Virus record (IMG/VR): IMGVR_UViG_3300033571_005405
Span: 1-41,698 of that record
Source of the DNA: a virus
Strand: one strand, 5' to 3'
Length of the DNA: 41,698 nt
Shown one piece after another: positions 1 to 41,698 of this stretch. A program made the position numbers and the translations under genes. Each line of letters starts with the position of its first letter. The stretch's first letter is position 1. The notes under the pieces were generated by a model, which made no database searches, was not told where the DNA came from, and was given only the letters and a program-made list of their open reading frames with translations.

Positions 1-66
1 GGAACAAGTGGTACTTCAGGAACAACTGGAACTTCAGGAACAACTGGTACTTCAGGAACATCAGGT
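1..66 (+). repeat. Gly-Thr/Ser-X collagen-like triplet repeat
   Basis: A 9-base unit (GGAACAACT or GGAACTTCA with synonymous variants) is repeated about seven times. It lies in the frame of the tail-fibre gene and encodes Gly-Thr-Ser and Gly-Thr-Thr triplets. The array continues beyond the left edge, so its full length is unknown. Such repeats usually form collagen-like triple-helical rods in phage fibres and change copy number by slippage or recombination. Confidence 0.85.
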
Positions 67-561
67 AGCGCAACAATAACAAATGCAACCGACAATAGAG
101 TTATGACCTCCGCTGGCGGAACAACTTTAAATGCTGAGGCTAACTTCACATTTAATGGTACTACCGCATATATTAATGGTGCACTTGGGGTTGGAACAGA
201 TACACCAACAACTAATGGTTTAATTAGAGCAACAAATGATGTAATTGCATTCTATGGTTCAGATATTAGATTAAAGACAAATATTAAACAAATAACGGGG
301 TCCTTAGATATATTAAAACAAATAAATGGATACCGATTTGATTGGGTAGAAATGCCAGGTATACATGAGAACGAAGGTCACGATATTGGTGTAATCGCTC
401 AGGAAATTGAAAAAGTATTACCTGAAATAGTGACAACAAGAGATAATGGGTATAAAGCGGTGAACTATGAAAAAATAGTCGCATTACTACTACAAACAAA
501 TAAAGAATTATTAGAAAGAGTCGAGAGTTTAGAAAATAAACTAAAAACGATTAATTTTTAA
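1..561 (+). CDS. Tail fibre/spike C-terminus with S74 intramolecular chaperone (5' partial)
   Basis: The frame is open from base 1, so this is the last 186 residues of a longer protein. Visible residues 1-22 are a Gly-Thr-Ser collagen-like repeat, followed by a beta-rich 'ALGVGTDTPTT' segment typical of fibre knobs. The C-terminal ~100 residues are a peptidase S74 (endosialidase-type) chaperone. They show SDIRLKTNI at about visible residue 87, GHDIGVIAQEIEKVLPEIV, a KAVNYEKIVALLLQ helix and a terminal coiled-coil helix. In this family the domain trimerises the fibre and then cleaves itself off just before the Ser-Asp motif. The protein is therefore expected on the virion as a receptor-binding or side fibre. 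The glycan genes start soon after it, with only a small virion-type gene and one unknown between. Confidence 0.92.
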   Translation, partial: GTSGTSGTTGTSGTTGTSGTSGSATITNATDNRVMTSAGGTTLNAEANFTFNGTTAYINGALGVGTDTPTTNGLIRATNDVIAFYGSDIRLKTNIKQITGSLDILKQINGYRFDWVEMPGIHENEGHDIGVIAQEIEKVLPEIVTTRDNGYKAVNYEKIVALLLQTNKELLERVESLENKLKTINF

Positions 562-574
562 AATACGATAAATT

Positions 575-620
575 AATACTTCATTCTTTACTTTGTTAAT
601 AAAATAAAGAATGAAGTATT
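575..620 (+). terminator. Perfect 16-bp hairpin after the tail fibre gene
   Basis: Bases 575-590 and 605-620 are exact reverse complements around a 14-base A/T loop. The hairpin lies 14 bases after the fibre stop codon. No clean T-tract follows, so it may be an RNA-processing or stability hairpin rather than a classic intrinsic terminator. Its right arm overlaps the GTATTTATA promoter-like motif. Confidence 0.6.
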
Positions 621-624
621 TATA
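617..624 (+). promoter_or_regulatory. Candidate phage promoter motif (TATTTATA)
   Basis: GTATTTATAC ends 19 bases before the ATG of the small virion-type gene at 644. The same octamer in coding orientation precedes the transcription units at 21040 (minus strand), 23977 and 31832. Function is inferred only from this recurrence; AT-rich DNA makes chance matches possible. Confidence 0.35.
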
Positions 625-643
625 CGGAAGATAGTTAAAAACT

Positions 644-868
644 ATGGGACAAATACCTGCAACAGGGAGCGAAATAAGTATGGGAAGAATTTCACAAGCG
701 TTAGGTACGACGGCGGGATTTCCCACTGCGGGTGCAAATGTTGGACTTAATAATACTTTAGGTCGCAATCGAAGTTTAGCTACAACGGTTATTTCAAATA
801 TTGCAAGTGGAGCAACAACATCAGAAAGTGCGGATTTCGGTGGATTAGATACACCAAACGCATACTAA
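644..868 (+). CDS. Small virion-associated protein (tail/neck accessory type)
   Basis: This 74-residue protein is rich in Gly, Ala, Ser and Thr and has no cysteine. It begins MGQIPATGSEISMGRISQALG and ends in a Gly/Thr-rich tail with SADFGGLDTPNAY. The 'IP..GS.ISM..I..ALG' start resembles the small adaptor-like modules found in many marine phage virion proteins, where 'ISL..I...LG' repeats are common. It lies directly after the tail fibre and before the glycosyltransferases. ATG 644 is the only sensible start and is preceded by a strong hairpin and a promoter-like motif. The structural role is inferred from composition and position. Confidence 0.6.
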   Translation: MGQIPATGSEISMGRISQALGTTAGFPTAGANVGLNNTLGRNRSLATTVISNIASGATTSESADFGGLDTPNAY

Positions 869-913
869 TTATTTACTGTTTTATAACTTTTTAATATATT
901 GGGTATATAACCC

Positions 914-1360
914 ATGAATTTAAAATACAAAAAACATAAGTCACAGTACGAATTGAAATATTTAATTTGGTCAGGTATTGATTTTGATAGGGAAAAACTT
1001 ATTAAATTCATTAAAAAAACTAAATTATTAAAGTTCTATTCATTTTTCTTAAAGTCCTACCAAGAGGAGTACAAAATTCATAAATTAATTTTGGAATCAT
1101 ACGATTCAGAAAAAATCATCGGATTATTAGAAAACAATGAAAACATTTCACGATTATGTTTAATCGAAAAATGGTCAAGAATTGGTGCAATTGAAATTGT
1201 GGTTAGTGGAACTTTCTCAAAAAAAACGTATGAAACGGTGAGCAATTTACCGATAAGCGATTATCAACAATTTACTAAAAGAGTTCAGGAATTAATAGCA
1301 CTCTCAAATAATTTTACAACTCAAGATTATACCGCAAAAACAGAATTACCGGGAACATGA
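914..1360 (+). CDS. Unknown phage protein, 148 aa
   Basis: Family not recognised. The protein is 148 residues. The first ~90 residues are basic and helical, with many Lys, Tyr and Phe (LIKFIKKTKLLKFYSFFLKSYQEEYKIH). The rest contains a short beta-like stretch (IGAIEIVVSGTFSKKTYETV) and a helix. No signal peptide or membrane segment is seen. The stop overlaps the ATG of the next glycosyltransferase by 4 bases, so translation is probably coupled. A short inverted repeat (GGGT...ACCC) sits directly upstream of the start. It may belong to the structural module on its left or to the glycosylation module on its right. Confidence 0.6.
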   Translation: MNLKYKKHKSQYELKYLIWSGIDFDREKLIKFIKKTKLLKFYSFFLKSYQEEYKIHKLILESYDSEKIIGLLENNENISRLCLIEKWSRIGAIEIVVSGTFSKKTYETVSNLPISDYQQFTKRVQELIALSNNFTTQDYTAKTELPGT

Positions 1361-2016
1361 AAAAAACAATATTTAACAGTAGTCTGTGGGAAGGAAAACC
1401 AACTAAGTTGTCAATATTAGTGCCCACCAGAGATATGGTCCATGCACAATTTTCCTATTGTTTGGCCCAATTAATGAAAACCACACAAATGAACGGTATT
1501 GACACATATTTGTTTTACAATTCAAGTACAATTTTATTAAATCAAAGAGAATCGTTAATTGAAAAGGTAAAAGAATTAAAATCAGAGTATGTTTTATGGT
1601 TAGACAGTGACATGATGTTTCCTGACACCACCGCATTAAGGTTATTATCGCACAAAAAAGATATAGTAGCGTGTAACTACATGAAACGTTCAAAACCGAT
1701 GAACACTGTGGCATATACAAATGTGAACGATTGGGACAGTTGGGTACCCCTTAAACCAAAAGATGAATTAATTGAAGTTGAGGGTGTTGGTATGGGTTGT
1801 ATGTTAATGAAAACTTCGGTTTTTTCTAAAATAGAAAAACCATATTTTGAATTTGTATATAAAGACAATAATTGGCACGGAGAAGATTTTGAACTACAAA
1901 GAAAATTAAGAGAGAAAGGGTTAAAAATTTATATTGATACAGTTTTAAGTATGGATATTAAACATATTGGACTTTATGGTTATGGTGTTAATTTTAATCA
2001 GTTAGATGATAAATAA
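1357..2016 (+). CDS. GT-A fold glycosyltransferase (GT2-like)
   Basis: This 219-residue soluble enzyme starts its fold with LSILVPTRDMVHAQF, the first strand of a nucleotide-sugar binding Rossmann-like domain. It has a DxD metal motif in WLDSDMMFP (Asp83 and Asp85) and an HGEDFELQRKL segment near residue 173, where family 2 enzymes place the catalytic-base acidic residue. It is expected to transfer a sugar from an NDP-sugar; donor and acceptor are unknown. Length is typical of the compact versions found in tailed phages. It starts inside the stop of the preceding gene and opens the glycan island. Confidence 0.8.
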   Translation: MKKTIFNSSLWEGKPTKLSILVPTRDMVHAQFSYCLAQLMKTTQMNGIDTYLFYNSSTILLNQRESLIEKVKELKSEYVLWLDSDMMFPDTTALRLLSHKKDIVACNYMKRSKPMNTVAYTNVNDWDSWVPLKPKDELIEVEGVGMGCMLMKTSVFSKIEKPYFEFVYKDNNWHGEDFELQRKLREKGLKIYIDTVLSMDIKHIGLYGYGVNFNQLDDK

Positions 2017-2052
2017 TAAATCAATACCCGTAAGTAAAAATCACCGAATCAA

Positions 2053-2781
2053 ATGATTACAAATGATGAATATGTTAGAAAGAATATTACTAACAACGAC
2101 GACCAGCCTGTACCATATCGTTGGACACATGGGGCAACAGATACACATATGGGAGATGGTATTGTTGTGTATTCTATTGTGCAACATATGAGAGCTAAAG
2201 TCTGTGTTTGTATAGGCTCTGGTGGTGGTTACATACCAAGAATCCTAACGCAAGCTAGAATTGATTTACATAACCAAAAAATATTTGATGGAAACTCAGA
2301 TTATAATTGGGGAAATATTGGAACAACTTATCTTGTTGATGCCTGTAATGGTATTGGTGGTCCTAACGATATTGATGATGAAACCTCATTCTATAGAAGT
2401 AAATTTTATCCGAGATTTATTAAAACAACCTCTGTTGATGCATATTATGATTTTTTTGTTAGACAAGATATTAAAATAGATTTATTATTTATAGATGGTG
2501 ACCACAGCTACGAGGGAGTTAAAAAAGATTTTGAACTTTATTCAAAAATACTATCAGATAATGGTGTTATAATTATCCATGATACTGATGCCGAATATGA
2601 AGAAACATTAATTGTTTCTGAAGACCAAAGAAAAGATTACCATAGATTTGATGGACCGTCAAAATTTATAAAAGAATTACAAGAAAATCCGAACTGGAAC
2701 TTGATTAATTTACATAATTTCCATATATTAATAGATAAACCATCTTCAAGTGGTATTACTATTATTAATAGGAAAAAATGA
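2053..2781 (+). CDS. Class I SAM-dependent methyltransferase (Methyltransf_24 type)
   Basis: The 242-residue protein has a SAM-binding strand-loop in VCVCIGSGGGYIPRIL (about residues 50-65). A later acidic loop, IDLLFIDGDHSYEGVKKDFELY, is the hallmark of the Methyltransf_24/cephalosporin-hydroxylase-like group, and GVIIIHDTD follows. Such enzymes often O-methylate sugars. Between the two motifs lies an unusual Asn/Asp/Gly-rich insert (DGNSDYNWGNIG) that may form part of the acceptor site. A 36-base gap precedes it, with no visible ribosome binding site. It overlaps the next glycosyltransferase by 4 bases, so the two are likely co-translated. Confidence 0.75.
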   Translation: MITNDEYVRKNITNNDDQPVPYRWTHGATDTHMGDGIVVYSIVQHMRAKVCVCIGSGGGYIPRILTQARIDLHNQKIFDGNSDYNWGNIGTTYLVDACNGIGGPNDIDDETSFYRSKFYPRFIKTTSVDAYYDFFVRQDIKIDLLFIDGDHSYEGVKKDFELYSKILSDNGVIIIHDTDAEYEETLIVSEDQRKDYHRFDGPSKFIKELQENPNWNLINLHNFHILIDKPSSSGITIINRKK

Positions 2782-3635
2782 TTAGATTACTATCAGTTAT
2801 TGGCCACGGAACAAACATCCTACCGCACTTTTTAGAACATTATGATAAACATGTTGATGAGATACAATTAATTGTATATGAATCAGATGTACACCCTAAT
2901 TTATATAATGAAGTTTCTGAAATCATAAAAACATACCCTAAAGTTTCCATTGTAAAAAAAATACACGGTAGAGTCTTTGATTGGGATAATGTTACAAAGT
3001 TATATAACTTTGTAAAAAACTCATACCCTGAGGATTGGTGGGTTATTGCTGATGTTGACGAACTACACTTATATCCAAATGATAATTTAAAAGAATGTAT
3101 TCGAGATTGTGAATATAATGGTTGGGAACTAATTCGAGGTGGGTTTATCGATAGAATCGGTGAAAATGGTGAATTTACTATATTGAAAGATAATGAAAAT
3201 ATATTCAATCAGTACCCCAATATGGGATTTTTTAGATACCCGTTAAGTAACGCTTGTCCCAATAAAGTATGTGTAATGAAAGGTCATATTGAAATAACGT
3301 CCGGCCAACACTACGCTAAGATTGGTGGTGACACCACATGGAAATGGCAAGGATGGAATCACCCACTAATTGCACCATATGAAACACATTCGGTTCAGGT
3401 ACACCATTTTAAATGGGATAGTACTTGTGGTGATAGAATTAAGGCGGTTGCAAGTATAAAACAGGACTATTCATTTTCAAAAGAATATGAAATAATGTAC
3501 AACGCACTAAGAAAAAATAAATTTAAAATAGATTTAAATAAATGTGAATTTATGTTTGAATTCAGTGGTGGATATGCTGAATTTGGAAGATATAAACAAT
3601 GGAATAAATTAATAAAAAAAATCGTAATGATATGA
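2778..3635 (+). CDS. GT-A glycosyltransferase (Glyco_tranf_2_4 type)
   Basis: This 285-residue protein begins LLSVIGHGTNILPHFLEHY, resembling the N-terminus of the PF13704 'glycosyl transferase family 2_4' group. A metal-binding DxD is in WWVIADVDELH (Asp92 and Asp94). The C-terminal third has a His-rich VQVHHFKWD segment, commonly placed after the catalytic core in this group. No membrane anchor is present. It overlaps its neighbours at both ends by 4 bases. Donor and acceptor are unknown. Confidence 0.75.
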   Translation: MIRLLSVIGHGTNILPHFLEHYDKHVDEIQLIVYESDVHPNLYNEVSEIIKTYPKVSIVKKIHGRVFDWDNVTKLYNFVKNSYPEDWWVIADVDELHLYPNDNLKECIRDCEYNGWELIRGGFIDRIGENGEFTILKDNENIFNQYPNMGFFRYPLSNACPNKVCVMKGHIEITSGQHYAKIGGDTTWKWQGWNHPLIAPYETHSVQVHHFKWDSTCGDRIKAVASIKQDYSFSKEYEIMYNALRKNKFKIDLNKCEFMFEFSGGYAEFGRYKQWNKLIKKIVMI

Positions 3636-3835
3636 CAAAGGCAGAAAAAGAAGAAGCACTATTTCTTTTGGAACAAAGAAAAGTTAAAGCACTGGAAAAA
3701 ATCGCAAACTCGGTTGATGCACTAACTATTTGGTTTGAAGAGGTTGATAAAGAAGAATGGAGTGATAGGCTTCAATATTATTTATATGAATGGCATAAAT
3801 CCTCAGTCCCAAAAGACTCCACAATAAATGAATAA
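3632..3835 (+). CDS. Small helical hypothetical protein, 67 aa
   Basis: Family not recognised. The protein is highly charged and almost entirely helical (KAEKEEALFLLEQRKVKALEKIANSVDAL), ending in a Trp/Tyr-rich part (RLQYYLYEWHKSS). The N-terminal half has heptad-like spacing compatible with a coiled coil. It overlaps the upstream glycosyltransferase by 4 bases and the downstream GT7 gene by 8, which supports it being translated. It may be an accessory or oligomerisation factor for the neighbouring enzymes; this is a guess from position. Confidence 0.6.
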   Translation: MTKAEKEEALFLLEQRKVKALEKIANSVDALTIWFEEVDKEEWSDRLQYYLYEWHKSSVPKDSTINE

Positions 3836-5255
3836 ACACAAACTAGGTATCATTGTTCCCTGTAGAAACAGAGAACATCATCTTAAAACATTTTTAAGAT
3901 TAATAACAAAATACCTCAATCGTAAAAATATTGAATATGTGGTGATTGTTGTTAATCAAGACAATGCTAAACAATTTAATAGAGGTATGTTATTAAACAT
4001 TGGGTTTAAATATGCTAAAAAATTAAATTGTGATTATGTTGTTTTTCATGACGTGGATATGATACCTGTTGATGTTGATTATAGTTATTCTGAAATACCC
4101 TTACATTTGGCGACAGACTTAATACTCCAACAGGGAGAAAAAAACCGAGAAATATTTGACGAATATTTTGGTGGAGTTACAATGTTTCCTATTGAAGTAT
4201 TTGAGCAAATTAATGGTTATTCAAACAAGTATTGGGGGTGGGGTTATGAAGACACCGATTTACTTTTAAGGTGTAGGGTAAATGACGTTAATTTAAAAAT
4301 TAATAAAATAAAAAATACTGGTAAAAAGGGTAATACACTATATTTCAACGGAGTAGACTCATATGTTGAATCTGAAAACGTTATTGATTTAAATAATAAT
4401 GCGACATTTTTTATATCATTTCATCCTGACAATTTTATTTTAAATCACGAAAAAGATAGTGATGAGTTTACTGTTTTTAGTATTCCAGGATGGGACTTTG
4501 CGGTTTGTTACAATTCATTTTCTAGATATAATTTTTGCGCTTTTGATTCAGAATATAAACCATACTATATTAATTCGGAAATAAAACCACCTTATAAAAC
4601 AAATGTGGTTGTTGTTTTAAATAGAGACGAAAATTTTATTAAGGTGTACCAAGATGGTGTTGAGTTAGGTCAAACAGAAAAATTTAAAAAACTGTTTTTT
4701 TATAGGAAAGGACCTAAGTTCTATATTGGAGCTGGAAATCCAAATAGGGAGATTATACCAAACCTATTCAAGGGAAATATAAACTCTTTTGCTTACTTTG
4801 ACGAATTATTAACTGATAAAGAAATTTTATCTATATCAAATAATCAAGATAACTATCTAACAGAATCTTTTGGAGATTATAAATCCAATAAAAGTCTTCG
4901 TTTATATTATGATGCGGATTTTATTGAAAAATACGAACTCGTTGACTTAACAAAAAATGGGAATAACGGTAAAATTGTTAATTGTCAAATATTAACAGAG
5001 AATTACCCCGAATATACCGAAGTGAAAGTACCACACAGAAGAAACTCCACATTTAAATCACTTAAACATGAAGAAAATGGTTTTTTGGGTAATAAATGGA
5101 AAGACCAGGCGACAAGATGGAACCAATTAAGATACCATAATGAAGTTAGTTTAAATTATGAGTTAATGAAAAATGATGGTTTATCCAATTTAGAATACGT
5201 CGAACATGGTAGAATACACAATAACAATATTTTAGAGGTTAACGTTGGGATATGA
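3828..5255 (+). CDS. GT7 galactosyltransferase-like enzyme with an internal LamG-type domain
   Basis: Residues 1-160 match the beta-1,4-galactosyltransferase (GT7) core: LGIIVPCRNREHHL, FNRGMLLNIGF, the HDVDMIP metal motif (74-80), YFGGV and YWGWGYEDTDL (135-144). Residues ~168-390 break the fold with a concanavalin/LamG-like domain (LYFNGVDSYVE, then IKVYQDGVELG and LFKGNINSFAYFDELLTDKEI). The GT7 chain resumes at ~400 with VPHRRNSTFK and ends NDGLSNLEYVEHGR...ILEVNVGI, matching the DGLNSL-type C-terminus of animal and bacterial GT7 enzymes. The LamG-like module is therefore an insertion, not an appended domain. It may bind the growing glycan. The start codon overlaps the preceding gene by 8 bases. 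Confidence 0.82.
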   Translation: MNKHKLGIIVPCRNREHHLKTFLRLITKYLNRKNIEYVVIVVNQDNAKQFNRGMLLNIGFKYAKKLNCDYVVFHDVDMIPVDVDYSYSEIPLHLATDLILQQGEKNREIFDEYFGGVTMFPIEVFEQINGYSNKYWGWGYEDTDLLLRCRVNDVNLKINKIKNTGKKGNTLYFNGVDSYVESENVIDLNNNATFFISFHPDNFILNHEKDSDEFTVFSIPGWDFAVCYNSFSRYNFCAFDSEYKPYYINSEIKPPYKTNVVVVLNRDENFIKVYQDGVELGQTEKFKKLFFYRKGPKFYIGAGNPNREIIPNLFKGNINSFAYFDELLTDKEILSISNNQDNYLTESFGDYKSNKSLRLYYDADFIEKYELVDLTKNGNNGKIVNCQILTENYPEYTEVKVPHRRNSTFKSLKHEENGFLGNKWKDQATRWNQLRYHNEVSLNYELMKNDGLSNLEYVEHGRIHNNNILEVNVGI

Positions 5256-6664
5256 GGCATAAATTAGGAATCTGTATACCATATAGAGATAGAAAAGAAC
5301 ACTTAGAAAAATTAATACCTCATTTATCAAAACATTTAAATGAAAAGGGTATTGAACATTCTTTTTATGTTGCACACCAAGTTGATGATAAACTTTTTAA
5401 CCGTGGAACAATGAAAAATATCGCAGCAAAACATGCATTTGATGATGGTTGTGATTATATTGCTTGGCACGATGTTGATATGATTCCAAATGAGGAGTGT
5501 GATTATAGTTATCCGAAAGATAATCCTATTCACATAGCGACTGAACTTTCAAAATATAATTATGGGATGTCTTATCCTGAATATTTTGGGGGGGTTATTC
5601 TTTTTACAAAAGAGCAAGTTGAAAAAACCAATGGTTACTCTAATGAGTATTGGGATTGGGGGATGGAAGACGATGATTTATTTTGGAGATGTGTTCAGGA
5701 AGGGTATACAGAAGGTATTACATTGGATTATAAACACGAAACTAATGTTGCGTACTTTAATGGGTTAGACTCTAAAATAACATTTAGACCAAATAGAGAA
5801 CAACGAAATGCGATATCAAATTCGCATACGATTTCTGTCTTAGTGAAGGCCGACCAACAAATAGAAAAAGTACCAATTTGGTTAATAGGGGATTCTAATA
5901 GACAATTTGTAGAATATCCAATATTTAGAAAACCAGGATATGATTGGGGGTTGTCATTTAACAATAGTAGAGCGTATACGGCTATGTTATGGGATAGAAA
6001 TAAAACTCACTTATACCAATGGATTAAAAGATATGAAAACCAATGGAGTTGGATAACATTGTCTGTAAACACAGATAAAAAGTTAATTCATTTCTATTTA
6101 AATGGTGAGGAAAGTGATTCCAAGTTGGGAACAGGGACAGATTCACCACTACAATATACCGAACCATTGAAAAAATATGGTATGGAACCGTTTCAAGTAG
6201 GATATTCCGATGGAAATGGTGAAACTTATTTTAAAGGATATATTTCGCAAATAAAAATGTGGGATAGATGCTTATCAAAAACTGAAATTAAAAATATTCA
6301 CAAAGAAACATCCAATGAAAATTTAATATTAGATTTGGAATTTAGTAAAGATTTAGATAATCTTGAAATGCAAAATGTAAAAATAATAACCGATTCAATT
6401 ATTATACCAAATACAATATTACCATATAGAAAAAATGGTAGATTTGAATGTCTACCACATGAAGATGAAGGGTTAATCAATGTTGACGGAATTGATAAGT
6501 GGGCAAAAGGTGAAACCACGGCAAAAAATGAAGAACGTTATATTTTACAAATGCAACAAGGAAAAATTGATTACAAATCAGATGGAATTAACTCAATAAA
6601 TTACGAATTGGTATCGATTGATACTATAAATAATCAACACAAAATGATAAACGTTAAAATATAA
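5252..6664 (+). CDS. Second GT7 galactosyltransferase-like enzyme with internal LamG-type domain
   Basis: A tandem paralogue of the preceding gene with the same interrupted layout. The GT7 core is at residues 1-160: LGICIPYRDRKEHL, LFNRGTMKNIA, HDVDMIP at 73-79, and YWDWGMEDDDLFWR at 133-146. A LamG/concanavalin-like insert at ~167-360 contains AYFNGLDSKITF, KLIHFYLNGEE and YFKGYISQIKMWDRCLS. The GT7 C-terminus is at ~390-470 (LPYRKNGRFECLPHEDEG and DGINSINYEL). The tryptophan site reads WDWG here but WGWG in the sister gene, so donor or acceptor preference may differ. It overlaps the upstream gene by 4 bases. Confidence 0.82.
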   Translation: MRHKLGICIPYRDRKEHLEKLIPHLSKHLNEKGIEHSFYVAHQVDDKLFNRGTMKNIAAKHAFDDGCDYIAWHDVDMIPNEECDYSYPKDNPIHIATELSKYNYGMSYPEYFGGVILFTKEQVEKTNGYSNEYWDWGMEDDDLFWRCVQEGYTEGITLDYKHETNVAYFNGLDSKITFRPNREQRNAISNSHTISVLVKADQQIEKVPIWLIGDSNRQFVEYPIFRKPGYDWGLSFNNSRAYTAMLWDRNKTHLYQWIKRYENQWSWITLSVNTDKKLIHFYLNGEESDSKLGTGTDSPLQYTEPLKKYGMEPFQVGYSDGNGETYFKGYISQIKMWDRCLSKTEIKNIHKETSNENLILDLEFSKDLDNLEMQNVKIITDSIIIPNTILPYRKNGRFECLPHEDEGLINVDGIDKWAKGETTAKNEERYILQMQQGKIDYKSDGINSINYELVSIDTINNQHKMINVKI

Positions 6665-6666
6665 TT

Positions 6667-8082
6667 ATGGCAGATAAAAAAACAAATTTAGAAAATCCTT
6701 TTTATGTTAGTATGAAAAAAGATTTGGATTCGGTTGGAAATGGAATGTGTTTGGCTAAATGGACACAAGTAACCTTACAACTACAAAGTGGCCATAATCA
6801 TTCATGTCACCACCCCGTCACTCATAAAATATCCGAAACTGAAATAGCGAGAAATCCATCCGCACTTCATAATACGAAATATAAGAAACTTCGTAGAAAG
6901 GAAATGTTACAAGGAATAAGACCTTCTGAATGTGATTATTGTTGGAATGTGGAAGATAATTCGGATAGGTTTTCAGATAGAGTATTTAAATCTGCTGAAA
7001 GTTGGTCTTTTCCATATAAAGAAGAAATATTTGAATCCGATTGGAGAGCCGATTATAATCCAAAATATGTGGAGGTTGCATTTAGTAACGCTTGTAATTT
7101 TAAGTGTATGTATTGTGGTCCATCGTTTAGCTCTAAATGGGTAGAGGAAATTGAAAAACACGGAGGGTACCCTACTACCGATACTTTCAATGATATTCAA
7201 TGGATGATTAAAGAGAATAAAATGCCAATTAAACATTCGGAATATAACCCATATACCGAAGCATTTTGGAAGTGGTGGCCTGAATTATATCAGGAGCTAC
7301 ATACGTTTAGGATAACAGGAGGTGAACCACTTATGAGTAAAGATACCTTTAAGGTATTGGATTACATCATAGAGCATCCAAACCCAAATAGAAAATTGAA
7401 ATTAGCAATTAATTCTAATTTAGGTGTACCTGATGTGTTAATTGATAAACTTATTGAAAAGATAAAGAGAATTGAAGATGAAGGTAGAGTTGAGGAAATT
7501 ATTATTTTCACATCTACCGATACTTGGGGTGAACAAGCGGAATACATTAGAACTGGATTAGAGTTTAATAGTTTTTGGGATAACGTTAATAAAATATTGG
7601 CATCATCTAACAGAACTATTATAACCTTTATGTCAACATATAATGCACTAAGTGTGTTCAATTATAGTAAGTTCATAACTGAAGTTTATAAATTAAAACA
7701 AACATATGCTAGTACCGATAGGTATTGGAATTCTGCTACGTTTTTAGATTCATCATATTTAAGATATCCCACACATCAAACTGTACAGGTTCTACCATAT
7801 GATTTTTCTCACCACGTTTTAGACCAAGCTAAGTTAATATCGTTTCTTTCGGCACCATCATTTGACGCGAGACACATTGGATATGCCGACGTGGAGGTTC
7901 AAAAGGTAAGGAGAATTTATGATTGGATGTTAGCCCCACAAGACGAGAGAATGAAACTTCAAAATCAATATAATTTTGCTAAACATTTTGAAGAACATGA
8001 TAAGAGAAGAGGAACTAATTTTATCAAAACCTTTCCAGAATTGGAAGAATTTTATAATTTTTGTAAAACAATAAAACTATGA
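6667..8082 (+). CDS. Twitch-type radical SAM enzyme
   Basis: This 471-residue protein has the radical SAM cluster motif CNFKCMYC (Cys143, Cys147, Cys150) and the SAM-contact motif RITGGEPLMSKDTF. The N-terminal ~100 residues carry extra Cys and His (GHNHSCHHP, then RPSECDYCWN). That is the pattern of a small auxiliary-cluster ('twitch') region placed ahead of the barrel, where a second Fe-S cluster would bind. Members of this group occur in marine phages beside glycan genes; their reactions are undetermined. The gene overlaps the next by 4 bases. It would need a reducing partner from the host. Confidence 0.78.
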   Translation: MADKKTNLENPFYVSMKKDLDSVGNGMCLAKWTQVTLQLQSGHNHSCHHPVTHKISETEIARNPSALHNTKYKKLRRKEMLQGIRPSECDYCWNVEDNSDRFSDRVFKSAESWSFPYKEEIFESDWRADYNPKYVEVAFSNACNFKCMYCGPSFSSKWVEEIEKHGGYPTTDTFNDIQWMIKENKMPIKHSEYNPYTEAFWKWWPELYQELHTFRITGGEPLMSKDTFKVLDYIIEHPNPNRKLKLAINSNLGVPDVLIDKLIEKIKRIEDEGRVEEIIIFTSTDTWGEQAEYIRTGLEFNSFWDNVNKILASSNRTIITFMSTYNALSVFNYSKFITEVYKLKQTYASTDRYWNSATFLDSSYLRYPTHQTVQVLPYDFSHHVLDQAKLISFLSAPSFDARHIGYADVEVQKVRRIYDWMLAPQDERMKLQNQYNFAKHFEEHDKRRGTNFIKTFPELEEFYNFCKTIKL

Positions 8083-8837
8083 GTTTAAAGATAAATAAAG
8101 ATAATATTTTTATGATAAACCCTAAAAATGGGTATTTTGATGATGATAACTCGGATGATTCAATGGCTAATGATTTTACTATTTTTGTTAAAGTAAAAGT
8201 AAATTCAGATGTGTTGACTCAGACGGATTCGTTCATAATAAGTAGAAATGGCGCTCATTCTGGTATATCTGCATTAAAAGATGAATACGAATTTGCAACA
8301 TATATACAATACTCATATTGGTTTTGGGATAATAGTACAAGTTCTCCTAAAATAGGGGTTAAACAAGTACATTATAAAATTGAGGATGTTGATTTAGATG
8401 AATTTATGGAATTAGCTTTAGTGCACAATTCATATAAAAGAAAGATGATATGTTACTATAATGGTAATGTGGTTGGTGAATTAAATTATACAAAAGACGA
8501 GTTACCTGCATTGTATGACAACTCACCATATTGGTTTGGATGTGGTAGTATGTTAACCGAGGGAGCGATACAAGATGGAGAATACGAATACGATTTAGCG
8601 TTTTCTATACGAAAGGCGTTAGATAATAATAAAATTCAAGACATAATTAAAAATTATAAAAAGAAATATTGTGAAACGATATTTGAAGATAATTTAATTT
8701 TTAAAAAAAATTGGGAATTAACTAAAGAATTCACATTCTTTTGTGATTTTGAAAAAATGAATCAATATAAGGTATGGAACTACGCCTTTAATGGAAACTT
8801 TCCACAACTATATGTAAAAAATGTAACACAATACTAA
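8079..8837 (+). CDS. Stand-alone LamG/concanavalin-like protein
   Basis: The 252-residue protein looks like a free version of the jelly-roll modules inserted in the two GT7 enzymes. It has strand-rich segments FTIFVKVKVNSD, FMELALVHNSYKRKMICYYNGNVVGELNY (the usual 'N..G..v.....y.dG..v' turn of LamG folds) and YEYDLAFSIRKALDNNKIQDI. No signal peptide is visible, so it is probably cytoplasmic or carried on the virion. It directly follows the radical SAM gene with a 4-base overlap. The fold assignment rests on pattern similarity only. Confidence 0.5.
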   Translation: MSLKINKDNIFMINPKNGYFDDDNSDDSMANDFTIFVKVKVNSDVLTQTDSFIISRNGAHSGISALKDEYEFATYIQYSYWFWDNSTSSPKIGVKQVHYKIEDVDLDEFMELALVHNSYKRKMICYYNGNVVGELNYTKDELPALYDNSPYWFGCGSMLTEGAIQDGEYEYDLAFSIRKALDNNKIQDIIKNYKKKYCETIFEDNLIFKKNWELTKEFTFFCDFEKMNQYKVWNYAFNGNFPQLYVKNVTQY

Positions 8838-8838
8838 T

Positions 8839-9744
8839 ATGAGAATAGCAATTTGTTTGAGTGGACAAGTTAGAACCGCAGTTGAAAACCATTTAAATAT
8901 AAAAGAGTTTTTAGGTGAGTTGTATAACTATTGTGACTTTTTTATGCATTGTTGGGATGATTGTTCATATAAAACGTATAATACATCAAATGTATGTAAA
9001 TCACCAATAAAAGAAGATGTGAGTAAATTTAATAAAATACGTGAATTGTATTTACCAAAACATATGCACATAGATTCACCTGATAACTCATTTGGATACA
9101 CCATATCAAAAGAATTTGCACTCGAACCATTATGGTACTCATTTCTAAAAAGCGTTCAATACAAAGAACGTTATGAGGTAGAGAACGGATTTGAATATGA
9201 TTATGTTATAAAGCTTAGATATGATATAATCATTAAATTAAAAGACGATATATCTACACTATTTGATGAAATACAAAAAATAGAAAATAATATATTTTAT
9301 ATAAACAATTATCACCAATCACCGGAGCAAACGATAAAAGATAGATTAGCATATGATGTTATCTTTATTTCAAAATCAAAAGAAATGAATATCGCCTCTA
9401 ATTATTTTTGGGAGATGGCAAAAAACTTCGATAATAACGACAATTATATCAATTTGCCTGAATATTTAAAACGAAATAATATACAAACAAGGGCGATTCC
9501 ATTTATAGATAAGTTCTTATTATTGAGAGATGATTATTTAAATAAAATTGATTATACTATACCAGTAAACTCTAAAACGTTTGAAACAATAGATAACTTA
9601 GAAAGTTATTATTTTACATCACCAGAAGTTTCTCCAATAAGTAAATCATTTATTAAAGATTTTACTATGGAATTAAACAATAAAGGAATTTACTTAGATA
9701 GTACTATTAAATACTATTTGGAAGATTTAAAAAAACAATTATGA
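8839..9744 (+). CDS. SGQ-family glycosyltransferase-like protein, copy 1
   Basis: First of five paralogues sharing an N-terminal (A/V)C(L/F)SGQ(V/I/P/L)RT motif; here it is MRIAICLSGQVRT. The shared landmarks continue with an F-H-x-W-D site (FFMHCWDD), an Arg-x-Asp site (VIKLRYDIII) and D(V/I)xFxSKS (YDVIFISKSKEM). The opening beta-strand and later R-x-D motif fit a GT-A-like nucleotide-sugar enzyme, but no reaction is established to my knowledge. It is closest to copy 4 at 17906: both have GELYN.CDFFMH, PLWYSF.KSV, and a C-terminal YYLEDL. The ATG follows the previous stop by one base. Confidence 0.6.
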   Translation: MRIAICLSGQVRTAVENHLNIKEFLGELYNYCDFFMHCWDDCSYKTYNTSNVCKSPIKEDVSKFNKIRELYLPKHMHIDSPDNSFGYTISKEFALEPLWYSFLKSVQYKERYEVENGFEYDYVIKLRYDIIIKLKDDISTLFDEIQKIENNIFYINNYHQSPEQTIKDRLAYDVIFISKSKEMNIASNYFWEMAKNFDNNDNYINLPEYLKRNNIQTRAIPFIDKFLLLRDDYLNKIDYTIPVNSKTFETIDNLESYYFTSPEVSPISKSFIKDFTMELNNKGIYLDSTIKYYLEDLKKQL

Positions 9745-10529
9745 AAATAGCAGTTTGTTTAAGTGGACAACCTAGAACTTGGAAACAATGTTTTGAAAGT
9801 TGGAATTTACTATTTGATACTTTAAAGAAAAATAAAGACTTAGAAGGGAAAGATGTTGAGGTAGATTATTTTATTCATACATGGGATTTTAATAGTAAAC
9901 CATATTCCGTGTGGACTAGAGAACGATATGGTATGGAAGGATTTATAGCACCACCGGCAACCCATCAAAGTTCCGAAGAGATTTCCGATTATATTAACAC
10001 AATTAAACCAATTCAATTTTTAATTGAAAGTGAGGCTAAAAGTTTATCTCTTAAAGATGAATTAGATAGGAGAACCCAATTTAGATTAGAAACAACAAAA
10101 TGGTGCCCATTAAGCTGGTCCGCTAGTCAATTATATGGAATTATGGTGGCGGGTTACCTTAAAAAACAATATGAATTAGATAATGGATTTAGGTATGATA
10201 TGTGTGTTAGATTACGTCCCGATTTACATTTTGATGAATTAAATAGACGTATATTGGGAAAAGAATTTACTATACCTAAACCAAGAACAATTTACTCTTG
10301 CCACGGATTTCAAACCGATGAAATACCATACGACGCAATTGGTGACATATTCTTTTATTCCGACTCTGAAACGTATGACTTAATATCATCCTTATATAAT
10401 TGGTTACCACAATTAGACCCCTTTATATTTAGAGATGATTTTAGAATAGAAGAAATGTTAGTGTATTTTGCAAGAATGTTTCACATCGGTTCATCAAAAG
10501 TAAAAATAGACCCAGAAGTAAAAAGATAA
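9741..10529 (+). CDS. SGQ-family glycosyltransferase-like protein, copy 2
   Basis: This 262-residue copy begins MKIAVCLSGQPRTWKQCF and has YFIHTWDFNS, VRLRPDLHFDEL and IGDIFFYSDSETYDLIS. It pairs with copy 3 directly downstream: both have SGQPRTWK at the start and FFYSDS later, and the nucleotide sequence around the motif is still very similar. This points to a fairly recent tandem duplication. It overlaps copy 1 by 4 bases. The C-terminus is shorter than in the other copies. It is probably a glycosyltransferase; substrate unknown. Confidence 0.6.
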   Translation: MKIAVCLSGQPRTWKQCFESWNLLFDTLKKNKDLEGKDVEVDYFIHTWDFNSKPYSVWTRERYGMEGFIAPPATHQSSEEISDYINTIKPIQFLIESEAKSLSLKDELDRRTQFRLETTKWCPLSWSASQLYGIMVAGYLKKQYELDNGFRYDMCVRLRPDLHFDELNRRILGKEFTIPKPRTIYSCHGFQTDEIPYDAIGDIFFYSDSETYDLISSLYNWLPQLDPFIFRDDFRIEEMLVYFARMFHIGSSKVKIDPEVKR

Positions 10530-10530
10530 T

Positions 10531-11430
10531 ATGACAAAAGTATTTAATATAGCAGTTTGTTTAAGCGGACAACCAAGAACTTGGAAAACCGCTAGTGATA
10601 ATATTCTAAATTATTTCAATCCAAAAATATATGATGAAACAGGTATTAGAGTACATGTAGATTATTTTATTCACACTTGGGACACCAATAGTTATAGAGA
10701 TAAAACACAGCCACGATGGAAAGCCCAAGATTATAAAATAGAAAATATATCCGAAGAAGATGATATAATGTTAACATTTATACCGGCAGCAATGGAGTAC
10801 CATAAGTATGTACCCAACGAACATATACACGCTTGGTCTGGATTGTTTTATAGTTTTATGCGTAGCATTAATTTAAAACGAAAATATGAAATAGAAAACA
10901 ATATTGTATATGATATGGTCGTTAAGAGTAGACTTGATATAAATTTTCCGCAAGAAGGTGTAAACCGATATGGCGCACCCATTTCAAAATTTTATCCGCA
11001 CGTATTAAGACCTTTAACAGCCTATGCGTCTTCTCCAACTCCAACTAGATTTCCAACTGAATTTAATCAAAGTTGTTTTGATGATGTATTTTTTTATTCG
11101 GACTCCCCCACAATGGATTTATTATCAAATATATATTTTTGGTATATTGATATAATGGATAAGGGTTTGGCTCAAAAACAAAGAAAAGAATTTGTAGATA
11201 ATCCAGAGTATTATTATGGGCCTGGTACATTATTATATAAATATTTGACTAATTGGAACATTCATCCATATGCAGACCATGCAACACCATACTACGTTGT
11301 TAGAAAGGTTGCACATGACATGGGATTACATAGTATAAATGATTGGAAACAAATACAAGAACTACATTGGGATTGGTATGACAATGGATATGGTAAAAAT
11401 ACTACAAAAAAATATAGTAGAATTATATAA
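10531..11430 (+). CDS. SGQ-family glycosyltransferase-like protein, copy 3
   Basis: This 299-residue tandem paralogue of copy 2 has FNIAVCLSGQPRTWKTA, VDYFIHTWDTNS, VVKSRLDINFPQ and FDDVFFYSDSPTMDLLS. A C-terminal extension of about 50 residues, rich in Trp, His and Tyr (LHWDWYDNGYGKNTTKKY), is absent from copy 2. The gene starts one base after the stop of copy 2 and shares one base with the next gene (TAATG). Function is inferred only at the family level. Confidence 0.6.
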   Translation: MTKVFNIAVCLSGQPRTWKTASDNILNYFNPKIYDETGIRVHVDYFIHTWDTNSYRDKTQPRWKAQDYKIENISEEDDIMLTFIPAAMEYHKYVPNEHIHAWSGLFYSFMRSINLKRKYEIENNIVYDMVVKSRLDINFPQEGVNRYGAPISKFYPHVLRPLTAYASSPTPTRFPTEFNQSCFDDVFFYSDSPTMDLLSNIYFWYIDIMDKGLAQKQRKEFVDNPEYYYGPGTLLYKYLTNWNIHPYADHATPYYVVRKVAHDMGLHSINDWKQIQELHWDWYDNGYGKNTTKKYSRII

Positions 11431-12683
11431 TGGGTAAAGTTTTAATTATTGCAAATAGTTTGATAGATGGTATGATGTTATCATACTTTATGCCATATCT
11501 CGTTGAGAGAGGAGTTGCTGAGATAAATCCAAATGATACCCCGCAAATCCCAATATCACGTTGGTATGAAGAAGAAATGCAAACATTAGAAAATATTGAT
11601 AAGTTTTATAAATTTAAATTTGAAGATACTGATATTGATTTTAAGTTTGTAACACATCAATATACAAATATAGATGGGTACATAAATTTTGCAAAACAAC
11701 AACGAGAGCAAAATGGATATGATAAAGTATTTTTATTTACCCGAAAATTGTTCATAGAAGGAATTCAAAATGATGAATTTACCAAAATAGATAAAACTAT
11801 TTTAGAAGTAATTTATTTAAATGTAAGTGAGGCTATTCACACAAAAAATAATACACTAAGAGAGTTTCTAAAAGATAAGAAAGTAATATCGTGCAGCAAT
11901 GTAAGTTATACAGATACTAATTTCTATTACGAGCCATTTTTAAATTTAATATACTCATACTACCAATACGGATTTGATTTTTATCCATATAAACAATTAG
12001 ATGTTAAAAAGCAAAATTTAATTGGAATGTATTTAAAAAAGAATTACAAAGTTTTGAGAGATAGAATGTATGATGATATCAAATCCGAATTTATAAATAA
12101 AGAGATAGATACCAAATTATTGGAAATATATAAAGAATATCCTCGACCCGATTTTTTTACAAAATTTAATTGCTTACACAACCCTACTTGGGACTCAGCG
12201 TGTCACATCACATCGTATTTGGATTATTTAACATCTGTTTGTGCATTTGCATTCGAAACTACCAATTTTGAAGAGTTCATATTTCCATATCAAAGTATCA
12301 ATAGACAATATATTACGGAAAAAACATTAAAAGCTATATTGTATTCTAAAATGGATATACCATTCATTATAGATATGAATCCAATAAATTTTATAGAGTT
12401 ACATGAAATGGGATTTTGGTTTTTAAACTCAGAATTCTTTGATTTTTCTAAAACAAAGTTTATGGATGAACTTTCTTCTAATATGAAAAATTCTATATTT
12501 AAAAGTATAGAGTATATTTTAGAATTATATAAAATTAATGAGTACAATTTAGACAAAACTCATTTAGAATTAAAGATGATGTATGGTGATAAAATGCAAT
12601 CTAACTATAATTTATTCATGGGTTATCTAAATAAACCATATAATTGTGAAAAATTAATAAAATTTATATTAAAAGATGAATAA
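11430..12683 (+). CDS. GT-B/GT10-like glycosyltransferase relative, 417 aa
   Basis: The N-terminus VLIIANSLIDGMMLSYF resembles a GT-B first strand. Near residue 290 the protein has YITEKTLKAILYSKMDIPFII followed by LHEMGFWFLN. This corresponds to the (S/Y)xTEKxxK region of fucosyltransferase-like (GT10) C-terminal domains and to SLTEKVFKPI in the gene at 16410. Much of the rest is divergent and helix-rich (DVKKQNLIGMYLKKNYKVL). It could be an active glycosyltransferase or a degenerate relative. It shares one base with the upstream gene and overlaps the first SGNH gene by 8 bases. Confidence 0.5.
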   Translation: MGKVLIIANSLIDGMMLSYFMPYLVERGVAEINPNDTPQIPISRWYEEEMQTLENIDKFYKFKFEDTDIDFKFVTHQYTNIDGYINFAKQQREQNGYDKVFLFTRKLFIEGIQNDEFTKIDKTILEVIYLNVSEAIHTKNNTLREFLKDKKVISCSNVSYTDTNFYYEPFLNLIYSYYQYGFDFYPYKQLDVKKQNLIGMYLKKNYKVLRDRMYDDIKSEFINKEIDTKLLEIYKEYPRPDFFTKFNCLHNPTWDSACHITSYLDYLTSVCAFAFETTNFEEFIFPYQSINRQYITEKTLKAILYSKMDIPFIIDMNPINFIELHEMGFWFLNSEFFDFSKTKFMDELSSNMKNSIFKSIEYILELYKINEYNLDKTHLELKMMYGDKMQSNYNLFMGYLNKPYNCEKLIKFILKDE

Positions 12684-13308
12684 ACTATTCGTATTTGGAT
12701 GTTCCTTTACAAAGGGTAGTGGTTGTTTAGAAGGTGAACCATATACATTAAAATATAAAAAATCTGATAAAGATTTAATCTGGCCAGAAATACTTGCAGA
12801 AGAATTAAATTTAAAATTATATAATTTTGGAGAGCCTGGTAAATCAAATGGTAGAATAATTGATAGTGTAATAGAAAATTTCGAATTAATACAAAAAGAT
12901 GATTTTGTAATAATTCAAAAAACATTTCCATATAGATTTGAAGCAGCCACTAGGCAACCAAAAAGTTTACAACATACGCTATTTACGGTAACACCACATA
13001 CATATGACTTACTATTATATGAGGGATATTCTAAGGAAGAAGCTAATGCGTTGTGTATGGTTTCCGTAATAAACGATAATATTGCATTCTCTAAAAAGAC
13101 AGAAGGATTATTTAATTTTATAAAAAAATCAATTCTAAATAAAGGAGTACGTATGTGTATGATTTGGGATTGGATGGACTACGAAGATAAGTATCAAATC
13201 ATACAACAGGCGGATAAAACGATAAACGACGCCCATTGGTCTTACGAAGGACATAGAATGTTTGCAGAAGAAATAATAAATAATATAAAATATAAAAAAA
13301 TAGTATGA
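12676..13308 (+). CDS. SGNH/GDSL hydrolase-like protein, copy 1
   Basis: The 210-residue protein starts MNKLFVFGCSFTKGSG, with the block I nucleophile as Ser10. It has a block II-like LYNFGEPGKSNGRI and a C-terminal DAHWSYEGHRMFAEEI carrying the Asp/His pair of block V. The usual block III GxND is not present; instead it has VIIQKTFPYRFEA. SGNH enzymes are esterases or acyltransferases, and in a glycan island may add or remove O-acetyl groups. No signal peptide is seen. The first 20 codons are nearly identical in DNA to the next gene, showing recent tandem duplication. Confidence 0.7.
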   Translation: MNKLFVFGCSFTKGSGCLEGEPYTLKYKKSDKDLIWPEILAEELNLKLYNFGEPGKSNGRIIDSVIENFELIQKDDFVIIQKTFPYRFEAATRQPKSLQHTLFTVTPHTYDLLLYEGYSKEEANALCMVSVINDNIAFSKKTEGLFNFIKKSILNKGVRMCMIWDWMDYEDKYQIIQQADKTINDAHWSYEGHRMFAEEIINNIKYKKIV

Positions 13309-13976
13309 ACAAACTATTCGTATTTGGATGCTCATTTACATATGGAAATGGGTGTTTACCCAATGAACAATATCCACTAAACTACAAAAAATCAAAAGAA
13401 GATTTAATATGGCCGGAAATTGTAGCTAATGAAATAGGATATAAATTGCGTAACCACGGAATGGGTGCGATATCTAACGATGTTATATTTGATAATATAA
13501 TGGAAATATTTGACATGGTTTCGGAAGGAGACATTGTCATTCTTCAAAAAACATTCACACATAGATTTGATATAGCTCCAAGGCGTAAAAAAGATCAACC
13601 ATATCTTAGAAAATTTTTAACAATAACACCTCAGTCAGAGGAAACATTAAAATATGAAGAATACGATACTTCAGAAATAGATAGTATATTATATAATACT
13701 TGGTTAATGGATAATGAATTAAATGATATGAGAGTTGATAATAGATTTAATTTTTTTAAAAAACTATTTTTACTAAAAGGTGTGAAAAAATGTATATATT
13801 GGGATGTACTCAACCATATGGACAAAAATATATATGAAAGAATTCAAGAACATAGTAATGGTGAAATTATTGATGCACACTGGTCATATAATGGTCATCG
13901 GGAGTTTTCTAAAGTAATACTTAATAAATTATATCAAGAGCCATTAGAAACGGCATTTAAAGCAAAAATAATATAA
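13305..13976 (+). CDS. SGNH/GDSL hydrolase-like protein, copy 2
   Basis: This 223-residue tandem copy of the previous gene has MNKLFVFGCSFTYGNG (Ser10), LRNHGMGAISNDVI as block II, and DAHWSYNGHREFSKVI at the C-terminus. Block III is again replaced, here by VILQKTFTHRFDI. The 5' end shares a run of about 20 identical bases with copy 1, while the rest has diverged, mainly in the middle where substrate loops lie. It overlaps copy 1 by 4 bases and shares one base with copy 3. Confidence 0.7.
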   Translation: MNKLFVFGCSFTYGNGCLPNEQYPLNYKKSKEDLIWPEIVANEIGYKLRNHGMGAISNDVIFDNIMEIFDMVSEGDIVILQKTFTHRFDIAPRRKKDQPYLRKFLTITPQSEETLKYEEYDTSEIDSILYNTWLMDNELNDMRVDNRFNFFKKLFLLKGVKKCIYWDVLNHMDKNIYERIQEHSNGEIIDAHWSYNGHREFSKVILNKLYQEPLETAFKAKII

Positions 13977-14851
13977 TGGAAAAAAAATTAAAAATTATTT
14001 GTGATGGTGATAGTTGGGTATTTGGTTCTGAAATAGCTGACCCGGAAATTAGTAAAAGATACGATGGAACGGTCCATCCTGGTAAATACGATTGGATGGA
14101 AGAAAATGATGAGTTTAGAGTACCGAAAATATTTACAACTCATTTAGCCAAAATAATGGATGCGGAGGTTACTAACTTAGCTTGGCCTGCAGATGATAAT
14201 GGTACGATTGTAAATAGGACTATAACCTATATAAGCTCAAATTATTTAGCAAAGGGTATCCCAACCGATAATTTATTTGTAATAGTTGGATGGTCATCTC
14301 CCGAAAGAAATCATTTTTGGTATAAGGATGATAAGATAGATACCAAATTCAGATTATGGCCACAAGTGCAACATTTTGATGCACCACAACAAAAAGAATT
14401 TTGGGATTTTTATGTAACTTATTTATGGAATCCTGAAGAATATTTACCTAGATATGTAATGAACGTATTACAACTACAAAACTTTTGTAACGCACATAAT
14501 ATAAAATGGATGTGTTATAACTCATTCTACCAAACGCCTGGAAGAAATCCACAAGATTGGAATGATTTAGATGTTAGAAATGAATTACTTCCATTAAATT
14601 TACATGGTTCGCCATATCAAATATCTACTACTAAAGGTAGGAATATGTATCAAAACGAATATGTTTCAGCTTGGGATACAATAGACCCTATTAGGTTTTA
14701 TAAAAAGGACCAACCTGATAACACATTTAAAAGAGTTATGGAAAAGGCAAATGTGGAACCTGTTTATTATGGATGGCATCCTTCTCCTGAATCACACAAG
14801 GTATGGGCAGAGGAACTTAAAAATTACATAGAAACAAATAATCTACTATAA
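13976..14851 (+). CDS. SGNH/GDSL hydrolase-like protein, copy 3
   Basis: This 291-residue member starts LKIICDGDSWVFGSEI, with Ser13 in a proper GDSW context. It has a block II-like VTNLAWPADDNGTIV, a VIVGWSSPERNHFWY stretch replacing block III, and YYGWHPSPESHKVWAEEL at the end, where His and Pro match the block V 'HP' signature. The central region (QTPGRNPQDWNDLDVRNE) is Trp/Asn-rich and differs from copies 1 and 2. It may be the most canonical of the set. It shares the ATG/TAA base with its neighbours at both ends. Confidence 0.7.
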   Translation: MEKKLKIICDGDSWVFGSEIADPEISKRYDGTVHPGKYDWMEENDEFRVPKIFTTHLAKIMDAEVTNLAWPADDNGTIVNRTITYISSNYLAKGIPTDNLFVIVGWSSPERNHFWYKDDKIDTKFRLWPQVQHFDAPQQKEFWDFYVTYLWNPEEYLPRYVMNVLQLQNFCNAHNIKWMCYNSFYQTPGRNPQDWNDLDVRNELLPLNLHGSPYQISTTKGRNMYQNEYVSAWDTIDPIRFYKKDQPDNTFKRVMEKANVEPVYYGWHPSPESHKVWAEELKNYIETNNLL

Positions 14852-15639
14852 TGGGTAAAATAGTTGTATGTGGCGATTCATTTAGTATTGGAATTGGATG
14901 TCACGATTTAAAAAATGAACCATATGGTGCGTTATTGGCAAAAGAATTGGATAAAGAGGTTGTAAACTACTCAAAGGGTTCAAGTACAAATCTATCCATT
15001 TTATTACAAGTAAAATATGTAATTGAAAAAAACCCCGATATAGACTTAATATGTATCGGAGTAACATCGTATAATAGAGTTGATTGGTTTCCAGAAAACA
15101 TAACTCCCGTACATAATCATTTACATTTATCAAATGTAAATTATCACCAATATCCACCATATGGAAAAGATACTTATCCATATCTTTTGGAAAATCCTAT
15201 GAAAGATGACCCTCAATATAATGGGCAGATGCTCACCGAAAATTATTATGGTGTAGTTGATTATGTTGATAACGTGCTAACACAAAAAAGAGGGGCTGGT
15301 GATTATTTTCTTAAATTTAAAAAAGAAAGACCAGAACGAATGAAGTTACTTAGAAATTTCTACGCGGAAATATTTGATGACCAAATTCAAAGACAATACG
15401 ATATGGGATTAATGGTGATGGCACATAATTTATTAAAAAATAAAGGAATAAATCATTTAATATTAACATCTGATGCGGAGTTTACTACATACATCTCAAA
15501 AGAAAATTTAGTAAATGTAGATTGGTATGTATTATCCGAACAATATCCCGATGATTTAAATACACTACATACATCAGCGGAAGGACAAAAAGTTGCGTAT
15601 AAAAATGTATTAAGAAAAATTAAAAACAATGGGTGGTAA
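14851..15639 (+). CDS. SGNH/GDSL hydrolase-like protein, copy 4
   Basis: The 262-residue protein has MGKIVVCGDSFSIGIG (Ser10) and VVNYSKGSSTNLSIL as block II. In place of block III is ICIGVTSYNRVDWF, where an Asn is present. The C-terminus DDLNTLHTSAEGQKVAYKNV supplies the Asp/His pair. A central acidic and Pro-rich segment (ENPMKDDPQYNG) is an insertion relative to copies 1-3. It overlaps the next gene by 11 bases. It is probably cytoplasmic; acyl esterase or transferase activity is inferred. Confidence 0.68.
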   Translation: MGKIVVCGDSFSIGIGCHDLKNEPYGALLAKELDKEVVNYSKGSSTNLSILLQVKYVIEKNPDIDLICIGVTSYNRVDWFPENITPVHNHLHLSNVNYHQYPPYGKDTYPYLLENPMKDDPQYNGQMLTENYYGVVDYVDNVLTQKRGAGDYFLKFKKERPERMKLLRNFYAEIFDDQIQRQYDMGLMVMAHNLLKNKGINHLILTSDAEFTTYISKENLVNVDWYVLSEQYPDDLNTLHTSAEGQKVAYKNVLRKIKNNGW

Positions 15640-16408
15640 TAAAGGTAGATTTTTTGCTTTTGGATGCAGTTATACTGGATACAATTATGCTACGTGGGCG
15701 GATTTAATAGGTGCAAACTTCGATGAATATTACAATTTTGGTAAAGGTGGGAGTTGTAATACTTACATATTAAATAAATTTGTGGAAGTAGATAATTTAT
15801 TAAATATAAACAGTGAAGATTACGTCGCTGTATTATTTACAGGTATGAATCGTTTTTCATATTTTCATAATGATGGATGGGTTTGTAATGGAAACGTTTA
15901 TCATCCCGGAATTGATGAAGGATTTGTAAAAAATATGTGGAGTAGTGATTGGGGAATATATAATAGTTGGATTTCTATTACTACTATTAAAACTATATTA
16001 GAACAAAAAAATGTTAAAAATAAGTTATTTAGTAGTATGGAAAACTATACATCATTAGATGGGATACTATCTGATAGAACGGAGTACATAAATAAATTAT
16101 ACAATGATTTTTCAACAAAATTGACAAATTCCACTTCATTTGATAGTTGGAGAGAAAATAAATTTACAGACACAAACAATGTACCTATTAAATATAAAAA
16201 TGGGTTTGAGGATTCGCATCCTAAACAATTAATACATTATAATTTTGTGAAAGAATATTTTTCAGAATTTGATACAGAATATACAAAACAAAGATATGAA
16301 TTAGCTGAGAATATTTTTGATTTTTCATCTTTTGAAAATCAGGCAAAATCTTTTTTTAATCATATAAAAGCCCCATTTGATAAATCTATAAACTTAGAAC
16401 TATTATAA
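15629..16408 (+). CDS. SGNH/GDSL hydrolase-like protein, copy 5
   Basis: The 259-residue protein starts GRFFAFGCSYTGYNYATW (Ser14). It has FGKGGSCNTYIL as block II and AVLFTGMNRFSYFHND at the block III position, with an Asn like copy 4. The C-terminal block V candidate is FEDSHPKQLIHYNFV, with Asp, Ser, His and Pro in canonical order, followed by an ~50-residue helical tail. The YATWADLIG segment after the nucleophile matches the 'WPEIL' site of copies 1 and 2. It overlaps copy 4 by 11 bases. Confidence 0.66.
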   Translation: MGGNKGRFFAFGCSYTGYNYATWADLIGANFDEYYNFGKGGSCNTYILNKFVEVDNLLNINSEDYVAVLFTGMNRFSYFHNDGWVCNGNVYHPGIDEGFVKNMWSSDWGIYNSWISITTIKTILEQKNVKNKLFSSMENYTSLDGILSDRTEYINKLYNDFSTKLTNSTSFDSWRENKFTDTNNVPIKYKNGFEDSHPKQLIHYNFVKEYFSEFDTEYTKQRYELAENIFDFSSFENQAKSFFNHIKAPFDKSINLELL

Positions 16409-16409
16409 T

Positions 16410-17831
16410 ATGAAACATAGAATTAATTTTGTATTTGATTATGTGTTTCCAACATTTATACTGCCAAATGCAACGATGACCGAATTGGGAATCATAAACT
16501 ATATGGCATCAATGCACTCATTGAAAGCTCAAAATGCTACGGCATTTGAACAATATATTTCTTTAGGTGAAATGTTTGATAATCAATTGGGAAGTATGCC
16601 AAATTCAGGAACCGGATATTTTTATCAGGCGCAAGTATATGGTAGTGTATTAGATTATACTGAAAACGCATTATATTTTACTCAAAGAAACGCAAATGGG
16701 TTTATTTATCCTATAAAACCAAATGCAGTTTTAGGAGAATTTATAGGGATAAACCCAGGACATTCTAAAAAAATGCAAGGAGAACATTTTTGGAAATTTA
16801 TTTCTAAAAAAGCAATGGAATCTATTTTACATGGAAAATGCAAAATTTTTATAGATTATTCAATGGAGCCGTTTGTAGATAAATCTACTTATATGGATAT
16901 ACATACTTCTTTAAATGGTAGTGGTATACCCAATGGCAGTATTATAATGGGAGTAAATAGTTTCAATGCAAGGGAACTATATGAAAGTTATTTTCCACAA
17001 AATGAACAAAAATTGTCAGTTAGAAATTTACCATTTTGTTTAGACCATAGTTCTTGGTATTATAAAGATTGTATAGAAAACAATTTAAAAGTTTGTATGA
17101 ATGAAACCGATTTTTATAATACAAAAGGAGTAATTCGTGATAACCACTTTTTAATGAAAATTAGATGTACAAGAGAACATAGGTTGGCGGTTTTATATAA
17201 AATCGCGAGTGATGATTTATTAAAATATGGTGATTGGTCATTTTTAACAAAAAGCACTAGATATAATACAGAATCCGCTGAACATGTGATTAATAAATAT
17301 AATTTAAAAAATATACATTTAGATAAGATAAAAAACATATACGATACAGCGCCTCATTTATTAAAAAGTGAAAGAGATTCGGATTATACCAAAGTAAACG
17401 CGTGGACGGATGTTCACTTCAAACCTCATACAGATTCATACTTTGAAATATGCTTCGAGACATATACTAATAAAGAAAATAAATCTTTAACTGAAAAAGT
17501 ATTTAAACCAATAATAAATTTTCAACCATTTTTATTTGTGGCATTTCCTGGGGCGTTACAATTGTTAAAAGAACTCGGATTTAAAACATTTGATGGGTTT
17601 ATAGATGAAAGTTATGATAACGAAACGGATGAGAGTGTAAGAATTAATATGATTAACGATGAAATAAATAGATTATGTAAATTATCGAAAGAAGAAATTC
17701 ATAATTGGTATTGGTCTATGGAAGAAATACTAATACACAATCATAAAACTTTATTAAATTATAACCAAACAAAATTATTTGGTGAAGATTTAATAAAAGA
17801 ATTTAACAATTTTATATACAAATTGGTTTAA
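16410..17831 (+). CDS. GT-B glycosyltransferase with GT10-like donor domain, 473 aa
   Basis: The C-terminal domain has a recognisable GT10 (fucosyltransferase)-like pattern. FLMKIRCTREHRLAVLYKI (about 247-265) matches the 'R.pR.HR..ll..L' region. YFEICFETYTNKENKSLTEKVFKPI (344-368) matches 'E......iTEK', and LLKELGFKTFDGFIDESYDNE follows. This C-terminal cassette is widespread in marine phage proteins. The N-terminal ~200 residues are less clear. A retaining or inverting sugar transfer cannot be decided from sequence. It starts one base after the SGNH copy 5 stop and ends the first long plus-strand run; a hairpin follows. Confidence 0.6.
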   Translation: MKHRINFVFDYVFPTFILPNATMTELGIINYMASMHSLKAQNATAFEQYISLGEMFDNQLGSMPNSGTGYFYQAQVYGSVLDYTENALYFTQRNANGFIYPIKPNAVLGEFIGINPGHSKKMQGEHFWKFISKKAMESILHGKCKIFIDYSMEPFVDKSTYMDIHTSLNGSGIPNGSIIMGVNSFNARELYESYFPQNEQKLSVRNLPFCLDHSSWYYKDCIENNLKVCMNETDFYNTKGVIRDNHFLMKIRCTREHRLAVLYKIASDDLLKYGDWSFLTKSTRYNTESAEHVINKYNLKNIHLDKIKNIYDTAPHLLKSERDSDYTKVNAWTDVHFKPHTDSYFEICFETYTNKENKSLTEKVFKPIINFQPFLFVAFPGALQLLKELGFKTFDGFIDESYDNETDESVRINMINDEINRLCKLSKEEIHNWYWSMEEILIHNHKTLLNYNQTKLFGEDLIKEFNNFIYKLV

Positions 17832-17861
17832 AATAATTACAAAACTATAAAGTTAAACAAG

Positions 17862-17893
17862 ATACAAAAAAGGATGAAGTATTTTTTGTGTAT
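17862..17893 (+). terminator. A/T-rich imperfect hairpin between 17831 and 17906
   Basis: ATAC-A6 (17862-17871) pairs with T6-GT-GTAT (17882-17893) around a 10-base loop, with a 2-base bulge. The T6 run could give weak intrinsic termination after the 473-aa gene. The loop and right arm also contain ATGAAGTATTT, an 11-mer shared with the hairpin/promoter region at 612-622, so it may instead mark a promoter for the gene at 17906. Confidence 0.35.
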
Positions 17894-17905
17894 TAGTAAA
17901 AAAAT

Positions 17906-18814
17906 ATGAAGATAGCCGTATGTTTTAGTGGGCAAATAAGAACTGGTGTTGAAAATTATCAAAACATTAGAGAAATATTTGGAGAACTTTATAATTGTTG
18001 TGATTTTTTTATGCACACTTGGGATTTTTGTGAATATAAATCATATAATCTTTCTAAAATTTCAAAAAAACCAACAATAGAACCGGCAGAAAAATTTGAG
18101 AAATTTAAGGAATTATATTCTCCCAAAAAAATGATAGTAGATAATAAAACCGTAGGTTATGTAAATACTGTTAATTATGGAATACAACCTTTGTGGTATT
18201 CATTTTGGAAAAGTGTTGAATTAAAAAAACAATACGAATTAGAAAATAATTTTAAATACGATTATGTCTTAAAACTAAGAATGGATTTGATACTAAATTA
18301 CCACACACCATCGGAACTACTTCAAGAAATAATAACAACTGAAAAAAACCAATTTAAAACAAATCAATGGTATTATGGTGCGGATACTATATCAAAAAAC
18401 ACACCTTTATCAACAGATGTATTTTTTATTTCAAAATCAGAAGAAATGGATGTGGCCGCCGATTATCTGTGGGTTCTTATGAAATATTACGATAATAAAG
18501 ATTATATAAATTTGATATATTATTTAAAAGAAAAAAATATAGAAAGTTTAAAATTTTCCTATACGGATAGGTATTTACTATTACGTGATGATTTTGTAGA
18601 AAAGGGCGTTTTGAAATTAAATAAGGAAGAAATGTTAGAAGAAATATGTAAATTAGAAAATTATTATTATTCTTCTCCTGAACTTACAAATGGAAATTAT
18701 TTTATAAATGATTTATTTATAAAACTTAAAAAATACAAAATAGTTTTAGAAACGGATACTAAATATTACTTAGAAGATATACTTGAACTTATAAAAATAA
18801 CACCTCAAAACTAA
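17906..18814 (+). CDS. SGQ-family glycosyltransferase-like protein, copy 4
   Basis: The 302-residue protein starts MKIAVCFSGQIRTGVENYQN. It shares with copy 1 (8839) the segments EIFGELYN.CDFFMHTWDF, IQPLWYSFWKSVELKKQYE, YDYVLKLRMDLIL and TDVFFISKSEEMDVAADYLW, and the ending TKYYLEDIL. It is separated from the other three by the SGNH block, so a duplicate was either moved or the block inserted between copies. Preceded by an A/T-rich hairpin and 74 non-coding bases, it probably has its own promoter. The exact reaction is unknown. Confidence 0.6.
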   Translation: MKIAVCFSGQIRTGVENYQNIREIFGELYNCCDFFMHTWDFCEYKSYNLSKISKKPTIEPAEKFEKFKELYSPKKMIVDNKTVGYVNTVNYGIQPLWYSFWKSVELKKQYELENNFKYDYVLKLRMDLILNYHTPSELLQEIITTEKNQFKTNQWYYGADTISKNTPLSTDVFFISKSEEMDVAADYLWVLMKYYDNKDYINLIYYLKEKNIESLKFSYTDRYLLLRDDFVEKGVLKLNKEEMLEEICKLENYYYSSPELTNGNYFINDLFIKLKKYKIVLETDTKYYLEDILELIKITPQN

Positions 18815-18848
18815 TATAATATTTCTTAAATAAACCAAATATATTAGA

Positions 18849-19640
18849 ATGATTCGAGCAGAAAACATATTATCTAACGATATAATTATAAATTCCAATT
18901 ACATTAATAAATCGTTAACAACGATTGCGACTGATTTAAATGATGATGGTAGTATAGTTTACAATATGAATGAGCATGGATATCGTTCCAACTCTCTAAC
19001 CTCTAAAACGGATTATAATATATTGACATTAGGATGTTCTTGGACTATGGGTGTTGGTGTTAAGAACGAACTAATTTGGCCTACTATACTATCTAATAAA
19101 ATTGGAAAAGGAAGTTTATTTAATTATGGAAACTATGGAATATCTACTTCATTTATTGCAAAGACATTCCATAAATTCGTTTCATCACAATTTACGCCAA
19201 ATGTTGTATTTATAATGTGGCCTGGTTTTAGTAGACGTGATTATTTAAAAGAGGATGGTATATTTAAAAAAGTAGGTGGATTTAGACCTGCCAAATCAAA
19301 TGATATTGTTTGGAAAAATGATGACGAAGATGTATTATTTATTCAGTTACGAAACGATTATCAGGATTTGATGATATTTTGGGAAGCATATACGTTTGTA
19401 GAAACGATTGCTAAACTACATAATATAAAAGTATATCACACTATTGCTGGTTATTACTATAATGTATTTAAAGAATTAAAACCACACTTAAACTCTACTA
19501 TAAATTACGATACATTTTTTGAACCAACCGATTGTTATAAAAACGATTTAATGGGTAGAGATTTAGAACATCCTGGAGAAAATTGGCATACACAATTTGC
19601 CAATTCATTCTACGAATTTGTAAAAGATAAAATTAAATAA
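18849..19640 (+). CDS. SGNH/GDSL hydrolase-like protein with N-terminal extension, copy 6
   Basis: This 263-residue protein differs from copies 1-5 by a ~55-residue N-terminal extension ending in YNMNEHGYRSN, a lead-in often seen before GDSL domains ('GyRs'). The catalytic start is ILTLGCSWTMGVGV (Ser64), then FNYGNYGISTSFIA as block II and FIMWPGFSRRDYL at the block III position. The block V candidate is GRDLEHPGENWHTQFA with Asp, His and Pro. It converges with the minus-strand SGNH gene and the two stop regions overlap by 8 bases, leaving no room for a terminator between them. Confidence 0.68.
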   Translation: MIRAENILSNDIIINSNYINKSLTTIATDLNDDGSIVYNMNEHGYRSNSLTSKTDYNILTLGCSWTMGVGVKNELIWPTILSNKIGKGSLFNYGNYGISTSFIAKTFHKFVSSQFTPNVVFIMWPGFSRRDYLKEDGIFKKVGGFRPAKSNDIVWKNDDEDVLFIQLRNDYQDLMIFWEAYTFVETIAKLHNIKVYHTIAGYYYNVFKELKPHLNSTINYDTFFEPTDCYKNDLMGRDLEHPGENWHTQFANSFYEFVKDKIK

Positions 19641-20289
19641 TTTTTTGTAACTGATTTGTATTTTGAGTAATGTATTCATACATAACATCTGCGATTACTA
19701 AATTACCATTTTCTCCAAAATGTTCGTCTTTTATTACTCCATTTGTTTCACTTCGTATAGAAAGTATTGGTGATTCTCCCAACCAATACTTATAATCAAC
19801 CAATCCTTTATCGGCAAACTCGGGAAAATACGACCAAAAAATTATTTTATTATTCAATAGAGCTCTTTTAATTAATTTCTGCCAACCTAATACTTCATCT
19901 GTATATAATTTTGAATCTCTCAATGAAACTAATTGTAGTATAGCATCGTTTGTAATACATTTTAAATTCGGATTACACATAGGTACAATTGTAAACCATT
20001 CGTTTGTATCCAAATTGACAATCCTACCTCTAATTGGAATAGTCCATCCTATAATTACGATATCTTCATCTGAAATCCTATCCAAGTTATTTATTAAGGC
20101 ATCAAAGATGGTGTAGTTATCACAACCACCTTTTCCTAAATAGTGAGAAGGTAACCCCATACGTTCAGATAAAACCTCTGTCCAATGTTTAGGGGTATAT
20201 CCTTTCCACTCTATATACTTACTTGCCCATGGATAATTAAGATTATATCTTTCTGTATTAGAATCACCAAAATACCATATTTTTTTCAT
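19633..20289 (-). CDS. SGNH/GDSL hydrolase-like protein, copy 7
   Basis: A 218-residue protein on the minus strand. It has MKKIWYFGDSNTERYN (Ser10 in a canonical GDSNT), YLGKGGCDNYTIFDAL as block II, IVIIGWTIPIRGRI at the block III position and IKDEHFGENGNLVIADVMYEYI supplying the Asp/His of block V. It is the last gene of the minus-strand operon that begins at 23861. It overlaps tail-to-tail with SGNH copy 6. Like the others it lacks a signal peptide, so action on an intracellular nucleotide-sugar, glycan or virion protein is more likely than on the cell surface. Confidence 0.68.
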   Translation of the reverse strand: MKKIWYFGDSNTERYNLNYPWASKYIEWKGYTPKHWTEVLSERMGLPSHYLGKGGCDNYTIFDALINNLDRISDEDIVIIGWTIPIRGRIVNLDTNEWFTIVPMCNPNLKCITNDAILQLVSLRDSKLYTDEVLGWQKLIKRALLNNKIIFWSYFPEFADKGLVDYKYWLGESPILSIRSETNGVIKDEHFGENGNLVIADVMYEYITQNTNQLQKII

Positions 20290-20344
20290 AGTTGGGGTAT
20301 GAGTCGTTTTTTAAGAAAATTTTTATATATCTATTGATAGTTAT

Positions 20345-21040
20345 TTAAATTAGTTTAGTAGGTGGTTTTCCTATTACCGATTCGACATATTCTATTCTAT
20401 GTTTTAATATACTATTCGTTCTAGTTAACTCATTCAGTTTATGTCGTAATTGTAACCCAATTTGTGATTGTAAAACATCTTTACGATTTTCCTCATAATC
20501 GACAATGTTTTTTGATAAAACCATATCATTACCATTAAGTATTTGTTCCAACCAATAATTGTTATTATCTGCCATAGTATATAATGTTGATAGAGTTTTT
20601 GAGTCAACCATATCCAATACGTCACGTTTTGTTATAGGATTAGAGTTCATTGAGAAATTATATAGATTTGTATTAACATCCCAATTGCCAATTAATTCAG
20701 ATACGTTGGTATATTCCACCATTTTAAATTTATTATAACACCACGCCCTATGGATATATTCATATAAATCGCCCCTCCAATGAGGAGATTCATAGTTTAA
20801 TATCATATGTAACGTTTTATCCAAATCGAATTCGTTGATAATGTAATCCGTATGTAATGCGGACTCCAAATGACTACGACCTTCTCTATATAAAAAATAA
20901 CAGGGTTGTTGTGTTTGTGATTTTAAATCATCAATATGAATGAATTCGGATTTTTGTGACCGGTCGTTTAACCACCGAGTTGCGGACTTAAGAGGGGCAA
21001 TTATTACAATATCATTTATATAAAACTTTCTTAGATGCAT
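20345..21040 (-). CDS. Sulfotransferase-like protein with C-terminal coiled coil
   Basis: I chose the ATG at 21040 (MHLRKFYINDIVIIAPLKSATRWL), giving 231 residues. The frame is open to an upstream ATG at 21079, but a TATTTATA promoter-like motif lies inside that extension at 21054-21061. IIAPLKSATRWL resembles the PAPS 5'-phosphosulfate loop (P-K-x-x-S/T), and FLYREGRSHLESALHTD resembles the 3'-phosphate motif (R-x7-S) of sulfotransferases. A weakly conserved middle and a ~45-residue C-terminal heptad-like helix (VLQSQIGLQLRHKLNELTR) follow. The family assignment is tentative. It sits in the sugar operon, 101 bases downstream of the TPP beta half. Confidence 0.45.
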   Translation of the reverse strand: MHLRKFYINDIVIIAPLKSATRWLNDRSQKSEFIHIDDLKSQTQQPCYFLYREGRSHLESALHTDYIINEFDLDKTLHMILNYESPHWRGDLYEYIHRAWCYNKFKMVEYTNVSELIGNWDVNTNLYNFSMNSNPITKRDVLDMVDSKTLSTLYTMADNNNYWLEQILNGNDMVLSKNIVDYEENRKDVLQSQIGLQLRHKLNELTRTNSILKHRIEYVESVIGKPPTKLI

Positions 21041-21053
21041 GGTATTCATATGA

Positions 21054-21061
21054 TATAAATA
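21054..21061 (-). promoter_or_regulatory. Candidate phage promoter motif (TATTTATA on minus strand)
   Basis: On the minus strand the sequence reads GAGGTATTTATATC and ends 13 bases before the chosen ATG at 21040. It matches the octamer upstream of 644, 23977 and 31832. If used, it would let the sulfotransferase-like and SGNH genes be expressed separately from the upstream sugar-pathway genes. Confidence 0.33.
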
Positions 21062-21141
21062 CCTCACCATTTTAACCAACTAGTTCCGCCTTTAAATATA
21101 TAACGATTTAACATCATTTTATTTATCAAATCTGTAAAAGA

Positions 21142-21690
21142 TTAATTAATATAATATAATTCTGGATATTCAACTATTAGATTAATCCCACCTAACTCAT
21201 AGGCATTTTTATAAACACTTTCAATATCAGCATGACTAATCAAATTATGAAATTGTATGTTTGGACACATTGATTTGAACTCATCAAAATAGTTACCTTT
21301 ATGTTGATACCCTGGGTCTAAAGGCTTATCACTACCCTTACCAACTCTTATAATCATATTAGGTTTCCAAGTGCCCATACTCATCAAACCTATTTTATCA
21401 ACGTGATTTACTAATTGATTTGTTGCACATATAAGAAAATCCCATCTCGGATAAAAAGTTATTACAAATTTTCCCGCCATGGCCATACCTAAACTAATTC
21501 CCATTTGTGATTCTTCCATTACTGGAAGTTCGTATAATTTTTCGGTTGGTACAGTTTGAATTGTTGTACTCATTGGGTTTCCTTGCCACTTAACTTGTTG
21601 GCCAACAAAAACGGTATCATGTTTTTCTCCTAAGAATTGCATAGAGTTCATTAATGCTGTTTTGTACGGAGTATATTCTGGTGCACTCAT
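21142..21690 (-). CDS. TPP-dependent enzyme, beta half (pyrimidine-binding domain only)
   Basis: This 182-residue protein matches the transketolase/E1-beta pyrimidine-binding domain. It has YKTALMNSMQFLGEKHDTVFVGQ at the N-terminus and PVMEESQMGISLGMAMAG, where a Glu (59 or 60) would contact the TPP aminopyrimidine. The usual transketolase C-terminal domain is missing, so it is about half the size of a normal E1-beta (~330 residues). It must pair with the alpha half at 22687-23319. The pair would make a TPP enzyme moving a two-carbon or acyl unit, probably onto a keto-sugar in this setting. It starts one base after the dehydratase stop. Confidence 0.78.
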   Translation of the reverse strand: MSAPEYTPYKTALMNSMQFLGEKHDTVFVGQQVKWQGNPMSTTIQTVPTEKLYELPVMEESQMGISLGMAMAGKFVITFYPRWDFLICATNQLVNHVDKIGLMSMGTWKPNMIIRVGKGSDKPLDPGYQHKGNYFDEFKSMCPNIQFHNLISHADIESVYKNAYELGGINLIVEYPELYYIN

Positions 21691-21691
21691 A

Positions 21692-22702
21692 TTATCTGTT
21701 TAAAAAGGTTCTACCTAGTTTAATTTTATTTCTCCAATAATCCAATAAATCATCCATCGTTTTTTCAAATGGAATTTCTACTTCCCAACCTGTGTGAGAT
21801 TTGAATTTATTAGTATTTGGTATTTGTAAATCAGCATCAATAGGTCTTAATCTACTAACATCTGTAACTATTTCTATATTTTGTATAGTGGATTTACTTA
21901 ATAAGTAGTTGAGCATGTCCGATATCTTACAAGTGTGTGTACCACCTATATTATAATATTCTCCACCAATTGGATTAATTGTTACCAACATATAATACGC
22001 CCTAACAGCATCTCTAACATCGGCATATGTTCTGAGTGATTCTAAATTTCCAACATATATTTTAGGTTCCTGCATTCCCGCCTCAATCATTGCAATTTGT
22101 TTAGCAAATGTTGATTCTGAAAATACATCACCACGTCTTGGACCAGTGTGAGTAAACATACGTGTTGTCATTACACACATATTAAATGCTTCAGCATAAT
22201 ATCTACCAATTAAATCTGTACCAACTTTAGAAATAGCGTATGGAGATGCTGGATGAAAACTACATTCTTCATCGATTGGTAATTTATCTTTGGGTACCTT
22301 ACCAAATACTTCTGATGAGGAACAAATGTGAATTATAGAATCTTTATAATCAGAATTCTTTAATGCTTCTAACAAATTTGTTGTACCCAATATATTAGTA
22401 TTCAGTGTTTCATTTGGTGCAATAAAACTTGTTTGAGGATATGATTGAGCTGCTAAATGAAATACATAATTCGGTTTTGAAATGTGCACAGCATTAATAA
22501 TAGATGTCAAATCATTCAAATCGCCATATATTAATTCAACTCTATCCTTTTTATTAATTCTATCAGATAGATGTTCTATATTTTCTAAGTTATCATTCCA
22601 TCTACAAAATCCGTAGATTTTCCAATCCGTATTTTCTAATAGAAAATCGGTTAAATGAGAACCAACCATTCCTGCTATACCTGTAATTAAAACACTACCC
22701 AT
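21692..22702 (-). CDS. gmd: GDP-mannose 4,6-dehydratase-like SDR enzyme
   Basis: The 336-residue extended short-chain dehydrogenase begins MGSVLITGIAGMVGSHL (GxxGxxG NAD(P) motif). I chose the ATG at 22702, which has an AGGA five bases upstream, over a GTG eight codons earlier. It has VFHLAAQSYPQTSF, ICSSSEVFGKV, the catalytic Tyr-x-x-x-Lys in SPYAISK, and TRMFTHTGPRRGDVFSESTFAKQI, very close to GDP-mannose 4,6-dehydratases. Its product would be GDP-4-keto-6-deoxymannose. LRPIDADLQIPN and TGWEVEIPFEKTMDDLLDYWR are the usual C-terminal signatures. It overlaps the alpha half by 16 bases. Confidence 0.85.
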   Translation of the reverse strand: MGSVLITGIAGMVGSHLTDFLLENTDWKIYGFCRWNDNLENIEHLSDRINKKDRVELIYGDLNDLTSIINAVHISKPNYVFHLAAQSYPQTSFIAPNETLNTNILGTTNLLEALKNSDYKDSIIHICSSSEVFGKVPKDKLPIDEECSFHPASPYAISKVGTDLIGRYYAEAFNMCVMTTRMFTHTGPRRGDVFSESTFAKQIAMIEAGMQEPKIYVGNLESLRTYADVRDAVRAYYMLVTINPIGGEYYNIGGTHTCKISDMLNYLLSKSTIQNIEIVTDVSRLRPIDADLQIPNTNKFKSHTGWEVEIPFEKTMDDLLDYWRNKIKLGRTFLNR

Positions 22703-23319
22703 TTTCCTGTTCCGTAGTGCGGCCACTGTTTTTCATATGAATACCAAATAACATCAGAAGGTACATCCCTTTTAACACCATTCCACGTTTCATCAGTTGG
22801 AGTATTGGTTGAGACACCATTATCTTCTACCACAAATTGTATTGGTAATGCGTATCGTTGTGCATATTTGTGCATTTCATAAAATCCGCCCGTTTCAAAC
22901 GCCATATCCCCTATAAAGCACCAAACTTTATCATTTTTGTTTTCCATCATATTAACCATAGCAACTCCAATTGCGATTGGTATGATTGCACCAACTATTG
23001 CTGATGAATAGAACTTTTGTTCTTTATTAACAATTGTAATAGACCTTCCTTCTAATATTTCCTTTTCTAACCATTGTGGGTCAATACCCTTAATCAATGC
23101 ATGGTAGTGAGAACGCCAAGTTGAAAAAACCCAGTCGTCTTTTGAAATTCTTTTACCAAGTTCAATTAACTCATCTTCATTTCCACCCCCTAAATGTACG
23201 GGTCCTTTAATCCTACCCGCATCCCAATGGTCGGCAATCAGTCGTTCAAATTTAACTAAATCATCTTTAGTATATTGTGATTCCTTAACTATCGGGTGTC
23301 TATTTAAATAATTTATCAT
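22687..23319 (-). CDS. TPP-dependent enzyme, alpha half (E1-alpha type, short)
   Basis: The 210-residue protein matches the E1-alpha/transketolase N-terminal domain. It has HLGGGNEDELIELGKRISKDDWVFSTWRSHYHALIKG and the TPP-magnesium motif starting at GD (137-138, IGDMAFETGG) and ending at VVEDN (Asn167). E1-alpha proteins are usually 320-360 residues; this one stops soon after the TPP motif and lacks the C-terminal helices. It is part of a two-gene enzyme split around the GDP-mannose dehydratase gene. It overlaps the upstream RmlC-like gene by 4 bases, so stoichiometric production is likely. Confidence 0.8.
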   Translation of the reverse strand: MINYLNRHPIVKESQYTKDDLVKFERLIADHWDAGRIKGPVHLGGGNEDELIELGKRISKDDWVFSTWRSHYHALIKGIDPQWLEKEILEGRSITIVNKEQKFYSSAIVGAIIPIAIGVAMVNMMENKNDKVWCFIGDMAFETGGFYEMHKYAQRYALPIQFVVEDNGVSTNTPTDETWNGVKRDVPSDVIWYSYEKQWPHYGTGKWVVF

Positions 23320-23861
23320 TTATCTTTTACTTGAAGTATTGGATTATTAGTGGGCCACTCTATTTGAAATTCAGGGTCATTCCATTTAACTACTTTATGT
23401 TGTGGAGAATCTACATATGAACCATTATACATTAATGTATAATGAAACATACAATCAGTCAATGCGTAATGTCCATTGGCGAATCCTGGCGGAACTAAGA
23501 CTTGATTTCGTAATCTTTCGGTTATGATGAAACTTTCCCAATCGCCGAAAGTTGGACTGTGCTCTCTCATATCTAAAACTACCAAATAAATATCACCAAC
23601 TACGGCTTGTACTAACTTCCAAGTTTTATCATCGTAATGTAATCCACGTAGTACACCTTTGTATGAGCGTGAAAATCTACTATGAATAGAAAGTTCTTCT
23701 TTATTATGGTGAATTTGATTTAATACAGGATGTTGTTCTGAATGAAAAGTTGTAAATATTTCACCCCTATATTCTCTAAATATAGATGGTTGGTACATTG
23801 AAACCTCGTACCCAAATTTTTTTGATGGAGTTTCTGTAAACTCATCCCATTTATTAGACAT
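23316..23861 (-). CDS. RmlC-like dTDP-4-keto-6-deoxyhexose 3,5-epimerase
   Basis: The 181-residue cupin has the RmlC signatures: SFSRSYKGVLRGLHYDD with the catalytic His region, KLVQAVVGDIYLVVLDMREHSPTFG, and RNQVLVPPGFANGHYALTD. Length fits RmlC (about 180). It would epimerise a 4-keto-6-deoxy nucleotide sugar; beside a GDP-mannose dehydratase it probably acts on the GDP-linked keto-sugar rather than dTDP, which is an inference. It is the first gene of the minus operon, directly downstream of the palindromic control region at 23872-23909. Confidence 0.82.
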   Translation of the reverse strand: MSNKWDEFTETPSKKFGYEVSMYQPSIFREYRGEIFTTFHSEQHPVLNQIHHNKEELSIHSRFSRSYKGVLRGLHYDDKTWKLVQAVVGDIYLVVLDMREHSPTFGDWESFIITERLRNQVLVPPGFANGHYALTDCMFHYTLMYNGSYVDSPQHKVVKWNDPEFQIEWPTNNPILQVKDK

Positions 23862-23871
23862 ATAACTTTTG

Positions 23872-23909
23872 TTTATTTTAAAATAAATGTGTATTTATTA
23901 AAATAAATA
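23872..23909. promoter_or_regulatory. Two palindromes 21 bp apart in the divergent control region
   Basis: Bases 23872-23887 (TTTATTTTAAAATAAA) form a perfect 16-bp palindrome. Bases 23892-23909 form a second one with perfect 8-bp arms (TATTTATT/AATAAATA) around AA. Their centres are 21 bp apart, two helical turns, and they lie between the divergent genes at 23861 (-) and 23977 (+). This looks like a pair of operator sites for a dimeric regulator. AT-rich background makes palindromes more likely by chance. Confidence 0.4.
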
Positions 23910-23932
23910 TATAATATTTAAAAAGGAACTTA

Positions 23933-23940
23933 TATTTATA
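23933..23940 (+). promoter_or_regulatory. Candidate phage promoter motif (TATTTATA)
   Basis: TATTTATAC lies 36 bases upstream of the ATG at 23977 and continues CAAGTAAGAT, similar to CGGAAGATAG after the copy at 617. It is the likely plus-strand promoter of the divergent region. Confidence 0.35.
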
Positions 23941-23976
23941 CAAGTAAGATAATATATACATTAAAAACACAAAATT

Positions 23977-24729
23977 ATGATAGGTGTAATTGAAAACGGA
24001 ATAAAATTACCATTTATTTCATTAGAAAAATTTATAGATGAGGTAAAATTGGCAGACGCACTAACCGAAATGGAGGATTATTTAATTAAGCAATCAACCG
24101 AAGGTTCCGAAGTGTTTGTTGGATTTAACGGAGGTGATTGGAACATTAATGAAGAATTTCAATCCCGTCAGAGAGAAGCACTACCATTAACTGTAGAATA
24201 CATAAAATTATTTAGTAAAGAAGGGGCACCATTTAATATTAGATTTTCACCTAAAGGTGAAAACCAAGTATTATTGCATCAAGATTGGCAACCAAAATTA
24301 AAAAACCTAACAGCGGTAAATTCTTTACCATTAAATTATAAAGAATTATTAGATGGTTCTATTCACAATTTACTACTTGAAAAAGAAGGATTTAAAATAG
24401 TTCAAAATGAAGAAGATGTGAATCCAATCTATAATGGATTGGATTTGGATTATGATGCGGTAATTAAAAGTGAATATGGAGATGAATATAATGAATATAT
24501 GAAACATACTTACAAACTACATTTAATAATCTCTCCAGAAAAATCGTTATTTATCTATGATAACGTTGAAGATACCATACATCCTATTACTTGTAGAGCA
24601 ACTGTATTTAACGCCAGAGATTATCATGACGCATTAAAAGATAGTTCAGGAATCAGTATTCAATTCGAAATGCATCCAAATCATTTTAAAGATGAAGTTA
24701 AGTTACATTGTGGCTTGGATATTATTTAA
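23977..24729 (+). CDS. Cupin / 2OG-Fe(II) oxygenase-like protein, 250 aa
   Basis: The protein contains FNIRFSPKGENQVLLHQDW with an HxD pair (His101, Asp103). After a Leu/Asn-rich insert it has KLHLIISPEKSLFIYDNV, then TCRATVFNARDYHDALKDSSGISIQFEMH with a distal His near residue 217. This His-x-Asp...His order in a double-stranded beta-helix fits a non-haem iron oxygenase such as an aspartyl/asparaginyl hydroxylase-like or JmjC-like protein. The 2OG-binding Arg is not obvious, so a plain cupin is possible. It is a single-gene unit: promoter motif upstream and a strong terminator 22 bases downstream. Confidence 0.5.
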   Translation: MIGVIENGIKLPFISLEKFIDEVKLADALTEMEDYLIKQSTEGSEVFVGFNGGDWNINEEFQSRQREALPLTVEYIKLFSKEGAPFNIRFSPKGENQVLLHQDWQPKLKNLTAVNSLPLNYKELLDGSIHNLLLEKEGFKIVQNEEDVNPIYNGLDLDYDAVIKSEYGDEYNEYMKHTYKLHLIISPEKSLFIYDNVEDTIHPITCRATVFNARDYHDALKDSSGISIQFEMHPNHFKDEVKLHCGLDII

Positions 24730-24751
24730 ATAATTAAATTTATAAAAAACT

Positions 24752-24781
24752 TACCCATCTAATCAATGGGTATTTTTTTTT
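24752..24781 (+). terminator. Intrinsic terminator after the 250-aa gene
   Basis: TACCCAT (24752-24758) pairs with ATGGGTA (24766-24772) around a 7-base loop, followed by nine T residues (24773-24781). This is a textbook Rho-independent terminator and closes the single-gene unit at 23977-24729. Confidence 0.88.
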
Positions 24782-24804
24782 GTTTAAAATAATTTAAAGT
24801 TACA

Positions 24805-24836
24805 TTTGAAAAATTCTAAAAAATGTCGTATATTTG
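24805..24836 (+). promoter_or_regulatory. Bacteroidota-type promoter (TTTG-N20-TATATTTG)
   Basis: TTTG at 24805-24808 and TATATTTG at 24829-24836 are 20 bases apart, matching the published Bacteroidetes housekeeping promoter (-33 TTTG, -7 TAnnTTTG). It sits right after a terminator and before the SGQ copy 5 gene. Transcription would begin about 24840-24843, almost on the GTG start codon. Confidence 0.55.
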
Positions 24837-24842
24837 TTTACT

Positions 24843-25577
24843 GTGAGAATAGCCTTATGTTTTAGTGGACAATTACGAACCGGAGTATTAGTATCTAAAA
24901 ATATTTTAAATTATATAGGTAATACCATTGAAATGTGTGATGTATTTGTTCATACGTGGGACAGTATAACACAAACTTCATCTGATTTAAGTATTGCGGG
25001 AGTACCATCCAAAGAACCAAACGAATTATTCGAAGAGTTTTCCGAGATATGGAAACCTAAAAAACTCGTGATAGAAAATTATACCGATTGGGCAAATTTA
25101 AATTTGCAAATAGAACCATTATTTCACTCATTAATACAATCCAACGAACTTAGAAAACAGTACGAATCGGAAACTAACACACACTATGACTTTGTAATAA
25201 AAATCAGACCTGATTTCATATACAGTCCGTTACATAAATTAAATGATGAAATACATGCCATACTAAATTCAGAACATGTTAATACCATCTACACTTTGGA
25301 TTTTGCAAATAAATTAATAAATAATAAATTTGAAGATGTGTTTTGGATAGCAACTCCAACAGTATTTGACACCGCAGTAAATTATTATTTTGAAAGATTA
25401 CGAAATAACGAATTGGATTGGCAAATAGAAATGGCTAAGTTTTTAATCAACAATGGTATATCTTATAAAAGATTAATTTATGGAAATATTGGAATACCAT
25501 ACCGATGGGATGATTTATATACACAAAACAAAACCATATCGGATATTGAAAACGAACTTGTTAATTTGCAAAAATAA
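24843..25577 (+). CDS. SGQ-family glycosyltransferase-like protein, copy 5
   Basis: I place the start at the GTG at 24843, giving (V)RIALCFSGQLRTGVL, which aligns with MRIAICLSGQ and MKIAVCFSGQ of the paralogues. A TTG three codons earlier overlaps the promoter's -7 element. The 244 residues include CDVFVHTWDS, FVIKIRPDFIY and EDVFWIATPTVFDTA; the last replaces the FFxSKS/SDS site of the other copies, so this is the most divergent member. It stands apart from the others, behind its own promoter, and leads into the activated-sugar operon. Confidence 0.6.
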   Translation: MRIALCFSGQLRTGVLVSKNILNYIGNTIEMCDVFVHTWDSITQTSSDLSIAGVPSKEPNELFEEFSEIWKPKKLVIENYTDWANLNLQIEPLFHSLIQSNELRKQYESETNTHYDFVIKIRPDFIYSPLHKLNDEIHAILNSEHVNTIYTLDFANKLINNKFEDVFWIATPTVFDTAVNYYFERLRNNELDWQIEMAKFLINNGISYKRLIYGNIGIPYRWDDLYTQNKTISDIENELVNLQK

Positions 25578-25612
25578 AAAATTTACTATAATTACAATAA
25601 AAAGTTACACAT

Positions 25613-27520
25613 ATGAAAACAATTATAAAACCTTGGGGAAAGGAAGAATGGTTGGAATTAAATGATGCGTATTGTTACAAACGAATATACATCAATGCCG
25701 GATACAAAACCTCATACCAATATCATAATTTTAAAAGAGAAACAAACTTCATTATTTCAGGAGAAGCTGAAGTATGGTTAGAAAACGATGAAGGAGTTGT
25801 GGAAAAGAAAATTATGAAAGCAGGTGAGTATTTTAATGTTACTCCACCAAAAAAACATAGAGTTATTGCGTTAACTGATATAATCTTACAAGAAGTGTCT
25901 ACACCTGAAGTAGATGATGTTATTAGAATAAATGATGAATTTGCTAGAGCGAATGGTAAGATTGAGGGGGAACACCAAACTCCTGCAGTACTAATCTTAG
26001 CTGCCGGTTTAGGTAGTAGATTAGAGAGTTTAACTAAAGAGATAAACAAAGCGTTGTTACCTATTAACAATCGTGCAATACTTTCACACATAATCGATAA
26101 ATTTCCAAAAGAATATGAATTTGTTATAGCGATTGGTTACAAAGGAGATTCGGTTAGAGAGTATTGTAAATTGGTATTTCCAACTCACAAATTTACATTT
26201 GTAGAAATTGATAATATAGATGGTTTGAATTCAGGTCCTGGTTATTCTGCATTGAAATGTATGGAACACCTACAAAGACCGTTTTATATATCTACGTGCG
26301 ATTGTTTAATCGATTCAACAATACCACATTTAGATGGCAATTGGTTAGGAATACAACCCACTTCATATCCTGAAAAATACTCAACTGTAAAATTAGAAAA
26401 AAACGATATTATAGAATATTCTAATAAAAATGAGAATGGATATAATATGGCATTCATTGGATTAGCTGGAATATGGGACTATAAGGTGTTTTGGGAACAA
26501 TTGGAAACCAATATTATAAATGGTGAAATAGTGTCTGCATTTCAAACTCCATCTAAATATCCTACATTTAAAGCAAAAAAAATAAATTGGTTAGATACCG
26601 GCAATTTAGACGATTTGAAGAAAACCAAAGAATACCTCAACGATATACCACTATCATTACAAAAAGATAATTCGGAAATAACATATAAAGAAGGAAATAC
26701 TTTTATAAAATTTACACCAAACAAATCAGTATTAGATAATAGAATAATTAGGGCTAATATATTAGGTGATAAAATACCTGATGAATTTAAGTGTACTAAT
26801 AATTTTATGTCTTACAAATGGAGTGATGGTGAAACTTTATATAAAATAGATTCATTTGAGTTATATAATAATTTTTTAAAAGAATTACAGTCAAATATAT
26901 CTACCACAATACCAAATTCGATAGAGCATATTAAAAAGTTTTATGTGGATAAAACTTACGAACGACTAAACATGTTCTTAGATAAGAACGGTAAAGATTA
27001 TTATACATTACCACATAACATAAATGGTGTGGATTATCCACCAATGGAAAGTGTATTCTCTGACATAGATTTTAATCAATTTAATTATAATCCATTCTAT
27101 AAATTATTTCATGGTGATTTACAATTTGATAATATTGTTTATAATAAAAGAGATAAAAAATTCACATATATCGATTGGAGAGAATCATTTGGAGGGTTTA
27201 CCGATGGTGGGGATGTTTATTATGACTTGGCAAAAATGTATGGTGGATGTATTATCCCATATGATAAAATGAAAAATGATGATAATATCACATTTATGCG
27301 TGGAGAATATTCTGTAAGTTATTCATATGGTATATCCGACGAACTAATAAAATTTAAAGATATATACGAACAGTGGATATTAAAAAATGGTTTCGATTTA
27401 AATAAAGTTAAATTATTAACCGCGATTATTTTTTTAAATATGTCACCATTACATGATGGTAAATTTGGAAATATGTTGTGGTTTAAGTCAATAGAAATGT
27501 TATATGATTGTAATAGATAG
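25613..27520 (+). CDS. Trifunctional cupin – nucleotidyltransferase – kinase fusion
   Basis: Three domains in 635 residues. Residues 1-120 are a mannose-6-phosphate-isomerase-type cupin (KPWGKEEWLEL, YQYHNFKRETNFIISGEAEVWL, FNVTPPKKHRV). Residues ~124-345 are a sugar-phosphate nucleotidyltransferase with AVLILAAGLGSRLESL (NTP loop) and NKALLPI (Lys147). Residues ~350-635 are an aminoglycoside-phosphotransferase/choline-kinase-like kinase with FHGDLQFDN (His500, Asp502, Asn507) and YIDWRESFGG (Asp521, the metal ligand). One polypeptide could therefore phosphorylate a small substrate and couple it to a nucleotide. Substrate unknown. It overlaps the next gene by 17 bases and heads a coupled four-gene pathway. 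Confidence 0.8.
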   Translation: MKTIIKPWGKEEWLELNDAYCYKRIYINAGYKTSYQYHNFKRETNFIISGEAEVWLENDEGVVEKKIMKAGEYFNVTPPKKHRVIALTDIILQEVSTPEVDDVIRINDEFARANGKIEGEHQTPAVLILAAGLGSRLESLTKEINKALLPINNRAILSHIIDKFPKEYEFVIAIGYKGDSVREYCKLVFPTHKFTFVEIDNIDGLNSGPGYSALKCMEHLQRPFYISTCDCLIDSTIPHLDGNWLGIQPTSYPEKYSTVKLEKNDIIEYSNKNENGYNMAFIGLAGIWDYKVFWEQLETNIINGEIVSAFQTPSKYPTFKAKKINWLDTGNLDDLKKTKEYLNDIPLSLQKDNSEITYKEGNTFIKFTPNKSVLDNRIIRANILGDKIPDEFKCTNNFMSYKWSDGETLYKIDSFELYNNFLKELQSNISTTIPNSIEHIKKFYVDKTYERLNMFLDKNGKDYYTLPHNINGVDYPPMESVFSDIDFNQFNYNPFYKLFHGDLQFDNIVYNKRDKKFTYIDWRESFGGFTDGGDVYYDLAKMYGGCIIPYDKMKNDDNITFMRGEYSVSYSYGISDELIKFKDIYEQWILKNGFDLNKVKLLTAIIFLNMSPLHDGKFGNMLWFKSIEMLYDCNR

Positions 27521-28148
27521 AGATACAAAAATATATGGGTCACTAAGTGAAAATGCCGGTAGTTTTGGTTGTAAATTTTTTAATACCGCTTTTGAAAAAC
27601 ATGGTATTAACTCCATTTACAAATCATTTTCAGTGACAAACATTACAGAAGCACTATTAGCCGCACAATCTTTGGGGTTCTTCGGATGTGCGATATCGAT
27701 GCCATTTAAAGTAACCGCATTTGGTTTAATGGATGAAGTTGATGATGCAGCTAAAAAAGTGGGTAATATAAATACCGTTTTAATGGATTCAAATAAAATG
27801 GTTGGATATAACACCGACTATTACGCCGCGATAAAACTTATAACTCATTATAATAAAGGATTTAACACTTTATATGTTTTGGGAAATGGTGGATTGGCCT
27901 CTACTGTTAAAGTTGCGGCTACCGAATTGGGGTTAAATGTAGAAAATATTACTAGGGGTAATTGGGATACGTTATATACTTTAAAAAATAAATTTATTTT
28001 CAACTGTACACCACTTACAATAACGACCGATTCATCAAATGTGTACATAGATTGTTTGGTCGAAAGTGAGAGCGGAAGTATGCTACACAAAGAACAAGCT
28101 AAACACCAATTTAAATTATACACAGGTGTAGATTATGAAAACTCCTAA
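27504..28148 (+). CDS. AroE-like (shikimate dehydrogenase fold) oxidoreductase
   Basis: The 214-residue protein follows the AroE layout. KIYGSLSENAGSFGCKFFNTAF is the substrate-binding start. Catalytic Lys69 is in CAISMPFKV, GNINTVLMD follows, and catalytic Asp105 is in GYNTDYYAA. LYVLGNGGLAST (127-134) is the NADP loop, and a QFKLYTG segment matches the final AroE helix. It is about 55 residues shorter than ordinary AroE (~270), mainly in the NADP domain. The usual Ser-x-Ser that holds the shikimate carboxylate is altered. It may act on a different cyclic polyol or keto acid. It starts within the preceding gene and overlaps the next by 14 bases. Confidence 0.72.
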   Translation: MIVIDRDTKIYGSLSENAGSFGCKFFNTAFEKHGINSIYKSFSVTNITEALLAAQSLGFFGCAISMPFKVTAFGLMDEVDDAAKKVGNINTVLMDSNKMVGYNTDYYAAIKLITHYNKGFNTLYVLGNGGLASTVKVAATELGLNVENITRGNWDTLYTLKNKFIFNCTPLTITTDSSNVYIDCLVESESGSMLHKEQAKHQFKLYTGVDYENS

Positions 28149-29076
28149 ATATTTTATATGTCCAATGTCTAAACAAATTGTAGATTCTGTAATAGAGTTA
28201 CAATCTGATAGATTTGGTTTATTACCAACACGAAGACAAATTGACGTTGATGGTGGGTATGTAAATGGTTGGGACACTACTTCATTTTATAAATATGTCA
28301 GAAACAAAAGTGATATTGTCTTAGAAAGAGACCATTCGGGTCCAAATCAAGGAAAAATTGAAGATGATGGATTTCTATCATATATTAATGATGCAAAATA
28401 TTTTGATATAATTCATATAGACCCTTGGAAAATTACGGGAAATGATAAAAAAATAGGTATAACTCAAACAGTTGAGACTATGAATTATTTGTATCATATA
28501 AACCCTAATTTAAAATATGAAATATTAACCGAAGAAGCAATCATTCGTATCGAAGATTTTGAATTGGATAGTATATTAACATTTTTAAATGATAATTTAA
28601 AAGAAGAAATATTTTCCAATATAGAATTTGTTGTAATACAATCTGGAGTTGGATTAGATTTAGTTAATATGAAAAACTCAGGTCATTTTAATTTACAACG
28701 GTTAAAATCTATGGTTGATATTTGTAAACGATTTAATAAAAAAACCAAAGAACATAATGGTGATTATTTAACCAATGAAGAATTGGAAATTAGATTTGAT
28801 AGTGGAGTTGATAGTTTGAATATAGGACCTGAAATTGCACAAATACAAACTTTAACATATTTGGAACATATGGATGAACAACAAATTGATGAGTTTTATG
28901 AAATTTGTTTAAATTCTAAAAAATGGGAAAAATGGGTTAAATCTGATTTTGATATAAATGATAAACATAAACTAATACAGGTGTGTGGTCATTATTGTTA
29001 TAATTTATATGAATTACCGAATATTGATTCAAACATAAAAGAAAAAATACAATTCAAATTAAATAGTTTACCATAA
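28135..29076 (+). CDS. GatZ/KbaZ-like class II aldolase family protein
   Basis: The 313-residue protein resembles the tagatose-bisphosphate aldolase GatZ/KbaZ group. It has FICPMSKQIVDSVIELQ at the start, RRQIDVDGGYVNGW (the 'Q...GGY' segment), VLERDHSGPNQG (compare GGDHLGPN), IIHIDPWK (compare KIHLD), and KEHNGDYLTNEELEIRFDSGVDSLNIGPEIAQIQT (compare HQTDYQT...KVGP). It is shorter than typical members (~420). In those systems this subunit supports a class II aldolase; here it may be a sugar-chain cleaving or forming enzyme, since no GatY partner is nearby. It overlaps AroE-like by 14 bases and shares one base with the HAD gene. Confidence 0.58.
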   Translation: MKTPKYFICPMSKQIVDSVIELQSDRFGLLPTRRQIDVDGGYVNGWDTTSFYKYVRNKSDIVLERDHSGPNQGKIEDDGFLSYINDAKYFDIIHIDPWKITGNDKKIGITQTVETMNYLYHINPNLKYEILTEEAIIRIEDFELDSILTFLNDNLKEEIFSNIEFVVIQSGVGLDLVNMKNSGHFNLQRLKSMVDICKRFNKKTKEHNGDYLTNEELEIRFDSGVDSLNIGPEIAQIQTLTYLEHMDEQQIDEFYEICLNSKKWEKWVKSDFDINDKHKLIQVCGHYCYNLYELPNIDSNIKEKIQFKLNSLP

Positions 29077-29444
29077 TGGTTGATAAAAAAATAATAGCAT
29101 TTGATTTAGACGATACTTTATGTACTCGTCCAACTGATAAAGAAATATTGGGTATAGATAAGTATCTTCATTGCAAACCTATTCAGGAAATGATAGATGT
29201 CTCTAACAATTTATATGATAAGGGACACACTATATATATTTACACCGCAAGAGGTATGAATATATTTAATGGGAATGTTAAGGATATATACATAAATCTA
29301 TATGATTTAACATTAAACAGCTTGAAAAAATGGGGAGTCAAACACAATGGTTTATATATGGGAAAAATACACTATGATTTACTTATAGATGATAAGGCTC
29401 TTTCATTAGAAGAAGCAAAAATTAAACTAAAACAATTATTATGA
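29076..29444 (+). CDS. HAD-superfamily phosphatase, capsule-type
   Basis: The compact 122-residue HAD protein has IIAFDLDDTLC (nucleophile Asp10 and acid/base Asp12), IYIYTARGM (motif II, Thr), and LYMGKIHYDLLIDDKAL (Lys and the terminal Asp-Asp). No cap domain is present. Similar small phosphatases in capsule and lipooligosaccharide loci remove phosphate from sugar phosphates. As the last gene of the coupled run it would plausibly dephosphorylate a phosphorylated intermediate made by the upstream kinase or aldolase. Confidence 0.8.
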   Translation: MVDKKIIAFDLDDTLCTRPTDKEILGIDKYLHCKPIQEMIDVSNNLYDKGHTIYIYTARGMNIFNGNVKDIYINLYDLTLNSLKKWGVKHNGLYMGKIHYDLLIDDKALSLEEAKIKLKQLL

Positions 29445-29527
29445 GAAATGGTGTATAGTTTCATTTTTTGTAAACCTATATAAAAAATTAAAATTAAAAA
29501 GCCAGTTTGTTTATAAACACTAATCGT

Positions 29528-29932
29528 ATGAAAGAAAGAAAGTATTTGCCCACATTGGCAGAATTAATTGATAGATTATCTATCTCACAACTAAAAGAAG
29601 TGTTCATTACAGACCATAAAGAAGAATACGCAAAAGAAATCGGTGAAATCGTACATGATATTGAATTAATGCTAAGTGAAACGGATGGTAGAATAACTGG
29701 TGAGCAAATTCGTGCGATTGTAGTACTTGCCCAAATGAATTTACATATCTGGCATAATGAAACTAATGTAAGGAATGGAACATCAGGACACTCAGCACTG
29801 GCACTAACACATGGATTAAATGGGATACGTAATACCGCTAAAAATAAAATACAAGAAGTTGTAGGCGGTAGAAAAGACTATAAAATTGATTGTTTAGCCT
29901 CAGATTTTAAAGATTGGGAAATTAGTTGGTAA
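29528..29932 (+). CDS. Conserved phage-type hypothetical protein, 134 aa
   Basis: The start is set at ATG 29528 (MKERKYLPTLAELIDRL) rather than an upstream TTG, because the conserved-looking helix begins here. The protein is helical throughout. It has ISQLKEVFITDHKEEYAKEIGEI, a Met/Leu-rich IRAIVVLAQMNLHIWHNE helix, and a C-terminal LTHGLNGIRNTAKNKI...DYKIDCLASDFKDWEISW. I recall similar proteins of unknown function from large marine phages; this is memory, not a search. It has no visible enzyme motif. It sits after an 83-base gap containing the 10-bp palindrome GTTTATAAAC at 29509, possibly a promoter site. Confidence 0.7.
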   Translation: MKERKYLPTLAELIDRLSISQLKEVFITDHKEEYAKEIGEIVHDIELMLSETDGRITGEQIRAIVVLAQMNLHIWHNETNVRNGTSGHSALALTHGLNGIRNTAKNKIQEVVGGRKDYKIDCLASDFKDWEISW

Positions 29933-29933
29933 T

Positions 29934-31646
29934 ATGAAGATTATATCTTATAATAGATTAGTGAATAAAGATAAATACATAATAGGAGTTTCGGCATTTT
30001 ACCACGATTCATCGGCATGTTTATTCAAAAACGGAAAGTTACTCTTTGCTTGCGAAGAAGAACGATTTAGTGGGATTAAACATGATAGTTCATTTCCTAA
30101 AAATACGATAGATTACATTTTCAAAAAATATAAACTCAGTAAAGAGGATATAACCGCAGTTTGTTACTATGAAGAACCTAAATTAAAATTTAAGAGGGTT
30201 TGGGATAATTTTAAAACAAATATTTTTAAAGCACCAATTCATGTAATCAAATCTTTAATTGAAATAACCTCAAATAGGTTAAAAATACATAAATCACTTA
30301 AAACAATATCGGATACTATATTTTATTCGGAACATCACAAATCACATTTATACTATTCTGTCGCTACCTCTGATTTTTTAAACTCTGATGCGATATCGGT
30401 GGATGGTGTAGGTGAAATTGATACGGTATCTTATGGTTCCCATAAAGAAAAATCATTAAAATACAAAAGTTTAGCTCAATATCCACATTCATTAGGATTA
30501 TTCTATACCGCGATGACATCTTATTTAGGGTTTAAACCAAACGAAGGCGAGTATAAAGTAATGGGATTGGCTTCTTATGGGTCAGATAGTAAATACGTAA
30601 CATTGGTAGGTAAACTTATAAAGTTTGAAGAGGGTAAGTTAAATTGTGATATGGATAAGTTTTGTTGGGATAGGGATGATAAATTAATGTTTAATTATAA
30701 ATTGGTTGAACATTTAGGAATTTTACCAAGGGATACTAAAGAACCGATTACCGTAGAACATGAAAAGTTGGCTTATGCGGTTCAACAGGTTTATGAAAAT
30801 GTCTTCTTTGATATCCTAAATCATATAAGTTCTAAAAGTAAAAATAAAAAATTATGTTTAAGTGGTGGGTGCGCATATAATGGTACTGCAAATGGTAAAA
30901 TAACCAAAAATACAAGTTATAAAAAATTATGGATACCATCAGCACCATCTGATGCGGGTTCATCTATCGGAGCATGTGTCAATTATCTTATTCAAACAGA
31001 TGACACTTTTAAAGGAAAAGTTACTAAAAACCCATTTTTAGGACCTGATTATGATTATGGTAAGGTTATTAAAAGTATAAATCCATCTAAAGTTGTAAAA
31101 TACAATAGTGAGGAAGAGTTATTAAGTAAGGTGGCTGAAGAAATACATAACGAAAAGGTAATTGGTTGGTTTTATGGAAATATTGAGTTCGGAGCTAGAG
31201 CTTTGGGTAATCGTTCAATCCTTGCATCACCTCTTAAAGTTGAAATGAAGGATAAAATCAATAAAGTGATTAAAAAGAGAGAAGGATTTAGACCATTTGC
31301 ACCCATGGTATTACAAGATGCTCAAGACAAGTATTTCGAAACTGATGGAGACGTACCATATATGAATCAAGTAGTTAAAGTTAGAACGGAATATCAACAA
31401 AAATTAGGTGCGGTAACTCATGTAGATGGTACCGCTAGAATTCAAACCATATCTACCACATCAAATAAAAGAATCTATAATCTTTTACAGAAATACGAAA
31501 AATTAAGTGGATATCCAATCATTTTAAATACATCATTTAATGTTAAAGATAAAACTATGGTTTTAACGCCGAAAGATGCTTTAGACACTTTTTTTGATAC
31601 TCAAATGGATTACCTTGTTATGGGTAATTATTTAATACACAAATAA
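29934..31646 (+). CDS. NodU/TobZ-type carbamoyltransferase
   Basis: The 570-residue enzyme opens with YIIGVSAFYHDSSACLFKNGKLLFACEEERFSGIKHDSSFP, the standard family start. It has an EHHKSHLYYS motif (His134/His138; metal and carbamoyl-adenylate site), VDGVGEIDT, CLSGGCAYNGTANGK, SDAGSSIGA and the C-terminal IEFGARALGNRSILASP and FRPFAPMVL blocks. It should move a carbamoyl group from carbamoyl phosphate, through carbamoyl-AMP, to a sugar hydroxyl. Domain order and length are intact. The ATG follows the previous stop by one base. Confidence 0.92.
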   Translation: MKIISYNRLVNKDKYIIGVSAFYHDSSACLFKNGKLLFACEEERFSGIKHDSSFPKNTIDYIFKKYKLSKEDITAVCYYEEPKLKFKRVWDNFKTNIFKAPIHVIKSLIEITSNRLKIHKSLKTISDTIFYSEHHKSHLYYSVATSDFLNSDAISVDGVGEIDTVSYGSHKEKSLKYKSLAQYPHSLGLFYTAMTSYLGFKPNEGEYKVMGLASYGSDSKYVTLVGKLIKFEEGKLNCDMDKFCWDRDDKLMFNYKLVEHLGILPRDTKEPITVEHEKLAYAVQQVYENVFFDILNHISSKSKNKKLCLSGGCAYNGTANGKITKNTSYKKLWIPSAPSDAGSSIGACVNYLIQTDDTFKGKVTKNPFLGPDYDYGKVIKSINPSKVVKYNSEEELLSKVAEEIHNEKVIGWFYGNIEFGARALGNRSILASPLKVEMKDKINKVIKKREGFRPFAPMVLQDAQDKYFETDGDVPYMNQVVKVRTEYQQKLGAVTHVDGTARIQTISTTSNKRIYNLLQKYEKLSGYPIILNTSFNVKDKTMVLTPKDALDTFFDTQMDYLVMGNYLIHK

Positions 31647-31647
31647 T

Positions 31648-31764
31648 ATGAAAAAAATAATTCAATGGTTCCTAAATTTAATTGAAGAACGAAAAAGAAA
31701 AAAACGATTTAAAAAGAAAATAGAAGAATTAAAGAAACGTGACCCATTTATTTATAATCACTAA
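31648..31764 (+). CDS. Tiny basic protein after the carbamoyltransferase, 38 aa
   Basis: Begins one base after the carbamoyltransferase stop: MKKIIQWFLNLIEERKRKKR, then FKKKIEELKKRDPFIYNH. The first 14 residues form an amphipathic or membrane-touching helix; the middle is a strongly basic helix. The 'F...ERK' start and 'PFIY' ending resemble the small DUF5989-type proteins that often follow NodU-type carbamoyltransferases, but without their membrane helix. It may therefore be a soluble partner of the enzyme. The similarity is short and the call is tentative. Confidence 0.6.
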   Translation: MKKIIQWFLNLIEERKRKKRFKKKIEELKKRDPFIYNH

Positions 31765-31798
31765 TGATTTATTATTAATTGGTTTACTAAAAGATAGG

Positions 31799-31806
31799 TA
31801 TTTATA
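31799..31806 (+). promoter_or_regulatory. Candidate phage promoter motif (TATTTATA)
   Basis: AGGTATTTATATATAC ends 25 bases upstream of the ATG at 31832, in a 67-base gap. Same octamer as at 617, 21054 (minus) and 23933. It probably starts the 31832-36913 operon. Confidence 0.35.
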
Positions 31807-31831
31807 TATACTAAACAATAAATAAAATATT

Positions 31832-33316
31832 ATGAAAACAGTACTAATAGGCTCAGATTTTATGTATGATAAAGATGGTGTGTTAAAACCCATTGAAATT
31901 AATACAGCAGTTGGATTCACAAAAACTTATCTTGAAGATTTTAACGATATATTCGATACCACTTATTTGGAAGAGTTCATCACTCAAAATGGATTTACAA
32001 AAATTGATTATATTGGTGGTGGCTCATCAGAAATAACCGATATATTATCTAATTTATCGGTTGATTTGGGTATTGAGTATGAATATCACCAAGTAGCGGG
32101 GAATTCATTAACTGTGCCTTACATTGAAGATACTGAAACAAATTTAATCATTAGAAGTGCATATGATACCACTGCGTTAGTTGATGAAACGTATTGTAAA
32201 GATAAAATTGGATTCCTAAATCTAATCCAATCCGAATCATTCGGTGGACAATTCGCATATTTAAATAAAGAAGACCAGTTGGTAAGTAACATTACTACAA
32301 TACCAGATAATGGTGTACATCCAAACTTTATATTAAAGGCAAGATACCCTGCGTATGATAAAGATTTATTTCCAAAATTATATAGAGTAACTACTCAATC
32401 AGAATTAGATGTGATATTACAAAATGTTACTGATGAATATTTCATAATGGAATATTATTACAATCCATTACATAATGTAAATGGTAAAGTAACTAAAAAA
32501 AGAAGTTTAAATATTCTATACCCGCCTACGTTAGAATCAATTCCATTAGGTAAATATACAGATACAACAAAACAAAAAATAGTAGATAATCCATTATTTG
32601 ATGAAACTACTTTTGAGTTGGTAAGTTATTTGAGAGATGGATATATTACCACAGACAGTAACGTTATAACTAAACCGAAATTACTGGATACTGATTTAGT
32701 TCAAATGGGTGATGACACGTTTAAAACTGCGTTAGAGTTGCAAGTTGGTGATGTCGTAAAAACAATAGATATTCCGAATGCCACTAATGTGGATAGTTTA
32801 AATGAAAGCGTAAATTACAAAATTGATTTAGATACTTTTATTTCTGGTTCAACCTATTCTACTAACATGGTAACTCATAAATCTCGTATAGATGTTACTA
32901 CTAATATTGTTGAAATTGTATTTACCGATGACAGTACATGGGAAGACACGGAATATTCTTACTATTTAGTTGAAAGAGATAATGAAGTTAGATTTATTAA
33001 ATTGGATGATTTAATTGTAGGTGATATTGTTATATTAATAGATACCACTAATATAACATCGGTCGGTGTACACTCAAAAACTGTACAATCAACTTCAATT
33101 GTAACAAAGGCTTTTTCCGGATGGGAAATAACCGTAGAAAGAAGACATTTATTTTTAACAGTTACTAATAGTAGTACTCAAAATTTATCATTTGCCGCTA
33201 TTGAACATAATGGTCGAGCATGTTTTTTTCAAACGTCTTGCGGTCAAAACCAACCTACTTGTCCTAAAGGTCAAGCCTGTTTTTTTGCCTCCCAATGCCA
33301 ATACTGCTCAGTTTAA
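31832..33316 (+). CDS. ATP-grasp-like protein with Hint-like domain and Cys-rich tail
   Basis: Residues 1-~270 look ATP-grasp-like: VLIGSDFMYDKDG followed by PIEINTAVG, RSAYDTTALVDETYCKDK, FILKARYPAYD (possible ATP Lys) and EYFIMEYYYNPL. Residues ~284-460 resemble a Hint/intein fold: LLDTDLVQMGDDTFKTALELQVGDVV, a second LDDLIVGDIVILID, WEITVERRHLFLTV, and AAIEHNG (His459-Asn460), like an intein C-terminus. The N-terminal catalytic Cys is absent. After His-Asn come 34 residues with six Cys (464, 470, 477, 483, 489, 492), including a repeated ACFFxxxC; only one other Cys occurs in the protein. This could be a peptide-processing protein or a virion protein with a metal- or disulfide-rich tail. 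Confidence 0.6.
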   Translation: MKTVLIGSDFMYDKDGVLKPIEINTAVGFTKTYLEDFNDIFDTTYLEEFITQNGFTKIDYIGGGSSEITDILSNLSVDLGIEYEYHQVAGNSLTVPYIEDTETNLIIRSAYDTTALVDETYCKDKIGFLNLIQSESFGGQFAYLNKEDQLVSNITTIPDNGVHPNFILKARYPAYDKDLFPKLYRVTTQSELDVILQNVTDEYFIMEYYYNPLHNVNGKVTKKRSLNILYPPTLESIPLGKYTDTTKQKIVDNPLFDETTFELVSYLRDGYITTDSNVITKPKLLDTDLVQMGDDTFKTALELQVGDVVKTIDIPNATNVDSLNESVNYKIDLDTFISGSTYSTNMVTHKSRIDVTTNIVEIVFTDDSTWEDTEYSYYLVERDNEVRFIKLDDLIVGDIVILIDTTNITSVGVHSKTVQSTSIVTKAFSGWEITVERRHLFLTVTNSSTQNLSFAAIEHNGRACFFQTSCGQNQPTCPKGQACFFASQCQYCSV

Positions 33317-33333
33317 ATATTAAAAAAAATACT

Positions 33334-33408
33334 ATGAACGAAGAAACTCAACAAATGAATGATGTAATGACAACAATAGGTTCGTTAATTATATCCGCAA
33401 ACAGTTAA
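33334..33408 (+). CDS. Possible 24-aa peptide gene
   Basis: A short frame MNEETQQMNDVMTTIGSLIISANS begins 17 bases after the Cys-tail gene and ends 11 bases before the zinc-ribbon gene, on the same strand. It is rich in Glu, Gln, Ser and Thr and has no Cys. Upstream is an A-rich run (AAAAAAAATACT) like those before other starts here. It could be a small substrate or precursor peptide, or a chance frame. Confidence 0.35.
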   Translation: MNEETQQMNDVMTTIGSLIISANS

Positions 33409-33419
33409 ATTAAATTACA

Positions 33420-33695
33420 ATGGATATTATAGAAATAATCAACGCATGGAAAATTGCTAACAATCCAACGCCTAAGCAGGAAGAATTAGCAAAGTTAAGG
33501 GCTTCAATATGTGAAGTATGTCCATCAAAAAAAATTATAACTAAAAAATTAAAACTTGCAACCATATGTGGTGAATGTGGGTGTCCTATATCTAAAAAAA
33601 TATTTACCCCTAAATTTAATCCGTGTCCTTTAAAAAAATGGGGGGAAATTGATATTCAATATATACCCGAAAAAAATATAACAAGATTAATATAA
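33420..33695 (+). CDS. Small zinc-ribbon phage protein, 91 aa
   Basis: A helix (IIEIINAWKIANNPTPKQEELAKLRASIC) is followed by metal-binding Cys pairs: ICEVC, then ICGECGC and finally NPCPLKKW. The pattern C-x2-C, C-x2-C-x-C, CP is a zinc ribbon seen in small T4-like and marine phage proteins of unknown role. It starts 11 bases after the 24-aa frame and ends one base before the 2OG oxygenase, so it is part of the same operon. Confidence 0.65.
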   Translation: MDIIEIINAWKIANNPTPKQEELAKLRASICEVCPSKKIITKKLKLATICGECGCPISKKIFTPKFNPCPLKKWGEIDIQYIPEKNITRLI

Positions 33696-33696
33696 T

Positions 33697-34251
33697 ATGT
33701 TATTTATAAAAACAATTGAAGAATTTTTATCTAAAGAAGAATGTGATAATATTTTAAATAAATTTTTAAATGTCGATTTAAAGGTCGCGGAAGTAAGTGA
33801 TACAAAATCACTTACTTCACTATTAAAAATACGAGATTCTAAAGTAGTATTTACACAATTACCACATTACAAAAAAAAATTAGAAACTGTACTAAGAAAT
33901 GAAATAAAAATAAAAGGATTTGAATTGGATGAAATTGAAAATTTTCAATTTACAAAATATGAATTAAATGGTCATTATGATTGGCATACCGATTCAATGG
34001 ATTTTGATTATTATGCAAAAAGATTTTGTTCGGTAGTTATTCAATTAAATAATGAATATGATGGTGGCGAATTATTATATAAAGACCACAACGATGATGT
34101 AGTTGAATTTAAAAAAGGAGTTGGTAACTTATTTGTGTTTAATTCAAGTACATTACATAAAGTTAATCCAATAATAGGTGGTGAACGGTATTCTTTAGTA
34201 TCGTGGATATCATTAAAAGAAATTTCTAATTTTAAAAAAACATTAATATAA
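33697..34251 (+). CDS. 2OG-Fe(II) oxygenase (prolyl-hydroxylase type)
   Basis: This 184-residue protein has a complete iron and 2-oxoglutarate site: YDWHTDS (His97, Asp99), STLHKV (His154) and GERYSLVSW (Arg164). YDGGELLY and GNLFVFNSS are the usual intervening strands of the P4H/PiuC group. It would hydroxylate a peptide, sugar or lipid substrate using oxygen and 2-oxoglutarate. It shares its layout with a paralogue at 35970, although the two are strongly diverged. Confidence 0.88.
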   Translation: MLFIKTIEEFLSKEECDNILNKFLNVDLKVAEVSDTKSLTSLLKIRDSKVVFTQLPHYKKKLETVLRNEIKIKGFELDEIENFQFTKYELNGHYDWHTDSMDFDYYAKRFCSVVIQLNNEYDGGELLYKDHNDDVVEFKKGVGNLFVFNSSTLHKVNPIIGGERYSLVSWISLKEISNFKKTLI

Positions 34252-34252
34252 T

Positions 34253-34933
34253 ATGTCACTACTAATTAATGATGATTTAATATGGATTTCAGTTCCTAAG
34301 TGCGCATCACTCTCAATTGAGCGCGCCCTGGTAAGTTCAGATTTAGATATCAAATTCTACTCTGAATATAAATATAGCTTTAATAAACTCGGTAAACATG
34401 CCCATATAAAAAAATCCCACTTATTTAACGAAGTTGGAATTAGACCGACAGTGTGTATAACAAGAAATTGGATAGATAGGTGGTTAAGTGGTTTAGAGTT
34501 TATTTGGCAAGGGTTAATATCGGCTAATTATTCACCTATAATTCAATGGGAAGAAATTGATAATAATTTCATATATAACACATTTGATAGTAATTTTGGT
34601 AACAATATATATTATAGTAATGATTGGAATGATATCCTTAGTACTCTAGTTAAAAATTTAGATGAAACAAAATCAGATACACCAGGACTATTATGCGTAC
34701 TTCAATCACAAAACCATTGGAAAGAAAATCAACCATGTACATACGAATTTAATATAAAAGAGATTTATAAATTTGAAGAATTTATACAAAAAAGGTATGG
34801 GGTTTCATTTAAAATACCACATTTAAATACAACACCAAAAATAAAAAATAAAATAGAAATAAATGATGAATTAAAAAATCATATATGGAATGTATTTGAA
34901 AAACCATTTGAAAAACGAAATTCATTAATATAA
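34253..34933 (+). CDS. Sulfotransferase family protein
   Basis: The 226-residue protein has WISVPKCASLSIERAL (residues 11-26), matching the PAPS 5'-phosphosulfate loop (P-K-x-x-S). RPTVCITRNWIDRWLSGLEF (Arg71 and Ser79) matches the 3'-phosphate motif R-x7-S. A helical C-terminus with EIYKFEEFIQKRYGVSF follows, as in carbohydrate sulfotransferases. It would transfer sulfate from PAPS to a glycan hydroxyl; there is no membrane anchor, unlike Golgi enzymes. The gene starts one base after the oxygenase and shares one base with the radical SAM gene. Confidence 0.75.
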   Translation: MSLLINDDLIWISVPKCASLSIERALVSSDLDIKFYSEYKYSFNKLGKHAHIKKSHLFNEVGIRPTVCITRNWIDRWLSGLEFIWQGLISANYSPIIQWEEIDNNFIYNTFDSNFGNNIYYSNDWNDILSTLVKNLDETKSDTPGLLCVLQSQNHWKENQPCTYEFNIKEIYKFEEFIQKRYGVSFKIPHLNTTPKIKNKIEINDELKNHIWNVFEKPFEKRNSLI

Positions 34934-35973
34934 TGGTTGATTTAAAAAATTATACATGTAGTGTTCCATTTAATTCATTAGAAATACATAATAATGTTTG
35001 TTTTGTTTGTTGTCCATCATGGCTGCCAAATAAAATAGAACTTAGTGAGATACCCCTAAAAGATGTTTACAATAGTGAACCAATAGTTGACATAAGAAAT
35101 TCAATATTGGATGGTTCGTTTAAATATTGTAATAAGGAACTTTGTCCGTATTTAAGTAAATTACTAAACTATGGCGTGACATCAGGTCCTGTTAGCCTAA
35201 AATCAAATTCAAATATTAAAAGTCCAATCATAAAAAACAATACTCCTACTTACTTGGTTATGAATTTTGATAGAACTTGTAATTACAAATGTCCATCGTG
35301 CAGGGTAGATTTAATAGTAGAAAATAGTAAAGGAATCAAACGGGTTGAAAAAACAATAGAGGATATTGATAATTATTTTTCACAAAATGTTAAAACTCTT
35401 TATATTACCGGTTCAGGCGACCCATTTGTTTCGGTTGGGTTTAGGAATTATTTAAAAAATTTTAATCCTAAAAAATATCCAAATCTAAAATCAATACACT
35501 TACATACCAACGCCTCAATGTGGAATAAAGAAATGTGGGATTCAATGCCAAATGTACATAAATATGTACATAGTTGTGAAATTAGTATTGATGCAGGTAC
35601 ACGGGATACATATGAAAATAAAACAAGATTAGGTGGAAATTGGGATAACCTATTAAGCAATTTAAAATTTATAAGTACTCTACCAATATCTGTAAAGGCT
35701 TCATTTGTTGTGCAAGATACCAACTATATGGAAATGGAATTATTTTATAACTTAATGTATTCTATTTTTGGTAAAAAAGTAAATGTTTTTTTTGGTAAAA
35801 TAACAAATTGGGGAACATTTTCTGAAGGTGAATTTAAATTAAAACAAATATGGGATAGTGAACATCCTGAACATCATTTATTTAAAAAAGAGTTTAATAA
35901 AATATGGAAAAACACAAATCTATTTCATAATCTATATGAGTTCATCGATAATACAAATAAAACTTTAATATGA
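34933..35973 (+). CDS. Radical SAM enzyme with N-terminal Cys-rich domain
   Basis: This 346-residue protein has the cluster motif CNYKCPSC (Cys116, Cys120, Cys123), ITGSGDPF as the SAM-contact site (GGEP variant) and ISIDAGTRDTYENKTR in the barrel. The first ~75 residues hold Cys9, 23, 26, 27, 66 and 71 in CFVCCPSW...SFKYCNKELCPYL, likely binding auxiliary Fe-S clusters in a SPASM-like way but at the N-terminus. It differs from the radical SAM enzyme at 6667 in the auxiliary region. The reaction is unknown; peptide or sugar substrates are both plausible. It overlaps the next gene by 4 bases. Confidence 0.82.
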   Translation: MVDLKNYTCSVPFNSLEIHNNVCFVCCPSWLPNKIELSEIPLKDVYNSEPIVDIRNSILDGSFKYCNKELCPYLSKLLNYGVTSGPVSLKSNSNIKSPIIKNNTPTYLVMNFDRTCNYKCPSCRVDLIVENSKGIKRVEKTIEDIDNYFSQNVKTLYITGSGDPFVSVGFRNYLKNFNPKKYPNLKSIHLHTNASMWNKEMWDSMPNVHKYVHSCEISIDAGTRDTYENKTRLGGNWDNLLSNLKFISTLPISVKASFVVQDTNYMEMELFYNLMYSIFGKKVNVFFGKITNWGTFSEGEFKLKQIWDSEHPEHHLFKKEFNKIWKNTNLFHNLYEFIDNTNKTLI

Positions 35974-36470
35974 TTTTAAAAGAAAAAATCTTATTTAGTA
36001 AAGAGGAGTGTGAATCTATAATATCATATAACGACACGCATGTTACAAATTGGAGTATGGGTGACAGAAAATATAATTCACAACCAATTAATTATTCGTT
36101 AGAAAACAAATGGTTATTTGATAAACTTAGGAAATTTTTTGAAACCAATACTGAATTACAAATAATAAAATTAAAAAACCAAATTCATTTTCATAAATTT
36201 GTACAAGGAGACTGGTTTGGAAAACATAACGATGTTAGAGATAAAAGATTATACGCAGTTGGTGTATTATTAAATGATGAGTTTGAGGGTGGTGATTTTA
36301 AATTATACAATCCAAATGAAATAATATTAAACAAAGTAATTGGTAATACCTATATTTTTGATGTAAGAATAGCTCATGAGATATCTCCTATATTAAATGG
36401 TGAAAGATATTCATTATTATGGTTTTTACAACACGAACATATAAAAATAAAAACTAATAAATTAATATAA
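35970..36470 (+). CDS. 2OG-Fe(II) oxygenase, second copy
   Basis: The 166-residue protein has the iron ligands His86 and Asp88 (FGKHNDVRD) and His136 (RIAHEIS), and the 2OG-binding Arg146 (GERYSLLWF). FEGGDFKLY and GNTYIFD match the fold strands of the oxygenase at 33697. It starts in the stop of the radical SAM gene and shares one base with the following gene, so expression is coupled to both. Confidence 0.85.
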   Translation: MILKEKILFSKEECESIISYNDTHVTNWSMGDRKYNSQPINYSLENKWLFDKLRKFFETNTELQIIKLKNQIHFHKFVQGDWFGKHNDVRDKRLYAVGVLLNDEFEGGDFKLYNPNEIILNKVIGNTYIFDVRIAHEISPILNGERYSLLWFLQHEHIKIKTNKLI

Positions 36471-36913
36471 TGTTGGACTATATACTACATAAAAATAGTT
36501 TACCATTTACATCGGATGTAATACCATTATTGGTAATTAATTTAGATACGTTCGATTCTAATATCCCAATAATTAATCAATGTATTGAATTGTTTAATTC
36601 ACAATTAGAGTGGGATGGTATGTTTGATATATCTGAAGCAAGAAGACGTGTTGTCGGTGGTGATACCATGTATGTTGGAATCGATGATGAGGTATATTCA
36701 TATTTATGGGTAAATGATAATCCTAACTACTATTTTATATATAATGTATTTTCAAACAATATACGAAATAATCCGAATTACACCGGAAAAGATTTACTGT
36801 ATTCAGTAATCAAATCATACCTATTAGATAAAGATTGTAGGTGTGAAATAGATGAATGGAATATAAAATCAATTAATTTATTTAAAAAATTAGGATTTAT
36901 TCAAAATATATAA
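36470..36913 (+). CDS. GNAT-like acetyltransferase
   Basis: The C-terminal half of this 147-residue protein fits GNAT folds: FIYNVFSNN, then YTGKDLLYSVIKSYLLDKDC (acetyl-CoA loop and helix), then IDEWNIKSINLFKKLGFIQ. The last matches the 'N..s...y.k.GF' end of N-acetyltransferases. The N-terminal half is divergent. It ends the plus-strand operon, 92 bases before a convergent gene. Substrate not known; an amino-sugar or protein amine is possible. Confidence 0.6.
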   Translation: MLDYILHKNSLPFTSDVIPLLVINLDTFDSNIPIINQCIELFNSQLEWDGMFDISEARRRVVGGDTMYVGIDDEVYSYLWVNDNPNYYFIYNVFSNNIRNNPNYTGKDLLYSVIKSYLLDKDCRCEIDEWNIKSINLFKKLGFIQNI

Positions 36914-36965
36914 GTAATAATACGAGCATTTAAGTAAAATTTAATTTGATTTTTTTAAATGTTAT

Positions 36966-36984
36966 GGGCTAAAGGTTATAGCCC
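36966..36984. terminator. Hairpin between convergent genes
   Basis: GGGCTA (36966-36971) pairs with TAGCCC (36979-36984) around a 7-base loop, in the gap between the convergent genes ending at 36913 (+) and 37006 (-). A second 8-bp stem (AATTTGTC/GACAAATT, 36988-37006) lies next to it. No T-run directly follows the GC-rich stem on either strand, so termination may be weak or work from both hairpins together. Confidence 0.55.
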
Positions 36985-37005
36985 TCTAATTTGTCTTTGA
37001 CAAAT

Positions 37006-37677
37006 TTACCTATTATCGATGTAAATCATTACTTCAGTAAATGATTCAATGAATTCATCAGTCCAAAGTTTTTCCTCAATATTGTATCCATTGTAAGACC
37101 TAACTTTAAAATTAGGGAATAATCTTAAATAAGTGTCTCTGAATATTCTGAACTTTTCCTTTAATTCAGGAGTTCTTAAGTGCCACTCACCAACTATTTT
37201 TTTAACATTTTGTTTAATCCATAAAAGATTTTCAGAGTTGAATATGTCATATTCACCACCCTCACAATCAGACTTTAAAAAATCTATTTTTTGAATATTA
37301 AAGTCTTTAATTACTTTTTTAAATGTTGTAGAAAAATACTTTCCACTATCACCAACATCAAATACATATTCGAATGGAAATTCTCCAATGTGATTTGAAA
37401 TACCTTTGTTAATGTGTGTTACAGGTCCCTTACGGGTATTTAAAACTAAAGTCTTAAACTCTTCAAAACTTGGTTCAAACGTGAATACATGAGAAGGATT
37501 TTTCTCCAATATCGAATAAGTAAATGGACCCAAACTGGCGCCAACATCAAATACGACATCACCCTCCTCAACTTCAAAATATCTTTCATAAACTTTATCT
37601 ATGAAGATTTCCCTCTCAACTATTTCTTTGAAACCTTCGTGACATTCAGGTTCCCATATAAATTTACTTGTATCCAT
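37006..37677 (-). CDS. FkbM-family methyltransferase
   Basis: The 223-residue enzyme has DVVFDVGASLGPFTYSIL (SAM-binding motif I), HVFTFEPSFEEFKTLVLN (acidic second strand), then IQKIDFLKSDCEGGEYDIF, the FkbM hallmark 'K.D.EG.E'. FkbM-type enzymes O-methylate sugars and polyketides. It shares one base with the giant glycosyltransferase upstream, so it is the last gene of the minus-strand operon 37006-41419. Confidence 0.88.
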   Translation of the reverse strand: MDTSKFIWEPECHEGFKEIVEREIFIDKVYERYFEVEEGDVVFDVGASLGPFTYSILEKNPSHVFTFEPSFEEFKTLVLNTRKGPVTHINKGISNHIGEFPFEYVFDVGDSGKYFSTTFKKVIKDFNIQKIDFLKSDCEGGEYDIFNSENLLWIKQNVKKIVGEWHLRTPELKEKFRIFRDTYLRLFPNFKVRSYNGYNIEEKLWTDEFIESFTEVMIYIDNR

Positions 37678-40600
37678 TATAATAAGTGTTGTATTTGGTC
37701 AATCACCATTTTTGAGGTGATTGTTGTATGACATTCAAACTGTCTCTTAGTTCCTTTATGGACAGGGCACCAATCCCAATCTCCTTTATCAAATTTGAAT
37801 ACAGGGTTATTCCAACATCCATTACAAACGTCAAGTTTTACAATTCGAGTACAGTTTGTGGTAAACTCATGGTCAGGTTCGGTGAAGTTACTAATCATAA
37901 CAACGTGTTTACCCATACCCCAAGCTAACCAGCTTAAACCACTCGATAGACCGATAAAGAACTCACTATGGTGAATAACGTTCATTGTGTTCTCTATTGA
38001 TGTGTCCAATATTTGTTCTGTGTTGTTAAATGGGTTTTTTTCTTTGGAAACATTAATTACTTTATAACCTAACGAATGTAGATGGTTAATTAAACCTTGC
38101 CAACCTTCTTTGGTCCAGAACTTACATCCTGATGTTGAGTTAGTCGCGATTGAAACGTATTTCTGTTCGTAAGGTCTTTTACCTATAACATAATCGATTC
38201 TTGGTTGAATCTCAGTATAATCTAACCCTAAAATGTTTGTTGATGCTTGTTGTAAAGATATTGTATTTGGCATTTCAGGCTCTCTATCTGGATTATAATA
38301 CCATCCAATATTATACATTGCATTTAGATTATTAACAGATACTCCGGGTGTAACAAATTCAAGTTCAGGATAAGTTTTTTCAAATAGGTTATTCCAAAAT
38401 GTTGAGACAATGACAGTACAGTTATGTTTCTTTTTGAATTCAAGCGCGTATGGTATCCAAGCAACTGAATCACCTAATGATTTACTATCAAATGATATAT
38501 AAACTCGTTTATTCGTTAAGTTTAAAGTTTCGTTATATATTATTTGGTTATTTGAAGTTATTCTTGTTCTCCACTTTGTATAATAACTACGATTTAGTTT
38601 AACCCAGCTATTAACTCCAATTTCGTTGGTGTAATGATTAACACCTTTTTCGTCAAAAAACTCTATTTTATATTTTTTATCCGTATTACCTTTAATTTCT
38701 AAAAATGGGTTATTAACAAAATGTTGAAAAATTTGAATTTCAGAGTTCATCATTTTTTGTTTGTTGAACCCCCCATTCATTATCTTACTATATAGATTTA
38801 TGTGTTGTTCTGCAAATAATTTAACTCCCTCTGTACTTAGTCTTTGGTTATTTAATACTTGGTTATTAATTGATAATAAAGTATCTTTTGTTTTGTTAAT
38901 ATCATCATCCATTGGGTGTATGTATTGGGTGAACATATCTATATATTGTGGAAGATTCCTTGATAGGGTTGGGAGACCGTATGATATGGACTCACGTAAT
39001 ACTAATGGGTTACATTCCCAAGTTGAATTAAACATAAAGATGTCAGCCGCGGTTAGAAAAAGGTCCACATCATTTCTTTCACCCCAAATGGTAACATTTG
39101 ATGGTAAGTCTTTCATGATTGGTTCCCAATATTCTCTAAAGTTTGGTGCTTGATTCCCAACAAAATGGAAATGATATTCAGGGTTGGTGTCTTTTATTAG
39201 ACGGGCAAGTTCTACACCCTCTTTTTGGTTCTTACCCTGAGTCCATAATCCAACATTAAGAATATGTTTTTTATTAATGTCAAAACCTAATTTTAATTTT
39301 GCATCAATCTTTTGTGTTGATGTTGGGGTTTTATCCTCAATTGGAAATTCAAGTACTTCTCCGTATGACGGCATTTCTTTGAAGGTATTTTCTTTATGCC
39401 ATGGAGAACAATACGCATAAGCCTCAGGGTTAAAATGTTTCTCTAAGTTAGGTTTGAAGATTATGTTATGACAAGTCTCTACTATTCTCCAAGTTCTATC
39501 GTTTTTGTATAGATAGTTCATTAGTTCCGAAGACATTGGGTTATGGAAATCAAATGCTTCAATCATTTCATCTAAATGGATAATGTCAAACTCATTTTCT
39601 TCTATGATTTTTACTAATTCCATTTTATCCGTCCCTAAGGTCCAAAAATGAGATTGTGGTATTAGTTCTTTAATCCTATTTTTCTGTACAACGTAGTGGT
39701 CACTATGGTTTGAATATTCAACAACAAACAACTCAAGGTTATTTGAATATTGTAATAACGATTCAATTCGTTTTAATAAGAATGATGGCATTCCTCCGGT
39801 AGATAAGTGAGGGGCTAAAAATAATATTTTAGTTTTTGTTTGAATAGTATTATCAATTATTTCAAACATTTTATCAATTTCTGATTGACGTTTCTCTCCA
39901 TGAAAAACTTTTATATTATTTTTGTTCTCAGGTATTCGATAAAAGTCTTTGACCAATGTGTTCTTTTTTGTGTTAAACTTAAAAAAATGTTTTAAAGTAT
40001 CAGCGCCATCAACATTTATATATGAAATTGGTAACCCTTCATGGTTTGGGTTTATCTTCCATGTTAATACATTATATAATGTTTCTTCGTGATATGGCGC
40101 AATATCTTTTAATGAAACTAATTTTGGTAAAATATCTTTAGTTTCTTTCCAAGTTCTTAAAAAATCTTTTGTTTTTGAATTACCGACCAAAATATTTGTG
40201 GTTCTATAATAACTTCTTTGATTTGGCTGTAGTCCCATAAATTTCATTAATGGCCATTCTAAAGTATTTTCATAATCAATAGTACCATCTTCTTTCCAAA
40301 ATGGGTTTCCAACCAAAGAACCGTCAGGTCTAATTAATAAAACATATTCGTGTGGTCCTAAAGTTGCTAATGGAAATTCTTTTATTACATTACAATAATC
40401 AAATAGTTCGTCAATATTTTTATTTACAAGACTATCGGAGTCAATATAAATCCATTCATCAATAATTGAAGATGCTTCTAACATTACGTCAATTTTGGCG
40501 CCTAACGCTAAGTATGTTCTAATTTGTGGTCTATTAACATATAAATTACCGTTAATATCTGAAACAAAACTTGATTCATCAATTTCAGGGAGATTTAGGT

Positions 40601-40760
40601 CTAATCTAATACAAGTTGATTCTTTTTGTAATTTGTCCGACCCATCATAATCTATTGTATAAACAAAAATTTTATAGTTAGAATATTTTTGAATACTTTT
40701 AATTAAATTTAATGTTATATGTTCGTAATTTTCTGTTGTGTGAGTTATAAATGCTCTCAT
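37677..40760 (-). CDS. Triple glycosyltransferase: GT-A + GT4 + TibC/Aah-type heptosyltransferase
   Basis: Three enzyme domains in 1027 residues. Residues 1-~290 form a GT-A domain with AFITHTTENYEHITLNLIKS and a DxD in WIYIDSDSLV (107-109). Residues ~311-655 form a GT4 GT-B domain with ILFLAPHLSTGGMPSFL, LNVGLWTQGKNQKEG and FNSTWECNPLVLRESISYGLPTL. Residues ~690-1027 match autotransporter heptosyltransferases (TibC/Aah): ISFDSKSLGDSVAWIPYALEF, IGWYYNPDREPEMPNTISLQQAS, IATNSTSGCKFWTKEGWQGL, FFIGLSSGLSWLAWGMG. Its cysteine motif VCNGCWN...GDWDWCPVHKGTKRQFEC (Cys979, 982, 998, 1010) is the site that binds iron in TibC. Known family members glycosylate adhesin serines with heptose; here the target may be a virion protein. 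Confidence 0.85.
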   Translation of the reverse strand: MRAFITHTTENYEHITLNLIKSIQKYSNYKIFVYTIDYDGSDKLQKESTCIRLDLNLPEIDESSFVSDINGNLYVNRPQIRTYLALGAKIDVMLEASSIIDEWIYIDSDSLVNKNIDELFDYCNVIKEFPLATLGPHEYVLLIRPDGSLVGNPFWKEDGTIDYENTLEWPLMKFMGLQPNQRSYYRTTNILVGNSKTKDFLRTWKETKDILPKLVSLKDIAPYHEETLYNVLTWKINPNHEGLPISYINVDGADTLKHFFKFNTKKNTLVKDFYRIPENKNNIKVFHGEKRQSEIDKMFEIIDNTIQTKTKILFLAPHLSTGGMPSFLLKRIESLLQYSNNLELFVVEYSNHSDHYVVQKNRIKELIPQSHFWTLGTDKMELVKIIEENEFDIIHLDEMIEAFDFHNPMSSELMNYLYKNDRTWRIVETCHNIIFKPNLEKHFNPEAYAYCSPWHKENTFKEMPSYGEVLEFPIEDKTPTSTQKIDAKLKLGFDINKKHILNVGLWTQGKNQKEGVELARLIKDTNPEYHFHFVGNQAPNFREYWEPIMKDLPSNVTIWGERNDVDLFLTAADIFMFNSTWECNPLVLRESISYGLPTLSRNLPQYIDMFTQYIHPMDDDINKTKDTLLSINNQVLNNQRLSTEGVKLFAEQHINLYSKIMNGGFNKQKMMNSEIQIFQHFVNNPFLEIKGNTDKKYKIEFFDEKGVNHYTNEIGVNSWVKLNRSYYTKWRTRITSNNQIIYNETLNLTNKRVYISFDSKSLGDSVAWIPYALEFKKKHNCTVIVSTFWNNLFEKTYPELEFVTPGVSVNNLNAMYNIGWYYNPDREPEMPNTISLQQASTNILGLDYTEIQPRIDYVIGKRPYEQKYVSIATNSTSGCKFWTKEGWQGLINHLHSLGYKVINVSKEKNPFNNTEQILDTSIENTMNVIHHSEFFIGLSSGLSWLAWGMGKHVVMISNFTEPDHEFTTNCTRIVKLDVCNGCWNNPVFKFDKGDWDWCPVHKGTKRQFECHTTITSKMVIDQIQHLL

Positions 40761-40777
40761 AATTCTAATTTGAGTTA

Positions 40778-41419
40778 TTAAATGTTATCATACCTTTTTC
40801 TATGTATTTTTTTTAACCACCAACTACCAAACCATTCGTTAGTAACCTGTGAGTGATATTCATTTTGTGCGCAAAATTCGTCAACAGCAGGATTAACTCC
40901 GAATACACCATGATAAAAGTTTGAACTATAAATGTGTTTGTCTTTTCCATTTGGGGAGAAATTTGGGTCATTATACCAATCCATATTAATGTAATCGTGA
41001 CCACACAAATAACCACCTTCTTTGACTTTTGGATACCATAAATTAATATCTTGTACTACATAATCATATGCATGGTTTGCATCGATATAAACGAAATCTA
41101 ATGAATTGTCTTCAAACATATTTGCCGCAATCTCAGAGGCGGCTCTTACCATTACAGCTCTGTCTTCATGACCACTAATATTTTTCATAGCTTCACTATA
41201 AACACCGTTTTCAAAGTTATTATGATTACTTGAATCCAAATATTCTTTGTCAGATAATGGTCTCCAAACATCAACCATATATAATGTTCCTTCCCAATTT
41301 TCTAATATCTCTTTAGAAAATTCACCTTTGAAAGTTCCAACCTCAACACCTTTACCATTAGGGAATTCCTTACCTATAGTGTTTATTAGTTCAATTCTTG
41401 TGATATCCCTTTTTTCCAT
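40778..41419 (-). CDS. Class I SAM methyltransferase (Methyltransf_24 type)
   Basis: The 213-residue protein has GKGVEVGTFKGEFSKEIL (SAM motif I), LYMVDVWRPL, and SLDFVYIDANHAYDYVVQDINLWYPKVKEGGYLCGHDY, the Methyltransf_24 pattern of an acidic 'IDa.H.Y..v..D...w...vk.GG...GHD' block. The His/Asp pairs may hold a metal, as in macrocin O-methyltransferase-like enzymes. It is a second member of the group besides 2053-2781 but not a close copy. It is the first gene of the minus operon; the upstream 38 bases are nearly pure A/T. Confidence 0.8.
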   Translation of the reverse strand: MEKRDITRIELINTIGKEFPNGKGVEVGTFKGEFSKEILENWEGTLYMVDVWRPLSDKEYLDSSNHNNFENGVYSEAMKNISGHEDRAVMVRAASEIAANMFEDNSLDFVYIDANHAYDYVVQDINLWYPKVKEGGYLCGHDYINMDWYNDPNFSPNGKDKHIYSSNFYHGVFGVNPAVDEFCAQNEYHSQVTNEWFGSWWLKKIHRKRYDNI

Positions 41420-41457
41420 ACAAATTTATTTAAAAATATATTAAAAATTAAAATAAA

Positions 41458-41489
41458 AAAAAGGGAATAGTGGCGAACTTTCCCTTTTT
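41458..41489. terminator. Bidirectional intrinsic terminator
   Basis: AAAAAGGGAA (41458-41467) pairs with TTCCCTTTTT (41480-41489). AGT/ACT pairing inside leaves a GGCGA loop. An A-run on one side and a T-run on the other mean both strands read as a stem followed by U. It separates the 59-aa gene at the right edge from the methyltransferase operon. Confidence 0.82.
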
Positions 41490-41514
41490 ATTTGTTACCA
41501 TATTAGTAACGGCA

Positions 41515-41694
41515 CTAAATGCCATCACTTGGAGGAGTATTGTTTGAATTAAACATTTTTAACAGTTTTAGAGAGTCTTTATAATGTTTTTCCAACTTAT
41601 CTAATTCTTCCACACTAACACATGATTCACACGCGTTATTATATTGTTCTTCGGACTCTTGTATTATTTTTTGTATTGTTTTTATAAGTTTCAT
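41515..41694 (-). CDS. Small helical protein with a CxxC pair, 59 aa
   Basis: A 59-residue frame reads from the ATG at 41694 to TAG at 41515: MKLIKTIQKIIQESEEQYNN, then ACESCVSVEELDKLEKHYKD, SLKLLKMFNS and NNTPPSDGI. It is amphipathic and helical with heptad-like Leu/Ile spacing and one Cys-x-x-Cys (22 and 25). Family not recognised. It ends 26 bases before the bidirectional terminator in transcription order, which supports a real gene. Its upstream region lies outside the window. Confidence 0.62.
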   Translation of the reverse strand: MKLIKTIQKIIQESEEQYNNACESCVSVEELDKLEKHYKDSLKLLKMFNSNNTPPSDGI

Positions 41695-41698
41695 ACAA

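Follow-up and report, generated by a model that had tools for sequence, protein, structure and literature searches.

A phage gene that fuses ATP-grasp-like and Hint-like domains to a replaceable cysteine-rich tail: a candidate viral route to small disulfide peptides

A stretch of viral DNA of 41,698 nucleotides (IMG/VR virus record IMGVR_UViG_3300033571_005405, positions 1 to 41,698), referred to here in its full length as the window, encodes a 494-residue protein that joins an ATP-grasp-like domain, a Hint-like domain and a short tail rich in cysteine. Together with an adjoining microprotein gene and a set of linked enzyme genes, this fused gene looks like part of an undescribed viral way to make a small disulfide peptide. 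We propose that the gene would provide both the precursor and the processing enzyme for a disulfide-rich peptide. The Hint-like domain, having lost its N-terminal thioester residues, would retain the C-terminal half-reaction only, in which Asn460, aided by His459, would cyclise so that the bond to residue 461 is cut and a mini-protein of 25-62 residues with 3, 4 or 5 disulfide pairs is released. We give an even chance to the model as a whole, namely Asn-dependent release of a disulfide mini-protein combined with a ligase and with tailoring enzymes. It draws on computed folds, on the catalytic residues that have been lost and kept, on cysteine parity, on cassette swapping, on the obligate microprotein and on a C-terminal tag common to the linked enzymes. 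The features of the fused gene and of the gene that follows it are listed below with the evidence for each.

31832-33316, plus strand: fused ATP-grasp/Hint/Cys-tail gene, 494 aa (ORF list)
31832-32671, plus strand: N-terminal ATP-grasp-like domain, residues 1-280 (AlphaFold, Foldseek against the PDB, invariant columns)
31853-31906, plus strand: metal-site-like motif SDFMYDKDGVLKPIEINT, residues 8-25 (match to human glutathione synthetase)
32672-33211, plus strand: Hint-like domain, residues ~281-460 (Foldseek against the PDB, HMM alignment, column counts)
33203-33211, plus strand: Glu458-His459-Asn460, end of the Hint-like domain, with the predicted cut after Asn460 (HN conservation)
33212-33313, plus strand: payload of 34 residues with 6 Cys, GRACFFQTSCGQNQPTCPKGQACFFASQCQYCSV, predicted to be a released disulfide mini-protein (parity, cassette replacement)
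33334-33408, plus strand: microprotein gene, 24 aa, MNEETQQMNDVMTTIGSLIISANS, C-terminal (N/H)-S/T (obligate neighbour)

The window protein contains seven cysteines (C122, C464, C470, C477, C483, C489 and C492), and translation of 31832-33316 bears out the observation of an earlier note that six of them lie within the last 31 residues. The computed mass of the 34 residues that follow His459-Asn460 is 3.69-3.70 kDa, which agrees with the ~3.7 kDa given in that note for a cysteine-rich peptide. A repeat-like ACFFxxxC pattern, also pointed out there, is present in the window (ACFFQTSC...ACFFASQC) but is not conserved among homologues.

Relatives of the window protein were seen in phage contigs only, within the collections searched here. 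A first scan of viral contigs recovered 44 relatives at 42-74% identity and an alignment-based scan recovered 78 loci; subfamily A, as used here, comprises 57 distinct proteins, with partial ones counted in. Three further subfamilies (B, C and D, 24-31% identity) were reached through relatives of the linked radical SAM enzyme, and a scan with one B member gave 80 loci; the B set read from these consists of 59 distinct proteins, each with its C-terminus complete. The window protein has no match at threshold in Pfam, NCBIfam or PHROGs and no relative among the cultured phages of the searched collection, and two pattern scans across 84,980 prokaryote species, each represented by one genome, likewise found none. 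A subfamily D query matches cultured phages through its canonical Hint part only, and matches to CRP-3 and Serratia phages were judged to be chance.

Several contigs that carry the family gene are T4-like jumbo phages with gp23, and ribosomal protein bS21 is encoded in 5 of 10 long contigs (those of L037, L041, L043, L103 and L039). Freshwater Bacteroidota jumbo phages with bS21 have already been published (PMC9723584), and since our contigs fit these phages, the hosts of these large lake-water phages are probably freshwater Bacteroidota. The 211 kb contig IMGVR_UViG_3300042892_005961 carries two copies of the gene (L075, L106), which differ in their tails and are each accompanied by a separate microprotein gene. 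Additionally, ORFs of 98-100 aa that match positions 135-195 of the gp23 major capsid family (L135, L136; contigs of L027, L042 and L037) stand away from the capsid gene where the latter was found. Some B and C clusters are followed by tail-fibre-like genes encoding 1575-2033 aa (L350:11450-17548, L361:10077-15668, L301:12661-17385 and L331:11470-16902), and at these four loci the cluster therefore borders a host-recognition region.

Assignment of both large domains rests mainly on structure prediction. The AlphaFold model of residues 1-280 has a pLDDT of 91.7, and Foldseek against the PDB returned glutathione synthetases as its top four matches (E 3e-6 to 1.5e-5), led by the yeast (E 3e-6, prob 1.00) and soybean (E 8e-6) enzymes and then GSS22, with ArgX in fifth place (E 0.039, prob 0.63). 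An ATP-grasp call that had been made by eye is thus backed by structural comparison. The TM-scores to the PDB matches are modest (about 0.4), a sequence profile of the domain finds no PDB chain at E<=10, Pfam gives no meaningful match for the domain of the window, and a viral structure library gave nothing below E 0.1. Residues D9, E22, N24, R108, K169 and R224 are invariant in subfamily A and are kept in the 24-31% identical relatives of B, C and D. The N-terminal motif SDFMYDKDGxLKPIEINT has the pattern and order of RSDYM...LKQIEINT in human glutathione synthetase. The ATP-grasp of eukaryotic glutathione synthetase is circularly permuted, and a permutation of the same kind would explain why the metal motif lies at the N-terminus. 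On the structural model, residues 1-280 are a glutathione-synthetase-like ATP-grasp of eukaryotic-type order with the metal-site Glu and Asn, and ligase activity is predicted for them.

The 24-aa mini-gene at 33334-33408 proposed in the earlier note proved real, and a microprotein gene adjoins the fused gene throughout subfamilies A and B. An ORF of 24-30 aa occupies this position in 57/57 subfamily A members; 52 of its products end by the NS rule, four in HS or HTS and one in NT, the last at L117, where the gene lies directly upstream of the fused gene. Codon comparison between subfamily A pairs counted 2216 synonymous against 1025 non-synonymous single-change codons. The counterparts in subfamilies B, C and D are 36-50 aa long and lie 4-64 nt downstream in the loci read; a microprotein gene falls within 200 nt in 59/59 subfamily B loci, and every C and D member read has one. 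When 2.9 million viral contigs were scanned with a degenerate DNA pattern, 60 A-type microprotein matches came up, 59 of them in contigs of the same family; the match at L227 lies inside another frame and was set aside as chance. The microprotein was also considered as a payload-specific immunity gene, a role rejected on the ground that it is conserved while the payload is replaced. Because it is kept in subfamily D, which has no Cys payload, the microprotein appears to belong with the ATP-grasp part.

The ATP-grasp domain would form an ATP-driven amide bond. Its likeliest carboxylate substrate would be the C-terminus of the neighbouring 24-50 aa microprotein, and the likeliest amine partner would be the N-terminus of the freed payload, or else a small amine. 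Use of the microprotein C-terminus is a tentative proposal, which we consider possible and somewhat short of probable. It is weakened as a single common substrate by the variety of that C-terminus between subfamilies (NS, HS, HTS, KHL, KHLGE). The domain might instead act on a small molecule, as glutathione synthetases do on the small gamma-Glu-Cys, or on a tail-fibre protein, with the microprotein as chaperone or regulator. The variation of the microprotein between subfamilies, which extends to its whole sequence, would suit such a substrate, and Hint-mediated release would be compatible with it. Speaking against it are the obligate pairing of the microprotein with the ATP-grasp gene in four subfamilies, even where the Cys payload is missing, and the near-fixed C-terminal residues of the microprotein within subfamily A; we regard it as rather unlikely.

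The second domain matches the BIL2 domain of T. thermophila (6y75, E 1.9e-7, prob 1.00), a large number of inteins (also prob 1.00) and hedgehog when its model is compared with the PDB by Foldseek, and this upholds a Hint call that had likewise been made by eye. Some family members reach PT-HINT (5.9e-5, one member) and Hint (0.0027) in Pfam, and a scan with the Hint part alone for other architectures returned the same family only. A single continuous virion fold, the reading that would have competed with two domains, is ruled out by the Foldseek matches of both.

At the place of intein Cys1 stand P282 and K283, which are invariant in 55/55 proteins, and there is no N-terminal nucleophile. In block B, TxxS376 takes the place of TxxH; the residue that aligns with the His of intein 5o9j is S in 53/55 proteins and V in the other 2. 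The earlier claim that the N-terminal catalytic Cys is missing while the Asn is kept is thus confirmed, with the block-B His lost as well. The C-terminal His459-Asn460 pair is found in 73/73 proteins of subfamilies A, B and C that were checked and in 59/59 of the wider subfamily B set, and conservation ends sharply at Asn460. Homologues thus keep both the HN and the Cys tail, whose absence from them had been named in the earlier note as grounds for abandoning its reading, along with the continuous fold. The residue after Asn460 may be G, V, A, S, Y, P or others, with no required Cys, Ser or Thr. Because Cys1 and TxxH are replaced and HN is invariant, the residue pattern is that expected for C-terminal cleavage only, and such cleavage is predicted. 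The block-F His (H439) is not invariant (H in 43/55), which counts against the cleavage model and could bear on the speed of cleavage.

Subfamily D provides a comparison within the family. In the proteins of 912-913 aa at L343 (2218-4953), L346 and L338, the ATP-grasp and a degenerate Hint are followed by three canonical Hint domains in tandem, which are spaced by two residues (AP, RF/RA, KF) and end in VHNK. L359:5063-6922 has one canonical Hint after the degenerate one, and over the subfamily as a whole the separations are 2-6 residues and the ends VHNK or VHNKV. The canonical copies possess Cys1, a TxDH-like block B and HN, and those of L343 are over threshold in Pfam. The degenerate Hint ends in SAN in L346 and in SHN in the others. 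These copies support the view that the degenerate domain is genuinely related to Hint and, with no Cys payload present, indicate that the payload slot is open to other contents.

The payload itself has an even number of cysteines in all 72 distinct tails (34 with 6, 36 with 8 and 2 with 10), which form 37 clusters below 50% identity, while the cysteines before HN in the same proteins are of mixed parity (36 odd, 19 even). Even counts combined with almost no His (10 of 2742 tail residues) point to pairing of the payload cysteines as disulfides. In a reducing cytoplasm disulfides are not expected to form, and this counts against the model. Payload length across the family is 25-62 residues. Subfamily B tails contain exactly 6 Cys in 59/59 proteins, usually with a CxCx4Cx3Cx4CxxC core, and are conserved, unlike those of subfamily A, in which spacing is irregular and identity outside the shared Cys is 10%, compared with 55% in domain 1 and 47% in domain 2. 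No tail has a relative at a meaningful E-value among Pfam and PDB families, and a scan of the window for a second store of Cys-rich payloads gave none that was convincing.

Divergence of the subfamily A tails begins abruptly. Between the window and L057, DNA identity drops from 96% over the 45 nt that directly precede the tail to 36% within it and returns to 89% in the mini-gene region; the values against L003 are 87% before, 35% within and 88% after. Among eight close pairs compared, several show raised dS (and dN) in the tail. These breaks in identity and the raised dS argue that the payload is swapped as a cassette, with recombination, and not point mutation alone, diversifying the tails; plain point-mutational positive selection was rejected on the same two grounds. 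Cassette exchange would give each subfamily A phage a different peptide from the same carrier.

A Hint domain directly before a variable, recombining C-terminal payload is also the layout of polymorphic toxins (PMC3482391). The fused protein could accordingly be an effector of that kind, in which the Hint-like domain frees a variable toxic peptide and the ATP-grasp is only a carrier or delivery part; the exchange of payload cassettes and the one PT-HINT match would fit. Several observations make this an improbable reading: no secretion, repeat or trafficking region was found in the protein, the neighbouring small gene is conserved against a varying payload, unlike a cognate immunity gene, the subfamily B payload is conserved, and the catalytic ATP-grasp residues are kept. 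A little less credence still is due to the possibility that nothing is cut, so that the Hint-like domain is dead and structural and the protein keeps its Cys tail, which might, for instance, be a binding domain displayed on the virion or close to it. The loss of Cys1 and of the block-B His and the variability of H439 are in keeping with it, as are the long tail-fibre-like genes beside some clusters and the tail-fibre chaperone-like ORF (103-561) with which the window opens. If the domain were dead, however, one would not expect HN to persist throughout the A, B and C proteins, nor conservation to end exactly at HN; moreover, the residues kept are those of C-terminal cleavage. A metal-binding tail (Zn2Cys6- or metallothionein-like) that regulates the fused enzyme or takes part in its catalysis is very improbable: even Cys counts and the tight subfamily B pattern would suit metal clusters too, but His is nearly lacking, spacing in A is irregular, the 6, 8 or 10 Cys have no common metal-site pattern, sequence turnover is fast, and no zinc or metal family matches at a meaningful E-value.

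Release of a disulfide mini-protein thus remains our preferred reading, and the genes around the fused gene suggest what may happen to the product. Those downstream in the window are as follows.

33420-33695, plus strand: zinc-ribbon-like protein, 91 aa, CxxC, tag ...TRLI (PHROG 13558, unknown function)
33697-34251, plus strand: 2OG-Fe(II) oxygenase, tag ...KTLI (Pfam 8.2e-15)
34253-34933, plus strand: sulfotransferase-like protein, tag ...NSLI (PHROG 3347, 1.5e-5)
34933-35973, plus strand: radical SAM enzyme, tag ...KTLI (1.5e-7)
35970-36470, plus strand: second 2OG-Fe(II) oxygenase, tag ...NKLI (4.3e-6)
36470-36913, plus strand: GNAT-like protein, a weak call, without the C-terminal tag (Pfam 0.15, below cut-off)

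The enzyme set listed in the earlier note therefore stands for the zinc ribbon, two oxygenases, sulfotransferase and radical SAM enzyme, and is weak for the GNAT. Across the 57 subfamily A loci, zinc-ribbon proteins are found near the fused gene in 51, sulfotransferases in 49, 2OG oxygenases in 48 and radical SAM enzymes in 31. Upstream, an APS kinase (Pfam 4.9e-17) is present in about 20 loci and a nucleotidyltransferase in about 26; these two could possibly supply the sulfate donor for the sulfotransferases, as a phage-encoded sulfate-activation route. Genes often seen just upstream are an APS kinase, a cytidylyltransferase-like gene and one for a DUF2061 membrane protein (L064:5737-6171, L089:5459-5842, L078:7758-7970). 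The radical SAM enzyme (window 34933-35973 and its relatives) is often 75-90% identical between loci while the ATP-grasp-Hint gene falls to 24-31%, and this gap suggests frequent exchange of cluster genes.

Proteins of unrelated families (zinc ribbon, 2OG, sulfotransferase, radical SAM, SGNH-like) end in a common tetrapeptide, [K/N]-[T/S]-[L/I]-[I/L], in the window (33420-36470), in L299, L298 and L343 and in most loci. Among tagged proteins the first position is K in 54% and N in 26%, the second T in 40% and S in 18%, and the last two are L/I and I/L. The tag is present in 71-91% of the zinc-ribbon, main 2OG, sulfotransferase and radical SAM proteins and of one SGNH-like cluster, compared with 0% of most other recurring phage genes nearby. 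Endings in [LI][LI] are found in 60% of downstream and 16% of upstream genes (Fisher p 4e-44, with kinship ignored), and the strict tag clusters around the fused gene in two long contigs. A DNA-level start or recombination signal was considered and is disfavoured: the tag does not depart from background in its synonymous codon use, and it is followed by any of three stop codons. These same features favour selection on the tag as protein. The presence of one tag on unrelated enzymes suggests a recruitment code, by which the oxygenases, sulfotransferases and radical SAM enzyme would be gathered to tailor the product. The earlier description of the operon as a peptide-modification cluster is strengthened by the obligate mini-gene, the linked enzymes and the common tag; cleavage, disulfide pairing, release, ligation and modification are steps that we infer.

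In its most specific form the model describes a two-gene, cut-and-paste peptide maker, in which the Hint-like domain frees a swappable mini-protein and the ATP-grasp joins the C-terminus of the microprotein to the freed N-terminus. We consider this form unlikely. If true, it would amount to trans protein splicing put together anew from an ATP-driven ligase and an intein relative that only cleaves, and a common C-terminal tetrapeptide would recruit the tailoring enzymes. The mature peptide may be a receptor ligand, an effector against the host or a rival phage, or a decoration of the virion. If it functions as proposed, the system would supply natural disulfide mini-proteins whose release step is built in, as well as an intein relative limited to cleavage for use in biotechnology and a new phage route to diversify small effectors or surface ligands.

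The modules are known folds, and the system that they form matches no described kind that we found; our literature search found no account of a carrier in which a ligase is joined to a cleavage-only Hint and a disulfide payload that can be swapped, with an obligate microprotein alongside. RiPP clusters with ATP-grasp or radical SAM enzymes resemble it by genetic linkage, small ribosomal peptides lying beside oxygenase, radical SAM and sulfotransferase genes, and differ in that the phage precursor is fused to its own predicted self-cutting domain and ligase. LysW/ArgX-type ligases likewise pair an ATP-grasp with a very small protein, the C-terminus of which is their substrate, but the structural match is weak and the phage microprotein has neither the LysW zinc site nor its acidic tail. 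Eukaryotic-type glutathione synthetase is the best fold match and shares the SD(F/Y)M..LK.IEINT metal motif and, on inspection by eye, the subsequent order R..Y, K, Y(F/I)LME; the phage domain is shorter (280 aa), is fused to a Hint and has no glycine-rich loop visible at the corresponding place. In polymorphic toxins PT-HINT lies just before a variable, recombining C-terminal payload (PMC3482391), an arrangement shared by the phage family, the payload of which is instead a 25-62 aa Cys mini-protein behind an N-terminal half that is an enzyme. With no trafficking or repeat parts found and no covarying immunity gene, the phage system is not a polymorphic toxin by the tests of immunity and trafficking. 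Splicing inteins share the Hint fold and the C-terminal HN, but Cys1/Ser1, TxxH and the +1 Cys/Ser/Thr are absent from the phage family; the Hint-like domain, which is predicted to act as the C-terminal half of a BIL or PT-HINT domain does, lacks Cys1 and TxxH and is accordingly filed neither as an intein nor as a BIL domain. Also close is the A-type BIL domain, defined as a Hint fold that has HN and needs no nucleophile at +1 (PMC7765530), which provides the top structural match and has in common with the phage domain the Hint fold, the C-terminal His-Asn, a non-nucleophilic residue after the Asn and an occurrence in variable proteins. The phage version differs from it in the replacement of the N-terminal Cys and the block-B His, and in its constant company: the ATP-grasp domain to which it is fused, and the even-Cys payload and microprotein gene that come after it.
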